Source: Flavihumibacter fluvii
GTDB taxonomy: Bacteria; Bacteroidota; Bacteroidia; Chitinophagales; Chitinophagaceae
NCBI RefSeq assembly: GCF_018595675.2
Contig: NZ_CP092333.1
Location: 1,512,001-1,576,000 of the forward strand
DNA length: 64,000 nt
Direction of reading: 5' to 3'
Shown: positions 1 through 64,000 of the stretch, piece after piece
Position numbering within the stretch: the stretch's first letter is position 1
Layout: each line of letters begins with the position of its first letter
Position numbers and translations under genes: made by a program
The notes under the pieces: model-generated
What the model was told of the DNA's origin: nothing
The model's database searches: none
What the model saw: the letters and a program-made list of their open reading frames with translations, nothing else

Positions 1-8
1 ATAACTCC

Positions 9-890
9 ATGAAAAAAACCTGTCATTCTGAATTCGGAACCATACAATCTGTTTTCATTAAACCAATAGTGAATGCCTTCATTGATGATAACCATATTGA
101 AAAGGAATGGAAAGTATTAAATTTTACCAGCAAGCCGGACTTTGAAAAAGGCAGGAAGGAATATGCTGCTTTCGAAAAGTTACTCGGCATAACAGGGGCA
201 AGGATTTCCCATTTTCCAGCTGATACCGTCCAGACATTAGACGCCATGTATTGCCGGGACGCTTCCATAGCCACAGATTATGGCATGATCATCTGCAATA
301 TGGGAAAACCACAGCGAAAAACAGAGCCGGAAGCACATTTGAAATCTTTCAACGAGATCGGCTTGCCGATCCTTGGATCCATAAAAGCACCAGGCACTGT
401 TGAAGGTGGCGACCTCGCCTGGCTGAATGCAACAACCCTGGCCGTTGGCCACACCTATCGAACCAATGAAAATGGGATTGGCCAACTGAAGGCATTACTT
501 GAACCTCGGGGCATTTCAGTTATCACAGTTCCACTACCGCATTATAAAGGCCCGTCGGATGTTTTCCATTTGATGTCTGTCTTAAGTCCGGTTGACCATA
601 ATCTTGCAGTTGTTTATTCCCCGCTGATGCCTATAGTTTTTCGCCAGCATCTTATCGGCATGGGATACGAACTGGTCGAAGTTCCGGATGAAGAATTCGG
701 CAGTATGGGTTGCAATGTGTTGGCAATTGCCCCACGGGTATGCATCATGGTTAGTGGTAATCCAACAACCAAAGCAGCATTAGAAAATGCTGGCTGCAAA
801 GTATACGAATATGAAGGCCAGGAAATTAGTGTAAAAGGAGGCGGTGGACCAACCTGCCTGACCAGGCCGATACAAAGAATTATTCAATGA
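9..890 (+). CDS. Arginine deiminase/DDAH-superfamily amidinohydrolase
   Basis: A 293-residue protein of the guanidine-modifying (pentein) superfamily, which hydrolyses or transfers amidino groups of arginine-like substrates; the closest fit is dimethylarginine dimethylaminohydrolase/arginine deiminase-like enzymes. Visible motifs are YCRDAS (81-86), the acidic substrate-binding EGGD (132-135), catalytic His187 in FHLMS and nucleophile Cys283 in a glycine-rich GGGGPTCLTRP loop at the C-terminus, all in family order. There is no signal peptide, so it should be cytosolic. The ATG lies 8 bases from the window edge, so an upstream start and the promoter cannot be judged. Its end overlaps the convergent SRPBCC gene by 7 bases. 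The family is well supported; whether the substrate is methylarginine, arginine or another guanidine is not. Confidence 0.85.
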   Translation: MKKTCHSEFGTIQSVFIKPIVNAFIDDNHIEKEWKVLNFTSKPDFEKGRKEYAAFEKLLGITGARISHFPADTVQTLDAMYCRDASIATDYGMIICNMGKPQRKTEPEAHLKSFNEIGLPILGSIKAPGTVEGGDLAWLNATTLAVGHTYRTNENGIGQLKALLEPRGISVITVPLPHYKGPSDVFHLMSVLSPVDHNLAVVYSPLMPIVFRQHLIGMGYELVEVPDEEFGSMGCNVLAIAPRVCIMVSGNPTTKAALENAGCKVYEYEGQEISVKGGGGPTCLTRPIQRIIQ

Positions 891-1765
891 ACTAATTCAA
901 GGTATTCCTTTAATGAAGTATGGATAATATGGTTCCAGCCTTCCAAAAAATTGCCTTTTGCAAAATCAATATTACTGGCCGGGAAGGAATCAATTCCAGT
1001 ATGGGTCAATTTCAATAACGTTTTATCTCCCTGGGGAAAAAGTTCAAAACTCACATGCGAAATCCCGCCATAACCCTTATACTTCCAGCTATAGGTTAAT
1101 TTTTGTTCCTTGACCACTTCTGTGATTTCACAAATATGAACATACTGGATATCAGGATCTGCACCACCTAAGAATTCAAATACAAATCCAGGTTCAGGCT
1201 TAAATTCTGCCAGGTCAAAATACCATTTCTTCATTTCCTGTTTATCGGTAATAGCCGACCAAACCCTGGCAACAGGAGCATTCAATAACCTTTCAACTAT
1301 GATGGGTTGCCGGATGATATAAAGCTCCAGTTTTTCAACATTCTGTGTTAATCCCTCATCTGCCTTAAATACTTTCACCACCTGCTCAAACTGCTCTTTT
1401 GATTCAAACAACATATGCCAGTTGAGCCTTGTCCTGGTACCTTCTGCAATAAACTCGATGGTGGTAATGAATTTCGGCGCTGTTATATGTTCAAATACGA
1501 TTCGTTCCGGTTTAACTACTTCCTTATAAATACTTTTATTTTTATAATTGGTACCATCAGGGCCATGCAGGACTAATTCCAACAAACCGCCAGGTACAAC
1601 CTGCATTGATTGAATGGTAGTACTGAAACCATTGGGCCCCCACCAGTTTACAAGATGTTCCGGACGGGTAAATACTTCCCAAACCAGTTCCCTTGGCGCA
1701 CTAAGTAACCTTGAAATCCGGATCTCCCGATCCGCTGTGTTTTGGCTATTATTTTCGCTTGCCAT
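884..1765 (-). CDS. Tandem SRPBCC (AHSA1-like) domain protein
   Basis: The 293-residue protein contains two consecutive START/AHSA1-like SRPBCC domains, roughly residues 12-150 and 152-293. Each begins with the typical pattern of a helix followed by VWxxxT and a WW or KWY motif (LVNWWGPNGF in the first, MKKWYF in the second). Such domains bind hydrophobic ligands in a helix-grip cavity; the ligand here is unknown. Most relatives have a single domain, so this looks like an internal duplication or fusion. The ATG overlaps the 3' end of the upstream ArsR gene by 17 bases, which indicates translational coupling in a two-gene operon. ArsR/SRPBCC pairs are a recurrent arrangement in bacteria, and the ArsR protein probably represses both genes. 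Confidence 0.85.
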   Translation of the reverse strand: MASENNSQNTADREIRISRLLSAPRELVWEVFTRPEHLVNWWGPNGFSTTIQSMQVVPGGLLELVLHGPDGTNYKNKSIYKEVVKPERIVFEHITAPKFITTIEFIAEGTRTRLNWHMLFESKEQFEQVVKVFKADEGLTQNVEKLELYIIRQPIIVERLLNAPVARVWSAITDKQEMKKWYFDLAEFKPEPGFVFEFLGGADPDIQYVHICEITEVVKEQKLTYSWKYKGYGGISHVSFELFPQGDKTLLKLTHTGIDSFPASNIDFAKGNFLEGWNHIIHTSLKEYLELVH

Positions 1766-2093
1766 GTTTATTTATTTTAGGTTCTTTTTGCAGTTGGTCC
1801 AAATATTTTTCCAGGTTATCTATCCTGGATTCCCAGAACTGGCGGTATTGTTCCACCCATTCAAAAATTTCATGCAGGTTATTAAGTTCGGCAGAACAGA
1901 ATCGCTCCCTGCCCTCCTGCCGGATGCTAATCAGTCCGCACTCCGTTAAAATTTTTATGTGCTTCGAAATAGCAGGCCTGCTGATTGCAAAGTTTTCAGC
2001 TACAGAATTGAGGTTCATTTTTTTGTGGGCAACCAACCGTATGATCTCCCGGCGGGTTGGGTCAGCAATGGCCTGGAAAACATCTCTTCGCAT
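1749..2093 (-). CDS. ArsR-family winged-helix transcriptional repressor
   Basis: A small winged-helix regulator of 114 residues. The N-terminus MRRDVFQAIADPTRREI is diagnostic of the ArsR/SdpR-like branch, and the recognition helix region reads NFAISRPAISKHIKIL (about residues 32-48). No metal-binding cysteine pair is visible, so it is probably not a metal sensor. I chose the ATG at 2093 rather than an in-frame ATG at 2156, because 2156 lies inside the promoter and the family alignment starts at MRRDVF. It is followed by an overlapping SRPBCC gene. Two near-identical inverted repeats overlap its promoter, which points to autorepression. Confidence 0.9.
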   Translation of the reverse strand: MRRDVFQAIADPTRREIIRLVAHKKMNLNSVAENFAISRPAISKHIKILTECGLISIRQEGRERFCSAELNNLHEIFEWVEQYRQFWESRIDNLEKYLDQLQKEPKINKHGKRK

Positions 2094-2110
2094 AAATGGA
2101 ATTATTATAT

Positions 2111-2156
2111 GTAACCCTTCGGTTACAAACATAAGCGAAACTATTCGGTTACGCAA
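2111..2156 (-). promoter_or_regulatory. Promoter with two ArsR-type operators
   Basis: Read on the minus strand, there is a TTG -33 element (2154-2156), 20 bases of spacing, and an exact TAnnTTTG -7 element TATGTTTG (2126-2133). Two 16-bp operator-like sites are interleaved with it. The perfect one is GTAACC-N4-GGTTAC at 2111-2126, just downstream of the -7 box, and a second copy with GTAACC and the degenerate arm AGTTTC lies at 2137-2152, between the two promoter elements. They are 26 bp apart. Occupation of either would block polymerase, which fits repression of the ArsR/SRPBCC operon. Confidence 0.75.
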
Positions 2157-2209
2157 GTTTTATGCAAAATTTTAAAGGGGAATCTTTAAAGGGCGAAAGT
2201 CAATCTGGT

Positions 2210-3229
2210 TTAATTATGGCTATGCGGTAAAGCCTGGTAGTGTTCCCGTATCAGGTCTTGTCCATAATCACCATTAAAATCACGCCAGACAGTATGTACA
2301 TGGTTGGCATTGTTCTGCGTATTATCAAATTCAATCAGGAATGTCTTACCCTGGATCCGGTAATAATGACCCTTTCCCTGTTCTTTGGCCCCGGCCCACC
2401 CAAAGCGGATGCTGCCCTTATCCTCATTGGCGATCCTGTCCATGCGCACCTTGGCTATATAGGGTGGCATGGCATACAGGTAGGCCAATATCAATTGGTT
2501 CAACAGGCTTCTTTGTGTTGCAGACAAATTTTGTTCTTCAATTCCAGCAGGGGCTAAAGGATCAACCTTGGGTGAATTGGTCGTGACTATATCTGCAAAA
2601 GCAGTCAACTGGATAATTGCTTGCTTTTGTTGTTCCGCATTTAAGGATAATAATAACTGTAATGCCAGTTCCTCTTCCGTTTTGAAGAGTTGGAAGCCTT
2701 TCTGCGGGCCACTTTGCACAATCCCGGGATTGGCGCCAAAAAACAATGGTGCAAATGCCAGTTTCCCATCAACGATGGTGAAGTTTAACGCCAGATGGTG
2801 TCCTGTAAATTTCCAGGCCCAGATACTGTCTTTTCCTGGCTGGCCATAAAGGGCAATTTTATAGTCTTCCGGAATTCGGGTTGGGTTTTCGGGTTCTACT
2901 ACCTTGAGGATATATTCAAAAGACATGATATCCTTCACCTTTTTATACCCTTCCTTACTTAAATAAGCCTGCAACAACTCGTCTAGCTTTTTCTTCTGGT
3001 TAGCATCAAGGTCTTTTACTGCAATTCCATCCCGCGGATACATATAAGTAGGTACATAATGCCACGAGAACCGGTTCAATTCCGTGAACGGAAAAACAGT
3101 GTAGTATTTTTGTGCAGTGCTGAGCGACTGAATAAAGTTTACGGCAGGCGCCGATTTTGCAAAACTGGTCTGCCCATCCTGTGACATCAAAGTAATTGGT
3201 AGGAACAGGAATAACAAAAGCTGCCTCAT
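2210..3229 (-). CDS. Secreted DUF3500 family protein
   Basis: A 339-residue protein with a short N-terminal signal peptide (MRQLLLFLFLPITLMSQ), so it is exported. The body fits DUF3500, a family of unknown function. The characteristic central GHHLALNFTIVDG stretch is followed by TPxFFGANP-like residues (APLFFGANPG), and the C-terminal region ends in a histidine-rich FDNTQNNANHVHTVWRDFNGDYG segment typical of the family. It is a single gene with about 240 bases of noncoding DNA upstream and no clear operon partner. No catalytic assignment can be made. Confidence 0.8.
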   Translation of the reverse strand: MRQLLLFLFLPITLMSQDGQTSFAKSAPAVNFIQSLSTAQKYYTVFPFTELNRFSWHYVPTYMYPRDGIAVKDLDANQKKKLDELLQAYLSKEGYKKVKDIMSFEYILKVVEPENPTRIPEDYKIALYGQPGKDSIWAWKFTGHHLALNFTIVDGKLAFAPLFFGANPGIVQSGPQKGFQLFKTEEELALQLLLSLNAEQQKQAIIQLTAFADIVTTNSPKVDPLAPAGIEEQNLSATQRSLLNQLILAYLYAMPPYIAKVRMDRIANEDKGSIRFGWAGAKEQGKGHYYRIQGKTFLIEFDNTQNNANHVHTVWRDFNGDYGQDLIREHYQALPHSHN

Positions 3230-3466
3230 ATTTGTAGTATTACACTAAATGTCTGCAAATTTTACCAGAATAGCCCTGATTTCGCAGACAATCAATACCT
3301 GGAAATTTTGTCCCTGAATAATGCCGCTTATCGGCGATAGAAATTTTACCAAGCGCAAGGTATGGCTTGTCCCAATAATTATTTGATGGGAGACACCAGC
3401 TTGTATCGTTATGTATTACATGACAATCCCTTTTCTGCCAGGGCTCTTTTCATTTTCATGTAACAT

Positions 3467-3910
3467 TCATTTCTTTAATATCATTTCTAGTATGGGATAC
3501 GGCTTTCCAAACTCATCAATCGGCTTGCGGTGCGCCACAACAAAACCAAAATGCTGGTAAAATAAAAATGCGCTTTGATTGTCTTCATTAACATCCACTT
3601 TAATCACATTCAGTTGATCAATGGCAAACTTGAGTAAAAGTCTCCCATAACCTTTACCCATACATTCCGGACGGAGAAATAACATTTCCAATTTATCCCC
3701 TCCTACCCCAAAAAAACCCAGCATCCGGCCTCCTTTTTCCCGTAGGCAAAATACAGCCAGTGAACTGAAATCAAATCCCTGCAATATCGACTTGTACAAA
3801 ACGATATCCAATTCCTTTAGAAACTGGTGGGTAGACCTTACAGATTCTTCCCAGACTTCTACTATTTGCTCTTTATCATTTGCCGTGTACCGGCTGATAA
3901 TAGGTTCCAT
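3467..3910 (-). CDS. GNAT-family N-acetyltransferase
   Basis: A 147-residue acyl-CoA-dependent N-acetyltransferase. The acetyl-CoA-binding motif A is visible as LRPECMGKGYGRLLLKFA, followed by the family C-terminal pattern VDVNEDNQSAFLFYQHFGF and YPILEM, which resembles the YjaB-like subgroup. The acceptor substrate is unknown. I chose the ATG at 3910; the reading frame also has a TTG at 3928, but that would place the start inside the stop codon of the upstream gene. The 14-base gap to the upstream GyrI-like gene suggests cotranscription with it. Confidence 0.85.
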   Translation of the reverse strand: MEPIISRYTANDKEQIVEVWEESVRSTHQFLKELDIVLYKSILQGFDFSSLAVFCLREKGGRMLGFFGVGGDKLEMLFLRPECMGKGYGRLLLKFAIDQLNVIKVDVNEDNQSAFLFYQHFGFVVAHRKPIDEFGKPYPILEMILKK

Positions 3911-3924
3911 GCTATGACGAATTT

Positions 3925-4410
3925 TCAAGCCTTAAATTTAATGGGAATCCAGATTTCTTCCTGGGCCAACGGGTCATTGGGCCGATAACCTTCCGGTAAA
4001 ACTTCAAAATGCGGACGGTCATCCATTTCAAATTCAGTGCCTGGCATCCAAATATTGAATATAAAATGAAAGGTTTTCATAAAAGTGGTTGCCGGACCCT
4101 GGTGAATAAATACAGCATATTTTCCAGCAGCCAATATCATTGTTTCCATACCGTCAGGAATTGACGGGAATCCGGCCACTTCAACGGCAGCCCATTTTTC
4201 AAATAGCGTATCGGCATTACCTGATATTGGCCCTGCGCCAGATGGATAGATTTGCAACGAATAAAGGTCACTGTTCAGCGTGCAGCCAATTTCTTTCCTT
4301 CTCGGCATAAACTGATGCCACAGTTCGTATGTCCGGTTGTTGGAATAAGACATCACCATCCTCATTCCCAGTAGTTTTTTTTCCGGCATGTCTATAATTC
4401 TGACATCCAT
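3925..4410 (-). CDS. GyrI-like effector-binding domain protein
   Basis: The 161-residue protein consists of a single GyrI-like (AraC effector-binding, SOUL-type) domain with no DNA-binding domain. Supporting stretches are the N-terminal VRIIDMPEKKLLGMRM, the central AAVEV...IPDGMETMILAAGKYAVFIHQGP and the C-terminal FEMDDRPHFEVLPEGY...EEIWIPIK, which are classic for the family. Such stand-alone domains bind or modify small hydrophobic or cationic molecules. It heads a short operon with the GNAT gene downstream. A candidate -7 box and an inverted repeat lie just upstream. Confidence 0.85.
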   Translation of the reverse strand: MDVRIIDMPEKKLLGMRMVMSYSNNRTYELWHQFMPRRKEIGCTLNSDLYSLQIYPSGAGPISGNADTLFEKWAAVEVAGFPSIPDGMETMILAAGKYAVFIHQGPATTFMKTFHFIFNIWMPGTEFEMDDRPHFEVLPEGYRPNDPLAQEEIWIPIKFKA

Positions 4411-4428
4411 ACTTAGTTGAATTGACAG

Positions 4429-4459
4429 ATACCAAGCGGTATTCCGGATTACAAAATTA
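4429..4459 (-). promoter_or_regulatory. Candidate promoter and inverted repeat before the GyrI-like gene
   Basis: On the minus strand TAATTTTG (4452-4459) matches the TAnnTTTG -7 consensus, but no good TTTG lies 19-21 bases upstream. The sequence ATACC-AAGC-GGTAT (4429-4442) forms a perfect 5-bp inverted repeat next to the predicted transcription start, a usual place for a repressor site. Both elements are short, so this is tentative. Confidence 0.3.
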
Positions 4460-4495
4460 CAGTTTGCAATTGATCAATATATCTCATTAAAAGAG

Positions 4496-5419
4496 TTACA
4501 TCAATCTCTGATTAATGGCATGTTTAACCGGACGCAATCGGTACCCTGCATTCCTTAGTAATTGTATTACCCCTTTACTTCCTGGTAAATGGGCGGCACC
4601 AACTGCAATAAGTGTGGGACTTTTCAGGATAGCTGCTTCAATTATAGGAATCCATTTCGCATTGCGATCATACAAAAAGAGATTGATATAAGATGTTATT
4701 CCAGCTTCATCCTGGGTGAGTTTTTCAATAGCACCAAGATCTTGCGAACGGTACACTTCAAGCATCTTTCCAGTTAAGCTGTCTTCCTTACCGGAACTAT
4801 CAATTGTCCGGAGTAATTCTTTTGCCTGGTCTGTATATGGAATACTATCAAAAACGCTGGCCTGAAATGCGATAGATTCTAATCCATTGATGGGTTTCTG
4901 TTGTCTTTTTACTTCCTGCATGATTACTTCTTCCATACCATTCTTAGTTTCACAGGGCATTTTTGATTCACTCAACATGGATGCTATGAAATATGGCTTA
5001 AATCGTTCCATCATGCTTAATGGAAGCATAGTACGGTTCTCACTGAAATATTTTTTTACCCGGGCATATTCTTCTTCTGTCATCAGATCACTGAGCTTAA
5101 CATTGTCTTTCATCCGGATATACTTGAACAAACCCATTATTTCGGACATATTATCCATGTCCACTTCAAAAAATACAACGTCACTCTTATCTATTGCGTA
5201 CTGCAGGCTGTCGCTTAACCTGGCATCATCAGCGCAGAGAATATGCATGGTACCAAACAGGTAAGACGGAACTTTCAGTCCCTTTCCTGTAATTTCCCAA
5301 AGGACAGAATTGGCCATTTCCTGAACCGGAACAAGCGCCTTTTCAGATTTCACTTTCGCTTGTGAAAATCCGAAGACTGGCAAAATAAGGAAGGATATAA
5401 CGCTGAGGATTAAACGCAT
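4496..5419 (-). CDS. TraB/GumN family protein
   Basis: A 307-residue exported protein with a signal peptide (about residues 1-19). The TraB/GumN fold is recognised by the N-terminal SYLFGTMHIL (His59 in the GTMH motif), the acidic SDVVFFEVDMDN segment, and the C-terminal VGAAHLPGSKGVIQLLRNAGY (GAAH about 274-277). Family members are putative metal-dependent proteases or hydrolases related to TIKI; their substrates in Bacteroidota are unknown. It starts 7 bases after the stop of the UbiD gene and is probably cotranscribed with it. Confidence 0.85.
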   Translation of the reverse strand: MRLILSVISFLILPVFGFSQAKVKSEKALVPVQEMANSVLWEITGKGLKVPSYLFGTMHILCADDARLSDSLQYAIDKSDVVFFEVDMDNMSEIMGLFKYIRMKDNVKLSDLMTEEEYARVKKYFSENRTMLPLSMMERFKPYFIASMLSESKMPCETKNGMEEVIMQEVKRQQKPINGLESIAFQASVFDSIPYTDQAKELLRTIDSSGKEDSLTGKMLEVYRSQDLGAIEKLTQDEAGITSYINLFLYDRNAKWIPIIEAAILKSPTLIAVGAAHLPGSKGVIQLLRNAGYRLRPVKHAINQRLM

Positions 5420-5426
5420 GCATTAC

Positions 5427-7355
5427 TTATTGCGCTACGGCTTCATCGCCATAGACCTGGTGTTTAAATGATAAAGAAGGTGAAGGAATGAATGGACCCA
5501 ATCCAAGCTGGTCCCATTTCTTATCCACCGCATCAATTGTTTGATCAGCTGCCACAATGATATTCGGCCAATCCCGCTGGAAATTATCGAATTCCTTGGT
5601 TTTGATGGTGCCATCCAACCCAAGGCAATTAAAGGTCTTGCCGGTTTCGGTGCGCGCTGGCCGGGAATACAGGAACTGGTCCCGCTTGGGATCCAGGTTA
5701 TTACAAAAACGCCATAAGGCAACAGGAAGGTTACCCGGATCAATGGTGTGCTCTACATACAGCACCATTTTCACCATTTCCATCGATTCAATAGCGGCAC
5801 AAACAGATTGGTGTAAATCCCTGATATGGCCTATACGGTTCTTCCGGACACTTAGTAACAGGCAATTAATGCCCTGATCAAGTAAGGATAAATTCACTGC
5901 GCTGATCTCCGGAAACTGTTTAAAATCTGCTGCTGAGAGCCGGGTTTTAACCTGTGCGGAACTAAAATGATTTTGTTCCTCTGATTCTTCTATCATTTTG
6001 GTAGTTCCATCAATACACATTTTACCGCCAAAGCCCATTTTACTGCAACTATGGTCCAGTACATCCATTGGTCCGTTACTAAAGACCACATCATTGGCAA
6101 CATCTAGGTTTTTGAAAACATACCGTGCTAAATCCCCATAATCCTGGATCTTGACGCCCGCATCTGCTAATACTAAAATTTTATTGAACATCATTTGTCC
6201 GGCTCCCCACATCGCATTCATCACTTTTTGTCCCTGCCCGGCATAATCTTTCTGGATCTGCGTAATCACCAGGTTATGGAATACCCCTTCGATTGGCATA
6301 TCCATATCTATAATTTCAGGCACCATGGTCATTTTGATGGGCGCTAAAAAAATCCGCTCTGTTGCTTTTCCTAACCAGGCATCCTCCTGGGGCGGAATTC
6401 CTACGATCGTTGCCGGGTAAACAGCATTTTTCCTGTGGGTTATGGCCGTAATATGAAATCGCGGGTACCAATCTGGAAGTGAATAATAACCGGTATGATC
6501 TCCGAACGGGCCTTCCCATATCAGGTCTTCACCAGGTTCAACATACCCCTCAATAACAAAATCGGCATCAGCTGGTACTTCGATATCAGGCTGGGTGATG
6601 CATTTTACCAATTCCACTTTTTTCTTCCGTAAGAATCCGGCTAACATGTATTCGTCAACATTTTCCGGCAATGGCGCTGTTGCAGAATAGGCATATACAG
6701 GGTCACCACCGAGGGCAACTGCCACGGGCATCCGCTTTCCCATTTTTTTATATTCGGCAAAATGTTTAGCACTTACTTTATGTTTATGCCAGTGCATGCC
6801 GGTTAATGTGGGCCCGAATACCTGCATCCGATACATACCAACATTGCGTGTATTTGTATGCGGATCCTTAGTATGGATTACAGGAAGTGTAATAAAAGGA
6901 CCGCCATCTTTTGGCCAGCACGTAATAACGGGAAGTTTTGTAATATCGGGTTCAGCTAAAATAACTTCCTGGCATTCCCCTCGCCCATTCCTTACTTTAG
7001 GCATCCAACTGGCAAACTGCCCAAGTTTAGGCAGAAGGTTCAGTTTATCAATAATACTTTCTTTGGGTTTAGTCAATAATTTGAACAGGCTTTCAATTTC
7101 ATTGGCTACATCATCGAGATGGTTCACACCAAGGGCCATGCACATCCTCTTTTCACTGCCATAGGCATTCATTAAAACAGGAAAGCCATAGCCGGTGTTT
7201 TCAAACAACAAGGCTTTACCGCCATTTTTGGTTTTACTGATCCGGTCGGTGATTTCTGCTATTTCAAGGTGGGGGTCCACATAAGTCGTGATGCGGATGA
7301 GTTCTCCGGCTTTTTCCAGTGCATGGATAAATTCCTGCTGATTCTTATAGGCCAT
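5427..7355 (-). CDS. UbiD-family decarboxylase, probably for menaquinone synthesis
   Basis: A 642-residue prenylated-FMN-dependent decarboxylase of the UbiD family. Conserved stretches are NVGMYRMQ (171-178), MHWHKH (187-192) and EGPFGDHTGYYS (281-292), all part of the prFMN/metal-binding active site. Members of this length in Bacteroidota are usually assigned to decarboxylation in menaquinone biosynthesis (futalosine pathway, MqnL-type); no other mqn gene is in the window, so the pathway role is inferred. I chose the ATG at 7355 (MAYKNQQEF); an in-frame start at 7409 would add 18 residues with no family match. A TACATTTG -7-like element lies at 7375-7382, which supports this start. traB follows closely. 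Confidence 0.85.
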   Translation of the reverse strand: MAYKNQQEFIHALEKAGELIRITTYVDPHLEIAEITDRISKTKNGGKALLFENTGYGFPVLMNAYGSEKRMCMALGVNHLDDVANEIESLFKLLTKPKESIIDKLNLLPKLGQFASWMPKVRNGRGECQEVILAEPDITKLPVITCWPKDGGPFITLPVIHTKDPHTNTRNVGMYRMQVFGPTLTGMHWHKHKVSAKHFAEYKKMGKRMPVAVALGGDPVYAYSATAPLPENVDEYMLAGFLRKKKVELVKCITQPDIEVPADADFVIEGYVEPGEDLIWEGPFGDHTGYYSLPDWYPRFHITAITHRKNAVYPATIVGIPPQEDAWLGKATERIFLAPIKMTMVPEIIDMDMPIEGVFHNLVITQIQKDYAGQGQKVMNAMWGAGQMMFNKILVLADAGVKIQDYGDLARYVFKNLDVANDVVFSNGPMDVLDHSCSKMGFGGKMCIDGTTKMIEESEEQNHFSSAQVKTRLSAADFKQFPEISAVNLSLLDQGINCLLLSVRKNRIGHIRDLHQSVCAAIESMEMVKMVLYVEHTIDPGNLPVALWRFCNNLDPKRDQFLYSRPARTETGKTFNCLGLDGTIKTKEFDNFQRDWPNIIVAADQTIDAVDKKWDQLGLGPFIPSPSLSFKHQVYGDEAVAQ

Positions 7356-7439
7356 ACTGTTTGCTTCAAGGTTACAAATGTAAAACACCAAACCCGCAAC
7401 CTTGTTCAAAAACCAGCATAACTGGATAATTAGTAGAAA

Positions 7440-8303
7440 TCAATACACGTTTTTCGGGCAATCCAACTGATGGCCCATACTTGTTCTTTTGGAAGAACCT
7501 GAACTACGTCCTTGCAGGCGATATGAAACAGTGATACCCTGGAAATTGTACCAGTCCTTGCCTTCAGGACTTCCACGCTTCGTACCATCCACCGGATAAA
7601 CCGGATTTCCATCCTTTAACTCACCACTCCGGTAAGACAGCTCAACGGCTTTTGGGCCGCTGCCCGCCAGCAATGCCGCCTGGTCTACATAGCGATTACT
7701 GATGTCATCAATATAATCTGTAAAAGTTTTGCGCATGCCTAATTCATAGCCCAGGGTGATTTGATCATTGACCTTAAATTTAATCCCGGCACCAAATGGT
7801 AAAGAAGGTTGTACACGATGGTATGGCTTATTTTCCGGGTATTCCGCCAGGCCCTGTCCTTCAGTACCTAACGGTTGAAGATAATACCTGTTTCCTAAAG
7901 TGTCGTTAGTGTAAGGATCAAAGCCGAATAAAGCTATGCCTGCAAAAATATATGGGGTGAATTTATATTGTTCCAGGCTGAGGAAATCATATTCCGCCAT
8001 AAAGTTGAATTCTACAATCTGGGAGGTAAAATTCAAGTTCCGTAAACGAAGGAATTCATCATTGGCCAATTTATCATCTCCACTGATTTTTCCATAAGTA
8101 AATCCAGACCGCAGTACAACATGATCCGTCAGACCATATTGCACACCTACACCAAAAGCACCATGCGACTGGCTGGTGGTCACGCGCTTTTCCTGCAAAT
8201 CTCCCTGGTAATTGGAGATACCGCCAAATCCGGTGATTTGCCATTGTTGCGCCAACAACGTTAAAGGGGACAAAGTAATAAGAACAGCAAGGAATTTCCG
8301 CAT
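7440..8303 (-). CDS. DUF6089-type outer-membrane beta-barrel protein
   Basis: A 287-residue protein with a signal peptide (MRKFLAVLITLSPLTLLAQ) and a body of alternating aromatic/hydrophobic beta strands typical of a small outer-membrane barrel. The opening QWQITGFGGISNYQGDLQ and the later PSLPFGAGIKFKVNDQITLGYELGMRKTFTDYIDD match the DUF6089 group common in Bacteroidota. The ATG at 8303 gives a clean signal peptide; upstream in-frame codons do not. Function is unknown, presumably structural or envelope-related. A long inverted repeat sits between it and the upstream arginine decarboxylase gene. Confidence 0.75.
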   Translation of the reverse strand: MRKFLAVLITLSPLTLLAQQWQITGFGGISNYQGDLQEKRVTTSQSHGAFGVGVQYGLTDHVVLRSGFTYGKISGDDKLANDEFLRLRNLNFTSQIVEFNFMAEYDFLSLEQYKFTPYIFAGIALFGFDPYTNDTLGNRYYLQPLGTEGQGLAEYPENKPYHRVQPSLPFGAGIKFKVNDQITLGYELGMRKTFTDYIDDISNRYVDQAALLAGSGPKAVELSYRSGELKDGNPVYPVDGTKRGSPEGKDWYNFQGITVSYRLQGRSSGSSKRTSMGHQLDCPKNVY

Positions 8304-8367
8304 AAAGGTACATTTTAGAATAAGCACGGCCGGGGCGCAGCTTTTCACGGAAAGGATTATTGCAAAT

Positions 8368-8409
8368 TTCACGCAACAACGAACATTAAAACTTCAGTTA
8401 TTGCGTGAA
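8368..8409. repeat. Inverted repeat between the arginine decarboxylase and DUF6089 genes
   Basis: Perfect 9-base arms TTCACGCAA (8368-8376) and TTGCGTGAA (8401-8409) are separated by 24 bases. Outer TTGCA/TGCAA arms at about 8360 and 8416 extend the symmetry imperfectly. No run of T follows on the minus strand, so an intrinsic terminator is unlikely. Position 65 bases before the DUF6089 start codon would suit an operator or an mRNA structure. Confidence 0.45.
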
Positions 8410-8448
8410 TTAATGTGCAAATCAGGGACCAAACTACCACCTCAATCC

Positions 8449-9849
8449 TTAAACGTATCCCAAAATTTTCAACATACTTTGTGCCGTCTGCTCTTTGGCA
8501 TAGACCCAGTCAACCAGCTTCCCGTTTTTGTCGTGCCCAACTATAATGTGTTTGGGTGAAGGAATCATACAGTGTTTGATGCCACCATAGCCGCTAATCT
8601 GGTCCTGGTAAGCCCCGGTATGGAAAAAACCCAGGTACAACGGTTCCGGGCTTCCACCCAGTTTAGGAAGGAAAACCTCATTAATATGTTCTTCTGAATC
8701 GTAATAATCATGGCTATCGCAGGTAATCCCGCCCAATACCACCCGTTGGTATTCCTCATCCCACTTATTGATGGGCAGCAAAAGGAATCTTTCCCCAATT
8801 CCCCAGGTATCGGGCAGGGTGGTGATGAATGAAGAGTCGATCATATACCAGATTTCCCTTTCATTCTGGGTCTTCTGAGCAATTACTGAATAGATATGCG
8901 CCATACTCTCACCAACAGTATAAGAACCAAATTCTGTATAAATATTGGGCATGGGTACCTTGGCCTTTTTGCAGGCGCTTTTGATATTGCTCACAATCTC
9001 ATTGATCATGAACTGGTAATCATATTCAAAGCCCAGGGAGTGTTTAATGGGGAATCCGCCGCCAATATTGATGGAATCCAGCTCGGGGCATATCTTCTTC
9101 AACTGGCAATAAAGGTTGATGACTTTATTCAATTCTGACCAATAGTAAATATCATCCTTGATGCCCTTGTTCAGGAAGATATGCAGCATTTTCAGCTGGA
9201 ATTTATTTTCGTAGCCTTCAATATGGTCTACATAAAACTCCAGGATATCTTTTGCCCTTATCCCTAATCGGGAGGTATAGAACGGGAAAGATGGTTCCTC
9301 TTCAGCAGCAACACGAATGCCCAGCTTAAATGGTGCGCGTACTGATTTCCGGTAGTCATCCAGTTCATTTACATTATCCAGGATGGGGATAACGTTCTTG
9401 AAACCTGAATTGATCAATGTGGCTATACGGCGGGTATAGGGTTTTTGTTTAAATCCGTTACAAATGATGAAAGTTTCCTTGTTAATCTTTTTCTTGGCGT
9501 ACAATTTCTTGATGATCTCAATATCGTAGGCATAGGAAGTTTCAAGGTGGATATTATGTTTCAGTGCTTCTTCCACCACAAAGGAGAAATGAGAACTTTT
9601 GGTACAGTAGCAGTAAAAATATTCACCCTCATATTTATGCTTCTTAAATGCCTTGGCAAACATGTCCTTTGCCTTATTGATCTGCATGCCGATTTTTGGC
9701 AAATAGGTCAGCTTCATAGGCGTACCATATTTATCGATCAGTGCTTTTACATTAAGTCCGTTGAATTGGAGGTAATCATTTTTTACCTCAAAACCTTCCT
9801 GCGGGAAATTGAAGGTTTGGTCAACCAGGTCATAGTAGGTATTGTTCAT
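8449..9849 (-). CDS. speA: Arginine decarboxylase, fold III PLP type
   Basis: A 466-residue PLP-dependent decarboxylase of the alanine-racemase-fold (fold type III) family. Likely PLP-binding Lys84 sits in YCYCTKSSH, followed by the glycine-rich phosphate-binding INIGGGFP (261-267), the catalytic-site GGITCDSHDYYD with Cys377-Asp378, and the C-terminal GAYQ (412-415). This is the shortened arginine decarboxylase form found in Bacteroidota, which makes agmatine for polyamine synthesis, rather than the longer E. coli SpeA. A diaminopimelate or carboxynorspermidine decarboxylase is less likely from the motif spacing. It stands alone, with a TAGGTTTG -7-like element at 9892-9899 about 40 bases upstream of the ATG. 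Confidence 0.75.
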   Translation of the reverse strand: MNNTYYDLVDQTFNFPQEGFEVKNDYLQFNGLNVKALIDKYGTPMKLTYLPKIGMQINKAKDMFAKAFKKHKYEGEYFYCYCTKSSHFSFVVEEALKHNIHLETSYAYDIEIIKKLYAKKKINKETFIICNGFKQKPYTRRIATLINSGFKNVIPILDNVNELDDYRKSVRAPFKLGIRVAAEEEPSFPFYTSRLGIRAKDILEFYVDHIEGYENKFQLKMLHIFLNKGIKDDIYYWSELNKVINLYCQLKKICPELDSINIGGGFPIKHSLGFEYDYQFMINEIVSNIKSACKKAKVPMPNIYTEFGSYTVGESMAHIYSVIAQKTQNEREIWYMIDSSFITTLPDTWGIGERFLLLPINKWDEEYQRVVLGGITCDSHDYYDSEEHINEVFLPKLGGSPEPLYLGFFHTGAYQDQISGYGGIKHCMIPSPKHIIVGHDKNGKLVDWVYAKEQTAQSMLKILGYV

Positions 9850-9891
9850 CTAATTGTACACGTGATTAGTTGGGTGATTTTTAAAAACACA

Positions 9892-9899
9892 CAAACCTA
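9892..9899 (-). promoter_or_regulatory. Candidate -7 element for the arginine decarboxylase gene
   Basis: TAGGTTTG on the minus strand is an exact TAnnTTTG match between the rplT terminator and the start codon at 9849. No convincing -33 TTTG is visible at 19-21 bases, so it is a partial promoter call. Confidence 0.35.
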
Positions 9900-9961
9900 T
9901 AAGAAAAACACGAATTTTTGGGTAAAGAAATTTTACTGTTTTCCTGGGGAGGGCAAAAAGA

Positions 9962-9988
9962 AAACCGACCCCGGTAAGAGGTCGGTTT
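9962..9988 (-). terminator. Intrinsic terminator after rplT
   Basis: Arms AAACCGACC and GGTCGGTTT (9 bp, 9-base loop) lie 20 bases beyond the rplT stop. On the minus strand the hairpin is followed by a T-rich tract (TTTTCTTTTTG). This ends the rpmI-rplT transcript and insulates the arginine decarboxylase gene. Confidence 0.85.
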
Positions 9989-10008
9989 ATTTATCGGTCA
10001 AAACCGGA

Positions 10009-10353
10009 TTATTTTACAGAAGCAACCAGGGCTTTAAAAGACTCGGGGTTGTTCATAGCGAGATCAGCCAGAACTTTACGATCGAGGCCAATTCCTTTTT
10101 CAGTCAGTTTGTGGATGAAGGTTGAATAGGTCAGTCCTTCCTCACGGACAGCTGCATTAATACGGGCAATCCAAAGGGCACGGTATTCGCGCTTTTTCAG
10201 TTTGCGGCCTACATAGGAGTAGGTCATCCCTTTTTCTACGATATTCTTGGCGACTGTATAGACATTTTTACGCTTGCCATAATATCCTTTGGCTTGCTTT
10301 AAGATCCTTTTCCTGCGTGCTCTTGAGGCAACGGCGTTTTTTGAACGAGGCAT
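10009..10353 (-). CDS. rplT: Large ribosomal subunit protein bL20
   Basis: A 114-residue basic protein of standard L20 length, with the N-terminal [32 protein letters not shown] block and the conserved [24 protein letters not shown] stretch. It binds 23S rRNA early in 50S assembly and in other bacteria represses its own operon by binding the leader mRNA. It lies 34 bases downstream of rpmI and ends 20 bases before a strong terminator. In this genome it is separated from infC by the S8 peptidase gene. Confidence 0.98.
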
Positions 10354-10387
10354 ATGCTAAATAAGTTTAAGTTGTAATTGATTTGGT

Positions 10388-10585
10388 TTACTTAAGACCC
10401 AACAGGCGTTGTACGAAATCCATATGGGATTTGGCAACTACTCCGTCTTTACGCATGCCGCGCTTACGCTTGGTTGACTTCTTGGTGAGAATGTGACGCT
10501 TAAATGATTTTTGGTGGGTGATTTTTCCTGTTGCGGTCACCTTAAAGCGCTTCTTGGCGCTTGAATTGGTTTTTACCTTTGGCAT
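10388..10585 (-). CDS. rpmI: Large ribosomal subunit protein bL35
   Basis: A 65-residue basic protein with the L35 signature [22 protein letters not shown] and the [16 protein letters not shown] block. It is a 50S subunit component. It begins the rpmI-rplT pair, preceded by about 100 bases of structured leader and its own promoter at the end of the S8 peptidase gene, rather than following infC directly. Confidence 0.98.
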
Positions 10586-10722
10586 TCTGATAACTCTAAA
10601 AGTTACGCCCTGCTGGCGCTTCGCACAGGCGAAGACTTATGGAGCCATTTGGGCAATGTCACCGTTGTTAAACGGCACCCTTTTGGGAGCGCAAAGGTAA
10701 GTTAGTTTCCGGAAATTACCAA
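10586..10722 (-). promoter_or_regulatory. rpmI-rplT promoter and structured 5' leader
   Basis: On the minus strand a TTG (10720-10722) is followed after 20 bases by TACCTTTG (10692-10699), an exact TAnnTTTG -7 box; it overlaps the stop codon region of the S8 peptidase gene. The predicted start near 10685 leaves a leader of about 100 bases. It holds a perfect hairpin with arms CTTCGC/GCGAAG and a 4-base loop (10619-10634) and a second weak inverted repeat TAACT/AGTTA close to the start codon (about 10590-10605). Autogenous control by L20 is known for this operon in other phyla; a similar role here is inference. Confidence 0.6.
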
Positions 10723-13700
10723 TTGAATGGTCTTTTTTTCTGTCGCCGTAGTTATTTTAAGAGCATATACCCCTTTCGCCAGCCTTCCGTTACCTATTGA
10801 TAAGGGTACCAATTGCTGTTGCGCTACCGGCTCCAGGCTTTGGCCCCATAGATAACGCCCCGTTTGGTCAAATAAGGCCAGCTCTACTTTTTTGCCCTCT
10901 GCATTCTGCAACAACAGGTTCACTAATCCATCCCTGGATGGATTAGGATACAAACGCGCCAGGATAATGTCATCGAAACTAATGGTTCTTAAGGGGGAAT
11001 ACAGGATATCACCGCTTTCATAGGTGATTTTCAGGCGATAGGTCCAGGCACCTGGTGGATTAATCCGGGTATCCCTGAAATGATATACTCCCGTGTTACC
11101 TGATTGCTGCAGGTTACCAATGGTTTCGAAGACCAGGGCACCTGTACTCCGGGGGGCCCTTTCCACCGCATATTTCACTATTCCATCCGTATTTGCCACC
11201 GTCCAGTTGAGTAAAACAATGTCGGCACCGGGCTGCCTGCTGGCCTCAAATTGAAGCGCTGTGCGGTTTTCATCAAGACCAATATAAAATTCCCCGTAAT
11301 CTGCAGCAGGTATTTCCGCATAATAACCTGATTCATAGGGTACAAGGGTAAATGCATCTGGCGTCCAGGTTTCTTCATACCCAAATACATTGTCCGCTTC
11401 TGTTTCGTTGATCGATAAATTTGGACCGGCATAGCGGAAAACGGCCAGTTCATAAGCACTCCTTTTCAGTTGACAGGTATCGCAGGGCATGGTGGCGAGC
11501 CAGTTTTTTACATCTTCATGGGTGAAATATAACCGTAAGAGGTTATTGGCAGCATTTCCTGGTGTTCCATTGAATATCCATGATTTTGGTAAAACCTGGT
11601 GTCCATTAAAACTTCGTTGATTTACCGGAGCAGATAACCGCAAAGTATTATTGGCTGTTTCGGTGTTTGCAAAGGCGCTTGCGATCACCTTGTTTTGTCC
11701 TGTATAATAACTTAGGTTACCGGAGCTGTTTTTTTGAACCTCATTGGTACCTAACTGCCCATCAAATATAGAATAACCAAGATCGAAAATATGGATATCA
11801 TCTACCAGTAAGCCACCGGGCTTACGCGGAAATGAAGCAGAATAGTTCTCTGTTCCATAATTATAAATCTGCAGCTGTATCAGGGGGATTCCCTGCGGTA
11901 ATGGTGCAGAAACAACTTGCCAATAATCATCCCCGCAATTGGTCCAGCCAACCTGGCCATCTGTGCTATACCAATTTGTAGCATCTTTAAAAGGGAAAAG
12001 CGGCCTCCAGGTGCGGCCGGTATCAATGGAGTACTGCACCTGTACTAAATCCTTGCCATCACAAAGCTGTTTATTAACACTCAAGGAGAGGTAGGGATTT
12101 TTCATCTGGCTGATGTTGAACAATGGACTTACCAGGTTTCCTGTTATGACAGGGAATGCAATACCAGAACTACTATCAATATGGTTTGTACCCCAGTATT
12201 CCTGCCCGTTTGCTGCCTTATATGGGACAGGTGCTGGTGGTAACTTGCTGGAAAGTTGATATAAATAACTACTTCCCCAGCCTGCAGCCCCATTTTCAAA
12301 TCCTTCCAGGTAGGGGAAATTGCTGATTTTCCGGCTGTAAGTACAGCCGGAAATCAGGGTATCATTACCTGGATAGCTATCGTGCGGGTTTGCCACCCAT
12401 GCTGTAAATGTCGCTTTTGCCTCTGGCCAGCCATTGATAGCTGTTCCGAAAATTGCTGTAATAATTTTGCCTGCAGGCAGTGAATCAAAGTGTTGGGATT
12501 GTATAAGGTCATTCGGTAAACGAAGGTAGAGGTCAAAAGGGCCGTTTACTGTCAGGTTATTGTTAATTACCCCAATTTTGATTTTCAGTGAATCTCCATC
12601 TGTTACAAAGGCCTTATCAGCGTTCAGCTCGGTCAATGAAAGTTCTGCCCCCGATTTGAAGAGGCGGAAACTATCCAACATATATAGTTCCTGTTTATAA
12701 CTGGCAGCAACAACAGACATCCGGAACTGGAAGGATGCCCCTGGTTGCTGGTTGGCCTTGCTGAGTACCGCACTAATATTAAGGTTATCGAAGCCTGGTG
12801 CGCCGGTATAAGGATCTGTCTCCCGGACCTGCACCCAGGGCTTGGTGTCATCGCCTCTTATAAAATAAGTTGTGTTGCATTCATCCCTATTAGGGAAACT
12901 GATGCTTGCCCTAATATTGTCTGTTAACTGGTAGTCAGATAAATTATAGGTACCGGTTAGCTGAAAGACCTGTCCAACTAATCTGTTATTTACTGAGATC
13001 CCTTTACGTGGGGCCAGGTGCCTGGTGAACAGGGTTAGCCCTGCCGAACTATTCGAAAAATCCCAGGCTTCTGCTCCGGGAATGCCAATAATGCCTGGTT
13101 TGGAATAAGCAGAATCAGTAATGGTTGAAAAATCTTCCAAACGGGGTAAACTGATGGGTTGATTATACAGGTACCGCCAATTGCTGTCAACCTGGTTATT
13201 TGCCTGGTTCGGATCACCAGCCAATTGTATAGTCGCATGTATATGGGCGGTGGTGCCAGGTATCGCAGCAAATGAAAGCCTGGTGGCCCAATCCAATTTT
13301 TTTCCAGGTGAGAAAAACTTCACCAGGGTGTCCCTTCCCAGTAATACCCCGTCATGCTCAACCGTGAGGAAAACGGAATCGGTGATCACTGACACGCCCG
13401 CATTTTCAAGTTGTATATTTAATGGCACCATAGTACCGGTAGCAGATGAACTGTTTTCCCTTGATGTTGGGGGCAACAGGATATTTTTCAACATCATATC
13501 ACCAGCAAGACCTGATCCGGCACAGGGTACATTTGTTGTAGTGATCCGTTTAGCGATGCTTCTTTCCCCTGGTTTACCGGCAAGTACAGGTTGCACTGTC
13601 ATCCAGTATGCAGGGCCTGCCTGAAGGTTGGTCACCATCCAACTGGTATCGGTGGTGATGGCTTGTTGCTCATATTCGCCATCTTTAAATAAGAGTACAA

Positions 13701-15978
13701 CAACAGAATCAATGCCCGCAGGTTTTTGCCAGTTAATGGCTACCGTAGATGAACAGATGGCTTTTACATTAAAGCTGATTTCAGGAAATATTACAAATGG
13801 CGCAGAAATTACAGACTGGCCTGTCATTGTATTGGTAACCCGGATCCTTGCATCAGGGGATTGCACCTTCGGGATGGTCCAATCAACGCGGTTATAGGTA
13901 CCAGTTATACCAGGTATATTGGTCCATTCATTTCCACCATCCAATGAATAGTCAAAACTATACAGATCGGCAGCATGCCCGCCGTCCTGCCAGTGAATGC
14001 CGTGGACTTCGCCCGGCTTCCATTGCTCACCACCAACAGGCTGAATGAGTTGTAAACCAGCCTCCTGCCAGTTATACACAATTTTATAGGCCTGTGGCCC
14101 AAATGGAATTTTATAGGCTTTTACCCTTATTGCATACCTGCCGGGAAGGGCATGCTCTATCACCACCTGTTCAATATTATTCATATGGTCCTTTCCCATC
14201 ACTGCTGGTTTGGTAACTCCAATGGCACTGGTATCAAGGACCATGGGATCATAGGTGGAACCATCTGGAAGCTGCACGGTTAAATCGAGATCGTTTACCA
14301 GGTTTTTAAGGGTGTAATAAGATGATGGCTGGTCGTGCCAGTATAACATGACCTTAAAGTCAAACACTTCCTTATCGAGCAGGATTTCAATCACTTGTTC
14401 TCCGCCTTGTTCGATCATGCCGGCACGGTAACTTTTATCATTCACCACATCTATGGCTTTCTTCAGGTTCAGCCATCCAAAACCTGTTGAGAAATCGACC
14501 CCTTTATTGCCAATATCAGTAGCCGTATTACAGATGATGGCTTTTGCAAGGTCACCCGGCGGGTCGAGATCGCCATTTAACTGTCGGTATCTTTCATATA
14601 CCAGCGCCAATGCCCCCGTAACCTGGGGTGTTGACATACTGGTGCCCTGGTTAGAGCCATACGCATTCCCGGTAATGGTTGAAAGCATCGCATTGCCTAT
14701 CCCAGATATTTCTGGTTTTATGCGGCCATCATTAACCGGGCCCCTGGAAAACTTGTTGGACAAGCCATCCTGGCTGGTTCCACCTACGGTGATCACATTT
14801 TTTGCAGCCTGGAAAGAATTATCAATAGTACGGTAACCTGCCGGGAAATCTCCGCATTGCAGGGAACCGCTGTTGCCCGCTGCAAATACATGCATCAGGT
14901 TTGGATAATCCAGTAACTGCTGGTCAACTTGTCCGCTAAAGCCTGAATATTCGCCGGAATAAGGGATACAATAACTACCTGCGCCATAAGAATTATTGGT
15001 TAGCACCAACCGTTTCTGTGGGTAATATTCAGGTACACGGTAAATAATCGTATTGAAATAATCTACTAATAAAGTGGCTTCGGGCGCAAAACCTTTCATA
15101 TTGGGGTTAATAACCCCTGCACCCACCATGGTTCCGGCAACATGGGTTGCATGATAACTACTGTTGTAATTCTGGCCTTCAACATAATAACCATTGTCTA
15201 TATGGTCAATACGGCCATCATCACCAATACCCATAACAATGCCTTTCCCATGTAACCCTGGCATCCCGCTACTCCCCCTTTGCACGGCCTGCGCCGTTAA
15301 ACGGTCCGTAGCTGCACCATTCAAGGCAACCAGTGGCTGTACAGGCATGGCATACAAAATATAAGGTTGATCAAGAATTTGCTCCAGGGTATTCGGCGAC
15401 AGGTTCATTTCCGCCAACCTGGTATTAAGAAATCTTAAGGAAGCGGACTGGTCTTGCTTCCCAGCCAAAAGAGTGGTAATCTTTATTTTTAGTTGATTGG
15501 TATCTATGTCAGGTGATACCACCAGGTGGTATTTTCCGGCAATGCTGGTATCGGCACGGGATAGCGCATAAGGATTTACGGTAGCTTGCGGATTCTTGAA
15601 GTTTCGGGTCAAAGGAATCGTGGCCATAATCCCTAACTCTTTCAAAGCGCCATCAGACCACTTTCCTTTTACATTTGCCAGGTAAGTATTTTCAGGAATA
15701 TATTCCAGTAAATCTATCCCCCTTGCTTTCAGTTGTTGAATTTTCCGGGAATCGGGAATGGTTTTGAATTGGAGGAAGACCTTGGACATATTGCCTAATG
15801 CTGCAACTTTCATCAGGCTGGAAGCAGGATCTATCGGATGTACACCGACGCTGCCCTGCACCATTCCCTTTTTAAAGTAAATGGGTACGGGAGAAACGGC
15901 CTGGGCATGCAACACAACAATTGAAAGGGAAAGCATCCCGACAAACAACATCCTGGGTAAACACAGGGCTCTAATCAT
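10702..15978 (-). CDS. Giant secreted S8 (subtilisin-like) peptidase with T9SS sorting domain
   Basis: A 1758-residue exported protein. After the signal peptide (about 1-25) and an N-terminal propeptide-like region comes an S8 peptidase domain (about 240-515). The catalytic triad is visible: Asp253/254 in GIGDDGRIDH, His279 in HATHVAGTMVG, Ser447 in QGTSMSTPQVTGA, with oxyanion Asn369 in AAGNSG. Beyond it are beta-sandwich and fibronectin-like repeats, and a C-terminal type IX secretion sorting domain of about 75 residues (ARLYPNPSRDG...GVYALKITT). It should be carried to the cell surface or medium and degrade protein. Its position is unusual: it lies between infC and rpmI, separated from infC by a terminator. 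Confidence 0.9.
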   Translation of the reverse strand: MIRALCLPRMLFVGMLSLSIVVLHAQAVSPVPIYFKKGMVQGSVGVHPIDPASSLMKVAALGNMSKVFLQFKTIPDSRKIQQLKARGIDLLEYIPENTYLANVKGKWSDGALKELGIMATIPLTRNFKNPQATVNPYALSRADTSIAGKYHLVVSPDIDTNQLKIKITTLLAGKQDQSASLRFLNTRLAEMNLSPNTLEQILDQPYILYAMPVQPLVALNGAATDRLTAQAVQRGSSGMPGLHGKGIVMGIGDDGRIDHIDNGYYVEGQNYNSSYHATHVAGTMVGAGVINPNMKGFAPEATLLVDYFNTIIYRVPEYYPQKRLVLTNNSYGAGSYCIPYSGEYSGFSGQVDQQLLDYPNLMHVFAAGNSGSLQCGDFPAGYRTIDNSFQAAKNVITVGGTSQDGLSNKFSRGPVNDGRIKPEISGIGNAMLSTITGNAYGSNQGTSMSTPQVTGALALVYERYRQLNGDLDPPGDLAKAIICNTATDIGNKGVDFSTGFGWLNLKKAIDVVNDKSYRAGMIEQGGEQVIEILLDKEVFDFKVMLYWHDQPSSYYTLKNLVNDLDLTVQLPDGSTYDPMVLDTSAIGVTKPAVMGKDHMNNIEQVVIEHALPGRYAIRVKAYKIPFGPQAYKIVYNWQEAGLQLIQPVGGEQWKPGEVHGIHWQDGGHAADLYSFDYSLDGGNEWTNIPGITGTYNRVDWTIPKVQSPDARIRVTNTMTGQSVISAPFVIFPEISFNVKAICSSTVAINWQKPAGIDSVVVLLFKDGEYEQQAITTDTSWMVTNLQAGPAYWMTVQPVLAGKPGERSIAKRITTTNVPCAGSGLAGDMMLKNILLPPTSRENSSSATGTMVPLNIQLENAGVSVITDSVFLTVEHDGVLLGRDTLVKFFSPGKKLDWATRLSFAAIPGTTAHIHATIQLAGDPNQANNQVDSNWRYLYNQPISLPRLEDFSTITDSAYSKPGIIGIPGAEAWDFSNSSAGLTLFTRHLAPRKGISVNNRLVGQVFQLTGTYNLSDYQLTDNIRASISFPNRDECNTTYFIRGDDTKPWVQVRETDPYTGAPGFDNLNISAVLSKANQQPGASFQFRMSVVAASYKQELYMLDSFRLFKSGAELSLTELNADKAFVTDGDSLKIKIGVINNNLTVNGPFDLYLRLPNDLIQSQHFDSLPAGKIITAIFGTAINGWPEAKATFTAWVANPHDSYPGNDTLISGCTYSRKISNFPYLEGFENGAAGWGSSYLYQLSSKLPPAPVPYKAANGQEYWGTNHIDSSSGIAFPVITGNLVSPLFNISQMKNPYLSLSVNKQLCDGKDLVQVQYSIDTGRTWRPLFPFKDATNWYSTDGQVGWTNCGDDYWQVVSAPLPQGIPLIQLQIYNYGTENYSASFPRKPGGLLVDDIHIFDLGYSIFDGQLGTNEVQKNSSGNLSYYTGQNKVIASAFANTETANNTLRLSAPVNQRSFNGHQVLPKSWIFNGTPGNAANNLLRLYFTHEDVKNWLATMPCDTCQLKRSAYELAVFRYAGPNLSINETEADNVFGYEETWTPDAFTLVPYESGYYAEIPAADYGEFYIGLDENRTALQFEASRQPGADIVLLNWTVANTDGIVKYAVERAPRSTGALVFETIGNLQQSGNTGVYHFRDTRINPPGAWTYRLKITYESGDILYSPLRTISFDDIILARLYPNPSRDGLVNLLLQNAEGKKVELALFDQTGRYLWGQSLEPVAQQQLVPLSIGNGRLAKGVYALKITTATEKKTIQLVISGN

Positions 15979-16044
15979 TAGAAAAATTCTGCTGTAATAT
16001 AACCCACAGGTGTTAATATTTATAGCCCTGTTCGACGAAATGCC

Positions 16045-16070
16045 ATAAAAAACCCGCCATTTGGCGGGTT
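16045..16070 (-). terminator. Intrinsic terminator after infC
   Basis: Arms AACCCGCC and GGCGGGTT with a 4-base loop lie 7 bases beyond the infC stop, and on the minus strand they are followed by TTTTTT. It closes the thrS-infC transcript before the S8 peptidase gene. Confidence 0.9.
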
Positions 16071-16076
16071 ACTATT

Positions 16077-16670
16077 TTAATCGGAAGAACTTTCTTTTTT
16101 CTTTTTCTGGCTTTTGGGCGCCCAAATAGCCAGCATCCTTTTTCCTTCCATTTTTGGCATGCCTTCAAGAACACCAAATTCTGATAGTCGTTCTGCGAAT
16201 TTCAACAATAATAATTCACCCCTGTCCTTGAACTGGATGGCCCGGCCCCTGAACTGGACATAAGCTTTTACTTTATTGCCTTCTTTAAGGAATTCTTCTG
16301 CATGCTTGGCTTTGAAGTTGAAATCATGATCATCTGTATTTGGTGTGAACCTGATTTCCTTCACCTCAGACTGCTTGGCTTTCGCCTTCATCTCCTTATC
16401 CTTCTTCTTCTTCTCGTATAAGAACTTATTGTAATCAATGATCCGACATACCGGCGGATCGGCATTTGGGGAAATTTCCACAAGATCCAGCCCTTGATCC
16501 TGGGCAATACGTTGCGCATCCTGAATGGAATACACACCAACTTCTATATTTTCACCAACCAATCGTACCTGCGGTACGCGGATCATCTGGTTAGTTCTGT
16601 GTTCCTGTTGCTGTTCTTTCCTGAACCTGGGATTGAAAGCCCCCCTTGGAGGCCTGGGTGGAAATGCCAT
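16077..16670 (-). CDS. infC: Translation initiation factor IF-3
   Basis: A 197-residue protein with both IF-3 domains. The N-domain has MIRVPQVRLVGENIEVGVYSIQDA and PPVCRIIDYNKF; the C-domain has KEIRFTPNTDDHDFNFKAKHAEEFLKEGNKVKA and QFRGRAIQFKDRG. It has an N-terminal arginine/proline-rich extension (MAFPPRPPRGAFNPRFRKEQQQEHR) before the usual start of homology. IF-3 controls start-codon selection and subunit dissociation. The gene lies 46 bases after thrS and is followed at once by a terminator instead of by rpmI. Confidence 0.97.
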   Translation of the reverse strand: MAFPPRPPRGAFNPRFRKEQQQEHRTNQMIRVPQVRLVGENIEVGVYSIQDAQRIAQDQGLDLVEISPNADPPVCRIIDYNKFLYEKKKKDKEMKAKAKQSEVKEIRFTPNTDDHDFNFKAKHAEEFLKEGNKVKAYVQFRGRAIQFKDRGELLLLKFAERLSEFGVLEGMPKMEGKRMLAIWAPKSQKKKKESSSD

Positions 16671-16716
16671 TTATAAATTTTAATTAAAGAATTTCGACTC
16701 GAAAATATTAAATTTT

Positions 16717-18660
16717 TTATTCACTACTGCTACGATCTGAAATCTCCCGTGAAATCACCTGAATAAATTCAGCTACCGGTACTGCTCCGGCATCGCCCTT
16801 ACCCTGGCGACGGATAGAAATTTTGCCCTCATTTACCTCTTTTTCACCGATTACCAGCATATAAGGTACTCTAAGCAACTCGGTATCACGAATCTTTTTC
16901 CCGATCTTTTCATGGCGGTCATCTATTGAAACCCTCACGCCAGCCGCTTTAAGCTGTTTCTTAACAGTTTCGGCATATTCCATGAATTTGTCGCTGATCG
17001 GCAGGATCTTCACCTGTTGCGGAGCCAGCCAAACCGGCAGTTTCCCCGCATAATGCTCCAGCAAAAAACCGATAAATCTTTCGTGCGTACCCAGCGGTGC
17101 CCGGTGGATGATCAACGGCGTCTCGCTTTGGTTATCGGCAGACTGGTATTGTAACTTGAAACTCCGGCCCTGCGAAAAATCTACCTGGTTGGTGGCCAGG
17201 GTGAATTCCCGCCCAATCACACTGTAGATCTGCACATCAATTTTCGGACCATAGAATGCGGCTTCATCCTGGACTTCTACATACGGAATACCAGAGTCGA
17301 TCAATACCTGCCGCACCATGGCTTCAGTTTCCAGCCAAAGCGCTGGCTCATTCACATATTTCTTGCCTAATTTATCGGGAGAATGCAAGCTGAGGCGCAT
17401 GACGTATTTATCAACGCCAAATATCCTGAAGTACTTGAGGTACATATCGTTAACTGCCCTGAATTCCTGCTCAAACTGCTCTTTGGTACAATAGATATGC
17501 GCATCATTCATGTGCATACAACGGACCCGCATCAATCCAAATAACTCACCACTCTGTTCATAACGGTATACAGTTCCATATTCTGCAATACGGTATGGCA
17601 GGTCGCGGTAACTCTTTGGTTCAGCTGCAAATATTTTATGATGGTGCGGACAGTTCATCGCCTTGAGGTAATACTTCTCACCATCCAGCTCCATCGGCGG
17701 ATACATGCTATCTGCATAATATGGCAGGTGACCACTGGTAAGGTACATGCTTTCCTTAGCAATATGCGGCGTAACAACCCGGTGGTAGCCGGCTTCCTCC
17801 TCCGTTTCTTTGGCCAGTTTTTCCAGTTCTTCAATGATAATGGTACCATTTGGCATCCACATGATCAGGCCCTGGCCCACATCATCATCCATGGTATAAA
17901 TGCTAAGCTCTTTACCCAGTTTACGGTGGTCACGCTTTTTGGCTTCTTCCAGCAAAGCCAGGTATTCATCCAGTTCCTTCTGCGAGGGAAAACTCACGCC
18001 ATACACCCGGGTTAGCATTTTATTTTTTTCGTCGCCCTTCCAATAGGCACCGGCGATATTGGTGAGTTTGAATGCTTTAATGAGACCAGTATGCGGAATA
18101 TGTGGCCCCCGGCAAAGGTCCGTGAAAGCTCCCTGGGTATAAAAAGTGATTTTCCCATCCTCCAGGTTTTGCAGAAGATCCAGTTTGTACTGGTCGCCTT
18201 TCTCTTCAAAATAGGCTACAGCTTCTGCTTTAGGGATATCTTTACGGACAAATACATTATTCTGTTTAGCGAGTTCGGCCATTTTCGCCTCGAGCCTGCG
18301 CAGGTCTTCTTCATTTATACTGCGGTCGCCCAGGTCAATATCATAATAGAAGCCGTTATCAACGGGCGGTCCTACCCAGAATTTCACCCCGGGAAACATT
18401 GATTCAATGGCTTCAGCCATCAGGTGGGCCGTAGAATGCCAGAATGTGGATTTTGCTTCCTTCTCCTCCCATCCCAATAATTTGACTTGCGCATCCTCAT
18501 ATATTGGACGCGATAAATCCCAGACCTGGCCATTAACCACCGCTGCCAGCACTTTCCGGGCAAGGCCCTCACTGATGGATTTAGCAATGTCCAGGGAAGA
18601 AGTACCCGGTGCGTACTCCCGCTGGGCACCATCCGGAAAACTAATTTTGATCATGTTCAT
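16717..18660 (-). CDS. thrS: Threonyl-tRNA synthetase
   Basis: A 647-residue class II synthetase, close to the usual 640. Domains in order: TGS (about 1-60), the editing domain with zinc-like HSTAHLMAEA, the catalytic core with MNCPHHHKIF and RYEQSGELFGLMRVR (motif 2), and the C-terminal anticodon-binding domain. It charges tRNA-Thr in the cytosol. I chose the ATG at 18660 (MNMIKISFPDG); an alternative ATG is at 18654, and the frame also opens at a TTG at 18693 that adds residues without homology. It is the first gene of the thrS-infC operon. Confidence 0.97.
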   Translation of the reverse strand: MNMIKISFPDGAQREYAPGTSSLDIAKSISEGLARKVLAAVVNGQVWDLSRPIYEDAQVKLLGWEEKEAKSTFWHSTAHLMAEAIESMFPGVKFWVGPPVDNGFYYDIDLGDRSINEEDLRRLEAKMAELAKQNNVFVRKDIPKAEAVAYFEEKGDQYKLDLLQNLEDGKITFYTQGAFTDLCRGPHIPHTGLIKAFKLTNIAGAYWKGDEKNKMLTRVYGVSFPSQKELDEYLALLEEAKKRDHRKLGKELSIYTMDDDVGQGLIMWMPNGTIIIEELEKLAKETEEEAGYHRVVTPHIAKESMYLTSGHLPYYADSMYPPMELDGEKYYLKAMNCPHHHKIFAAEPKSYRDLPYRIAEYGTVYRYEQSGELFGLMRVRCMHMNDAHIYCTKEQFEQEFRAVNDMYLKYFRIFGVDKYVMRLSLHSPDKLGKKYVNEPALWLETEAMVRQVLIDSGIPYVEVQDEAAFYGPKIDVQIYSVIGREFTLATNQVDFSQGRSFKLQYQSADNQSETPLIIHRAPLGTHERFIGFLLEHYAGKLPVWLAPQQVKILPISDKFMEYAETVKKQLKAAGVRVSIDDRHEKIGKKIRDTELLRVPYMLVIGEKEVNEGKISIRRQGKGDAGAVPVAEFIQVISREISDRSSSE

Positions 18661-18709
18661 TTGGCTGTTTTCTATTCTTACCCGACCATACAATTGGCGG
18701 GAAGGGATG

Positions 18710-18717
18710 CAAAATTA
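18710..18717 (-). promoter_or_regulatory. Candidate -7 element for thrS-infC
   Basis: TAATTTTG on the minus strand matches TAnnTTTG about 50 bases before the thrS start codon. A good -33 element is not visible, so the call is partial. Confidence 0.4.
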
Positions 18718-18799
18718 ACGAACTCTTGCCAGATTAACTGGTTGAGCGGTATGAAATTGCGATTCCTTTTTACTTAAATTGAATCAATAACTTGCAGGC

Positions 18800-19876
18800 A
18801 TGCGTTTATTTTTACTCGTATTTCTTATTGCATCCGGATTAGTGGGTTACGGACAGGACCTGACGGGTATCTGGCGTGGGCAATTCCGCTCTAATAACCG
18901 GATGATGCAATTAATGAACATCGATGACCGCTACAAATTTGAAGTCCAGATCGCACAACGGGCCAAAGCTTTCCAGGCAGTTACCTATTCCTATAAAACC
19001 ACTGAATTTTATGGCAAGGCTGATGCAAAAGGCACGATCCATACCGGGACAAAAAAAGTTCTCCTGGAAGAACTGAAAATTGTGGAAGTGCGGATGAGAA
19101 GCGGAAGTGATGCCTGCATCATGACCTGCTTCCTGCAATATTCACGCAACGGCAATGAAGAATTCCTTGAAGGCAGTTATGTAAGCATGAATACCACAGA
19201 TTCAACAGACTGCGGCCGCGGAACTGTTTTCCTCCGTAAAGTTGAAACATCCGACTTTTTCAAGGAGCCTTTCCTGGTAACCCGTGAAAAGGAAAAGAAA
19301 AAAGCTGCGGAATCTGTCCGCCCCCCCGAAAAACCTGCTGAACCCATCGCCAAAGCCACCCCACCCAAAACAAAAACACCTGCAACTCCGAAAAAACCAG
19401 AGGCGCCTCCCGAGCGTCCGGAGAAAATCCTGCAGCCCAAAACGGCCCCGGAAAGAAGCACCGAACCGGTGACCGGAAAGGAAATCCATAAACCGGGAGC
19501 ACCTGTTTTGGTTCCTCCTGTTTTACGGAACCGCGAAAACGAACTGGTAAAAACGATAACTGTCAACACCCGTGAAATTATAGTAAGCCTGTATGATAAT
19601 GGCACGATTGATAAGGATACCGTTTCTGTATACCTGAACAAAAAACAAGTGGTCTTTAATAAAATGTTATCCCTCTCCCCTATCACGTTGACCATTCAAC
19701 TGGATGATGATAATGATTACCAGGAACTGGTGATGGTTGCGGAAAACCTGGGTGAAATCCCACCAAATACTTCCCTTATGGTGGTGAAAGCAGGAAACCA
19801 GCAATTTGAAGTCAGGATCACTTCTACTGAGCAAAAAAATGCCGTGGTTGTTTTCAAATATGAAGCACCGAAATAA
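18800..19876 (+). CDS. Secreted protein of unknown function, proline-rich linker paralogue
   Basis: A 358-residue exported protein (signal peptide MRLFLLVFLIASGLVGYGQ). Residues about 20-160 form a domain that opens with DLTGIWRGQF, resembling lipocalin-like secreted domains. A linker rich in Pro, Lys and Glu follows (about 165-235), then a C-terminal domain of about 110 residues with LYDNGTIDKDTVSVYLNKK and LGEIPPNTSLMVV. The C-terminal pattern recurs in Bacteroidota envelope proteins of unknown role. It is a tandem paralogue of the next gene, 75 bases downstream, which lacks the long linker. I cannot assign a function; export and the two-domain layout are clear. Confidence 0.7.
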   Translation: MRLFLLVFLIASGLVGYGQDLTGIWRGQFRSNNRMMQLMNIDDRYKFEVQIAQRAKAFQAVTYSYKTTEFYGKADAKGTIHTGTKKVLLEELKIVEVRMRSGSDACIMTCFLQYSRNGNEEFLEGSYVSMNTTDSTDCGRGTVFLRKVETSDFFKEPFLVTREKEKKKAAESVRPPEKPAEPIAKATPPKTKTPATPKKPEAPPERPEKILQPKTAPERSTEPVTGKEIHKPGAPVLVPPVLRNRENELVKTITVNTREIIVSLYDNGTIDKDTVSVYLNKKQVVFNKMLSLSPITLTIQLDDDNDYQELVMVAENLGEIPPNTSLMVVKAGNQQFEVRITSTEQKNAVVVFKYEAPK

Positions 19877-19951
19877 AACAAATTTCACCTTTCAACATTT
19901 TTTCATACAGCAATCGATGTGAAACAGTAAATTGTCTGCATAAACATTGGC

Positions 19952-20794
19952 ATGAGGATCCTTCTTTTTTTAGCTGCTTTAATGGTTACGCTGGTTGGAT
20001 ATTCCCAGGACCTGAATGGTATTTGGCGTGGAACGCTTACCCAGGAAGCCGGCGGCTGTTTTCCAACTTACCACCTCGAGATCCAAATGACTGTAAACGG
20101 GACTAACCTTACCGGTGCAGCATACGATTACTATGACCAAAGCAGGTATGTGAAACACCATTTCAATGGGCGTTATAACACGCAAACCAAGCGTATGGTC
20201 ATTATTGAGGATCGGTTGCTGCAGGTTAATATCCCTGGTGATTGTGTATCCTGCACTAAAACCTATGACCTTACCTGGTCGATGGAAAACGGGAAGGAAG
20301 TTTTGCTTGGCGATTGGAAAGGAATTGAATCGATCAGCAGGAAACCTTGTCCGCCAGGGAAAATCACGCTTTACCGGGTACCCAAAACCGATTTTCCTGT
20401 AGATATAGAACAACCCGAAGAACTGGCAAAACTGCAAAGCGGACTAACCCTGCAAAACCGCGAAACTGAATTGGTCACTACACTCTCCCTGGAAACACCA
20501 GAGATCAAAATAGATCTGTATGATAATGCAGAAATTGATAATGATACGGTCACCATTTTCCTGAATAATAAATTGTTGTTATACAAACAACGACTCACCG
20601 ATAAGCCGTTAACCCTTCGGTTGCAGGCATTCCCCAATACAGATTATGAACTGGTGATGTATGCCGATAACCTGGGCAGTATTCCGCCGAACACTGCCTT
20701 AATGGTGGTCACAGCCGGCAAGCAGAAACAGGAAGTAAGGCTGGCCGCTTCAGATAAGAAAAATGCTGCGGTCCGGTTTAGGCTGAAAGAGTAA
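19952..20794 (+). CDS. Secreted protein of unknown function, short-linker paralogue
   Basis: A 280-residue exported protein (signal peptide MRILLFLAALMVTLVGYSQ) homologous over both ends to the preceding gene: DLNGIWRGTL at the N-terminus, and LYDNAEIDNDTVTIFLNNK plus LGSIPPNTALMVV in the C-terminal domain. The proline-rich linker is almost absent. The N-terminal domain carries extra cysteines (GDCVSCTKTY) that could form disulfides. The pair probably arose by duplication and shares a transcript. Its 3' end overlaps the convergent PIN gene by 17 bases. Function unknown. Confidence 0.7.
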   Translation: MRILLFLAALMVTLVGYSQDLNGIWRGTLTQEAGGCFPTYHLEIQMTVNGTNLTGAAYDYYDQSRYVKHHFNGRYNTQTKRMVIIEDRLLQVNIPGDCVSCTKTYDLTWSMENGKEVLLGDWKGIESISRKPCPPGKITLYRVPKTDFPVDIEQPEELAKLQSGLTLQNRETELVTTLSLETPEIKIDLYDNAEIDNDTVTIFLNNKLLLYKQRLTDKPLTLRLQAFPNTDYELVMYADNLGSIPPNTALMVVTAGKQKQEVRLAASDKKNAAVRFRLKE

Positions 20795-21194
20795 GTTTCA
20801 GGAATTCATCCGGGGTATACACGGGTAAAGAGGGAATAGCATCTTTCAATAATGATTTATCCCGACTGATAAAATAATCTAATTTAAGTTGAATGGCCGT
20901 ATAATATTGAAGCGCATCTTCAATATCCCTGATTTTAGAATGTAATGCTATCACTGTTATTTCATGGTTTGTATCAATTACCTTAATGTCTGCCCGCAAG
21001 CTCAGCAGTAATTCTTTTGCCTTAGCATTACCGTAGGCTTTCGCCAACCAGTACCCCAGGATATGAACAATGGAAGGAGTAATAAAAGCCTGTACCTCTC
21101 GCTGTAATACCAGTTCTATGATTTTTTTTGAAATAGGATACGACTCCCGTTTAAGTGTAATATCTAATAAAATATTTGCGTCCAGGAATACCTT
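20778..21194 (-). pseudogene. Orphan PIN-domain (VapC-like) ribonuclease gene lacking a start codon
   Basis: An open frame of about 139 codons encodes a full PIN domain: VFLDANILLDITLKR with the first catalytic Asp, then IRDIEDALQYYTAI and a terminal FISRDKS...VYTPDEFL. PIN toxins cleave RNA. No ATG, GTG or TTG precedes the catalytic Asp; the frame begins after a TAG at 21201-21203. The codons before the conserved KVFLDAN are GCT TAT; adding one G (TTATGAAG instead of TTATAAG) would restore an ATG at the place where relatives start. The only conventional start, a TTG at 21047, would remove the catalytic Asp. No antitoxin gene is next to it. It may be a decayed toxin gene, use a nonstandard start, or reflect a one-base error. 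Confidence 0.65.
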
Positions 21195-21215
21195 ATAAGC
21201 CTATAAGGGCTCAGT

Positions 21216-23288
21216 TTATTTTTTACCGGTACTACCTTCCCCGTTTTGAACAGGATAACCCCGCTGTGTCCATACCAATATTCCTTCATCCAGGATGGCG
21301 GTATGTTTATAGCCAAACCGTTTCAGGGTATTTACGACCTGGTTTGATGCGGCATGTGGACAGGCGCAATACACAACGATCAGGGTACTGTCGTTAGGAA
21401 GATCCTTAATGAATTTGTCAGGCTCTTTATAATACGGCACAGAAACTGCACCCGGGATATGCGACTGGTGCCAGGCCGCTTCCGACCTGGCGTCGAGCAT
21501 GATCATACGCGAACTGTCTTTTAATGCTTTTGCCAGTTGTGCAGCAGGCACGTAAAGGTCTTGCCGCAGGGTAAATTTTGGCGCCTTGTTATTTGGATGG
21601 ATGATATAATCCTTGGGCAGCGGATGTTTTACGGCAACTGCAGCGGGGGCATTCCATCCTGAAGCGCGGCTTCGGAGGAAGGCCGTGATCGCATTTATTT
21701 CCTGCTTGCTGAGACTGTCTTTGAAAGAAGGCATAGCCGTACTATCCCGGCCTTCAGAAATGGTATACCGCAAGAAATCATCGCTTGCCGTAGCCAGCAG
21801 GATAGGATTCCCCAGCGCAGGCGCACGGATGCCCTCTCCTTTTTTGCCATGGCAGGATGCGCAGTGTCTGGCATATAAAGTATTGCCGAGCGCTATATTC
21901 CCGGTGACCGGTTTTATCGACATTTCGATCGGCTTTTTCACGCCGCTTAATTCGTGCAGCCAATGTATTAATAATTCGATATCATCACCATCCAGTGGGC
22001 CGCCCTGGCTTTTCGCATAGGGTGCCATGGCTGTTCCAGTGCGTCCGTAGGTAATGGTATGGCTCAGGAAATTATAGCTGGATCTGGGCAATTGGGTGGT
22101 TGCCATCAGGGCATGGGAACGTAAGGATGGCGCAAAATCGGCTGCATTGCCCTCGCGGTTTTTACCATGGCATAAGGCACAGTATTTTACATAGATACCG
22201 GCTGCATGCCTGAGCGATGCTGTGTCGAGTTTCGTCCCTTCCTTGAAACTGTAAATCTTCGCCAGTGCCGCCTGCTCCTTTGATTCCTGCATGAATTCAA
22301 ATTGAACCCCGTGTGTATACTCCTTCAATACGATCAAACGTTTTGATATAGTATCACGCACCATTGCCTTTGCCGGTAATGTCTTTTTCAGGAACTCCTG
22401 TGTGGCTGAAAGGTTTTTTACTTCAAAGCCGATCGCATATACCCCGGGACCGCGTGCCTGTAAAAATCTACCCAGTTCATCGCCGGGTGTTTTGGGAGTG
22501 GCCAATTGCAATTTGTGGTTATGCGCCACTTTAAAAACCGCCGTACTGTCGGTTGCAGCCAGTTCCCACAACCCCATCTTTTTAAATTCTTTGCGTGCGG
22601 CATCCAGGTCTTTTACCACCACGCGCAATTCAGCGATACACAATACACCATTTGGATGCTCGTCGTAATACTTGCGCCAGGAGTAAGGCCTCCATTCGCT
22701 CTGTATTTCTTCATAGGGCATGCCCATAACTTCTAAAAATCCCGGCAGGTAGGCAGACGGGTTCGCGGTATTAAAAGCGATGCTTCGAAACTGAGGGCCG
22801 CCATCATCCCAGTCCCACCCCTTGGGCATTTCGGCCGTAATGCGGCCGGACTGTGGCGTATCGATTTTAAATCCCTGTGCATTGAGCCAGTTACGTGTTG
22901 AGTCCACCGAAGATGTGTACAAAGAATAGACCCGCAGGCCTTCAAATTGCTTTAGGTACGCATTGATAAAAGCAGGTCGTTGTTTTGCAGCGGGACCGCT
23001 ATCATCAACTGCTATCAGTTCAAGTGCAGAAAAGTCGGGAAAGCTAATCGCGGCGCTACGAGTACCGGCATACATGCCCTGCTGGAATTTATCGGGCATC
23101 TTGAAGCCGAGCACTTTAGCGAAATATTTACTGGTGCTGTCCAGGTCTTTCACGATCAGCGTCGTAGCGCTAATGCCAAATCCCGCGCCTAGTAGCGGGT
23201 TGATTGCAGGTTCTTTGTCCACCCTGTCAGCGCAGGACGCAATAAAAACAACAAGCAAGAGTCCTGCCACATGAAAGGATGCTTTCAC
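21216..23288 (-). CDS. Lipoprotein fusing VOC, two cytochrome c and rhodanese domains
   Basis: A 690-residue lipoprotein with lipobox FIASC (Cys19). Domains in order: VOC/glyoxalase-like modules (about 38-335, with repeated starts TTLIVKDLD and RVVVKDLD), a first c-type cytochrome with heme motif CALCH (370-374) and likely Met421 ligand, a second with CASCH (476-480) and Met519, and a C-terminal rhodanese domain (about 578-682) with LDARSEAAW and a Cys641 loop reading CACPHAAS. It is expected on the periplasmic side as an electron-transfer protein. The start is a GTG; no ATG lies in frame between it and the lipobox. I do not know an established family with this domain order. The substrate and partner are unknown. 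Confidence 0.85.
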   Translation of the reverse strand: MKASFHVAGLLLVVFIASCADRVDKEPAINPLLGAGFGISATTLIVKDLDSTSKYFAKVLGFKMPDKFQQGMYAGTRSAAISFPDFSALELIAVDDSGPAAKQRPAFINAYLKQFEGLRVYSLYTSSVDSTRNWLNAQGFKIDTPQSGRITAEMPKGWDWDDGGPQFRSIAFNTANPSAYLPGFLEVMGMPYEEIQSEWRPYSWRKYYDEHPNGVLCIAELRVVVKDLDAARKEFKKMGLWELAATDSTAVFKVAHNHKLQLATPKTPGDELGRFLQARGPGVYAIGFEVKNLSATQEFLKKTLPAKAMVRDTISKRLIVLKEYTHGVQFEFMQESKEQAALAKIYSFKEGTKLDTASLRHAAGIYVKYCALCHGKNREGNAADFAPSLRSHALMATTQLPRSSYNFLSHTITYGRTGTAMAPYAKSQGGPLDGDDIELLIHWLHELSGVKKPIEMSIKPVTGNIALGNTLYARHCASCHGKKGEGIRAPALGNPILLATASDDFLRYTISEGRDSTAMPSFKDSLSKQEINAITAFLRSRASGWNAPAAVAVKHPLPKDYIIHPNNKAPKFTLRQDLYVPAAQLAKALKDSSRMIMLDARSEAAWHQSHIPGAVSVPYYKEPDKFIKDLPNDSTLIVVYCACPHAASNQVVNTLKRFGYKHTAILDEGILVWTQRGYPVQNGEGSTGKK

Positions 23289-23572
23289 GGTTCCTGGGTT
23301 TATGGGTATTAAATTGGGGTATTAAACAATTTAATGGAAAAAATGAATTCCAGGAATAAAGCGTCAAAATTAAATTTGAAAGCGTTTGGGGATGTTCGTT
23401 GAAGGAAGGAAGGCAACTTTTGCCCTCTGAAAAGTCTTTCATTCCTTCGATATCGAAAACGATTTGGCCTGGAATAAAATATCCAGAAAATACTTAAACA
23501 ATAATATTTGCACTAATAATAAAAAGTATGAGAGTCATACTGTTTATGTTTTGATCTTACCTAACCTATTTT

Positions 23573-24271
23573 TCACACCTCAGATTGTTCTACTAATGGC
23601 CGAATCCCAAATAACAACAGATAGCCGATCATCCAGAATTCCCCAATAGTTGCCGGAATTACTATATATTCCAACCAGGGATTCACGAATCCGCTATATG
23701 TTGCAAATGTGCTCAGGATATAACCAATACCACCTAAGATCAGGAAGCGACCTAACCATACAGGCATTCTTTTTGACAAAACGACCATATAGCCCATCGG
23801 TAAAAGCCAAAGACCAAAAAACAGGCCACCAGCTCCCCACGAATGTTTGATGAGCTGTCCCAGGAGTTGGATCGATACAATTTTATCGTCCTTAGGCAAG
23901 TTGGAAGATATGGCAATTTCAATGGCAGAACCCATGGAAATTGCACTAAGCAGTATTGCTGCAGCGTTCATCATCCCCCATACCCCTAAAGCCCAGGCGC
24001 CCCAATCACTGACAGGTTTAAACAGTTTATAGAACCAAACAGCCGCAAGCGCCTGCGATAGAATTATGGCAAATTCCAGCAGAAGCCTGATCCTGGCGAG
24101 GGTAACATGCATGGTCAAATTTGCCAGCGTTTTTTCCGGATCGGCTGATATATAAATCTTCGGGTGTAATAGCAAAAAACCCACCATTCCGGAAATTGCC
24201 AGGACCAGGTACCATACTCCTGTAATTCTTGCAGTGGTTAATGATTGTTTTTGCGCACTGGTTGATGTCAT
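23573..24271 (-). CDS. DUF4386 integral membrane protein
   Basis: A 232-residue protein with about six hydrophobic transmembrane segments. The opening TTARITGVWYLVLAISGMVGFLLLHPKIYI and the later GLFFGLWLLPMGYMVVLSKRMPVWLGRFLILGGIGYIL are characteristic of DUF4386, a membrane family of unknown function. It is a single gene; about 280 bases to the left separate it from the VOC/cytochrome gene, and to its right lies the long noncoding region with the 11-bp array. Confidence 0.85.
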   Translation of the reverse strand: MTSTSAQKQSLTTARITGVWYLVLAISGMVGFLLLHPKIYISADPEKTLANLTMHVTLARIRLLLEFAIILSQALAAVWFYKLFKPVSDWGAWALGVWGMMNAAAILLSAISMGSAIEIAISSNLPKDDKIVSIQLLGQLIKHSWGAGGLFFGLWLLPMGYMVVLSKRMPVWLGRFLILGGIGYILSTFATYSGFVNPWLEYIVIPATIGEFWMIGYLLLFGIRPLVEQSEV

Positions 24272-24466
24272 AATATTTTTCTTTTAGTATAGCGCTCTCC
24301 ACAACGCTTTCGCCGGATCGAATATAAAATTCTTTGAGGGATGCATCAAAGCCTGCGACTGTTGAAATACATTAATTCCTTCTTTTAGTATGTCCAACTA
24401 TTTTATTGGCTATCGAAATAAAAAGGTTTCCACAAACCATCGCCAGGCGACCGTAATTCCTGCCTA

Positions 24467-24530
24467 CCGCGGAAAATACTCCCGCGGCAGAAAATCAGCA
24501 CTTGCAAAGCCTTTTCAACTCATTTGCAAG
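24467..24530. repeat. Two stem-loops ahead of the 11-bp array
   Basis: The first pairs two CCGCGG boxes (24467-24472 and 24482-24487) around 9 bases. The second has perfect 8-base arms CTTGCAAA (24501-24508) and TTTGCAAG (24523-24530) around 14 bases. They lie directly before the tandem array in a stretch with no gene. The rest of 24272-24466 shows nothing I can interpret. Confidence 0.45.
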
Positions 24531-24539
24531 GCATCATTT

Positions 24540-24660
24540 ACCGTTCTATAACCGTTCTATATTCGTTCTAATACCGTTATTAAACCGTTTTATAACGGAA
24601 AATGAACGGTTAGAAAACGTTATCAGAACAGTTTTAAAACGGTAGATTATAGGTTGAATC
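24540..24660. repeat. Tandem array of about ten 11-bp units (ACCGTTnTATA-like)
   Basis: The stretch divides without a gap into 11-base units that begin AC and mostly continue CGTT or GGTT: ACCGTTCTATA twice, then TTCGTTCTAAT, ACCGTTATTAA, ACCGTTTTATA, ACGGAAAATGA, ACGGTTAGAAA, ACGTTATCAGA, ACAGTTTTAAA, ACGGTAGATTA, and possibly TAGGTTGAATC. The left units are nearly identical and the right ones drift, but the 11-base phase holds for 110 bases. Since 11 bp is close to one helical turn, all units face the same side of the DNA, as expected for cooperative protein binding. The array ends about 50 bases before a 49-codon ORF and abuts a weak promoter-like sequence. It is not CRISPR, because no spacers are present. 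Confidence 0.8.
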
Positions 24661-24682
24661 TGCGTAGAATTCCCTATCTTAA
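24653..24682 (+). promoter_or_regulatory. Weak promoter-like sequence after the 11-bp array
   Basis: TTG (24654-24656) is followed after 18 bases by TATCTTAA (24675-24682), a partial match to TAnnTTTG. It lies between the array and the small ORF at 24701. A weak core promoter downstream of phased sites would suit an activated promoter; this is inference. Confidence 0.3.
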
Positions 24683-24700
24683 GTAGACAAACCCTTCACT

Positions 24701-24850
24701 ATGGCTATTAATACCAACACCGGCAATGCCTTCGCAGGCTTCTCTGGTAAATTGAACGGCGTGTATACCACCCTCATCAGTGACTTCATGAAGAATAACG
24801 GGGACACCAATAAGACGCTGAAAATCCCTAACAAACCGAAGAGCAAATAA
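24701..24850 (+). CDS. Small ORF of 49 residues downstream of the 11-bp array
   Basis: ATG to TAA encodes 49 residues beginning MAINTNTGNAFAGFSGKLNG and ending in a lysine/proline-rich tail (KIPNKPKSK). It is predicted soluble, with no signal peptide or membrane segment. I recognise no family. Support for it being real comes from context: it starts about 50 bases after the array and a promoter-like sequence, and its stop is followed immediately by a perfect hairpin. It is too short for codon statistics to decide. It could also be the 5' fragment of a lost gene or a fortuitous frame. Confidence 0.45.
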   Translation: MAINTNTGNAFAGFSGKLNGVYTTLISDFMKNNGDTNKTLKIPNKPKSK

Positions 24851-24866
24851 GGCCTGCAAACAGGCC
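24851..24866. terminator. Hairpin between the small ORF and the TonB receptor gene
   Basis: GGCCTG-CAAA-CAGGCC is a perfect 6-bp stem directly after the small ORF stop and 4 bases from the convergent TonB receptor stop. The T-tract is weak on both strands (TTATTT on the minus strand), so terminator activity is uncertain. Confidence 0.4.
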
Positions 24867-24870
24867 GGGA

Positions 24871-27255
24871 TCAAAACTTAAAGTTCCAGGTCACACTCGG
24901 AATAATCGGGAACAGCGACACCTGTTTGGCTTCAACTTTTAATGTTCCTTCATTAGCGCTGCCTGTCTGGTCGTAATAGATGAAATATGGGTTCAGGCGG
25001 CTGTACACATTGTATATACTGAACACCCAACTGCTTTTGACTTTACGGGGCTTTTTCTGCACGGGTGTGTAAATAGCAGATAAATCAAGGCGGTGATAGG
25101 GCTCCAAACGATATTGGTTAATTCGGCTATACTCCTGGGTGAGTACCCCACTGATGAAATAAAACCGCTCTGGTAAAGTTGTGGCGCTTCCGGTACCATA
25201 CACAAAAACCCCCGATAGTTTCCATTTCTTGTTCAATTCATAGGTGCCCACTACGGAAATATCATGCCGCCGGTCATACCTGGCCTTGTATTTCTCATTG
25301 TTGTTGAGGTCGGGAAATTTGCGCCAGGTCCAGCTCAGCGTATATCCCACCCAACCTGTAAACCGGCCGGTATTCTTACGCACAAAAAATTCCGCACCAT
25401 AACTCCAGCCATTCCCAAATACAAATTCTTCTTCCGGATCTTTTAAAGAAGGCGTATATCCTTCCCGGTATTCGATCTGGTTCTGCATTTGCTTATAATA
25501 CAGTTCAACAGATGTTTCGTATTTATTATCCTTCAGGTTCTTGAAAAATCCAGCTGCGTATTGCCAGCTTAACTGTGGCCGGACCCGTAGTGTACTGGGT
25601 ACCCACAGGTCGGTTGGCAATGTAGATCCGGCATTGCTCACCAGGTGGATATACTGGTAATTCCTGGTCACCGAAGCTTTGATGGAAGTGGCATCATTTA
25701 TACTAAAACGCATAGTCAGCCGTGGTTCCAGCCCACCGTATTGCTGCACTTTTTTTCCGCTACCGTAAACAATACTATCCAGTTTATTGCCATTCTGGTC
25801 GCGTTCATATTGTGTAAACGGGCCCACCTGGGTAAAGCCGCTATACCGCAAGCCGGCACTCACCTGGAATTTATCGGAAACCTCCCAGTCATCCTGCAGG
25901 TACAATCCGACTTCATTTGCATATTTTTTCTGCGCATTATTTGGGGTGAAATCAATTGAATCTGTCCGCCCGGAAACAAGGTTGGGCTTAAAAGTATGGT
26001 AGGTGTATTGCAATCCCCAGCGCATTTTATGCTGCGGATTTGGATAATAATCCATATCAAATTTCGCGGTCAGGTCCTTAATACCTGAGCTGACATTAAA
26101 GGCCAGGTTATTCTGTACAGCGTTGAAGGCAAAATTGTAGTCATTAAAGACCAGTGTGGTATTGGAAAAGAGTTTCTTGTGAAACAGGTGGTTCCAGCGT
26201 ACGGTTGCGGTGGCATTTCCCCAGGGAATGTTTGCACTGAAAGCGCGTTGGTTGTTATTGAAATCAAATACATCCCGGCCAAAATACCCACTCAGGTAGA
26301 GCCGGTCCTTGTCGGAGAACTTATAATTCACCTTGGTATTAAGGTCGTAAAAATAATATCCGGATCCATAGAATGAACTGCTTTTGGGAACAAAGGGTTT
26401 AACCAGCGCATCAATATAGGTGCGCCGTGCCGAAACAATAAAGGAAGCTTTGTCTTTTTTGATTGGCCCCTGGATAGACAGCCTGGAAGCGATCAGCCCG
26501 ATCCCCCCTTCCACCTCAATTTTCTTGAGGTTACCGTCTTTCATCGCAATATCCAGCACGGAAGAAAGCCGGCCGCCATACTGGGCCGGCATCCCGCCTT
26601 TAATGAGGCTTACGTTCTTGATGGCATCGGAATTAAAAATGGAAAAGAAACCAAAAAGATGGCCTGTATTATACACCACGGCATCATCCAGCATGATCAG
26701 GTTCTGGTCGGGACCGCCGCCACGGACATAAAATCCGGCGTTACCTTCACCGGCATTGCGCACACCGGGTAGTAATTGCAGGGTTTTAAGGATATCCACC
26801 TCTCCAAACAGGACCGGAAGGGACTTCACCTGGCTGATACTGAGGTCGATCTTACCCATCTGGGCATTGCGAACATTACCATCCTTTCTTTTTGCATAAA
26901 CCACCACCTCTTCATTGGTAGTTATTTTTGGTGAAAGCACCTGGTTCCGCTGAACATCACGGTCAAGTTCAAGCGTAAACCGGAGTGTTTCATAGCCGGT
27001 ATAGGAAATGGTTATATCATAACGGTCACGGGGAAGGGTAATTGAAAAAAAACCATAGGTATTGCTGTTCACCCCCTTGCCTTTACCGTTTATGGCTACA
27101 GAGGCGCCGATCAGGTTTTCCCCGGATAAGGAATCTTTAACATATCCGCTGAAAGTGAATTTTTGCTGGGCGGATGCCGGAAAACTCATCAAAATGCCCA
27201 AAAGAAGGGGGAAAAAAGCGAAAAATAGATGATTCTTATTCCTGTTTTTATGCAT
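24871..27255 (-). CDS. TonB-dependent outer-membrane receptor
   Basis: A 794-residue outer-membrane receptor. A signal peptide (about 1-30) is followed by a carboxypeptidase-regulatory-like domain (FTFSGYVKDSLSGENLIGASV, then YGFFSITLPRDRYDITISYTGYE), a plug domain with LKTLQLLPGVRNAGEGNAGFYVRGGGPDQNLIMLDDAVVYN, and a 22-strand-type barrel ending in an aromatic TWNFKF. It takes up an unknown ligand by TonB-driven transport. No SusD partner is adjacent, so this is not a standard polysaccharide-utilisation pair. I chose the ATG at 27255, which gives a normal signal peptide; a start at 27327 would not. It is divergent from the ABC-F gene. Confidence 0.92.
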   Translation of the reverse strand: MHKNRNKNHLFFAFFPLLLGILMSFPASAQQKFTFSGYVKDSLSGENLIGASVAINGKGKGVNSNTYGFFSITLPRDRYDITISYTGYETLRFTLELDRDVQRNQVLSPKITTNEEVVVYAKRKDGNVRNAQMGKIDLSISQVKSLPVLFGEVDILKTLQLLPGVRNAGEGNAGFYVRGGGPDQNLIMLDDAVVYNTGHLFGFFSIFNSDAIKNVSLIKGGMPAQYGGRLSSVLDIAMKDGNLKKIEVEGGIGLIASRLSIQGPIKKDKASFIVSARRTYIDALVKPFVPKSSSFYGSGYYFYDLNTKVNYKFSDKDRLYLSGYFGRDVFDFNNNQRAFSANIPWGNATATVRWNHLFHKKLFSNTTLVFNDYNFAFNAVQNNLAFNVSSGIKDLTAKFDMDYYPNPQHKMRWGLQYTYHTFKPNLVSGRTDSIDFTPNNAQKKYANEVGLYLQDDWEVSDKFQVSAGLRYSGFTQVGPFTQYERDQNGNKLDSIVYGSGKKVQQYGGLEPRLTMRFSINDATSIKASVTRNYQYIHLVSNAGSTLPTDLWVPSTLRVRPQLSWQYAAGFFKNLKDNKYETSVELYYKQMQNQIEYREGYTPSLKDPEEEFVFGNGWSYGAEFFVRKNTGRFTGWVGYTLSWTWRKFPDLNNNEKYKARYDRRHDISVVGTYELNKKWKLSGVFVYGTGSATTLPERFYFISGVLTQEYSRINQYRLEPYHRLDLSAIYTPVQKKPRKVKSSWVFSIYNVYSRLNPYFIYYDQTGSANEGTLKVEAKQVSLFPIIPSVTWNFKF

Positions 27256-27333
27256 GTGCCCGTGAAATTCGGGTTTTATAACAAAAACAACACACCAAGG
27301 TTTAGAATTCAATGCCCAATGATCCATTTAATT

Positions 27334-27341
27334 TAACTTTG
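27334..27341 (+). promoter_or_regulatory. Candidate -7 element for the ABC-F gene
   Basis: TAACTTTG is an exact TAnnTTTG match only 6 bases before the ATG at 27348. If used, the transcript would be almost leaderless, and an alternative in-frame ATG at 27312 would not be transcribed. No clear -33 element is visible. Confidence 0.35.
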
Positions 27342-27347
27342 CGCCCC

Positions 27348-29300
27348 ATGTTAGTAGGTTTACAAAATGTTACGTTTGAATTTGGTGCGCGGGTGATCGT
27401 TTCCGACGCTACCTGGCATATACAGCCCGGTGAAAGAATTGGCCTGATCGGATATAATGGTACAGGGAAATCTACCCTGCTTAAAGTCCTGGTCGGTGAA
27501 TACTTACCCTCTTCCGGGACGGTAGAAAAAAGCCGGGGCACCACCATTGGTTACCTGCACCAGGACCTCCTGAGTTTTGATACCAACCAATCCATCCTGG
27601 AGGTTGCCCTTAGTGCTTTTGAAAAAGTCCAGCTTCTTGAAAAAGAGATTGATCGGCTGGGAAAGTTACTGGAAGCCACCGGTGATGAAAAAACCCTGCA
27701 CGATTATAGTGATGCCCTGCATGAACTGGAATTGATGGGTGGTTATGATATCCACCACAGGACCGAAGAAGTATTGCATGGACTTGGTTTTTCCCAGGAA
27801 GACATTGCAAGGCCCTATAAGGAGTTCTCCGGTGGATGGCGGATGCGGGTATTACTCGCTAAAATGATCCTGCAGCAACCCGATTTATTATTATTAGATG
27901 AACCTACCAATCACCTTGATCTTCCGTCAATTGAGTGGCTTGAAAAGTATTTGCTGCACTATAAGGGTTCAGTGGTGATCGTGAGCCATGATAAGTTCTT
28001 TTTGAACCGCATGATCAACAAAGTGGTAGAGGTCTACCAGAAGCAATTGCATTTCTACAATGGCAATTATGAGTTTTATGAAACCGAAAAAGCCATGCGG
28101 GTAGAATTACAAATGCGGGCTTTTGAGAACCAGCAGGATTATATCCGCCAGCAGGAAAGGTTTATTGAAAGGTTCCGGGCAAAAGCCACAAAAGCGGCTG
28201 CGGCCCAAAGTGCCATGAAGCGACTCGATAAGATCGACCGCATTGAGGAAGTGGAAATAGAGCGCCCGAATATCAAAATCAATTTCAGGATCGATAAAAC
28301 GCCGGGAAAGGTCCTTTGTGAACTGAAACACGTGACCAAGCGATTTGGTAGCAATACCATTGTTGAAAACACTTCGGCAGAGATCGAGCGGGGCGATAAA
28401 ATTGCCTTAATTGGCGCCAACGGAAAAGGAAAATCCACCTTACTGCGCATCATCGCCGGGGTGGAAAAATTTGATGGCGAACGGAAATGGGGCCATAATG
28501 TGGACGAGAGTTTTTATGCCCAGCACCAGCTGGAAGCGCTGGACCTGAACAATACCCTGCTGGAAGAAATGAAGGCTTGCGGCAGCCAGAAGACAGAACA
28601 GGAATTGCGTACCCTCCTGGGCTGCTTCCTGTTCAGCGGAGATGATACCGATAAAAAGATCAAGGTATTGAGCGGAGGGGAAAAAGCCCGCGTAGCCCTG
28701 GCCAAGACCATTGTGAGCAAGGCGAATTTCCTGATGCTGGATGAACCAACCAACCACCTTGATATGCATTCGGTAGAACTGCTTGTTGAATCCCTCAATA
28801 AATATGAAGGCAGTTTCATCCTGGTGAGCCACGACCGTTATTTTATCAGTAAAGCAGCCAATAAGATCTGGGAAATCGTGGACCACGAGATCAAGGAATT
28901 TAAAGGTACCTATGCGGAATGGATAGAGTGGAAAGAACGAATGGCCAGGTTAGCACCAAAACCAGAAAAAAGTGCTGCACCTGCCGTTGCAGAAAAAATC
29001 GCGCCAGCAGCGGTCATAGAAAAACCAGCACCCAATAAACCCTTCAATAAAGACCTGCAAAAGGAACTGCAAAGACTGCAAAAACAATTCAGCCAGCTGG
29101 AAGAAAAAATTGCCCGGTCCAAGGAGAAAAAGGTGCAGTTGGAAAGTGCCTTAGCCGACCCGGCGATCTATTCTGAAAAATCAAAATTTTCAGAGGCTGA
29201 ACAGGCGTATAAAAAGCACCAGGCCGATTTAGAAATTCTTAACAAGGAATACGAAAGCATTTTTGAGAAGATCCTGCAACTCGAAAGTGAAATAGAGTAA
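27348..29300 (+). CDS. ABC-F family ATPase (Uup/YbiT-like)
   Basis: A 650-residue soluble protein with two ABC ATPase domains and no membrane segments, the mark of ABC-F translation factors that act on the ribosome. Walker A motifs are GYNGTGKS (35-42) and GANGKGKS, signatures FSGGWRMRV and LSGGEKARV, and Walker B LLLDEPTNHLD and LMLDEPTNHLD. A basic linker (RFRAKATKAAAAQSAMKRLD) joins the domains. After an Ala/Pro-rich stretch a C-terminal coiled coil (about 575-650) follows, as in Uup. I chose the ATG at 27348, where the family homology (MLVGLQNVTFEFG) begins. The patatin-like gene follows 11 bases downstream. Confidence 0.93.
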   Translation: MLVGLQNVTFEFGARVIVSDATWHIQPGERIGLIGYNGTGKSTLLKVLVGEYLPSSGTVEKSRGTTIGYLHQDLLSFDTNQSILEVALSAFEKVQLLEKEIDRLGKLLEATGDEKTLHDYSDALHELELMGGYDIHHRTEEVLHGLGFSQEDIARPYKEFSGGWRMRVLLAKMILQQPDLLLLDEPTNHLDLPSIEWLEKYLLHYKGSVVIVSHDKFFLNRMINKVVEVYQKQLHFYNGNYEFYETEKAMRVELQMRAFENQQDYIRQQERFIERFRAKATKAAAAQSAMKRLDKIDRIEEVEIERPNIKINFRIDKTPGKVLCELKHVTKRFGSNTIVENTSAEIERGDKIALIGANGKGKSTLLRIIAGVEKFDGERKWGHNVDESFYAQHQLEALDLNNTLLEEMKACGSQKTEQELRTLLGCFLFSGDDTDKKIKVLSGGEKARVALAKTIVSKANFLMLDEPTNHLDMHSVELLVESLNKYEGSFILVSHDRYFISKAANKIWEIVDHEIKEFKGTYAEWIEWKERMARLAPKPEKSAAPAVAEKIAPAAVIEKPAPNKPFNKDLQKELQRLQKQFSQLEEKIARSKEKKVQLESALADPAIYSEKSKFSEAEQAYKKHQADLEILNKEYESIFEKILQLESEIE

Positions 29301-29311
29301 CTTTAGCCGGT

Positions 29312-31576
29312 ATGCGTACATGGACCTTAGCTATTCGCAGCCTCCTTATTCTAGTTTGTTTTCAGTCAGTAATTGCCTATCCGCAACAATCCCATCGCCC
29401 CAAAATAGGGTTGACGCTAAGCGGTGGTGGTGCAAAAGGCCTCTCACATATTGGTATACTCAAAGCCATTGATTCAGCCGGGTTACAGGTTGATTATGTA
29501 ACCGGCACCTCCATGGGTGCCATTGTCGGCAGCCTTTATGCACAGGGGTATTCTGGCGATACAATTTTGAAAATCTCGCAGCAGCTGGACTGGAATATCC
29601 TGCTCAGTAATAAATCTTCGCTGGATGCCTTCATCATGGAGGAGAAAAGTGAGTATGGCCGCTATGCACTGGAACTTCCCATGCAAAATGGCCGCTTCAG
29701 CATTCCTTCAGGTGTGTTGGAAGCTGAAGAGCTTTGGCTAAAATTTGATGAACTGTATTTTCCGGTCTATGGGATCCGGCAGTTCGACCAGTTAAAAAGG
29801 CCCTTTAAATGTATTGCCACAGACCTGGCTACGGGCGAAGCCGTGGTTTTGGAAAAAGGCGACCTGATCAGTGCAGTTAGGGCCAGCATGGCCATCCCAT
29901 CGGTATTTACAGCGGTTACCATTGATAATAAAAAGCTGGTGGATGGCGGTTTGATCCGCAATTTCCCCGCCAGTGACCTTAAGAAAATGGGTGCGGATAT
30001 CATTATCGGGAGTAATGTAAGCTCGGGATTATTGACCTCAGAAAAACTCACCTCTCCGGTCCAGATCCTGATGCAGATCGCCTTTTTTAAAGAAGCCGAA
30101 ACAACTAAAAAAGAAATTGAACTCTGCAACTACTATATCAGCCATCCCCTTGAAAAATATACTGCAGCCAGTTTTAGCAGCAGTGATAGTATTACGGCAA
30201 TTGGGCTTGAATTGGGGAAAATGTATTACCCGGTTTTCAAAAGACTGGCCGATTCACTGAATGCGATTTACGGGGTTCCGCAAGCAATTAAACTTCCTGA
30301 ACCCGCATCCAAAATCACGATCAGGAATATTATTACAGATAGCCTTCGGTACATCAGCCAGTCCTTTTTAAGAAGGATGCTGGGATTGAAAGAAGGCAAT
30401 GCTTACTCCGCCAAACAATTGGAAGATGGTATCCGCCAGGCTTATGGCACCAGGTATTTTAGCCGCCTGTATTACCAGCTGGAACCTGTTGAACCAGGCG
30501 TTGCAGATATGCGGCTGATCGCTGAGGAGAATGCACCTATTGCTGCAAAACTGGCCATCAATTATAATTCATTCAGTAATATCATGCTCATCGCCAACAT
30601 GAGTATCCGTGATTTGATTGGCAAACCCAGTATAACATCAGCTACTGTTGGATTATCTGAAAATCCAAGGGTCAGGCTGGAACATACCATGATCTTCGGG
30701 ACAAAGAAAATCCCTATGGCATCGGTATCTGAAATTTATGCGGAACGACAGGATTTTTCCCAGTACAAATCCTATAAACCTGTTGGGAGTTATCGCCAGT
30801 CGAACCTTTATTTTGATACCCGGCTCCAGTTGGCATTTAAAAGACAGCAAATGTACGCCGTTGGATTACACTGGGAAAATGTGAACCTGAAACCATTATC
30901 GGAAACCGTCCTGGATGTGCAGGGCAAGAACAATTATTTCCAGGGTTATTTCCGGTATGAGTATAATACCCACGACCGGTTATTCCTGCCTCGAAAGGGT
31001 ACGTATTTTTTATTGGAACCTTCAGTCATTGTCAGCAACCCCAAAGACATCGTTTTCATTTCAAATGGTGAAAGGATCCTCAACCTGGATTCCGTTGGAC
31101 TCAAGACCGGGAGTTTCATGCGATTGCGGATGCAGGTCCAGAAAGTGGTGCCATTAGGGCACCGGCATTATATCACCTTGCAGGGGGAAGCAGCCGGCAA
31201 CTTCAATAGTACACAATTCATTTTCCATGATTTTGTGTTAGGCGGCCTGCAGCCTATGATCCGGAACCAGGTAACTTTTACCGGCCTTGCGGATGCATCT
31301 GTCAGAACGAACAGTCTCCTCAAAGGTGCGGTCAACTGGCGGTACCAGTTTTCAGGCAGTGTATATGCCGGACTTACCTTTAATCTGATGTACCATTCCT
31401 TTTTAAGAGAGGATTTTTATAACAATCCGGATAAACTCCTGAGTGGTTACGGGCTAACACTCGGAATTGAATCGCCGGTAGGTCCGCTGGAATTCACTTT
31501 TATGTACTGCGACCAAAGTAAGGTGCTCAAAAACTATGTGAACCTGGGCTTCAGGTTTTCGAGGGGAATGTTCTGA
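29312..31576 (+). CDS. Patatin-like phospholipase with BamA-type barrel
   Basis: A 754-residue exported protein (signal peptide about 1-24). The patatin domain (about 31-300) shows the oxyanion loop GGGAKG (38-43), the nucleophile elbow GTSMG with Ser67, and the catalytic Asp211 in DGG. A POTRA-like segment (about 325-400) and a C-terminal BamA/Omp85-type beta barrel ending in FRFSRGMF follow. This matches type Vd-like patatin autotransporters such as PlpD-related proteins, common in Bacteroidota. The predicted activity is lipid acyl hydrolysis at the outer membrane or cell surface. It follows the ABC-F gene with only 11 bases between them. Confidence 0.9.
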   Translation: MRTWTLAIRSLLILVCFQSVIAYPQQSHRPKIGLTLSGGGAKGLSHIGILKAIDSAGLQVDYVTGTSMGAIVGSLYAQGYSGDTILKISQQLDWNILLSNKSSLDAFIMEEKSEYGRYALELPMQNGRFSIPSGVLEAEELWLKFDELYFPVYGIRQFDQLKRPFKCIATDLATGEAVVLEKGDLISAVRASMAIPSVFTAVTIDNKKLVDGGLIRNFPASDLKKMGADIIIGSNVSSGLLTSEKLTSPVQILMQIAFFKEAETTKKEIELCNYYISHPLEKYTAASFSSSDSITAIGLELGKMYYPVFKRLADSLNAIYGVPQAIKLPEPASKITIRNIITDSLRYISQSFLRRMLGLKEGNAYSAKQLEDGIRQAYGTRYFSRLYYQLEPVEPGVADMRLIAEENAPIAAKLAINYNSFSNIMLIANMSIRDLIGKPSITSATVGLSENPRVRLEHTMIFGTKKIPMASVSEIYAERQDFSQYKSYKPVGSYRQSNLYFDTRLQLAFKRQQMYAVGLHWENVNLKPLSETVLDVQGKNNYFQGYFRYEYNTHDRLFLPRKGTYFLLEPSVIVSNPKDIVFISNGERILNLDSVGLKTGSFMRLRMQVQKVVPLGHRHYITLQGEAAGNFNSTQFIFHDFVLGGLQPMIRNQVTFTGLADASVRTNSLLKGAVNWRYQFSGSVYAGLTFNLMYHSFLREDFYNNPDKLLSGYGLTLGIESPVGPLEFTFMYCDQSKVLKNYVNLGFRFSRGMF

Positions 31577-31602
31577 CAACGTAAACTTTTAAAATTTCAG
31601 TT

Positions 31603-32781
31603 ATGGCAGCATTTGACAGAAGGAAATTCCTGCAGGCAAGCGGATTATCCCTGATCCCTGCGATGATCCCTTTTACGCCTGCATTTAGTAGTGCAACCCT
31701 GACCGGTCAATTCATCCCGCCTGATCCTGCTATCAAATTCTTCGGTGACGGTGAAATGTTTGAACCAGCCGCCTACCTGGAACAATTAAACATGGCCAAT
31801 GCCAAAAGCCCGCTTGAAAAAGACAGGTATGGCCATGGCGGGGCTGTAACAGCACTTGAAAAGAAGTTTGAAGAAATAACCGGAAAGGAAAAAGCCATGT
31901 TCATGCCAAGCGGCACAATGGCTAACCAGTTGGCCATTTCAGTTTTAAGTGGCAGTAACACCAAAGTTTTTGTGCAGGAAACCAGCCATGTTTTTCGGGA
32001 TGAAGGCGATGCTGCCCAATCGGTATTTCAAAAAAGGCTGGTCCCGCTGGCAAAAGGGGAAACTTATTTTACGGCTGAAGCTTTACAAAAAGCCATCGAA
32101 TCCCTCGATAGTGAAGAAGTGTTTAAAAGTGGTGTGGGCGCAGTGTCGGTCGAAAACCCGGTAAGGCGCAGTGATGGCCGAATGGTTCCCATAGAAGAGA
32201 TCCGCAAGATCAGTCTGTATTGCAGGAATAATAACATCAAACTGCACCTGGATGGCGCAAGGATCTATATGGCCGCAGCCCGCACGGGGATCAGCATAAA
32301 GGAATATGCGGCCTATTTTGATACCATCTACATTTCATTATACAAATACCTTGGTGCCAGCGCCGGTGCCATATTATGCGGACCTAATACCGTAATGGAG
32401 AAAATGGAACACCTGGTGAAAATACACGGCGGATCTATGTATGGCAACTGGCTGAATGCCGCCATGGCATTGCATCGGCTCGATGGATTGGAGACCAGGC
32501 TACAGGATGCTTATGCAATGGGAGAAAAGGTATTCGCTGCACTCAACAAAATTCCCGGAATCAGGATCAGCCCGCTGGATGGTGGATCTAATATGTTCGC
32601 AATGCAACTGGAGGTATCGATTGACGCTAAAAAAATGCATGAAACACTGGTGAAGGATTTTCGGATATTGTATCCCAGGCCAGGTGCAAATAATCAAACC
32701 CTGCTGTCCCTGAATGAAACAATATTATACCGTGATGCGGATTATATTATGGCTGCTTTTAAAAAATCGGTGACCAGGTAA
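31603..32781 (+). CDS. Exported threonine-aldolase-like PLP enzyme
   Basis: A 392-residue fold-type I PLP enzyme of the threonine aldolase/beta-eliminating lyase family. The likely PLP lysine is Lys248 in SLYKYLGASAGA, with HLDGAR (215-220) binding the cofactor ring and MPSGTMANQ (101-109) its phosphate. The N-terminus MAAFDRRKFLQASGLSLIPAMIP looks like a twin-arginine signal (RRKFLQ), so the folded holoenzyme may be exported to the periplasm, unlike classical cytosolic LtaE. Its substrate is therefore uncertain. It follows the patatin gene by 26 bases, and its last 40 bases overlap the convergent hutG. Confidence 0.85.
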   Translation: MAAFDRRKFLQASGLSLIPAMIPFTPAFSSATLTGQFIPPDPAIKFFGDGEMFEPAAYLEQLNMANAKSPLEKDRYGHGGAVTALEKKFEEITGKEKAMFMPSGTMANQLAISVLSGSNTKVFVQETSHVFRDEGDAAQSVFQKRLVPLAKGETYFTAEALQKAIESLDSEEVFKSGVGAVSVENPVRRSDGRMVPIEEIRKISLYCRNNNIKLHLDGARIYMAAARTGISIKEYAAYFDTIYISLYKYLGASAGAILCGPNTVMEKMEHLVKIHGGSMYGNWLNAAMALHRLDGLETRLQDAYAMGEKVFAALNKIPGIRISPLDGGSNMFAMQLEVSIDAKKMHETLVKDFRILYPRPGANNQTLLSLNETILYRDADYIMAAFKKSVTR

Positions 32782-33791
32782 CTAATCAGTTTTCCGGTAG
32801 TTTCTTTTTTCCGGCCATCACCCAATTGTGTGGCGCCTTCACAAATATGCAGGTATGCCAGCTTGCAATGTGTGGCCGTGTAGTTGATATATTGCCTCGC
32901 TTCCAGGGCCTGGATACCATTTGGCGTTTCAGCACTGCTCAGCGTGTTTTCAATCACATCCAGGTCAAGTTCAATTCCGGTATAACCGTCTTCGGTAAAA
33001 CTGGAAGCATGGGCCAGTGCCTGGGTGAAATTCCTTTTTTCGAGAAGGAAAATATCTTCGTAGGTGATCATGTCCAAAAAAGGGTTGTTAACGAAATCCA
33101 TCCATACATTTTGTTGCAGGTAATTCTCCTGGACGCCTACCACACAATATTTCTGGAGATACCCATCCTCTTCTGCATAACGGAATCCGTTGCCACTATG
33201 GCGGCCTTCAACCGGACGAAAATCTGTATGGGCATCGAGGTTGATGGCATTGATCTGTGCGAGCTGGATCTTTCCCAGTTTAAATAATCCTTTTGCGGAT
33301 CCTTTGATCAATGGATAAGCATTATTATGTCCGCCGCCAATCGCAATGGGAATCATCCCGGCAGCGGTAATTTGTTTGGCAAGGCTTTCCACTTCTTCAT
33401 CGATCTGCTTTACTGCATGGCGATAGGCTTCAATCTTTTCCTCTTCCCCATGGGCATGGTTTTCAATAAGGTATTGCAGGTCGCCGAAATCAAAATGACC
33501 CAGTAAAAGCACTTCCTCCCCTGTCAGGAAATCATTGCTCTGGCAATTGAGGAAAGCAGTCAGGAAGGGTAGCCAGGCCGAATCTGCCCCACCCTTTCCA
33601 TAATTGGCCTTCACGCCAATGTCCTCCGGAATTCCAAATATTACATAAGTTGCGGGTGACTTGCTTAATTTTTCCTCAAACTGTTCCCGATCAGTCAGCA
33701 CCTGCACCCTTTCGCCGAGTTTGGTTTCAAATCTTCGCAGGCGGGTCAGGTAAAGGATATCCTCCTTAGTATAAAATTTAAAGTGCTGCAT
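32742..33791 (-). CDS. hutG: Formimidoylglutamase, arginase family
   Basis: A 349-residue ureohydrolase-family enzyme. The binuclear manganese site is visible: GGGHNN (152-157, His155), DAHTD (186-190, Asp186/His188/Asp190) and the Asp pair in ELDLD (276, 278). In this position, last gene of a hut operon, it is best read as the formiminoglutamate hydrolase that yields glutamate and formamide. Agmatinase would be the main alternative, but its operon context argues against it. I chose the ATG at 33791 (MQHFKFYTKEDIL), 49 bases after hutI. The 3' end overlaps the convergent threonine-aldolase-like gene by 40 bases. Confidence 0.85.
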   Translation of the reverse strand: MQHFKFYTKEDILYLTRLRRFETKLGERVQVLTDREQFEEKLSKSPATYVIFGIPEDIGVKANYGKGGADSAWLPFLTAFLNCQSNDFLTGEEVLLLGHFDFGDLQYLIENHAHGEEEKIEAYRHAVKQIDEEVESLAKQITAAGMIPIAIGGGHNNAYPLIKGSAKGLFKLGKIQLAQINAINLDAHTDFRPVEGRHSGNGFRYAEEDGYLQKYCVVGVQENYLQQNVWMDFVNNPFLDMITYEDIFLLEKRNFTQALAHASSFTEDGYTGIELDLDVIENTLSSAETPNGIQALEARQYINYTATHCKLAYLHICEGATQLGDGRKKETTGKLISYLVTDFLKAAII

Positions 33792-33840
33792 GGCGTCGTT
33801 ATTAATCGGGAATGTCTGAACAATATAAAGAAATCTTTCA

Positions 33841-35109
33841 TTATTTGATGGCACCTGATGGTTCGCTGATACATTTTCCCCGCAACCAAACCTGCTCCAC
33901 CAGTTGTTCCCCGAAAGAATAAGGCAGGTAAGCAAGGGAAGGGATGGGTTTGGTCAGGAAGATATTCGCCATCTTTCCTATGCCGATACTCCCCAGTTCG
34001 TGTTGCAGTTCCATAGCAAAAGCGCCGTTAATGGTTGCCGCATTGATCGCTTCTTCCGGTAACATCCGCATTTGTATGCAAGCCATGGCGATCACCAGGT
34101 TCATGTTGAATGAAGGTGAGGAACCCGGATTGAAATCAGTCGCCAGGGCAATGGCACAGCCATTATCAATCAGCAACCTTGCAGGCTGGAAAGGCATCCG
34201 AAGGAAAAAAGCAGCAGTTGGCAATAATGTGCCGATGGTTGCCGAATTGGCCAGGGCGCTGATGGCGGCTTCATCCATCGATTCCAGGTGGTCTACTGAA
34301 ACAGCACCCGATTGTATACCTGCCTGAACACCACCGGATACCTGTAACTGGTTGGCGTGAATCTTTGGCTTTAATCCATACCGCTTGCCGGCTGCACAGA
34401 TCCTTACAGTTTCTTCGGGGGTAAAAAACCCGGTTTCGCAGAACACATCAATATAATCCGCCAGGTTTTCTGCAGCGATCTGTGGCAACATCGACTCTTC
34501 AATCAAACGGATATAATCTTCACGCTGATCGCGGTACTCCGCCGGGATGGCATGGGCGCCAAGGAAAGTGGATTTTATGCTGACCGGTGAATTTTTTTGT
34601 AGCCGCCGGATGACCCGTAACATTTTCAGCTCACCTTCTACCGTCAACCCATACCCGCTTTTGATCTCCATGGCACCGGTACCCATCAGGGCAGCTTTGG
34701 ATAATCGCTCTGCTGCCAGCTGGTATAAGGCATCTTCACCAAGTGCATTTAATTTCCTTGCAGAGGACAGTATCCCACCTCCCCGCGCAGCGATCTCTGC
34801 ATAACTGAGCCCCCGGATCTTATCAATAAACTCGGTTTCCCTTGGTTCCGCAAAAACAAGATGGGTATGGCTATCGCACCAGGCCGGTAATATGAATCGT
34901 CCGGCTGCATTGATACATTGTGATTGGGGTATGCCTGAAGGCATTGATGACATTGGCCCGAAGCCGGCAATGGAATTTCCTTCCAGTAACAACCAGGCAT
35001 TTTCAATACAAGGCAGACTGGCCAATGCCGCTGACCTTAATGGTGCCTTAATGGTGGCCGGATTATGGGTACCCACAAGGCATTTTATATGTTGAAAGAG
35101 TGTCGGCAT
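33841..35109 (-). CDS. hutI: Imidazolonepropionase
   Basis: A 422-residue amidohydrolase that opens the imidazolone ring, third step of histidine degradation. The metal-binding DSHTHLVF (His81/His83), KSGYG, FLGAHAIP, KIHANQ, SVDHLE and ATDFNPGS motifs all appear in HutI order. It is cytosolic and of normal family length. It lies 3 bases downstream of the MurC-like gene, so the two are surely cotranscribed, and hutG follows after 49 bases. Confidence 0.95.
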   Translation of the reverse strand: MPTLFQHIKCLVGTHNPATIKAPLRSAALASLPCIENAWLLLEGNSIAGFGPMSSMPSGIPQSQCINAAGRFILPAWCDSHTHLVFAEPRETEFIDKIRGLSYAEIAARGGGILSSARKLNALGEDALYQLAAERLSKAALMGTGAMEIKSGYGLTVEGELKMLRVIRRLQKNSPVSIKSTFLGAHAIPAEYRDQREDYIRLIEESMLPQIAAENLADYIDVFCETGFFTPEETVRICAAGKRYGLKPKIHANQLQVSGGVQAGIQSGAVSVDHLESMDEAAISALANSATIGTLLPTAAFFLRMPFQPARLLIDNGCAIALATDFNPGSSPSFNMNLVIAMACIQMRMLPEEAINAATINGAFAMELQHELGSIGIGKMANIFLTKPIPSLAYLPYSFGEQLVEQVWLRGKCISEPSGAIK

Positions 35110-35112
35110 AGT

Positions 35113-36486
35113 TTACAAATCTTTCCAAACAGCAGCTGCAAAGGTTTCGAGGGAAGGATCGCGCGCACCCATCAGCAGGAGCACACAATCTTCGGTCAGG
35201 TGTGGCCGTAAGCTGGCCACCAGGTCATTCCGGTTGTCTACAAAATAGGCATTCTTACCTTGTTGTTTTATGTCTTCGACCAGGTCATTTGCAGAAATAT
35301 CCTTGGTCGCAGTTCCGCCGGCATAAAAGATCTCGCTCATCCATATCTCATCCTGCGGACGGAGTACATGGGAAATTTCCTGCACGAAATCATAGCGCAG
35401 GAACCGGGTCGGGCCATAGCCATGGGGCTGGAACCAGGCAATTACCTTTGGCGCAATAGGCTGGCAGGCCTCAATGCTGGCGGCACATTTAGCGGGATTA
35501 TGGGCATAATCATCGATCAGCCACACACCCTGTTTTTGGCCGATTACCTGGTGGCGGCGATAGATGCCTTCATACTGTTGCAGGGCTTCGGCTGACACAG
35601 CCAGGTCCACCCCAATGGCTGCTGCCACAGTAGCAGCCGCAAGTGCATTTTCCATATTATGCCGGCCCACGACCTGCAGGGAAAATGGTACATGGTTGAT
35701 GGTGAAATGAATGGACAACCCATCCTGCTTAAAATCACGGGCCACATATCCGGCCGTACAATGTTCGTGGTGGCAAAAATCAAGGTTAATATCCTGCGAC
35801 AATGTTGTCGCCAAAGCATGCGAACGGTTCACGATAAATTGCTGGCTGTTTTTCCTGAAGGTGGCGAACACCTGCATCAGTTCATCAATTTCCTTATGGT
35901 CCTTATCAATATTCAATAACAAACCAACCTGCGGATGGTACTGTACAATCGAACCATCACTTTCATCGGCTTCAATCACCAGCCAATCGCCCAGACCGCA
36001 TTTTGCATTCCCGATCTTTCCTTCCCGGATGATGCTCACCAGTCCGGCACCACTAATGATCGATGGGTGCATACCGGCATATTGCAGGATATCAAATAAC
36101 ATGGCGCTGGTGGTGGATTTGCCCGAGGTACCGCCAACGGCAATGGTTTTTTTGCTTTTTGCGATCAGGGCCAGCAGTTCGCTGCGTTTGATGATGGGAA
36201 TGTTAAGCTGCCGGGTTTTCTGCACTTCCGGTACGGTTTCTTCAACAGCTGTGGATACCACCACAAGGTCGGTGGTGGGATGGATACCCGTGCCGTCCTG
36301 TTCAAAACAAAGTATCCCTTCGGCTTCCAGTTTCTGGCGGGTATCATTGAATTCACCGGGTTTGAAATAGCGGTCACTCCCGCTTACCTCTTTTCCAACA
36401 CCTTTCAGGTATTGTGCCAGCGCACTCATGCCGGTTCCGGCAACACCTATAAAAAAAACCCGTTGAAAATCATCGATACTGTTCAT
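35113..36486 (-). CDS. MurC-like Mur ligase embedded in the hut operon
   Basis: A 457-residue Mur ligase with all three domains: an N-terminal nucleotide-binding fold with GVAGTGMSALA (14-24), a central ATPase domain with P-loop GGTSGKST (118-125), EADESDGS (172-179) and NIDKDHKE (192-199), and a C-terminal domain starting near DDYAHNPAK. It resembles UDP-N-acetylmuramate-alanine ligase or Mpl, but the P-loop differs from the MurC consensus GTHGKTTT. Normal MurC sits in the dcw cluster, while this gene lies between hutU and hutI with gaps of 34 and 3 bases. A role in cell-wall recycling, or ligation of a histidine-derived amino acid, is possible; the substrate is unknown. Confidence 0.85.
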   Translation of the reverse strand: MNSIDDFQRVFFIGVAGTGMSALAQYLKGVGKEVSGSDRYFKPGEFNDTRQKLEAEGILCFEQDGTGIHPTTDLVVVSTAVEETVPEVQKTRQLNIPIIKRSELLALIAKSKKTIAVGGTSGKSTTSAMLFDILQYAGMHPSIISGAGLVSIIREGKIGNAKCGLGDWLVIEADESDGSIVQYHPQVGLLLNIDKDHKEIDELMQVFATFRKNSQQFIVNRSHALATTLSQDINLDFCHHEHCTAGYVARDFKQDGLSIHFTINHVPFSLQVVGRHNMENALAAATVAAAIGVDLAVSAEALQQYEGIYRRHQVIGQKQGVWLIDDYAHNPAKCAASIEACQPIAPKVIAWFQPHGYGPTRFLRYDFVQEISHVLRPQDEIWMSEIFYAGGTATKDISANDLVEDIKQQGKNAYFVDNRNDLVASLRPHLTEDCVLLLMGARDPSLETFAAAVWKDL

Positions 36487-36520
36487 TGATCATCTTTGCA
36501 TTAAAGGTAAGTGCTATGGT

Positions 36521-38206
36521 TTATTTTGATGCCAGTCTTTCATTGATGTCTAACCGATGCTGCCTTGCGGTGTCTTTTGCAATATCATAACCTGCATCAG
36601 CATGCCGGATAACACCCATACCCGGGTCATTGCGCAAAACCCTTGCCAGTCTTGCCTCTGCCGCCATCGTTCCGTCTGCAACAATCACCATGCCGGCATG
36701 GATACTATACCCCATGCCAACGCCACCACCATGGTGCAGGCTTACCCATGATGCACCACCTGCTGTATTCACCAACGCGTTTAATATGGGCCAGTCGGCA
36801 ACTGCATCACTGCCATCCAGCATGGCTTCCGTTTCGCGGTTGGGACTTGCTACTGATCCGGTATCGAGGTGGTCGCGGCCGATCACGATGGGCGCTTTTA
36901 CTTTTCCGGTTCGCACCAGCTCATTGAAAGCGAGTCCGGCTTTTTCCCGTTCACCCTGCCCCAGCCAGCAAATGCGGGCCGGCAATCCCTGGAAGGCAAT
37001 GCGTTCCTTCGCCAGTTTCAGCCAGCGTTGCAGGCTTTTGTTTTCGGGGAACATTTTGGCGATGAGGTCATCGGTCACTGCAATATCCGCGGGGTCACCA
37101 CTTAAAGCAGCCCACCGAAACGGCCCTTTTCCTTCACAAAATAATGGCCTGATGTACGCCGGGACGAATCCGGGAAAATCAAATGCATTGACCAGTCCAT
37201 GTTCCCGGGCCCGGGCCCGGATATTATTGCCATAGTCAAACGTGATGGCACCCATTTTTTGCAGGGTCAGCATATACCCGACATGCAGGTGCATACTTTC
37301 ATAACTCCGGGCGATATATTGGTCAGGATGTTCAGTTCTTAATATATTGGCCTGCGCAACAGTTAAGGTATGCGGAATATACCCGATCAACGGATCGTGT
37401 GCGGATGTCTGGTCGGTTAAGGTGTCTGGCACGATATCCCTTTCTATCAAACGGGCTAATAAATGAACCGCATTACACAATACGCCGATGCTGATATGCT
37501 CACCATTTTTCTTTGCTTCCAGTGCGCGGTCGATGGCCGCGTCTATATTGGTCATTTTGATATCGAGATAGCGGGTTTCGATCCGCTTATCGATACGCCA
37601 TTCTTCCACCTCAGCGATCAGGGCCACCCCTTCATTCATGGTGATGGATAAGGGTTGTGCACCACCCATACCGCCTAACCCGGCGGTCACATTCAATGTA
37701 CCTTTCAGGCTGCCCCCAAAATGTTTGTCGGCTACCGCGGCATATGTTTCAAAAGTGCCCTGCACAATGCCCTGCGAGCCAATATAGATCCAGGATCCTG
37801 CAGTCATCTGGCCATACATCATCAGCCCTTTCTTTTCCAGTTCATCAAAATGTTCCCAGGTGGCCCATTGGGGAACCAGCTGCGAATTGGAGATCAGCAC
37901 GCGCGGTGCGTCTGCATGTGTTTTGAGAATGCCCACCGGCTTACCACTCTGGATCAATAAAGATTCATCATTCTCCAGGTCTTTCAGCGCCTTAATGATG
38001 AGGTCCAGTGCTTCAAAACTCCGGGCAGCTTTTCCCCGGCCGCCATATACGATCAGGTCATCAGGCCTTTCGGCGACATCCGGGTTAAGGTTGTTCAGCA
38101 ACATGCGCAGGGCTGCTTCCTGGATCCAGCCTTTGCAGGATAGGGTGTTGCCGGTTGGTGTGGCATATTTAAGGGCATCATAACGGCGATGGGTAGTTGC
38201 AGGCAT
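36521..38206 (-). CDS. hutU: Urocanate hydratase
   Basis: A 561-residue NAD-dependent urocanase, second step of histidine degradation. The glycine-rich NAD-binding segment [12 protein letters not shown], the early [12 protein letters not shown] and [16 protein letters not shown], and the C-terminal [19 protein letters not shown] are typical. Length matches the family. It sits 12 bases after hutH and 34 bases before the MurC-like gene on the minus strand, in the order expected for a hut operon apart from that extra gene. Confidence 0.97.
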
Positions 38207-38218
38207 GGTAGTATTTTT

Positions 38219-39781
38219 TTATAATTGATAGGCATCGAAACCTTCATTGAGCGGATGGCCCGATCGGGTGGCGAATGCATGCACTTTGTTTACAAAAGAA
38301 AAATCCCGGATCATGCGGGTAATCTGTTCTATATCGCGGGCGAATATGCGGTCTTCACTGGCGAACTCAACGAACTCACGGACATGGCTATGGGCGAATT
38401 CAAGGACCGGACTACTTTTCAGTGGCCGGCGGAATTCAATGGCCTGGCAGGCGCTGAGTAATTCGATGGAGAGGATGAATTCCAGGTTATCAAGCACCTG
38501 GTTGAGTTTACGACCGCTGATACTGCCCATGCTCACATGGTCCTCCTGTCCGAGTGAAGTAGGTATGCTATCCGCACTGGCCGGGAAGCAAAGGGTCTTG
38601 TTTTCAGTGACCAGTGCTGCCGTAGTATATTGGGGAATCATAAAGCCGCTGTTTAGCCCAACATTATTCATCAATAACATAGGCAGGCCCCATTTCCCTT
38701 CCAGCAATAAATAACAACGGCGATCGGAAATATTCCCGATTTCGGCCGCCGCGAAACAGTTGTAATCCAATGGTAACGCCAGTGGCTGGCCATGGAAATT
38801 ACCCCCACTGATGGTATGTTGTGCATCAAATACGATCGGGTTATCCGTCACCGAATTCAATTCAATTTCTGTCAAGGATTTGAGGTGCAGCCAGGCATTC
38901 CGGGAAGCACCGTGCACCTGGGGCATACAACGCAGTGAATAAGGGTCCTGCACCCGGCCGCAGTCCACATGGCTTTGCATTATATCAGAATCCGCCAGGA
39001 TCTTCCTAAGGCGCTGGGCTACGAGTTGATTGCCTTCAAAAGGCCTTAACTGGTGCAGGCGATTTTCAAAAGGAGCCTGTGTACCGGTCAGGGCTTCCAG
39101 GCTCATGGCGCCAATGATATCGGCTGCATCCAGGCAATTGAGCATGCGTTGCACCGCTTTAACAGCGTGTGCCAGGATGAACTGGGTGCCATTGATCAGC
39201 GCCAGTCCTTCTTTTGGCCCCAGCTGGATGGGTTCCAGTCCATGGGCAGCCAATACCTGTGCAGCGGGTTTCCTGACCCCATTCTCAAATACTTCACCAA
39301 GGCCGATGAGCGGGAGGCAGAGGTGTGCGAGCGGTGCCAGGTCGCCACTGGCTCCTACACTCCCCTTTTCCGGAACAACAGGGATGATGTCCTGGTTGAT
39401 GAACCAGCAGATCCGCTCCAGGGTGGATAGTTGTGCTCCGGAATAGCCCTGCGATAAGGCATGTACTTTGGTGATCATCATCAGTTTGGCGATCTCCGGT
39501 TGGATTGGTTCGCCTACACCCACACTATGGCTTTGCAGGATCTTGTATTGCAGGGTGCGGGTATCGGCTTCGGAAATAGGTGTATTCGCAAGGATTCCAA
39601 AACCGGTATTGATGCCGTACACAGTCCGGTTCTCGGCCACTATTTCAGACACAGCAGCCGCGCTGGCATTGATTTTAGCGATAGATGCCGGTCCGAGTGC
39701 AGCTTTTAACCGGCCTACCGAAATATCGACCGCCTTTCCGATGGTCAGGTGATCGATGCCGTACTGGAAATGGTTGTTCAT
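38219..39781 (-). CDS. hutH: Histidine ammonia-lyase
   Basis: A 520-residue lyase that deaminates histidine to urocanate. The MIO prosthetic group forms from Ala144-Ser145-Gly146 within GSVGASGDLAPLAH, and YGINTGFG (55-62) and the later QEDHVSMGS are conserved active-site segments. The ATG overlaps the stop codon of the marR gene (ATGA), so translation is coupled to the regulator. It is the first enzymatic gene of the operon. Confidence 0.97.
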   Translation of the reverse strand: MNNHFQYGIDHLTIGKAVDISVGRLKAALGPASIAKINASAAAVSEIVAENRTVYGINTGFGILANTPISEADTRTLQYKILQSHSVGVGEPIQPEIAKLMMITKVHALSQGYSGAQLSTLERICWFINQDIIPVVPEKGSVGASGDLAPLAHLCLPLIGLGEVFENGVRKPAAQVLAAHGLEPIQLGPKEGLALINGTQFILAHAVKAVQRMLNCLDAADIIGAMSLEALTGTQAPFENRLHQLRPFEGNQLVAQRLRKILADSDIMQSHVDCGRVQDPYSLRCMPQVHGASRNAWLHLKSLTEIELNSVTDNPIVFDAQHTISGGNFHGQPLALPLDYNCFAAAEIGNISDRRCYLLLEGKWGLPMLLMNNVGLNSGFMIPQYTTAALVTENKTLCFPASADSIPTSLGQEDHVSMGSISGRKLNQVLDNLEFILSIELLSACQAIEFRRPLKSSPVLEFAHSHVREFVEFASEDRIFARDIEQITRMIRDFSFVNKVHAFATRSGHPLNEGFDAYQL

Positions 39782-40260
39782 TGTAGTTGTTTTTCAATTC
39801 GGTCAAAAATGGTGGACTGCTGGAAGCTTTTTTCCAGTTCGCCAATAGCCGGCATGAGCAGCTTTCCATGGGGCATTTCTTCCAGCAACTGATCCATGGC
39901 TTTTTGTACGGCGGTCCAGATGGGCTGTACCTGCTGCAGCAATTTTTGTCCCTTCGGGGTAAAGGACACCACTTTTTTCCGGGCATCATTTTTATCGATA
40001 CCGGAGCGGATCAGGCCTTTTTCCACCAGTTTGCTCACCAACTGGCTGGCAGCGGAATGGGACACTTCCAGTTCGATGGATATCTCCCGGATGGATAGTG
40101 CGCCCTGGTGAGATAACATATAAAATATGGGGAACCAGGCTGCGTCGAAACGGATACCATGGTGCTTATAGATGCTGTTCACATCGGCGAGGAAGGCTTC
40201 GCTGATTCGCCTGAGGCGGCTACCGAAGACCAGTACACCGGAATTTTGGTAAAATGGCAA
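39778..40260 (-). CDS. MarR-family regulator of the hut operon
   Basis: A 160-residue winged-helix regulator. The DNA-binding region reads LSIREISIELEVSHSAASQLVSKLVEKGLI, followed by the wing DARKKVVSFTPKGQKLL, both typical of MarR proteins. It is the first gene of the hut operon and overlaps hutH by 4 bases. The reading frame opens after a TAA close upstream and has no ATG before the homology, so the start is a TTG at 40260. A perfect 14-bp palindrome just downstream of the promoter is the likely binding site; urocanate or histidine would be plausible inducers, by analogy with HutC, but that is inference. Confidence 0.9.
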   Translation of the reverse strand: MPFYQNSGVLVFGSRLRRISEAFLADVNSIYKHHGIRFDAAWFPIFYMLSHQGALSIREISIELEVSHSAASQLVSKLVEKGLIRSGIDKNDARKKVVSFTPKGQKLLQQVQPIWTAVQKAMDQLLEEMPHGKLLMPAIGELEKSFQQSTIFDRIEKQLQ

Positions 40261-40278
40261 GGTCGAAGTTTTAATTTA

Positions 40279-40325
40279 TATAAGCGCTTATACAAATATA
40301 CAGTACTCCCTTCTTTACGGCCAAA
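40279..40325 (-). promoter_or_regulatory. hut operon promoter with MarR-type operator
   Basis: On the minus strand TTTG (40322-40325), a 21-base spacer and TATATTTG (40293-40300) form a good Bacteroidota promoter. It abuts a perfect palindrome TATAAGC/GCTTATA (40279-40292), which covers the predicted transcription start. The marR start codon is 18 bases further on. This is the layout of an autoregulated repressor operon. Confidence 0.8.
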
Positions 40326-40339
40326 TATCCGGTCAATTT

Positions 40340-40370
40340 TTTGGGGGAAAGGGTGATTCCGTTATCTTTG
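40340..40370 (+). promoter_or_regulatory. Promoter of tRNA-Arg
   Basis: TTTG (40340-40343), a 19-base spacer and TATCTTTG (40363-40370) match the Bacteroidota consensus exactly. The predicted start lies about 6 bases before the tRNA. It is back-to-back with the hut promoter, only 14 bases away. Confidence 0.8.
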
Positions 40371-40382
40371 CGCCCCGGGTAA

Positions 40383-40456
40383 GGTCCGGTAGCTCAGCTG
40401 GATAGAGCAACTGCCTTCTAAGCAGTAGGTCATTGGTTCGAATCCAATCCGGATCA
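40383..40456 (+). tRNA. tRNA-Arg (anticodon TCT)
   Basis: A 74-base cloverleaf: acceptor GGTCCGG pairs with CCGGATC (one G-T), the D arm is GCTC/GAGC, the anticodon stem ACTGC/GCAGT encloses loop CTTCTAA with anticodon TCT, the variable loop has 5 bases, and the T stem ATTGG/CCAAT encloses TTCGAAT. Discriminator base is A and CCA is not encoded. It reads AGA codons for arginine. Confidence 0.97.
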
Positions 40457-40469
40457 CGTAAACTGATAA

Positions 40470-40497
40470 AAGGTTTCAAGAAATTGAAGCCTTTTTT
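40470..40497 (+). terminator. Intrinsic terminator after tRNA-Arg
   Basis: Arms AAGGTTTCAA and TTGAAGCCTT (10 bp with one G-T) close a GAAA loop and are followed by a run of T, 13 bases after the tRNA. Confidence 0.9.
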
Positions 40498-40538
40498 GGT
40501 ATATACTATTTAATTGATATTATGCATAAAATTACCCT

Positions 40539-40901
40539 TTGTTAATTCTGTCCTATTTCCTGTCCATTGTAATATTCTGCATTACCAATGAACTAACAGG
40601 CAGGGTTTTAAGAAGCGGTTATTGGTATTTCCGGCGCTCAGCGAATATGAATAACCCGGAGCAGTATAGTTATTATGTCGGTTTTTCCACTTCAGCATCA
40701 GCAACGGTCATTGCCGCGCTGTTTAGCTATAATCCATTTTCATGGCTAAAGACCGAACCGGATCCATGGGTACATTTTTTTGTGCTGTTCATATTTTGGT
40801 GGCTAATTAATAATCAATTAGTCGACACCAGGTTTAATACAGCCTCACAAAGAATTGGGGCATGTGTAGGTCTGGTGTTGATTTTATATTGGGCAAATTG
40901 A
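40539..40901 (+). CDS. Putative small integral membrane protein
   Basis: An open frame of 120 codons with three or four hydrophobic segments (LSYFLSIVIFCI at the start, a middle segment around VIAALFS, HFFVLFIFWWLI and ACVGLVLILYW). No family is recognised. The frame has only a TTG start at 40539; the first in-frame ATG comes 36 codons later and would lose one membrane segment. The hydrophobic pattern supports a real protein, but the start and the gene itself are uncertain. It follows the tRNA terminator and shows no partner. Confidence 0.4.
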   Translation: MLILSYFLSIVIFCITNELTGRVLRSGYWYFRRSANMNNPEQYSYYVGFSTSASATVIAALFSYNPFSWLKTEPDPWVHFFVLFIFWWLINNQLVDTRFNTASQRIGACVGLVLILYWAN

Positions 40902-41000
40902 TACTATTTTTGCAGTGCGCAAATTCCCATCCTGTAATAAAACGCAGTAACTTTATCCCATTCCCTCACTATAACAAGGACGTCAGGGATTACACAGGCT

Positions 41001-41324
41001 ATGTCTACACATAAAAAGCAATTACAACATCACGTCTTCTTTTGGTTAAAAAATCCGGATCAGGAAGCAGATAGGCAGGAACTGATCAAGGGACTCAGAA
41101 CCCTGGCAGCAATACCCTCCATCCGACAGCTCCATATTGGTGTACTGGCATCTACTGAACAACGGGAGGTGGTAGATACTTCCTGGGATGTATCTGAACT
41201 GATGTTTTTTGATGATGAGGCCGGCCAAAAAATTTACCAGGATCATCCGATACACCAGGCTTTCGTGAAGAACTATTCCCATCTGTGGAAAAAAGTAATC
41301 GTTTACGATTCACTGGACGTGTAA
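41001..41324 (+). CDS. Dabb (stress-responsive A/B barrel) domain protein
   Basis: A 107-residue single-domain protein. The start QLQHHVFFWLKNPDQEADRQELIKGLRTL, the IRQLHIG segment and the C-terminal DHPIHQAFVKNYSHLWKKVIVYDS are the Dabb-domain pattern, a ferredoxin-like alpha/beta barrel that dimerises. Members include stress-induced proteins and polyketide or cannabinoid cyclases; a specific activity cannot be assigned. It is a lone gene upstream of the GH116 enzyme. Confidence 0.88.
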   Translation: MSTHKKQLQHHVFFWLKNPDQEADRQELIKGLRTLAAIPSIRQLHIGVLASTEQREVVDTSWDVSELMFFDDEAGQKIYQDHPIHQAFVKNYSHLWKKVIVYDSLDV

Positions 41325-41561
41325 GGATAAACTCCTTTCTTCTTACAACGCTGTTTTCAAAATATATCCTGCTTTCATAGACGGGATTACTACAAACTGA
41401 CCAGCACTCCCCGATATTTTTTTATAACGGAAGGAAGGCCTCCAAAAAATAAAATAATTCATATTACCTGAGCAAATTATAATAGGATATTACCGGGCGG
41501 AATTAACAGTGGGAATTCCTTGCTTACATTTAGTTTTAGATCACCACTATCATTTACCGCC

Positions 41562-44500
41562 ATGAAATTGACCTTACTGTTCTTTTGCTCCATTGCAATT
41601 GTGGCATCAGCTTCCGCACAGCAAATTGATCCATCCCACCATGTACCCCTGGATAAAAATCTCCCGGCTTCCTGGAACCAATCCCTCTGGCAGGATGAAC
41701 GGAAAGTATATACAGGAAATGAATTAACCACCATTGGCATGCCTTGTGGCGGCATAGCAGCCGGACAATTATACGTCCGGGGCGATGGCACCCTCGCCAA
41801 CTGGTGGATCGCTAATAACGCTTATAATACGGGCTATGGCATCGACTGGCTATTGAATTTTGAGACCGCTGCCGGACCATGGAAGGTCTGTTACCAGACT
41901 TTTGAACCCCTCAGTTATATCGACCAGGGATTTGCCGTCACCATCAGGCAAGCGGGTAAAACAATGACCAGGCAACTCAATAAAAAAGACTTTGACAATA
42001 TTTCATTCATTGGGGAATATCCCATCGCCTATATCAGCTACGCGTCAAAAAAGAATCCGATCCCACTGCAGGTTGACGCCACTGTTTTCTCCCCATTTAT
42101 TCCCCTGAATGCAAAAGAATCGGCCACACCTGGTACAGTATTGCAGTATACCCTGAAAAACAGGTCTTCAGAAAAAATGCAGGTGGACCTTACCGGCTGG
42201 TTGCAAAACCTGGTTTGCATGGATATCAAAGACCAGGTTAAAGGCAACCTGCGCAACAGGGTGGTCAAAACAGCCGGCATGACATCGGTCAAGATGGACC
42301 TGGTGAAAGCAGATAATACGATTGGACCAGCCCGTAAAAAAGAAGTATTCCAGGATTTCGAATCGGGCAATTATGGGAAATGGAAAGTGGAAGGAACGGC
42401 ATTTGGCAAAGTCCCGGTTACCAGCGCTGCTGCAGCAAAAGATGAAGTAACCGGACAAGCAGGCAATTTTTTAGTCAATTCAAAACTGACGGACTATGGT
42501 GACAGTGGTACAGGAAAATTGACCTCCCCGCCATTTGTTATTAAGGAAGATTATATCAATTTTAAATTAGGCGGCGGGCCTTATCGTGGTAAGACCTGTA
42601 TCAATTTAGTGGTGAATAATACCATTGAAAAGACCGCAACGGGAAATAGCGAGGAATCACTGCGTGATGTTAGCTGGGAGGTTAAAGCTTTCAAAGGCCG
42701 GCAGGCATACCTGGAAATCATCGATAACGAAACGGGTAGCTGGGGACATATCAACCTGGATGAAATCACCTTTAGCAACCTTCCTGCAAAAGAAAAATTC
42801 TTCCCGGAAGGCCATCCGTATTTCGGCAATATTGCGCTAAGTGTTATCGACCAAAATGGTTTGGCAACGGCTGATTATAAAGGCATCGGCAGTCCCTTTA
42901 AAAACACTAATATGGCCACTGCCCCGGCCAATGAAAAATTACTTGGTGCAACGGGTACTTCATTCGAACTGGCGCCCGGTGAAACAAAATCCATCAGCTT
43001 CCTGCTTACCTGGTATTTCCCGAACCGGCCAATGCAATATGGCGAGGGTGGCAATTGGAATATGGCCATACCAACTGATGGTCCGGCTATCGGCAACATG
43101 TATGCGAATTGGTATGACAATGCAATGGATGTAGCCGGTTGGCTGCAAAAAAACCTGGACCGGTTAACAAAGGAGACGGTCAATTTCCATGATACGTATT
43201 ACAAGAACACCACCCTACCCTATTGGCTCGTACAACGGCTGATGATGCCGGTTTCCACATTGGCGACTGAAACCTGCCAGTGGTGGGCGAATGATAAATT
43301 CTGGGCCTGGGAGGGTGTTGGTTCCTGTGTGGGAACCTGCACGCATGTCTGGAATTATGAACATGCCCTCTCAAAGCTATTTCCCGAGCTGGAAAAAAAC
43401 ATCCGGGAGAAAACTGACTATGGCACTTCCTTCCAGGCGGATGGCGGCATACTGGCGCGGAATGGCTGGGGCGGTATTTTAATTGACGGCCATGCAGGGG
43501 GTATTTTAAAAGCCTATCGCGAACACCTGGGCTCAAAGGATGATCTCTTCTTGTCGCGGAACTGGGATAAGATCAAAAAAGCGACCGAGTTCATTATCAG
43601 GGAAGATGGAAACAGCGATGGGCTGATCGAAAAGGAACAAGCCAATACCTATGATATTGCCTTTTATGGCGCCAACACTTATGTAGGTGGATTATATCTT
43701 TCATCACTTAAAGCAGCCGGCAAAATGGCCTTGCTCATGAAAGACACGGCATTTGCACAACACTGTGACAGTATTTTCCGGAGCGGGAGTAACCGAAGCG
43801 TGGAAAAACTGTGGAATGGTGAATATTTTGTGCAGGATGTTGACCTGGCTAAACATCCGCTATCGCAATATGCCAATGGTTGCCTGAGCGACCAGCTGTT
43901 CGGGCAAACCTGGGCGCACTTAACCAACCTGGGCTATATCTATCCGGAAGAAAAAGTAAAAACGACCTTGCGATCTATCTGGAAATACAATTGGGCTGCC
44001 GATGTTGGCGTGCAAAACCAGGTACACAAGCCGGAAAGGTACTTTGCCAATGCAGGTGAACCCGGCCTCCTCGTTGCCACCTGGCCCAAAAGCAGGCATA
44101 TGGGCGAAGATGGCGTGCGCTACCGGGATGAAATATGGACCGGCATTGAATACCAGGTAGCCACCAATATGATCTATGAAGGCATGATCGGGGAAGGGCT
44201 TTCACTGGTAAAAGCGATCCATGAACGGTACCGGCCGGAGAAACATAATCCATGGAATGAGATTGAATGCGGGGACCATTATGCCCGGGCATTAGCTTCC
44301 TGGGGCGTTTTGCTGGCCCTTCAGGACTTCAAGTATGATGGTCCGGCCAAATCCCTGTCCTTTGCACCGAAAGTGCAGCCCGACAACTTTAAAAGCTTTT
44401 TTACGGCAGCAGAAGGCTGGGGAAATATTGAACAGAAAAGGACTGCAGCTACACAAACAAATACGATCTCGGTGGCATATGGCAGCTTGCGTTTGTCTAC

Positions 44501-44663
44501 TATCTCAGTTGAATTAACCGGTATTGCCAGGAAGATTAGGGTATTGGCAAATGGAAAAGAAATCCCTGCAACATTTACCCAGCAGGATAACCTGGTGAAG
44601 GTCATATTTGATGAAACCATGATTGAAGCCAGGCAGAAAATTGTATTGTCTATCTCATTATAA
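41562..44663 (+). CDS. Secreted GH116-family glycosidase with inserted jelly-roll domain
   Basis: A 1033-residue exported enzyme (signal peptide MKLTLLFFCSIAIVASASAQ). It has the glycosyl-hydrolase family 116/DUF608 layout: an N-terminal beta-sandwich with TIGMPCGGIAAGQLYVRGDG (58-76) and a C-terminal alpha/alpha-barrel rich in conserved aromatics (ETCQWWANDKFWAWEG, then CTHVWNYEHALSKLFP). GH116 enzymes are beta-glucosidases, xylosidases or glucosylceramidases. A separate jelly-roll-like module of about 145 residues (262-406, starting VFQDFESGNYGKW and ending GHINLDEITF) is inserted in the N-terminal half, probably for carbohydrate binding. I chose the ATG at 41562; the frame also opens at a TTG at 41520 without a signal peptide. 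Substrate unknown. Confidence 0.85.
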   Translation: MKLTLLFFCSIAIVASASAQQIDPSHHVPLDKNLPASWNQSLWQDERKVYTGNELTTIGMPCGGIAAGQLYVRGDGTLANWWIANNAYNTGYGIDWLLNFETAAGPWKVCYQTFEPLSYIDQGFAVTIRQAGKTMTRQLNKKDFDNISFIGEYPIAYISYASKKNPIPLQVDATVFSPFIPLNAKESATPGTVLQYTLKNRSSEKMQVDLTGWLQNLVCMDIKDQVKGNLRNRVVKTAGMTSVKMDLVKADNTIGPARKKEVFQDFESGNYGKWKVEGTAFGKVPVTSAAAAKDEVTGQAGNFLVNSKLTDYGDSGTGKLTSPPFVIKEDYINFKLGGGPYRGKTCINLVVNNTIEKTATGNSEESLRDVSWEVKAFKGRQAYLEIIDNETGSWGHINLDEITFSNLPAKEKFFPEGHPYFGNIALSVIDQNGLATADYKGIGSPFKNTNMATAPANEKLLGATGTSFELAPGETKSISFLLTWYFPNRPMQYGEGGNWNMAIPTDGPAIGNMYANWYDNAMDVAGWLQKNLDRLTKETVNFHDTYYKNTTLPYWLVQRLMMPVSTLATETCQWWANDKFWAWEGVGSCVGTCTHVWNYEHALSKLFPELEKNIREKTDYGTSFQADGGILARNGWGGILIDGHAGGILKAYREHLGSKDDLFLSRNWDKIKKATEFIIREDGNSDGLIEKEQANTYDIAFYGANTYVGGLYLSSLKAAGKMALLMKDTAFAQHCDSIFRSGSNRSVEKLWNGEYFVQDVDLAKHPLSQYANGCLSDQLFGQTWAHLTNLGYIYPEEKVKTTLRSIWKYNWAADVGVQNQVHKPERYFANAGEPGLLVATWPKSRHMGEDGVRYRDEIWTGIEYQVATNMIYEGMIGEGLSLVKAIHERYRPEKHNPWNEIECGDHYARALASWGVLLALQDFKYDGPAKSLSFAPKVQPDNFKSFFTAAEGWGNIEQKRTAATQTNTISVAYGSLRLSTISVELTGIARKIRVLANGKEIPATFTQQDNLVKVIFDETMIEARQKIVLSISL

Positions 44664-44737
44664 GGGTATGCATGCATTTTTCAACTGGCAGTTTCCTTCG
44701 CACATCATTCTGTCAAATCACGATAGATATTATAGGC

Positions 44738-45262
44738 TTAATCAACTTTTACAATGAACCCTATTCTTTCCCTGTCTTTCCAATCCCGGGAACCTGCCTT
44801 TTCATCCAGCAGGTTTTCGAGGGCGTCATAAATACTATTCAATTGGACATCATGTTCACCCAACCTTTCTTTAATAAGCCTTAGTTGTTCATGCATATCC
44901 ATTTGCTGCCACGTAAGTTTCCTGATTGCAACAAATGCCCGCATGATGGCAATATTAATGGCCTTTTCGCTATTAATTATGCCACTTAACATGGCCACAC
45001 CCTGCTCGGTAAATGCATTAGGTAACACTGTTAAATTTCGTTTATTTTGAGATGCGGTCACAAATTGTGACCGCATCTTATTCCATTCAGCATCTGAAAT
45101 CCTGAACATGAAATCATTGGGAAATCTCGTTAAATTACGTTTTACAGCCTGATTGAGGACTTTTGTTGGCACTTCATAAAGTGAAGCAAGATCATAATCA
45201 AGTATGACACGTTCACCACGTAAATCATATATTCTATTTTGTATACGGTCGAAATCCTCCAT
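44738..45262 (-). CDS. ORF6N domain protein
   Basis: A 174-residue protein whose N-terminal 90 residues form an ORF6N domain: IQNRIYDLRGERVILDYDLASLYEVPTKVLNQAVKRN, then RFPNDFMFRIS and LPNAFTEQGVAMLSGII. The domain is shared with phage anti-repressors, but stand-alone chromosomal copies are frequent in Bacteroidota. The C-terminal part (about 120-160) looks like a coiled coil. A TAATTTTG -7-like element lies at 45276-45283, 14 bases before the start. There are no other phage genes nearby. Probable DNA-binding regulator of unknown target. Confidence 0.85.
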   Translation of the reverse strand: MEDFDRIQNRIYDLRGERVILDYDLASLYEVPTKVLNQAVKRNLTRFPNDFMFRISDAEWNKMRSQFVTASQNKRNLTVLPNAFTEQGVAMLSGIINSEKAINIAIMRAFVAIRKLTWQQMDMHEQLRLIKERLGEHDVQLNSIYDALENLLDEKAGSRDWKDRERIGFIVKVD

Positions 45263-45301
45263 CTCAATTGTTAACCAAAATTATATCCTGGAATGATGAC
45301 T

Positions 45302-45320
45302 AAAAACCGTTTTTTAACGG
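45302..45320 (-). terminator. Intrinsic terminator after the ebo operon
   Basis: On the minus strand CCGTT-AAAA-AACGG is followed by TTTTT, about 60 bases beyond the eboF stop. It separates the ebo operon from the ORF6N gene. Confidence 0.7.
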
Positions 45321-45378
45321 AATCCTGATTTGATGGACATTGATGTCAACCAATCGCTTGTACTTTTAGCCCCGCACC

Positions 45379-46728
45379 TCATTCCCAGATTTGCGCATCT
45401 ATTATGTCAAAAACGTCAACGGCGCTTATGGTATTTTTATTGAGGTTTTGGCTGGTAATCATCACTGGAAAATACTCAGGCGCTACACCGATCCGGCCAT
45501 GGGATCCCTTAATCAAATTTGCATCAAGTGGTATAACATCCATGACGTACCTGAAGCCGGCTTTTTTCCGTAACAATTTATAGCCCGCACGTAATTTTGA
45601 AGTCATGAACATTTCAACCGGATCATAGCCGGGTTTCTTATGAATATCCACGCATCTCGCATAGTCCGGTGCTTTAGCATCATCTAACCAGAAATAATAC
45701 GTAAACCAGCTGTCTGCATCAGCCACTAGGACAAGTTCCCCCGACCTTTCGTGATCAATGCCAAATTCAGCCTGCCCGGCCCTGTCAAGAATTAATTCTA
45801 CGCCGGGAACTTTTTCCAATAAGCGCTTAACCTGTTCTGTTACTGAAGGATCATTAATATAGACATGTGCCACCTGGTGGTCAGCCACCACAAAAGCTTT
45901 AGACGCACCTGCATCCAGCAATTCCGTACCCCGCTCAACCCGTACCTGCAATAAGCTGGCTTCCCTGAATAACCGGTTCAGGTGGATGGGTTTACTAACC
46001 GGTGCAATACCATACTCAGAAAGGATAATAATACCGGCATTTTTCTTTTCATAAAAATTCACCAACTGCTCCACTACCCTGTCGATCTCCAATAAATCCT
46101 GTTTGATGTGTGAAAGGTCAGGGCCAAATTTCTGGAGACAATAATCCAGGTGTGGCAAATAGATCAAAGTAAGTGTTGGATCATAGCGATCGTCGGTGAG
46201 CATGGAAGCGTCAGCGATCCATTGGGAAGATTTGATATTGGCACCTGGGCCCCAAAACTGGAACAGGGGAAATTGACCCAATTTATTTTGGAGCTCATCC
46301 CTCAATTCAGCGGGGTGGGTATAACAATCGGGAAGTTTACGGCCATCTGCAAGATATTGTGGCCTGGGTGTTACAGAATAATCTGCAGACGAATACATAT
46401 TGTACCACCAAAACATTTGTGAACAGGTAAAGGAAGGATCCTTTTTCTTCGCTATTTCCCAGATTTTCTCAGCTGATACCAACTTGTTCGACTGCTTCCA
46501 GAATTTTATTTCACAGTCTTCCCGGTCATACCATCCATTGCCAACGATTCCGTGTTCTGCAGGCAGTTTACCGGTAAGGTAGGTCGACTGGACAGCTGTT
46601 GTAACCGCAGGTAGCATGGGCGCAATTGTAGCCAGGCTGTTCCTTGAAATATATCCTTTCAGAAAAGGCATTCCTTCAATCAGCGAAGAAGAAAGTCCAA
46701 CTACATCAATGACAACAGTTTTTTTCAT
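45379..46728 (-). CDS. eboF: EboF-type alkaline-phosphatase superfamily phosphodiesterase
   Basis: A 449-residue enzyme of the alkaline phosphatase superfamily, nucleotide pyrophosphatase/phosphodiesterase branch. Metal ligand Asp8 (VIDVVGLSSS), the nucleophile threonine region PAVTTAVQSTYLTGKLPAEHGI (40-61) and later YLPHLDY, SEYGIAPV and GSHG supply the binuclear zinc site. There is no signal peptide, so it is cytosolic. It is the last gene of the ebo operon, 25 bases after eboE. In cyanobacteria the ebo genes are needed for moving a scytonemin precursor to the periplasm; the chemistry of this component is not established. Confidence 0.85.
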   Translation of the reverse strand: MKKTVVIDVVGLSSSLIEGMPFLKGYISRNSLATIAPMLPAVTTAVQSTYLTGKLPAEHGIVGNGWYDREDCEIKFWKQSNKLVSAEKIWEIAKKKDPSFTCSQMFWWYNMYSSADYSVTPRPQYLADGRKLPDCYTHPAELRDELQNKLGQFPLFQFWGPGANIKSSQWIADASMLTDDRYDPTLTLIYLPHLDYCLQKFGPDLSHIKQDLLEIDRVVEQLVNFYEKKNAGIIILSEYGIAPVSKPIHLNRLFREASLLQVRVERGTELLDAGASKAFVVADHQVAHVYINDPSVTEQVKRLLEKVPGVELILDRAGQAEFGIDHERSGELVLVADADSWFTYYFWLDDAKAPDYARCVDIHKKPGYDPVEMFMTSKLRAGYKLLRKKAGFRYVMDVIPLDANLIKGSHGRIGVAPEYFPVMITSQNLNKNTISAVDVFDIIDAQIWE

Positions 46729-46753
46729 TTATATGGATTCTATGTCGTTTTCA

Positions 46754-47959
46754 TCATAATTGCGGCACTACCCATTGCAACTCCCTGGTAATGGACTCCT
46801 GGATGGGTAATTTTAAAAACCCGGGCAGCACATCCCAGGTATATGTCTCCACTTCAAGATGGCTGGTAAAATGCAACTCCTTTTGCAACTGAAGTACTTC
46901 TTCAATATCCTTCTGTGTTGATTGTAATGATCCGAAATCCTCTGCAAAAATAGGTACATGAAAATGTGCCCGCCATTCCCTGACATCCGGATTGTCAGCA
47001 TCGGACAGGGCTTCATCAAGATCAGGGTAACGCAATAATCCACCTTTGATCGTTTTGGCAACCACCTGGTGCAGGTAGGTTGGTTCATTATATTTTGAAA
47101 AGCTTTCTTTGATATTCTGCCGCAACGATATTTCCTGATCCATTGCACCTTTGAGGGCAGCACTGATCTGTATTTTACCAATTTTTATTCCGGACTGTAA
47201 CATTTCATGGATAATCTCAGCATGCGGTTCAAAGCCAATAGCAAAGTGGCACACATCATAACATAAGCGAACATGCTCTTTCAATATTCCTTCAGCTTCG
47301 GGAATGGTAACATTACAGGTAGCAGCAATGCTTTTTGCCCCGTCAATAAGCAGTTCAGTTAAAAACCAATGCATAAATTCTTTACCGGATTCAAGAATGC
47401 CATCAGGCTCCGGTTCAATATCAAGGTGCAGGACCTTGCCGGTTTCCCTTTTAATTTTTACAAGTTCTCCTACAACCCGTACAATATTGGCCGTACCCAG
47501 TTTTGTGGCATTTTTTAATGTATCCGCCTGGTGAAACCAGTTCCTGTAACTCAATGGCGAGGTGGAAATACCCCCCTCCATGCCGGAAGGCAACAGGTCT
47601 TTTAAAATATGAAATAACCTGGTGGTGTAGGCTACACGTTCATTGGTTGTCCAGTCGGGGGCATGAACCTGGTCTTTAACCCGGGTATCATGAAAACTGC
47701 CGTAGGGAAATCCATTCATGGTAAATACATACGCATTATTAGCAGCCAGCCATTGCCTGAACACCTGCAGGTTTTCACCTTCACCCAGTTCTATACTGGC
47801 CACATTAGACAACCGCAAACCAATACCCATGGGCTGATCCGGTGACAGTTCCTTTTTTATCCCGGGAAAATATTTCTTTATTTCATTGAAATGATCATGC
47901 CATTTCTCGCCATGGTGAATATTGGTGCAATAGGTCAATTCGCCGGAATTTGTAACCAT
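46754..47959 (-). CDS. eboE: EboE, sugar-phosphate-isomerase-like metabolite traffic protein
   Basis: A 401-residue TIM-barrel protein related to xylose isomerase-like sugar phosphate isomerases/epimerases. The start MVTNSGELTYCTNIHHGEKW with its conserved SGELTYCTNIHxGE pattern is the EboE signature, and LHLDIEPEPDGILE and CYDVCHFAIGFE carry likely metal-binding acidic and histidine residues. It is cytosolic. It lies 8 bases after eboD and 25 bases before eboF in a compact operon. The substrate is unknown; it presumably modifies the same metabolite as EboD. Confidence 0.88.
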   Translation of the reverse strand: MVTNSGELTYCTNIHHGEKWHDHFNEIKKYFPGIKKELSPDQPMGIGLRLSNVASIELGEGENLQVFRQWLAANNAYVFTMNGFPYGSFHDTRVKDQVHAPDWTTNERVAYTTRLFHILKDLLPSGMEGGISTSPLSYRNWFHQADTLKNATKLGTANIVRVVGELVKIKRETGKVLHLDIEPEPDGILESGKEFMHWFLTELLIDGAKSIAATCNVTIPEAEGILKEHVRLCYDVCHFAIGFEPHAEIIHEMLQSGIKIGKIQISAALKGAMDQEISLRQNIKESFSKYNEPTYLHQVVAKTIKGGLLRYPDLDEALSDADNPDVREWRAHFHVPIFAEDFGSLQSTQKDIEEVLQLQKELHFTSHLEVETYTWDVLPGFLKLPIQESITRELQWVVPQL

Positions 47960-47967
47960 ATACTTAT

Positions 47968-49131
47968 TTAAATAGTAAAATCTTTTGTTTCGGAATATGC
48001 TTTTATTTGTTGCGCCGCTTCTATTAGTAACGCTGTGTCAATTTCATGCACCTCTTCGCCTTTTCCAATATCAACCAGCAGCATAATCGTCAACCGGCCA
48101 CCCAGGTGTTCCCTGAATTCGTTTAATCCCAATAAAACCGGACTGTTTAGGTCAATCTGCATCAATGGGTGGGAGATATCAAATCCGAGCCGCAGCAACA
48201 ACCGGATAACCCTGGCGGCTTTAGCTGCAGGCAACCTTCCGGAAAAAGAAGAATACATTGTATCCAGGGCTATGCCCATAGCCACAGCCTCACCATGAAA
48301 AACTTTAAAATCTGTCAGTTGTTCCAGTTTATGGGCACTCCAGTGGCCGAAATCCAGGGGCCGGGAAGAACCCATTTCAAAAGGATCACCGCCGGCAATA
48401 TGGGCCAGGTGAAGTTCAGCACATCTCCTGACGAGGTAATTCATTACCCCTAAATTCCTGGCTGCCAGGTGATCTGCATTGGCTTCGATCCAGTCAAAAA
48501 AAGCAGCATCTTTTATCAAAGCGACTTTTACGGCCTCAGAAATCCCTGAACGCCAGTCACGATCCGATTGCGTGGGCAAAAACTTGTCATCATTAAAAAC
48601 AGCCACCGGAGGGGCAAATGTGCCAAGAAAATTCTTTTTATTGAAGTAATTGATGCTATTCTTCACGCCAACACCTGAGTCATTCTGGGATAATGTGGTT
48701 GTTGGAATCCTGATATGCCGTATTCCCCGGTGCGATACAGCTGCAGCATATCCTACCACATCCAACACAGAACCGCCACCTATTGCAGCAATGTAGGAAT
48801 GCCTGTCAATTTTATAGGCATTAACTGCGTGCACGATTTTATCAAAAAGGCCAAGGTCATTTTTTGCGGCTTCACCACCGGGTGTAACCAGTACATCTTC
48901 AATTAACTGGACTGTATCGTATTTTTTAAAATAAGCAGAAACCTGTTCAATAAGCCTGGGATGCGCATTTACGACATTCTGATCGATGACAAAAAAGATC
49001 TTTTGGTTCCGGGCAGTGTTTTTTTGTTGTAAAAATTCTGCGACAATTGTATTGGTAAGATCAAAAAGTGCCGAAGTAAAATATACTTTATAATCAAACC
49101 GCACACTAAACTCCTGTTCTATATAATCCAT
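47968..49131 (-). CDS. eboD: EboD, 3-dehydroquinate-synthase-like sugar phosphate cyclase
   Basis: A 387-residue member of the sugar phosphate cyclase family (dehydroquinate synthase/valiolone synthase-like). NAD-binding GGGSVLDVVGYAAAVSHRG and PTTTLSQNDSGVGVKNSIN are clear, and the zinc ligands appear in the family patterns FGHWSAHKLE and HGEAVAMG. Differences from AroB and the ebo context argue against a shikimate-pathway role. It lies 17 bases after eboC and 8 bases before eboE. Likely substrate: a sugar phosphate, not identified. Confidence 0.88.
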   Translation of the reverse strand: MDYIEQEFSVRFDYKVYFTSALFDLTNTIVAEFLQQKNTARNQKIFFVIDQNVVNAHPRLIEQVSAYFKKYDTVQLIEDVLVTPGGEAAKNDLGLFDKIVHAVNAYKIDRHSYIAAIGGGSVLDVVGYAAAVSHRGIRHIRIPTTTLSQNDSGVGVKNSINYFNKKNFLGTFAPPVAVFNDDKFLPTQSDRDWRSGISEAVKVALIKDAAFFDWIEANADHLAARNLGVMNYLVRRCAELHLAHIAGGDPFEMGSSRPLDFGHWSAHKLEQLTDFKVFHGEAVAMGIALDTMYSSFSGRLPAAKAARVIRLLLRLGFDISHPLMQIDLNSPVLLGLNEFREHLGGRLTIMLLVDIGKGEEVHEIDTALLIEAAQQIKAYSETKDFTI

Positions 49132-49148
49132 ATATTAAAATTCAAAAT

Positions 49149-50039
49149 TCAAGTAACTGAAAATTTATTGGCGAGGTATAAAGACAAGGGCAATAGCAGG
49201 GTAATGAATACCGCCAATCCGGGTGAACCAAATGCCGCTGCCCATGAAGCATCCATGAATATTAAAGCAATTACCCCCGCTTTAACAGCCTTACCGATAT
49301 TCTTCCCCGCAGGTAGCTGAATAGCTTTAAACAAAGGGATAAAAATCATTCCGGTAAAAAGTAACAGGAAGAAAATTGTGAGTATTACCCTGTTGTTATA
49401 AAAAGAAATCAGTGAAATGGAAAGCACGACCATCATATAAAGAAACCCGGCAAAAAGCAGGGACTTGCTTTTGCCGCCGTGAACTTCTCCCCTGCTGATC
49501 ATGGTAATAGCAGCGATATAGATGACCGGCACAATAGCCAGGTACCAGGATACATGGAGTTGCGCCACAAGAATACTAACCCCCAATAACAGGTTCAAAC
49601 CCCGGCACAAGCCCATATTTACAGGACCTAAAAAAGCATGATGCTTTCCCCATTTATCGTAAATAATTGCTGCAGCGGCTATAACAACGGATATGATCCC
49701 GGAAACCGGGTTAACTAAAAATGCGGCTATAATACCCGCCAGTAATAAAATAATTCCCAGCAGGGAAGCTTCTTTTACCGAGATGATACCCATAGGAATA
49801 GGCCGCTCAGGCCTTTCGATTTTATCGAGTTCAGCATCAAATACATCATTAAAAACAACTCCACCCCCGTAGAGGCCGATGGTAGAGATGCATAGTAAAA
49901 CAACCTGCAGGACCGGCTCCGCAAATCCGGCACCATTCAGGATAATTCCGGAAATTGCCACTCCTGCAAGCACATCAGCAATTGAGGTCACAATATTTGC
50001 GGGCCTCATCAATTTTACATAGGCAATAGTCTTTTTCAA
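49149..50039 (-). CDS. eboC: EboC, UbiA-like membrane prenyltransferase
   Basis: A 296-residue integral membrane protein of the UbiA superfamily with about eight or nine transmembrane helices. The first aspartate-rich motif appears as NDVFDAELD (64-72) followed by RPERPIPMG, and a second acidic region is weaker (DKWGKHHAFLGPVNMG). UbiA proteins attach prenyl chains to aromatic acceptors; the EboC branch is the membrane component of the ebo system. The start is a TTG at 50039; an ATG at 50009 would trim 10 residues just before the conserved RPANIV. It lies 8 bases after eboB. Confidence 0.88.
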   Translation of the reverse strand: MKKTIAYVKLMRPANIVTSIADVLAGVAISGIILNGAGFAEPVLQVVLLCISTIGLYGGGVVFNDVFDAELDKIERPERPIPMGIISVKEASLLGIILLLAGIIAAFLVNPVSGIISVVIAAAAIIYDKWGKHHAFLGPVNMGLCRGLNLLLGVSILVAQLHVSWYLAIVPVIYIAAITMISRGEVHGGKSKSLLFAGFLYMMVVLSISLISFYNNRVILTIFFLLLFTGMIFIPLFKAIQLPAGKNIGKAVKAGVIALIFMDASWAAAFGSPGLAVFITLLLPLSLYLANKFSVT

Positions 50040-50047
50040 GATATCTG

Positions 50048-51034
50048 TTAGCTGATGATGATAGAAGATGTATCGATCCTGGGTTGCTGGCCGCCGCGAA
50101 GTACGGTATTACCCTCAAACCTTTCCGACTGGTCAATATTAATTAAATGGCCAAAATCCATTTCATTGATCTGGCCGCTCTGGCCGAAAGCTGTAATTGC
50201 ATTTTGATAGGTAACCAATTGTATGTCGGCATCACTAATGCCCCGTTGTTTCATGAGGGCCGCCGTTTTAGGAACAGCAAGCGGGTCGCTTATTCCCCAG
50301 TCAGCCGCTGAATTGATCATGATCCGCTCCGTGCCATATTGTTTCACTATGTCAACCATCCGTTCGTTACCCATTTTTGTAAAAGGATAAATGGTAAACG
50401 CAGCCCAAAATCCCCTGTCCAATACTTCTTTAACTGTTTCTTCATTATTATGATCGATAATAACCATATAAGGATTAAGCCCTTGTTCCAAAGCAATATC
50501 CATACTCAGCTGGGTGCCTTTTTTCTTGTCCCGGTGCGGCGTATGCACCTGCACAGGTAAGCCTGCCTCTTTAGCCAGGTCCAGTTGGAGGCGATAATAC
50601 TTTTCCTCAAGTGCCGTTTGGTCATCAAACCCAATTTCACCTACCCCAACCACTCCTTCTTTATAGATAAATAAAGGCAGCATTTCCATCACCTGCTCAG
50701 CAAGCGGCTCATTATTGGCTTCCCTAGAATTTAATCCGATGGTACAATAATGTTTAATACCAAACTGTGAGGAACGAAAGCGCTCCCACCCGATCAAACT
50801 ACTATAATAATCCCTGAAAGTATCAGGACCGGTGCGAGGCTGTCCAAGCCAGAAGGCGGGCTCAATGAGTGCCACCACACCGGCATCCGCCATTGCCTGG
50901 TAATCGTCGGTTGTGCGGCTGGTCATATGAACATGCGGGTCGAAAAATTTCATTCCACGGATAGCCTGCAGGTCAACAGGAATCGATTCTTTTAAATGAA
51001 CCTCTTTTTCGCTTAAAGAATTATTACAGCACAT
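50048..51034 (-). CDS. eboB: EboB, TatD-family metal-dependent hydrolase
   Basis: A 328-residue TIM-barrel amidohydrolase-like protein of the TatD family. Metal ligands are visible in DPHVHM (His34/His36), GVGEIGFD, VQVHTPHR, IIDHNNEE and NSAADWG. Family members are metal-dependent nucleases or hydrolases; the EboB subfamily has no assigned reaction. The N-terminus MCCNNSLSEKEVHLKESI precedes the usual start of homology by about 27 residues. It starts 4 bases after eboA, so the two are translationally linked. Confidence 0.88.
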   Translation of the reverse strand: MCCNNSLSEKEVHLKESIPVDLQAIRGMKFFDPHVHMTSRTTDDYQAMADAGVVALIEPAFWLGQPRTGPDTFRDYYSSLIGWERFRSSQFGIKHYCTIGLNSREANNEPLAEQVMEMLPLFIYKEGVVGVGEIGFDDQTALEEKYYRLQLDLAKEAGLPVQVHTPHRDKKKGTQLSMDIALEQGLNPYMVIIDHNNEETVKEVLDRGFWAAFTIYPFTKMGNERMVDIVKQYGTERIMINSAADWGISDPLAVPKTAALMKQRGISDADIQLVTYQNAITAFGQSGQINEMDFGHLINIDQSERFEGNTVLRGGQQPRIDTSSIIIS

Positions 51035-51038
51035 ACAT

Positions 51039-51926
51039 TCAGGAGTTTAGATTTTGCCAGGTCAATTTGTTTTCGATGATGTCATTTTTAAGATCAGGCT
51101 CCAGGTCCAGTAACTTCCCCGCTGGCGCATACGCACTCTGGTAGCAGGTTAATGCCGCCGCCTTTCTTGTAGTGGTATCTTCGGAAGCAGCAATTTTCTG
51201 GATATCTGGAAAATTAGTTTCATTTATGAACTTACCCACCAATCGCCATAGCTGGTTGTTGACCGGTCTTTTAGCGGCCCAGCGTTCATGGGCATAGTCT
51301 ATCAGAGTTGAAGCCAGGTGTTGGTTTGCCCGTTCATCAAAGCCGGTTATACGGTTGACATCTTTATCCGTAAAAAAAGCTTTCAGCACCAACTGGTTCC
51401 AGGCTGCTTCATCTAAAAATTTTGCCGGATACGGATTATCATACATGATAGCTTCGAGTACGATCCCAATATTACTTCTTATACCCTCTGCACAACGTTT
51501 AACCCAGGTTTCCGGATAAGCAAATACCGGTAAAGCAGCATAAAGGTCAGCCAATTCATTCATCTCCCCGTTTTTAAACAGGCCTTCAATTTTATTGTGG
51601 TAAATATCTTTATCAACTGCGTTGACCTGTAATAATATCCAGGTCCGGCACAAGCGATACAATGGCCAGCCATTAATAGAAAACCCCGGAAGAATTGTGT
51701 TGACCTGCTTTTCCTGGTCAACATTTACATGGACAATTTCCCGCCCGATTTTCCGGGAAACAGCAGCAAAAGACAGGTTCAATTGTGCAGCATTGTTTTC
51801 AGCGCGGATAAGGCTGGCCTTTTCTTCCAGCCACAAATAATTTTCGGCAGTACAATATTGCTTTATAAGGGTTGAAATGAATGCTGCCAACCCTTCCACA
51901 TCATACAGGTAAATTTGATTTTTCAC
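51039..51926 (-). CDS. eboA: EboA domain protein
   Basis: A 295-residue soluble alpha-helical protein. The segment WLEEKASLIRAENNAAQLNLSFAAVSRKIGRE and the C-terminal ASEDTTTRKAAALTCYQSA fit the EboA family, defined by its place in ebo clusters and without known fold or activity. The start is a GTG; no ATG lies in frame before the homology. It lies 11 bases after the TMEM220-like gene and 4 bases before eboB. Confidence 0.85.
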   Translation of the reverse strand: MKNQIYLYDVEGLAAFISTLIKQYCTAENYLWLEEKASLIRAENNAAQLNLSFAAVSRKIGREIVHVNVDQEKQVNTILPGFSINGWPLYRLCRTWILLQVNAVDKDIYHNKIEGLFKNGEMNELADLYAALPVFAYPETWVKRCAEGIRSNIGIVLEAIMYDNPYPAKFLDEAAWNQLVLKAFFTDKDVNRITGFDERANQHLASTLIDYAHERWAAKRPVNNQLWRLVGKFINETNFPDIQKIAASEDTTTRKAAALTCYQSAYAPAGKLLDLEPDLKNDIIENKLTWQNLNS

Positions 51927-51937
51927 GCTGATAATTA

Positions 51938-52303
51938 TTAAGCTGCAAAATAGTTAATGGCCAATGCTGCGCTGATAATAAGTAATCCGAAAAATTCCCG
52001 GGCCTGTTCAATATAAGGTTTAGTCGCCTGCATACTTTGCACTAAACTCTCCGATTTATACTTGGTCATCCAGTCGCGGACACCGTCTTTCGCAAAAAAA
52101 AGTTTTATGGCATAGGCCAGGTAAAAAACAATAGCCACTAAATATATGATCGGGAAATATAATTTAAAGGCTGCCAGGCCGCAACAAATTGCGGCTACCA
52201 TATAAATGGTAACCCATAAGTATGCATCCTTATCATTAATGTTAACATAAGCAAAACCAATAAAGGAAAAGCAAAAAATGACATTTAAAATAATCAGTAG
52301 CAT
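51938..52303 (-). CDS. TMEM220-like membrane protein, first gene of the ebo operon
   Basis: A 121-residue protein with four hydrophobic segments. The beginning FCFSFIGFAYVNINDKDAYLWVTIYMVAAICCGLAAF matches the transmembrane-220 family, whose function is unknown in bacteria and animals. It begins the ebo transcript and is 11 bases from eboA. Its constant presence with ebo genes in Bacteroidota is my recollection and should be checked; if right, it is an accessory Ebo membrane component. Confidence 0.75.
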   Translation of the reverse strand: MLLIILNVIFCFSFIGFAYVNINDKDAYLWVTIYMVAAICCGLAAFKLYFPIIYLVAIVFYLAYAIKLFFAKDGVRDWMTKYKSESLVQSMQATKPYIEQAREFFGLLIISAALAINYFAA

Positions 52304-52785
52304 ACCAATACATTAAGGGTTTACAGGCAAAATCAGCAAGTTACCCTATCTGCCCGTTAAAATTAATTTCCGGTAAAAAAATATTTCGGTCAGACCCCTG
52401 CCAAAAAATTCTCATATGTTTAAGGTTGCGAATGGGAGGCGGCATCCCCCCTGCCATTACGACAGCCACCCATCAGTTTTTCAGCTGACTTGCCCTGTCA
52501 TTATTTGGTAGGGGCACTTACTTTCTGATGCTTTTACTGAGCGACTTTGTCCTTGGCATTTTTTTAAGATCGGTATTGTATCCAGCAGCGTATTTCTGTG
52601 GCAGGCTATCCTGTCTTATGTCTATAGTTTCTGGTTCTCCTTTGATTTCCTTAAACGAATTCCTATTCGTTACTTTTGGGTTCGTTTGGTCAGTGAATCC
52701 TAACTGATCGCATTCATTGGCTGGGCAATACTGGAATATTTTCCCATTGCATGGATCGCCATCAAACATTGATTGAATAGTTCAT
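52304..52785. other. Divergent intergenic region between the ebo operon and Crp/Fnr gene
   Basis: These 482 bases hold no gene I can support. A frame of 83 codons on the minus strand (52518-52769) has polar low-complexity composition and no family match. The region must carry the divergent promoters of the ebo operon and the Crp/Fnr gene, but I see no convincing TAnnTTTG with a spaced TTTG on either side. Confidence 0.5.
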
Positions 52786-53361
52786 ATGTACGAATTATAC
52801 TTCAGGAAATTTAATGAAAAGGTGGCCCTTACCCCTGAAGAAGAGGCCCTGGTCAAATCCTACCTCACCCCCAAAAAGTTAAGGAAGAAACAATACCTGT
52901 TACAGGAAGGCGATGTGTGCAAGTACATCGCATTTGTAGAAAAAGGTGCGCTAAGGTCATACTCAATTGCTGAGAATGGACAGGAGCAGATCATCCAGTT
53001 CGCCATTGAAGGCTGGACCATTTCTGACCTGTACAGTTTCCTTACCGGGGAACCAGCGACTTATACCATAGATGCAGTGGAAGATGCAGAATTGTTGCTC
53101 ATCAGCAAGTCTGCCCATGAAGAATTATTGAAAAAATTACCCAAATACGAAACCTATATGCGCCTGCAGGTTACCGGCGCCTACCTGGCGCTGCAAAAAC
53201 GGGTAACAGCCGCAAGCTTATCGCCGGAAGAAAGATATGCCAGGTTCCAGGAACTTTACCCGGATCTGGTGCAACGGTTCCCGCAACACATGATCGCTGC
53301 CCATATGGGCCTCACGCCCGAAACCCTGAGCAGGGCAAGGAGAAAAATGAAATCCAAATAA
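52786..53361 (+). CDS. Crp/Fnr-family transcriptional regulator
   Basis: A 191-residue regulator with a cyclic-nucleotide-binding-type sensor domain (about 20-135, with LQEGDVCKYIAFVEKGALRSYSIAENGQEQIIQF) and a short C-terminal helix-turn-helix (FPQHMIAAHMGLTPETLSRARRKMKS). No cysteine cluster for an iron-sulfur centre is visible, so it is not a classical FNR. It is divergent from the ebo operon and 115 bases upstream of an oxidoreductase operon that has Crp/Fnr-type palindromes before it, so it probably controls that operon. The effector is unknown. Confidence 0.93.
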   Translation: MYELYFRKFNEKVALTPEEEALVKSYLTPKKLRKKQYLLQEGDVCKYIAFVEKGALRSYSIAENGQEQIIQFAIEGWTISDLYSFLTGEPATYTIDAVEDAELLLISKSAHEELLKKLPKYETYMRLQVTGAYLALQKRVTAASLSPEERYARFQELYPDLVQRFPQHMIAAHMGLTPETLSRARRKMKSK

Positions 53362-53381
53362 AATAGTTCTGCCTGTATCAT

Positions 53382-53454
53382 TTCCATTGACAAATGTCAA
53401 TGGAATTTCTTGCGTTAACGCAATGGATCATGGGTGTTTGCGGAAGTAGTTTTG
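53382..53454 (+). promoter_or_regulatory. Two palindromes and a -7 element before the oxidoreductase operon
   Basis: An inverted repeat with arms TTCCATTGACA and TGTCAATGGAA around AA (53382-53405) contains TTGAC-N4-GTCAA, a Crp/Fnr-like half-site pair. A second perfect palindrome TTGCGTT/AACGCAA lies at 53410-53423. TAGTTTTG (53447-53454) is an exact TAnnTTTG -7 box, with no TTTG at the -33 position. With a start near 53461 the palindromes centre at about -67 and -44, where Crp-family activators bind. The first repeat could instead be a hairpin ending the Crp/Fnr transcript. Confidence 0.55.
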
Positions 53455-53476
53455 CACTATCAAACAAAAAAACGCC

Positions 53477-54124
53477 ATGATCACCAGACAAACCATCGCC
53501 ATTATCGGGGCAACCGGTAATATGGGTGCAGCCCTTGCTAAACGACTGGCTAAAGGTAATTACCGGATCCTCTTGTTTGGTAAAAAGGAAAATACGCTGC
53601 AGGAATTGGAACAATCCATCATCAGGGATTACCCGTTTGCTGACATCGAACCCATTACCTGCAGTTATGCAGCAAGCTGGGAAGCCGATATCATCCTGTT
53701 AGCCGTACCATATGTTGCGGAGAAAGAGATCGCAGCAAGGATCCGGGATGTGGCCAACCAGAAGATCGTGATCAGCATCACCAATCCCCTGAATGAAAAT
53801 TTCGATGGACTGCTGACGCCTTCCGGAAGCAGTGCTGCCGAAGAATTACAAAAGCTACTGCCCCATTCAAAAGTGATCAAGGCATTCAATACCATTTTTG
53901 CTGCTGAATTGGCTGCACCTGCAATGAATACCCAAAGTATGGAAGTGCCGGTGGCCGGTGATGATGCTGAAGCATTATCAGCCGTATGCGAACTGGTGCA
54001 AATCGCTGGATTCCGTCCAGTGATCAAAGGCACCCTGGCAGCCAGCAGGTTGCTTGAAGCTGCACAACTGGAAAAAATTATCGCATTACATAAACAACCC
54101 GTTTCAACTCAAACTTTAAAATAA
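53477..54124 (+). CDS. NADP-binding oxidoreductase (F420 reductase-like)
   Basis: A 215-residue Rossmann-fold protein. The dinucleotide-binding motif GATGNMGAALAKRL (11-24) is followed by LFGKKENTLQELE and the family segments ILLAVPYVAEKEIA and VISITNPLNENFDG, then HSKVIKAFNTIFAAEL. This matches the NADPH-dependent F420 reductase-like family; in Bacteroidota, which lack F420, the electron acceptor is unknown. It is the first gene of an operon with yceI 6 bases downstream. Confidence 0.85.
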   Translation: MITRQTIAIIGATGNMGAALAKRLAKGNYRILLFGKKENTLQELEQSIIRDYPFADIEPITCSYAASWEADIILLAVPYVAEKEIAARIRDVANQKIVISITNPLNENFDGLLTPSGSSAAEELQKLLPHSKVIKAFNTIFAAELAAPAMNTQSMEVPVAGDDAEALSAVCELVQIAGFRPVIKGTLAASRLLEAAQLEKIIALHKQPVSTQTLK

Positions 54125-54130
54125 AAACAC

Positions 54131-54703
54131 ATGAAAAAGTTATCGATCATTTTAGTAAGCTTCGCGCTATTCACGGCATTTACAACAATTGACACCTGGA
54201 AAAATGATAAGCCACATTCTCAATTAGGCTTTACCATTACCCACCTGGGCATCTCAGATGTATCCGGAACTTTCAATGACTTTGATGCGATGGTCACCGC
54301 TTCAAAACCTGATTTCAGTGATGCCAGCTTTGAACTGACCGCGAATGTTGCCTCTATCGACACCAGGGTTGAAGCCAGGAACAATCACCTGAAAAGTCCG
54401 GACTTTTTTGATGTCGCCAAATTCCCGACCATCAATTTCAAAAGCAGTAACCTGAAGCCAGCAGGTAAAGACAAATTCATACTCACCGGCAACCTCACCA
54501 TACACGGCATCACTAAAGAAGTACAACTAGACCTGGTTTATCGCGGGATAACAGAAAACCCAATGTCCAAAGCAAAAGTTGTGGGCTTCCAGATTACAGG
54601 AGCCATCAACAGGTCTGATTTCAATGTTGGCCCGAATTTCCCGGCACCCATGCTTAGTGATAAAGTAACTATTAAAGCAGATGGTGAATTTGCAAAACCA
54701 TAA
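54131..54703 (+). CDS. YceI-family periplasmic lipid-binding protein
   Basis: A 190-residue exported protein with a signal peptide (about 1-18) and the YceI lipocalin-like barrel: WKNDKPHSQLGFTITHLGISDVSGTFNDF, then NHLKSPDFFDVAKFPTINFKS and LTGNLTIHGITKEVQLDL. YceI proteins bind isoprenoid-like lipids in the periplasm. It lies 6 bases after the oxidoreductase gene and 22 bases before doxX-like gene, clearly one transcript. Confidence 0.95.
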   Translation: MKKLSIILVSFALFTAFTTIDTWKNDKPHSQLGFTITHLGISDVSGTFNDFDAMVTASKPDFSDASFELTANVASIDTRVEARNNHLKSPDFFDVAKFPTINFKSSNLKPAGKDKFILTGNLTIHGITKEVQLDLVYRGITENPMSKAKVVGFQITGAINRSDFNVGPNFPAPMLSDKVTIKADGEFAKP

Positions 54704-54725
54704 TTACCAGGTAAAATTATAACAC

Positions 54726-55139
54726 ATGAAAAACGTATTAACAGTAACCAACAGGACAGCCAACCATGACCTGGCTGTCCTGCTCCTCAGGATCGCCATT
54801 GGTACGCTGATGTTAACCCATGGCATACCCAAATTACTTTCTCTCGTAAGCGGGCAGGTTCAATTCCCGGGCCTGTTTGGATTAAGTCCGGCATTATCAC
54901 TCAGTCTGGCCGTATTTGCGGAAGTAGGCTGTTCTTTGTTGATCCTTTTTGGGGTAGGCACCAGGCTGGCAACAATTCCCCTGATGTTTACCATGCTGGT
55001 AGCGGTATTTTATATCCATGCTGCCGATCCTTTGGCAAAGAAAGAAGTAGCTATCTTATATTTACTGGCTTATATCATTCTGTTTTTTACAGGTAGTGGA
55101 AAATATTCCCTTGAAAACCTGAAGCGGATCCCGGCATGA
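54726..55139 (+). CDS. DoxX-family membrane protein
   Basis: A 137-residue protein with four transmembrane segments. LLLRIAIGTLMLTHGIPKLLSL and FAEVGCSLLILFGVGTRLATIPLMFTMLVAVFYIHA are the DoxX pattern. DoxX proteins are associated with quinone or thiosulfate redox functions in the inner membrane, and a general role in oxidative stress has been proposed. Its last bases overlap the start of the dioxygenase gene by 4. Confidence 0.92.
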   Translation: MKNVLTVTNRTANHDLAVLLLRIAIGTLMLTHGIPKLLSLVSGQVQFPGLFGLSPALSLSLAVFAEVGCSLLILFGVGTRLATIPLMFTMLVAVFYIHAADPLAKKEVAILYLLAYIILFFTGSGKYSLENLKRIPA

Positions 55140-56017
55140 AAAGAAAACATTTCATCCAAACCATTTTAACAGGAACAGCAGCCATGACAAGTTTAGCTTC
55201 ATTCAATAAGTTTACCAGTGACCTGAAAGAACAGGAGCATATAATGCCCGTTTTATTCATAGGCCATGGTTCGCCTATGAACGGCATTGAGGATAATGAA
55301 TTCAGCCAAAGGTGGACGCAAATGGCCAAAGAAATTCCCACCCCGGGAGCCGTCCTGGTTGTATCGGCGCATTGGTATAGCAGAGGCACCATGGTCACTG
55401 CAATGGAATTCCCCAAGACCATTCATGATTTTGGCGGATTTCCACAGGCCCTGTTTGATGTTCAATACAATGCACCAGGTGATCCCGGCCTGGCGAAAGA
55501 AACTGCTTCCCTGATCCATTCCGCAAAGGTTGAACTGGATCATGAATGGGGCCTTGACCATGGTACCTGGACAGTCGTCCGCAGGATGTACCCGGAAGCC
55601 AAAATCCCGGTTTTACAACTCAGCATTGATTACACCAAACCGCCTATGTACCATTATGAACTTGCGAAGGAGCTGAATGCCTTAAGGAAAAAAGGGGTGC
55701 TCATCATCGGCAGTGGCAATATGGTGCATAACCTGCGAATGGTGGCATGGGATAAAATAAATACACCGGGATTTGGTTTTGACTGGGCCATCCAGATGAA
55801 TGACACTTTCAAGCAACTGATCAAATCCGGGGACTTCACCCCCCTGATCAATTATGAAAGCCTTGGAATGGAAGCCCGGCTGGCCATTCCGACACCTGAA
55901 CATTACCTGCCCTTATTGTATACCCTTGGCCTAAAAGCGAAAAATGACCCGGTTTCGTTCTTTAATGATAAAGCGGTAGCAGGTTCTCTAACTATGACCT
56001 CTGTTAAGATCGGTTAA
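55136..56017 (+). CDS. ygiD: LigB-type extradiol ring-cleavage dioxygenase (YgiD/DODA-like)
   Basis: A 293-residue non-haem iron dioxygenase of the 4,5-DOPA extradiol type. Iron ligands appear as His44 (FIGHGSP), His79 (SAHWYS) and His198 (MVHNL), and HEWGLDHGTW holds the second-sphere catalytic histidine. The first 35 residues (MKRKHFIQTILTGTAAMTSLASF) are hydrophobic and resemble a signal peptide, unlike E. coli YgiD; export is possible. It is ATGA-coupled to the DoxX gene. The substrate may be a catechol; the pathway is unknown. Confidence 0.88.
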   Translation: MKRKHFIQTILTGTAAMTSLASFNKFTSDLKEQEHIMPVLFIGHGSPMNGIEDNEFSQRWTQMAKEIPTPGAVLVVSAHWYSRGTMVTAMEFPKTIHDFGGFPQALFDVQYNAPGDPGLAKETASLIHSAKVELDHEWGLDHGTWTVVRRMYPEAKIPVLQLSIDYTKPPMYHYELAKELNALRKKGVLIIGSGNMVHNLRMVAWDKINTPGFGFDWAIQMNDTFKQLIKSGDFTPLINYESLGMEARLAIPTPEHYLPLLYTLGLKAKNDPVSFFNDKAVAGSLTMTSVKIG

Positions 56018-56085
56018 GTGCAGGTAAAGCGAAACTAATTCTCCAGGAATCGTCAAATTGGCGTAAATTATTAAATTAAAGCATT

Positions 56086-56838
56086 ATGAAAAACTTAGAG
56101 AATAAAGTAGCCATTATTACCGGTGCAGGATCTGGCATTGGCCGGGCGATAGCGATATTGTATGCGGCCGAAGGCGCTAAAATTGTGGCCTCCGATATTG
56201 ACGAGACCGGTGGCCATGAAACTGTTGACCAAATCACTGCCAAAGGGGGGAATGCTGTCTTCATTAAAGCCGATACCTCTAAACCCGAGGACAGTAAAAA
56301 AACAGTGGATCTTGCTGTAAGTACATATGGCGGTTTGCATATTGCTGTCAATAATGCGGGCATAGGTGGACCCATACAATTTGTAGGGGAATATCCCATT
56401 GATGGCTGGGACAAAGTGATCAGTATTAATTTATCGGGCGTATTTTATGGCATGCGATACCAGCTTCCAGCCATACTATCATCCGGTGGTGGCAGTATTG
56501 TAAATATGGCATCCATCCTCGGTAAAGTTGGAACAAAAGGATCCGCAGCTTATGCAGCAGCAAAGCATGGTGTAATTGGATTGACTGAAGCCGCAGCATT
56601 GGAATATGCTAACCAGCAGGTCAGGATCAACGCAATTGGACCTGGGTATATCGTTACGCCGCTGCTGACCAATACATTGGATGACGCCACCATGAAAACA
56701 TTGGCCGGACTACATCCGATGGGCAGATTGGGAACCGCTATTGAAGTTGCTGAACTGTCCTTATGGCTTAATTCAGATAAAGCGTCTTTTGTTACAGGTT
56801 CTTATTATAATGTGGATGGTGGTTACCTCGCACAATAA
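56086..56838 (+). CDS. Short-chain dehydrogenase/reductase
   Basis: A 250-residue classical SDR. The nucleotide motif GAGSGIG (13-19) with following Asp37 in VASDID suggests NAD preference; NNAG (89-92), Ser143 and the catalytic Tyr156-x3-Lys160 are present, and the C-terminus ends NVDGGYLAQ. It resembles glucose-1-dehydrogenase-type SDRs, but the substrate cannot be inferred. It follows the dioxygenase by 68 bases and precedes the acidic protein gene by 19. Confidence 0.92.
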   Translation: MKNLENKVAIITGAGSGIGRAIAILYAAEGAKIVASDIDETGGHETVDQITAKGGNAVFIKADTSKPEDSKKTVDLAVSTYGGLHIAVNNAGIGGPIQFVGEYPIDGWDKVISINLSGVFYGMRYQLPAILSSGGGSIVNMASILGKVGTKGSAAYAAAKHGVIGLTEAAALEYANQQVRINAIGPGYIVTPLLTNTLDDATMKTLAGLHPMGRLGTAIEVAELSLWLNSDKASFVTGSYYNVDGGYLAQ

Positions 56839-56857
56839 AATCATTCAACATACAATT

Positions 56858-57151
56858 ATGAAAAAGAACGCAGAAAACCAGGATGCCGGCACGCGCAAAA
56901 AAGATGCCCTTCCCGGCAATCCAGAATACCCGGCGAGCGAAGATATCTATAGCCAGGCGAAGAAAGAATCCATAGACAAAGATGGCGAACCTGGTGCGGA
57001 AAGCAAAAAAAAGGACCCCTCCCCTGATGAAGAACTCGACATTCCAGGTACAGAACTGGATGATGCAGATGAAAATATCGGGGAAGAAGATGAGGAAAAT
57101 AATTATTACAGCCTTGGTGGGGACAACCATAGCAACCTTGATGAAAACTAA
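56858..57151 (+). CDS. Small acidic protein of unknown function
   Basis: A 97-residue highly acidic, disordered-looking protein. It has an Asp/Glu-rich centre and the closing pattern DIPGTELDDADENIGEEDEENNYYSLGGDNHSNLDEN, whose PGxELDD and EENNYYSLGGD pieces I recall as conserved in Bacteroidota hypotheticals. I cannot name its function. The ATG at 56858 starts the homologous part; upstream in-frame codons come from the SDR frame. It is 19 bases after the SDR gene and 5 bases before the pirin gene. Confidence 0.75.
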   Translation: MKKNAENQDAGTRKKDALPGNPEYPASEDIYSQAKKESIDKDGEPGAESKKKDPSPDEELDIPGTELDDADENIGEEDEENNYYSLGGDNHSNLDEN

Positions 57152-57156
57152 GCCGG

Positions 57157-57996
57157 ATGCGGACAATCAAAAAAATGCACCAGGCCGTAAATGCACCGAT
57201 TGCCGACCTGGTAACCTTTCGTGCACTTCCAACGAATACTATAGACCATATTGACCCCTTCCTGTTTTTAAACCACCATGGCTACCAGGTTTACCCAAAA
57301 AACAACAGGGGCTTGCCCTTCGGGCCCCATCCGCACAGGGGCTTTGAAACCGTAACTTTTATATTGCAGGGAGACCTTTCGCATACAGATAGTGGTGGCT
57401 CTGAAAGTATCATTGAAGCCGGTGGTGTGCAGTGGATGACCGCCGGCAAAGGATTGACACACGCCGAAGTTTCATCACCAGGATTCATGAAGAATGGTGG
57501 CCCGTTGGAAATATTGCAACTCTGGGTAAACCTGCCGTCGAATTTAAAAATGACGGACCCCAAATATATTGGCCTGCAAAAGGATCAGATCCCAATTGTC
57601 TCAATTGATAATGGCAAAGTAACCCTGCAGGCGATCTCCGGTACCTGGGAAGGTACTAAGGGTGCATTTACTCCCCTGGTGGACATCCAACTCGCCACGG
57701 TATTCTTTCAACCGGGTGGAACATATACCGCTTCAATTACAGCAACACGGAATATATTCTTTTATGTGGTTAAGGGACGGGTACTGATGAATGGACAGGA
57801 AGCGCAATTCCACCAATTGGTGGAATTCAATCATGATGGGGAAGAGATCAGGATAGATGCACCTGAAGAAAGCATCATCCTTCTCGGGCATGCACTTCCA
57901 TTCAATGAACCGATCGTTGCCCAGGGGCCGTTTGTGATGAACACGCAGGCTGAGATCCTGCAGGCCTACCAGGATTACAGGAACGGAAAATTCTGA
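57157..57996 (+). CDS. Pirin-family cupin protein
   Basis: A 279-residue bicupin. The N-terminal metal site is complete: His58 and His60 in GPHPHRGFETVTFIL, His102 and Glu104 in GLTHAEVSS. The pattern LNHHGYQVYP and the later VQWMTAGKG are pirin hallmarks. Pirins have quercetin dioxygenase activity in some bacteria and act as redox-sensitive regulators in others. It is the last gene of the Crp/Fnr-linked operon; the next gene is 70 bases away without a clear terminator. Confidence 0.93.
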   Translation: MRTIKKMHQAVNAPIADLVTFRALPTNTIDHIDPFLFLNHHGYQVYPKNNRGLPFGPHPHRGFETVTFILQGDLSHTDSGGSESIIEAGGVQWMTAGKGLTHAEVSSPGFMKNGGPLEILQLWVNLPSNLKMTDPKYIGLQKDQIPIVSIDNGKVTLQAISGTWEGTKGAFTPLVDIQLATVFFQPGGTYTASITATRNIFFYVVKGRVLMNGQEAQFHQLVEFNHDGEEIRIDAPEESIILLGHALPFNEPIVAQGPFVMNTQAEILQAYQDYRNGKF

Positions 57997-58066
57997 GGCA
58001 CACACTGCTATTTTAAGTACATTCAAAATTGCATTTCACCATTCATTCGCACCTAACCCATCACTT

Positions 58067-59005
58067 ATGTCCAGGAATTGTTATACCTATTGCTTTGTGG
58101 CGATCTGTTTGTTTATTGCTGGCTGTAAAGACAAGTCAAAGAGTAATGAACCACCGGTTGTAACCACCGACAGCCTGGCATTCCCGGCAGTACTGACCCA
58201 ATTCAAAGCCTATGATAAAAACCCGGTTTTCACAGGGACAGGTGGTGATACCTGGGACCAGCACATCCGTGAAAGAGGCTATATCATTAAGGAAGACAGT
58301 ATCTACCATATGTGGTACACCGGCTTTCGCGATAAAGGAGATACCGTACTGCACCTCGGTTATGCCACATCGCCGGATGGCTTTACCTGGACCCGCTATG
58401 CCGGCAATCCCCTATTGAAAACCGATTGGGTGGAAGACATGACCGTCATTAAAAAAGACAGCACCTACTATATGTTTGCAGAAGGCTGGCATGATGTCGC
58501 ACACCTGCTGACATCAACCGACAAGGTGCACTGGACCGAAAAAGGGAACCTGGATATCCGGTACACCAATGGCCAGCCACTGACAAAGGGAGCCTATGGC
58601 ACGCCGGCGATCTGGCTGGAAGATGGCAAATGGTATTTGTTCTACGAGCGTGGCGATATGGGCATCTGGCTGGCCACTTCCACAGACCTGGAAACCTTTA
58701 CCAATGTGCAGGATGAGCCGGTCATCGCATTGGGTCCGGAAACTTATGACAAGGCCCAGGTGGCCATGAACCAGATCGTAAAATATGAAGGGAAATATTA
58801 CGGGTATTACCATGCCCTTGCAACGGATACCAGTAAAAACTGGACCAGTAATATCGCTTCTTCAACTGACCTCATCCATTGGAAAAAATTTCCCGGAAAC
58901 CCCATCCTGCAGGAAAACAAATCAAGTGCGATCCTGGTGTTCGATGGAAAACAATACCGGTTGTATACGATGCACGATAAAGTTGCCGTGCATTTTCCCA
59001 ACTAG
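58067..59005 (+). CDS. Beta-propeller glycosidase-like lipoprotein
   Basis: A 312-residue lipoprotein with lipobox FIAGC (Cys20). The body has the repeated pattern of five-bladed propeller glycoside hydrolases (GH43/GH130-like): HMWYTGFRDKGDTVLHLGYATSPDGFTWTRY, NPLLKTDW, then MFAEGWHDVAHLLTSTDKVHWTEKG and WYLFYERGD. Catalytic residues cannot be fixed by eye, so glycosidase, phosphorylase or sugar-binding roles all remain open. Its stop overlaps the convergent iolG-like gene by 4 bases. Confidence 0.75.
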   Translation: MSRNCYTYCFVAICLFIAGCKDKSKSNEPPVVTTDSLAFPAVLTQFKAYDKNPVFTGTGGDTWDQHIRERGYIIKEDSIYHMWYTGFRDKGDTVLHLGYATSPDGFTWTRYAGNPLLKTDWVEDMTVIKKDSTYYMFAEGWHDVAHLLTSTDKVHWTEKGNLDIRYTNGQPLTKGAYGTPAIWLEDGKWYLFYERGDMGIWLATSTDLETFTNVQDEPVIALGPETYDKAQVAMNQIVKYEGKYYGYYHALATDTSKNWTSNIASSTDLIHWKKFPGNPILQENKSSAILVFDGKQYRLYTMHDKVAVHFPN

Positions 59006-60021
59006 CCGGCGTTTAAAATTTCTTTCATTTGGATGGGCCGGTTTTCTTTCACTGAACGATTGGCCGCTTCTGCAATGAGCATTGCTTTTAATCCATCTTC
59101 CCCTGTAATGGGCATGACTTTTTTTGCCTGGAGGGATTCAATAAACACTTTCATTTCCTGGAAATAGGAATCAATATACCTGTCCATAAAAAAATCCGGA
59201 TTCCTTGCAGAATGCCGGCCCTCTTCATTGAAATAACTATTGGTCGTCTTCAAAGGGTTCTCCACCCTGATCATTCCTTTTGATCCAAATACTTCCAGGC
59301 GTTGGTCATAGCCATAGGTTGCCTTACGGCTGTTTTCAATCAGGACCGTAACATGATTCCTGAACGTAATAATCACCACTCCGGTATCTATGTCACCGGC
59401 CTTTCCGATTTCGGGATCGACCAGGTTATACCCTTTCGCATAGACTTCAACAACTTCAGCATCAACCAGGAAATTGGCCATGTCAAAATCATGGATGGTC
59501 ATGTCCATGAACAGCCCGCCAGACCTTTTTATAAAACTGATCGGTGGTGGGGCCGGGTCGCGGCTAATGATATGCACCGTATGGAGTTTACCGATTTTTC
59601 CTTCGGAGATCTTTACTTTAACATCAGCAAAATTCGGGTCCAGCCGCTGGTTAAATGCCAGCATTAATGGCACTTTAGACGCCTTTACAATCTGTAATGT
59701 TTCCTTTACCTTAACCAGGGACAGGTCAAGTGGTTTTTCGCAAAATATAGCCTTACCAGCGCGCGCCGCCTGGATTACATAATCGGCATGTGAATCTGTC
59801 GGGGAAGAAATGACAATGGCATCAATTCCGGGGTTATTGATCAGTTCGCCTGCATTATCCGTCACAATTTTAAGGTTGAATCTTTCTGCGAATTTCTGTC
59901 CGGGTTTGGATGGATTCATGGCACCAATAACTTCAACGCCTTCTATCCTGGTGCAAAGATTTTCCAGGTGGATCTTTCCGATCCGGCCCAACCCTATAAT
60001 TCCAATCCTGATTTTAGCCAT
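59002..60021 (-). CDS. Inositol 2-dehydrogenase-like Gfo/Idh/MocA oxidoreductase
   Basis: A 339-residue NAD(P)-dependent dehydrogenase. The Rossmann motif GLGRIGKIH (10-18), the catalytic lysine in EKP (95-97), and Asp173/His177 in MDMTIHDFD are typical of inositol dehydrogenase (IolG) and related sugar dehydrogenases. IolG is the best guess; other polyol or sugar acid substrates fit equally. I chose the ATG at 60021 (MAKIRIGIIGLGRIG), as an ATG at 60069 would add residues outside the family. No other inositol genes are in view. Confidence 0.85.
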   Translation of the reverse strand: MAKIRIGIIGLGRIGKIHLENLCTRIEGVEVIGAMNPSKPGQKFAERFNLKIVTDNAGELINNPGIDAIVISSPTDSHADYVIQAARAGKAIFCEKPLDLSLVKVKETLQIVKASKVPLMLAFNQRLDPNFADVKVKISEGKIGKLHTVHIISRDPAPPPISFIKRSGGLFMDMTIHDFDMANFLVDAEVVEVYAKGYNLVDPEIGKAGDIDTGVVIITFRNHVTVLIENSRKATYGYDQRLEVFGSKGMIRVENPLKTTNSYFNEEGRHSARNPDFFMDRYIDSYFQEMKVFIESLQAKKVMPITGEDGLKAMLIAEAANRSVKENRPIQMKEILNAG

Positions 60022-60149
60022 ATCTGTAAATATTATGTAACAATTACACAAGCTACTATTAATGTTCAAATTGAATTGGAATACGAAAAAATATTACCAG
60101 ATGGATTGAAAATTGTTGGCTATTTTACTATGTGTTAAAAACTGATTAC

Positions 60150-63100
60150 ATGCGGGTGCCAGGCGCCATAAATTACAGAATGTTGGCTGTATTGGTCTTT
60201 ATGGTAATGCCGGTGTGCTTTTTTTTAAGTTGCCAGCAGAGTTATACACCAGGTTTACCGGATAAGGTTGATTTTAATTATGATATACGGCCCATCCTGG
60301 TTCAAAAATGTTATTTGTGTCATGGTCCGGATTCCAGCAGCCGAAAAGGCAACCTGCGCCTCGACACCTTTGAAGGCGCTACTGCATTGTCAAAAGAAGG
60401 CACCAAAGCCATTTCTCCCGGGCATGCAGACAAAAGCACGATGGTCTACCGGATCAACCACAAGGACCCGGAAATCATGATGCCGACACCGGAATCAAAT
60501 TTACAGTTAACAAAAAGGGAAAGAGCGCTGATTGAACGTTGGATTGACCAGGGTGCGGAATGGAAACCGCATTGGGCTTTTATCCCCCCCTCGATTTCAG
60601 AGAAAGCTGCCAAAGAGGACCTTGAAAAGAACGGAATAGATTATTTCATCAACCAGAAGTTGGAACAGAATGGATTGGAGGTTGCGCCGGAAGCTGACAA
60701 GCTCGCGTTGATCAGAAGGGTAGCTTACCTATTGACCGGATTACCACCCTCGCCAGAGGCTGTTGACAAGTACCTGTCGGACAACAACCCGGATGCCTAT
60801 GCGAAGATGACCGACCACTATTTGAATTCCGGACAATTTGGTGAACGCTGGGCAAGGCACTGGATGGATATGGTGCGGTATGCAGAAACAAAGGGCCATG
60901 AATTTGATTACACGATTTCAGATGCATGGCGGTACCGCGACTACCTGATCAGGGCATTCAACAACGACCTGCCGTACGACCAGATGGTGAAGGAACAACT
61001 GGCAGGTGACCTTCTTCGTCAGCAACGCATCAATACAGCTACTGGTGAAAATGAATCGCAGATAGCCACTGTATTTTATGCCCTTGGAGAAGGGACACAT
61101 AGTCCGGTTGACGTACGCCAGGATGAAGCCGACAGGATCGACAATATCATAGACGTAACAGGGAAGACCTTCCAGGGACTAACGATCTCCTGTGCACGCT
61201 GCCATGACCATAAGTTTGATCCGATCAGTACAAAGGACTATTATTCGATGTTTGGCATTGTGGAAGGTACCAGGTTCTCCCCGATCCCCGCGAATATGGC
61301 CAATAAAACAGGAAGCATACAGGCACTTCAGCAAAACAATGATTCCGTTCGGATCCTGATAGCTGCAAAATGGCTGCAGGAGTTAGCTGGAAAGCCTGCA
61401 TTAACAAGGGTTCCAGGTACCAAAAGCAAGGAACAAAATACCGGGATAAAGACATTAGGCGAATTCCGGGGTAATAGCATCGGTGACTGGAAAACTGATG
61501 GCATGGCCATAAGTAAATCAACTACGCTTGGCAACCCGGTACTGAACAAATCCGGTAAAATTGTTGCCCTGGATGATGGAAAGGCATCCAGCCGGATCAT
61601 TGGAAACAATATATATGGAGCGCTGCGCTCACCAGATTTCATCATCGATAAAAACTATATCGGTGTAAGAGCATTGGGAAAGGATGCCTCTATCCGCATT
61701 GTGATCGATAATTTCCAATTGATCCAATACCCAATATACGGGGATATGGACCAACGAATTGATACATCAGGTTGGGAGAACCATGTTTTTGATGTAACCC
61801 AATGGAAGGGCCGGAATGCGTATATCGAGGTCCTTACCGGCTATTTCGAACAGCATGTCTTCAAAATGCATAAAGATGCCTGGTTTGATGTACAATATGC
61901 GATCGCCTATGACCAGCAATGGGCAGAGCCGGTACAGGCTGTCAGCCAGGAACCGGTAGATCCTGGAAAAGCGGTTGACCATTGGCGTAACTATACAGCT
62001 TCCGTTGAAGAGGTAAAGGCATTGAATGGATTATTGCGCCAGCGGAGCATATCCGGTACCATTCCCGGACTCGACAATTTGCAGCAGCAAAGGTCCCAGC
62101 TACAAATGAGCCTTGCAGATTCGATTGAATTTGTAAGTGGTGTGACCGATGGGTATGCGAAAAACAGTCCGGTTTTCATCCGCGGCAGTTACAAGGAACT
62201 ATCCGAAAAGCCTGTAGAACGCGCTTTTCTCTCCGCTTTAAGAAAAGGGAATACGACCTACAATGAAAAAGGCAGCGGCAGGATGCAACTGGCAGAATCA
62301 ATAACCCAACCGACGAATCCGCTAACCGCGCGGGTGATGGTGAACCGGATCTGGCATTACTTATTTGGGAAAGGAATTGTAGAGACAGTGGATAATTTCG
62401 GTATGCAGGGAAAGCTGCCGAGTAATCCGGAATTGCTCGATTTCCTGGCTATCAAATTCCAGAAGGATGGCTATTCGGTCAAGAAAATGATCCGGTCAAT
62501 ATTGATGAGTGAGGCATTCAGGAGAAGTGCCAAACCAAGTGAAGCAGCAAGAAAACAGGATCCCAACAATATCTACCTGTCGCATTTCCCGATCAGGCGG
62601 CTCGAGGCTGAAGCGATACGCGATGCCCTGCTGATGGCATCCGGTAAACTGGATACAACGATGTATGGTCCACCGGTACCCGCCTATATCTCGAGCTTTA
62701 TGAACGGACGGGGAAAGCCGGAGCAATCGGGTCCGATTGATGGCCGCGGCCGCCGGAGCATTTACCTGGAAGTGCGGCGCAATTTCCTGGATCCGATGAT
62801 GACCACTTTTGACCGGCCAATTCCATTTACAGCCTTTGGAAAAAGGAACGTCACAAATGTGCCGGCACAGTCCCTCATTTTAATGAACGACCCCTTTGTG
62901 GTCATGCAGGCGGAAGGCATGGCCAAAAACCTGCTGGCTAAAGAACAACTAACATTCGACAACAGGATCCAGTGGATCTACAGGCAGGCATTATCGCGGC
63001 CTGCAAAGCCGGAAGAGATCAGTGCGGCCAGGGGCCTGGTGCAACAATTTGCAGGGCGTTATAAAATAAAAGAAGGCGCATGGGATAATAACCTCACCAT

Positions 63101-63158
63101 CTGGAAAGATTATATCCATTCGGTTTTCAATTTCAAGGAATTCATTTACCTGAATTAG
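60150..63158 (+). CDS. PSCyt1-DUF1549-DUF1553 lipoprotein with inserted jelly-roll module
   Basis: A 1002-residue lipoprotein-like exported protein (lipobox about FLSC). The N-terminal planctomycete-type cytochrome c domain has heme motif CYLCH (54-58) near PILVQKC, then DUF1549 with SCARCHDHKFDPIS (347-360) and a C-terminal DUF1553 domain (VNRIWHYLFGKGIVETVDNFG). Between them lies a jelly-roll-like module (about 438-565) ending VFDVTQWKGRNAYIEVLTG. The enzyme class acts in sugar or glycan catabolism in Planctomycetes and Bacteroidota but its reaction is not settled. I chose the ATG at 60150 over a GTG at 60132. The DUF1501 partner starts 2 bases after its stop. Confidence 0.85.
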   Translation: MRVPGAINYRMLAVLVFMVMPVCFFLSCQQSYTPGLPDKVDFNYDIRPILVQKCYLCHGPDSSSRKGNLRLDTFEGATALSKEGTKAISPGHADKSTMVYRINHKDPEIMMPTPESNLQLTKRERALIERWIDQGAEWKPHWAFIPPSISEKAAKEDLEKNGIDYFINQKLEQNGLEVAPEADKLALIRRVAYLLTGLPPSPEAVDKYLSDNNPDAYAKMTDHYLNSGQFGERWARHWMDMVRYAETKGHEFDYTISDAWRYRDYLIRAFNNDLPYDQMVKEQLAGDLLRQQRINTATGENESQIATVFYALGEGTHSPVDVRQDEADRIDNIIDVTGKTFQGLTISCARCHDHKFDPISTKDYYSMFGIVEGTRFSPIPANMANKTGSIQALQQNNDSVRILIAAKWLQELAGKPALTRVPGTKSKEQNTGIKTLGEFRGNSIGDWKTDGMAISKSTTLGNPVLNKSGKIVALDDGKASSRIIGNNIYGALRSPDFIIDKNYIGVRALGKDASIRIVIDNFQLIQYPIYGDMDQRIDTSGWENHVFDVTQWKGRNAYIEVLTGYFEQHVFKMHKDAWFDVQYAIAYDQQWAEPVQAVSQEPVDPGKAVDHWRNYTASVEEVKALNGLLRQRSISGTIPGLDNLQQQRSQLQMSLADSIEFVSGVTDGYAKNSPVFIRGSYKELSEKPVERAFLSALRKGNTTYNEKGSGRMQLAESITQPTNPLTARVMVNRIWHYLFGKGIVETVDNFGMQGKLPSNPELLDFLAIKFQKDGYSVKKMIRSILMSEAFRRSAKPSEAARKQDPNNIYLSHFPIRRLEAEAIRDALLMASGKLDTTMYGPPVPAYISSFMNGRGKPEQSGPIDGRGRRSIYLEVRRNFLDPMMTTFDRPIPFTAFGKRNVTNVPAQSLILMNDPFVVMQAEGMAKNLLAKEQLTFDNRIQWIYRQALSRPAKPEEISAARGLVQQFAGRYKIKEGAWDNNLTIWKDYIHSVFNFKEFIYLN

Positions 63159-63160
63159 AC

Positions 63161-64000
63161 ATGGCAAATAAAAAACACAGCATCTATCGACCGGTGACCC
63201 GCAGGGAAATGTTGGGCATGTGCAAAGCAGGGTTTGGTTCTGTTGCCCTTGCCAGTCTCTTTGGCAGTATCCCGGGTTGTTCGGCCTTTGATCCTAAGCA
63301 GGCCGACCTGCTGGATAAACTTGCCGGTAGTCATCCCCTGCCTAATTTTGTACCAAAGGCAAAGAACATCATTTTCCTTTATATGGATGGCGGGGTTTCC
63401 CAGGTAGACTCTTTTGATCCCAAACCCAGGCTGGATAAAGAAAACGGGGAAGATCCCGGCAAAAAATTCAAGGTAGATGCCACGCAGTTTGGAAATGTGG
63501 GAAAGATCTTGAAGAGTCCATGGGGTTTTAAGAAATATGGCGAATCGGGTATGGATATCAGTGACCTGTTTCCACATATTGCCACATGTGCCGATGACCT
63601 GGTAATGATCAGGTCGATGGTGTCCAATTTTCCCGAGCATACCAGTGCGAATTATTTTTTACATACAGGAAGTGGCCTGCAGGGCCGGCCCAGTATGGGT
63701 GCCTGGGTGAACTATGGACTTGGTAGTGAAAACAGTAACCTACCGGGTTATGTGGTACTCGATGGCGGACTGATCCCCCCCGGCGGTTTGGATAATTTTA
63801 AAAACGGATTTTTACCGGCCACCTTCCAGGCATCCATCCTGCGGGCCGGTGCTGAGCCTGTGGCGAATATCAGGCCTTCAGATTCGATAGCAGGAATACA
63901 GGATGAAAAACTGGCCTTCCTGAAAAAAATGGATAATTCCCTTTTATCAGGATTAGGTGGTGCCGATGAAATTGAATCAGCCATTTCGAATTATGAGCTG
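63161..64000 (+). CDS. DUF1501 protein, truncated by the window edge
   Basis: The first 280 codons of a DUF1501 protein. It opens with a Tat-like signal (RREMLGMCKAGFGSVALASLFG, with a following Cys in IPGCSAF that could be lipidated). The conserved KNIIFLYMDGGVSQVDSFDPKP and the DLVMIRSM...EHTSANYFLHTG segments place it in the alkaline phosphatase superfamily/sulfatase-like DUF1501 family. It is the standard downstream partner of DUF1549/DUF1553 proteins. The 3' end lies beyond the window, so its length and stop are unknown. Confidence 0.9.
   Translation, partial: MANKKHSIYRPVTRREMLGMCKAGFGSVALASLFGSIPGCSAFDPKQADLLDKLAGSHPLPNFVPKAKNIIFLYMDGGVSQVDSFDPKPRLDKENGEDPGKKFKVDATQFGNVGKILKSPWGFKKYGESGMDISDLFPHIATCADDLVMIRSMVSNFPEHTSANYFLHTGSGLQGRPSMGAWVNYGLGSENSNLPGYVVLDGGLIPPGGLDNFKNGFLPATFQASILRAGAEPVANIRPSDSIAGIQDEKLAFLKKMDNSLLSGLGGADEIESAISNYEL

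Follow-up and report, generated by a model that had tools for sequence, protein, structure and literature searches.

A phased 11-bp repeat array in Flavihumibacter fluvii and its most likely place in a large family of small basic protein genes of Chitinophagaceae

Layout of the array and the surrounding genes

The window analyzed here is a stretch of 64,000 nucleotides of Flavihumibacter fluvii (NCBI RefSeq assembly GCF_018595675.2, contig NZ_CP092333.1, positions 1,512,001 to 1,576,000 of the forward strand), and coordinates refer to this window unless another locus or a genome position is named. A repeat array, a putative promoter element, a 49-codon open reading frame (ORF) and a hairpin follow one another on it as listed below.

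24527-24536, + strand: left flank CAAGGCATCA (read directly)
24540-24594, + strand: left half of the array, five 11-bp units ACCGTTnnnnn (Tandem Repeats Finder and core count)
24594-24643, - strand: right half of the array, five inverted units, seen on the + strand as AACGGT cores every 11 bp (core count)
24667-24683, + strand: GAATTCCCTATCTTAAG, Bacteroidota -7-like element, putative promoter (sequence comparison)
24701-24850, + strand: 49-codon ORF, small basic family member that lacks about 64 internal codons, lost in frame (paralogue comparison)
24851-24866, + strand: hairpin GGCCTG....CAGGCC, immediately 3' of the stop codon (read directly)

The array (24540-24643) consists of ten 11-bp units arranged 5 + 5 around a dyad near 24594. 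The left-half units start at 24540, 24551, 24562, 24573 and 24584 and match the core ACCGTT at 28 of 30 positions, in agreement with the preliminary description, in which the first five units are close copies. The last five units had been called degraded; they are instead the reverse complement of the ACCGTT word, with AACGGT-like cores at 24594, 24605, 24616, 24627 and 24638 that match at 27 of 30 positions. The reported exact division into 11-base units without a slip holds for the steps within each half but not for the center, where a 10-bp step lies one base off the 11-bp grid. Tandem Repeats Finder placed 24540-24596 (period 11, score 58) at the top of its 10 rows for the window, with the second row at 57, and the best lag-11 score over 44 positions was 32 at the array compared to 23 elsewhere in the window and no more than 26 in any of 60 simulated 64-kb windows. 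Rfam gave one weak match here, to a microRNA precursor family (22.6 bits, cut-off 140, E 0.19), which was dismissed as the palindrome itself. The letters of the left flank CAAGGCATCA recur at locus L169 of the same genome, where they form both ends of the inverted repeat enclosing an array that has no gene. The element GAATTCCCTATCTTAAG, for which sequence comparison suggests a promoter role, is common, whole or in part, to the Flavihumibacter copies L002, L036, L071 and L072. The ORF and the downstream hairpin were both present as first described, the hairpin resembling a terminator but lacking a clear T run.

The array and the ORF lie within a segment of about 4 kb (20795-24870) between a gene of 280 residues (19952-20794) and a TonB-type gene (24871-27327). 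This segment also holds a 690-residue ORF (21216-23288) with two CxxCH haem motifs (CALCH and CASCH) and, by eye, an uncommon mix of domains. The array was absent from this site in all 11 relatives that could be judged, with the site of a twelfth obscured by N; the high lag-11 value of L162 is a run of N. In five of these relatives the TonB-type gene is directly followed by a putative homologue of the 280-residue gene, and since the two are direct neighbors there, about 4 kb including the array and its ORF was either gained in F. fluvii or lost in those relatives.

The open reading frame and its protein family

Two blocks of the window ORF matched further loci of this genome and are the counterparts of residues 1-20 and 85-112 of an intact 112-residue paralogue (genome positions 3349626-3349961) whose array has the same word as the window array. 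The 49-residue ORF had been proposed as the regulated unit in its own right, and this comparison identifies it as an internally deleted member. Between the window ORF and the intact paralogue synonymous sites were saturated while dN was 0.18, indicating that the retained residues have long been under selection. With its middle part missing, the window protein is probably unable to bind DNA, and the intact paralogue may still occupy the window array.

Related proteins were found in the family Chitinophagaceae, and the small ORF does belong to a conserved family. A profile of four members had matches in 51 of 294 Chitinophagaceae genomes (E 0.01 or better), and one of 45 members in 65 of 394 (E 1e-10). 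In wider draws, the 45-member profile matched 6 of 295 genomes of the class (E 1e-6) and 27 of 296 genomes of the phylum (E 1e-3). The short members are basic, with a mean pI of about 10, whether or not an array was detected beside them, and charge therefore does not separate array-less short members from array-bearing ones. Pfam, PHROGs, NCBIfam and PADLOC gave no convincing family for the short proteins, profile searches recognized no known DNA-binding domain in the common domain, and the best match in a sequence search of the PDB reached only E 0.27. An AlphaFold2 model built from two sequences had very low confidence (pLDDT 46) and its fold was uninformative. The window array and ORF are most likely one cassette of a large undescribed family of basic proteins of about 100 residues.

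Long members of the family add varied C-terminal parts to the common domain. The C-terminal part of L043 is a nucleotidyltransferase (PF01909, E 2e-6); this fusion (L043:1156-1788) resembles MntA antitoxins, with a match below the cut-off of that family. In L086, L098, L105, L107 and L108 the C-terminal stretch reads by eye like a winged helix, with weak matches in the three that were scanned, and some other long members end in an Ig-like region (weak match). Among the latter, L083, L087, L092, L104 and partly L102 have a common leader, GGAGTTT.CGCT.AGGG.TAACGGGAAGAGCG..., recognized by eye within 300 bp upstream, for which Rfam gave no match at gathering thresholds; the arrays of these five loci sit farther upstream than the leader.

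The family profile also reached two distant long relatives, L124 and L126, that match DUF6266 (PF19781) above the cut-off, the former with an array at threshold and the latter with none. These two are the only family relatives that match DUF6266: the window ORF and its paralogues gave no match to it, and it was not among the 25 of 29 families listed for the 45 short members. The PF19781 entry assigns no function, and no paper naming DUF6266 was found among open-licence papers.

Recurrence of 11-bp arrays at family genes

An array was scored as present where the lag-11 score reached at least 26 over 44 positions. The first set of loci was made up of the 30 best loci of the four-member profile, 40 places further down its list, loci from earlier searches and 30 loci of the phylum search, with the window locus and the frameshifted copy L036 added by hand. 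Loci were dropped for having no in-frame start codon (L007, L051, L076, L096), by score (L082), as repeats of the same place, as repeats of other rows (L113, L116, L140) or for too little upstream sequence (L085).

Of the 97 family loci, 62 (the window and one decayed copy counted) had a lag-11 array in the 300 bp upstream of the gene, although these loci are not independent as the sampled genomes share genera. At the same threshold no array was found in 75 upstream regions of other mechanical ORFs in the same loci, in 211 window tiles or in 485 shuffles. The expectation that such arrays recur before small ORFs in Chitinophagaceae was supported, as was the earlier view of phased sites resembling protein-binding sites. 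In total 69 of 97 loci had an array within 600 bp upstream of the start, and 73 of 97 passed when 300 bp downstream were searched as well. Lag 11 was the best of lags 5-30 (22 excluded) in 65 of 97 members, comprising 45 of 56 short and 20 of 41 long members; the near-identical L069 and L084 count as array-bearing even though their strongest period is 8. The words differ between loci, with CATCCTAGGGT, AACGAAGGATG, TTCTCCATTCA, AGCGGGATATG, ATACGCTTCAC and more found at other family genes. Of 102 arrays counted in the fetched DNA, 82 lay near a family ORF, counts that are inflated by overlapping loci.

The remaining 24 of 97 members had no array at threshold even in the wider stretch, and 7 of these 24 carry short AACGAAGGATG arrays. 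Among 11 below-threshold members checked for this word, 7 had a pair or trio of units at a distance of exactly 11 bp, 2 had one unit and 2 had none, compared to no AACGAAGGATG pair at this distance in the 64-kb window.

A second sample consisted of 36 listed places in 14 newly drawn genomes, taken from 50 matches tallied, and was scored over 500 bp upstream instead of 300; three places without a start codon (L228, L233, L246) were dropped. Arrays passed the threshold at 15 of 33 usable places compared to 1 of 62 control segments, and the single passing control, in L236, was itself a palindromic 11-bp array. That array has the word TCTTCCTCCGT and lies about 1.4 kb from the family gene of L236, away from any family ORF found there. 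By length, 5 of 18 short and 10 of 15 long members passed. Six short members of the genus g7 (genomes G900 and G923) had upstream scores below 26. Of ten second-sample loci checked for AACGAAGGATG, five more had pairs of this word 11 bp apart.

The arrays varied in their anatomy. The Flavihumibacter arrays of the ACCGTT word are palindromic, with up to five units a side, while other arrays are direct only. Period-10 arrays were found at L107 (by eye), L108 and L109, for example ACGTAGGAT, and at L107 and L108 the period-10 array stands behind a period-11 array of another word. Four loci, L111, L114, L115 and L142, have their array past the stop codon and not before the start; that of L142 precedes the next ORF and could belong to that gene. 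Between array and start codon, the best match to TAnnTTTG, a scan based on the Bacteroidota promoter consensus (PMC7366714), was 4.45 of 6 compared to 4.30 in shuffles, with at least five matches in 45% compared to 35%, which is no clear enrichment.

No gene family recurred as a neighbor in more than three loci, in fetched flanks of uneven length, and a same-strand ORF started within 60 bp of the family stop codon at 5 of 52 loci. The family gene mostly stands alone, without a recurrent partner. With regard to tRNA-linked insertion, genes for tRNA were present at 3 of 49 loci (an uncontrolled count).

Coupling of array word and protein

Twelve of the 15 family loci in the genome of F. fluvii carry arrays, whose words fell into ten groups at the 99th percentile of the permuted null and into eight at a looser cut; the three ACCGTT copies grouped together at both. 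Across 60 array-bearing members word similarity rose with protein identity (Mantel r 0.50, reached by 0 of 1000 permutations). Pairs from the same genome with less than 40% protein identity had mean word similarities of 4.77 (13 pairs) and 5.11 (16 pairs) compared to a permuted null of 4.59, and pairs from different genomes with more than 50% protein identity had a mean of 6.95. The array word follows the protein rather than the host genome.

Conservation was confined largely to the arrays. At 50-60% protein identity (31 pairs) the median z was 9.2 for arrays compared to 0.3 for the distal flank and 0.5 for the spacer before the start codon. The array median was still 2.8 at 40-50% identity (104 pairs), with 47% of pairs above 3 and flanks near 0.2, and rose to 10.7 at 60-85% identity (30 pairs), where 23% of flanks and 43% of spacers were also above 3. 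When the unit columns were permuted, the array signal of 72 pairs fell from 10.5 to 0.15, and there was none in 200 pairs of less than 25% identity (array z -0.2). The conservation of the arrays between random flanks thus reflects selection on the arrays themselves and not merely inheritance together with the DNA around them.

Proposed mechanism and alternative explanations

On balance, these sequence patterns make it probable that each family protein, through the common domain, binds the array beside its gene in a cooperative manner and thereby regulates that gene. The N-terminal domain of about 100 residues would bind its own 11-bp word, with one protomer per helical turn arranged cooperatively along one face of the DNA, and the bound array would repress, or otherwise set, the adjacent promoter of the family gene. 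The coupling of word and protein within single genomes, together with the lack of a recurrent partner, points to the family protein as the binder, the phasing of the units suggests cooperativity, and the position of the array upstream of the gene suggests autoregulation; the downstream arrays of L111, L114, L115 and L142 weaken this last reading. Other observations that speak against the model are the array-less members, the low share of short members passing in the second sample (5 of 18), the arrays with no gene beside them, the motif scan between array and start, the 47% of array pairs above 3 at 40-50% identity, and the lack of a recognized DNA-binding domain in the common domain. More tentatively, the family may represent a new DNA-binding domain with a fast-changing recognition code, in which each paralogue has a private word, a genome can hold about a dozen cassettes, each self-addressed by a word of its own, and array-only copies reflect words that have spread or survived in the absence of the gene.

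The arrays could instead be bound by another regulator of the host, such as a winged-helix protein of the OmpR/PhoB kind, with the family proteins as its regulated products. PhoP binds direct repeats of 7-bp motifs with 4-bp spacers, 11 bp in all, as cooperative tandem protomers (PMC4832192), and on this reading neither the downstream arrays nor the array-less members would call for self-binding. One genome, however, carries eight to ten different words, with those of paralogues in the same genome unlike and those of close homologues in other genomes alike. A separate regulator would therefore need eight to ten specificities per genome, or many regulators would have to follow the genes, yet no neighboring gene recurs, and we consider this explanation unlikely.

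A selfish or mobile cassette, whose array would serve in cis for spreading, maintenance or segregation and whose protein would act there to that end rather than for transcription, is the main alternative use of the same predicted binding. The genome of F. fluvii holds the frameshifted family copy L036 with a good array, and three more ACCGTT arrays without an intact family gene. The first of these (L169:1195-1330, at 345.8 kb) is a palindromic 5 + 5 array with long matching arms between convergent genes. The second (L170, at 1903.0 kb) has a related left flank, with any trace of a gene faint at best (score 32 compared to a best of 30 in 194 chance stretches), and the third (L171, at 3613.9 kb) is a half array with a piece of the left flank and no gene trace. 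These gene-less or near gene-less copies would fit such a cassette, as would the absence of the array from the window's site in the 11 judgeable relatives and the arrays that lie downstream of their gene. Against it, neither a catalytic domain nor a target-site duplication was found, nor, in an unsystematic search, any element ends, and single queries matched no plasmids, viral contigs or phage relatives. We regard this role as rather improbable.

It is very doubtful that the palindromic arrays act as RNA or DNA hairpins, as an attenuator or a cruciform, and not as protein sites. Six Flavihumibacter arrays do fold strongly (z -3.6 to -16.5, with RNA parameters and simple shuffles), and in L169, L072 and L036 the arms, read directly, match beyond the unit consensus. 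The direct-only arrays of L058, L063, L064, L112 and L122, in contrast, fold no better than shuffles and yet have the same period and gene family, so a hairpin is not a common feature of the arrays.

Short tandem repeats often arise by slippage, and a stronger period other than 11 was present in L069 and L084 (8 bp), L130 (16 bp) and L108 (10 bp), but an origin by slippage or chance was rejected as scarcely credible on the shuffles, the controls at other ORFs, which were near zero, the column permutation, the simulated windows and the second sample, as well as on lag 11 being the best in 65 of 97 members and on words conserved across genomes between random flanks.

Comparison with known systems

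Small proteins that bind short sites in series are familiar from the parC and parS systems (PMC9426499, PMC9499535). The preliminary description had likened the array to parC of plasmid R1, and the likeness stands for the DNA layout: R1 ParR/parC has 11-bp repeats, and both are short direct-repeat arrays beside genes. Repeats differ between such systems, and ParR does not bind foreign parC (PMC9426499). The analogy does not extend to the proteins or their partners. Visual inspection of the ORFs around the window array showed no ParM gene, as had been noted, and no partner such as ParM recurred beside the family, where no neighbor family occurred in more than three loci within the fetched flanks. 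No plasmid match was obtained (one query), and there was no convincing match suggesting a ribbon-helix-helix ParR in Pfam or in PDB sequences (best E 0.27), the model being of too low confidence for the fold to be judged.

The omega2/parS system of plasmid pSM19035 consists of heptad arrays in mixed orientation, and full stimulation of ParA takes four or more contiguous repeats (PMC9499535). As there, the words of the family arrays are short, unspaced, direct and inverted, with the window array 5 + 5 and those of relatives mixed or direct only. Unlike this plasmid system with its 7-bp words and ParA partner, the family has 11-bp words on chromosomal contigs; its loci had no recurrent neighbor family, and no sequence relation to omega2 was found. 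Compared to sites of the OmpR/PhoB type (PMC4832192), the arrays are longer and often centrally inverted, and unlike in OmpR/PhoB proteins no receiver or winged helix was recognized in the common domain.

A small protein with its own iterated site is thus of a known kind, while a multi-paralogue Bacteroidota family with private 11-bp words was not found described. The earlier statement that no system of this layout has been described in Bacteroidota agrees with a limited search of the open-licence literature, in which none was found. Even with another binder, the rule that links one Bacteroidota protein family to phased 11-bp arrays is new as far as was searched. If the family proteins bind the arrays, they would form an unrecognized DNA-binding family with tens of protein-word pairs laid out by evolution, and the pairing of protein and array would provide a natural table for reading the recognition code of the domain and then using it. 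This would explain a set of unannotated small genes of Chitinophagaceae and would give a lead on the function of the wider superfamily that reaches DUF6266.
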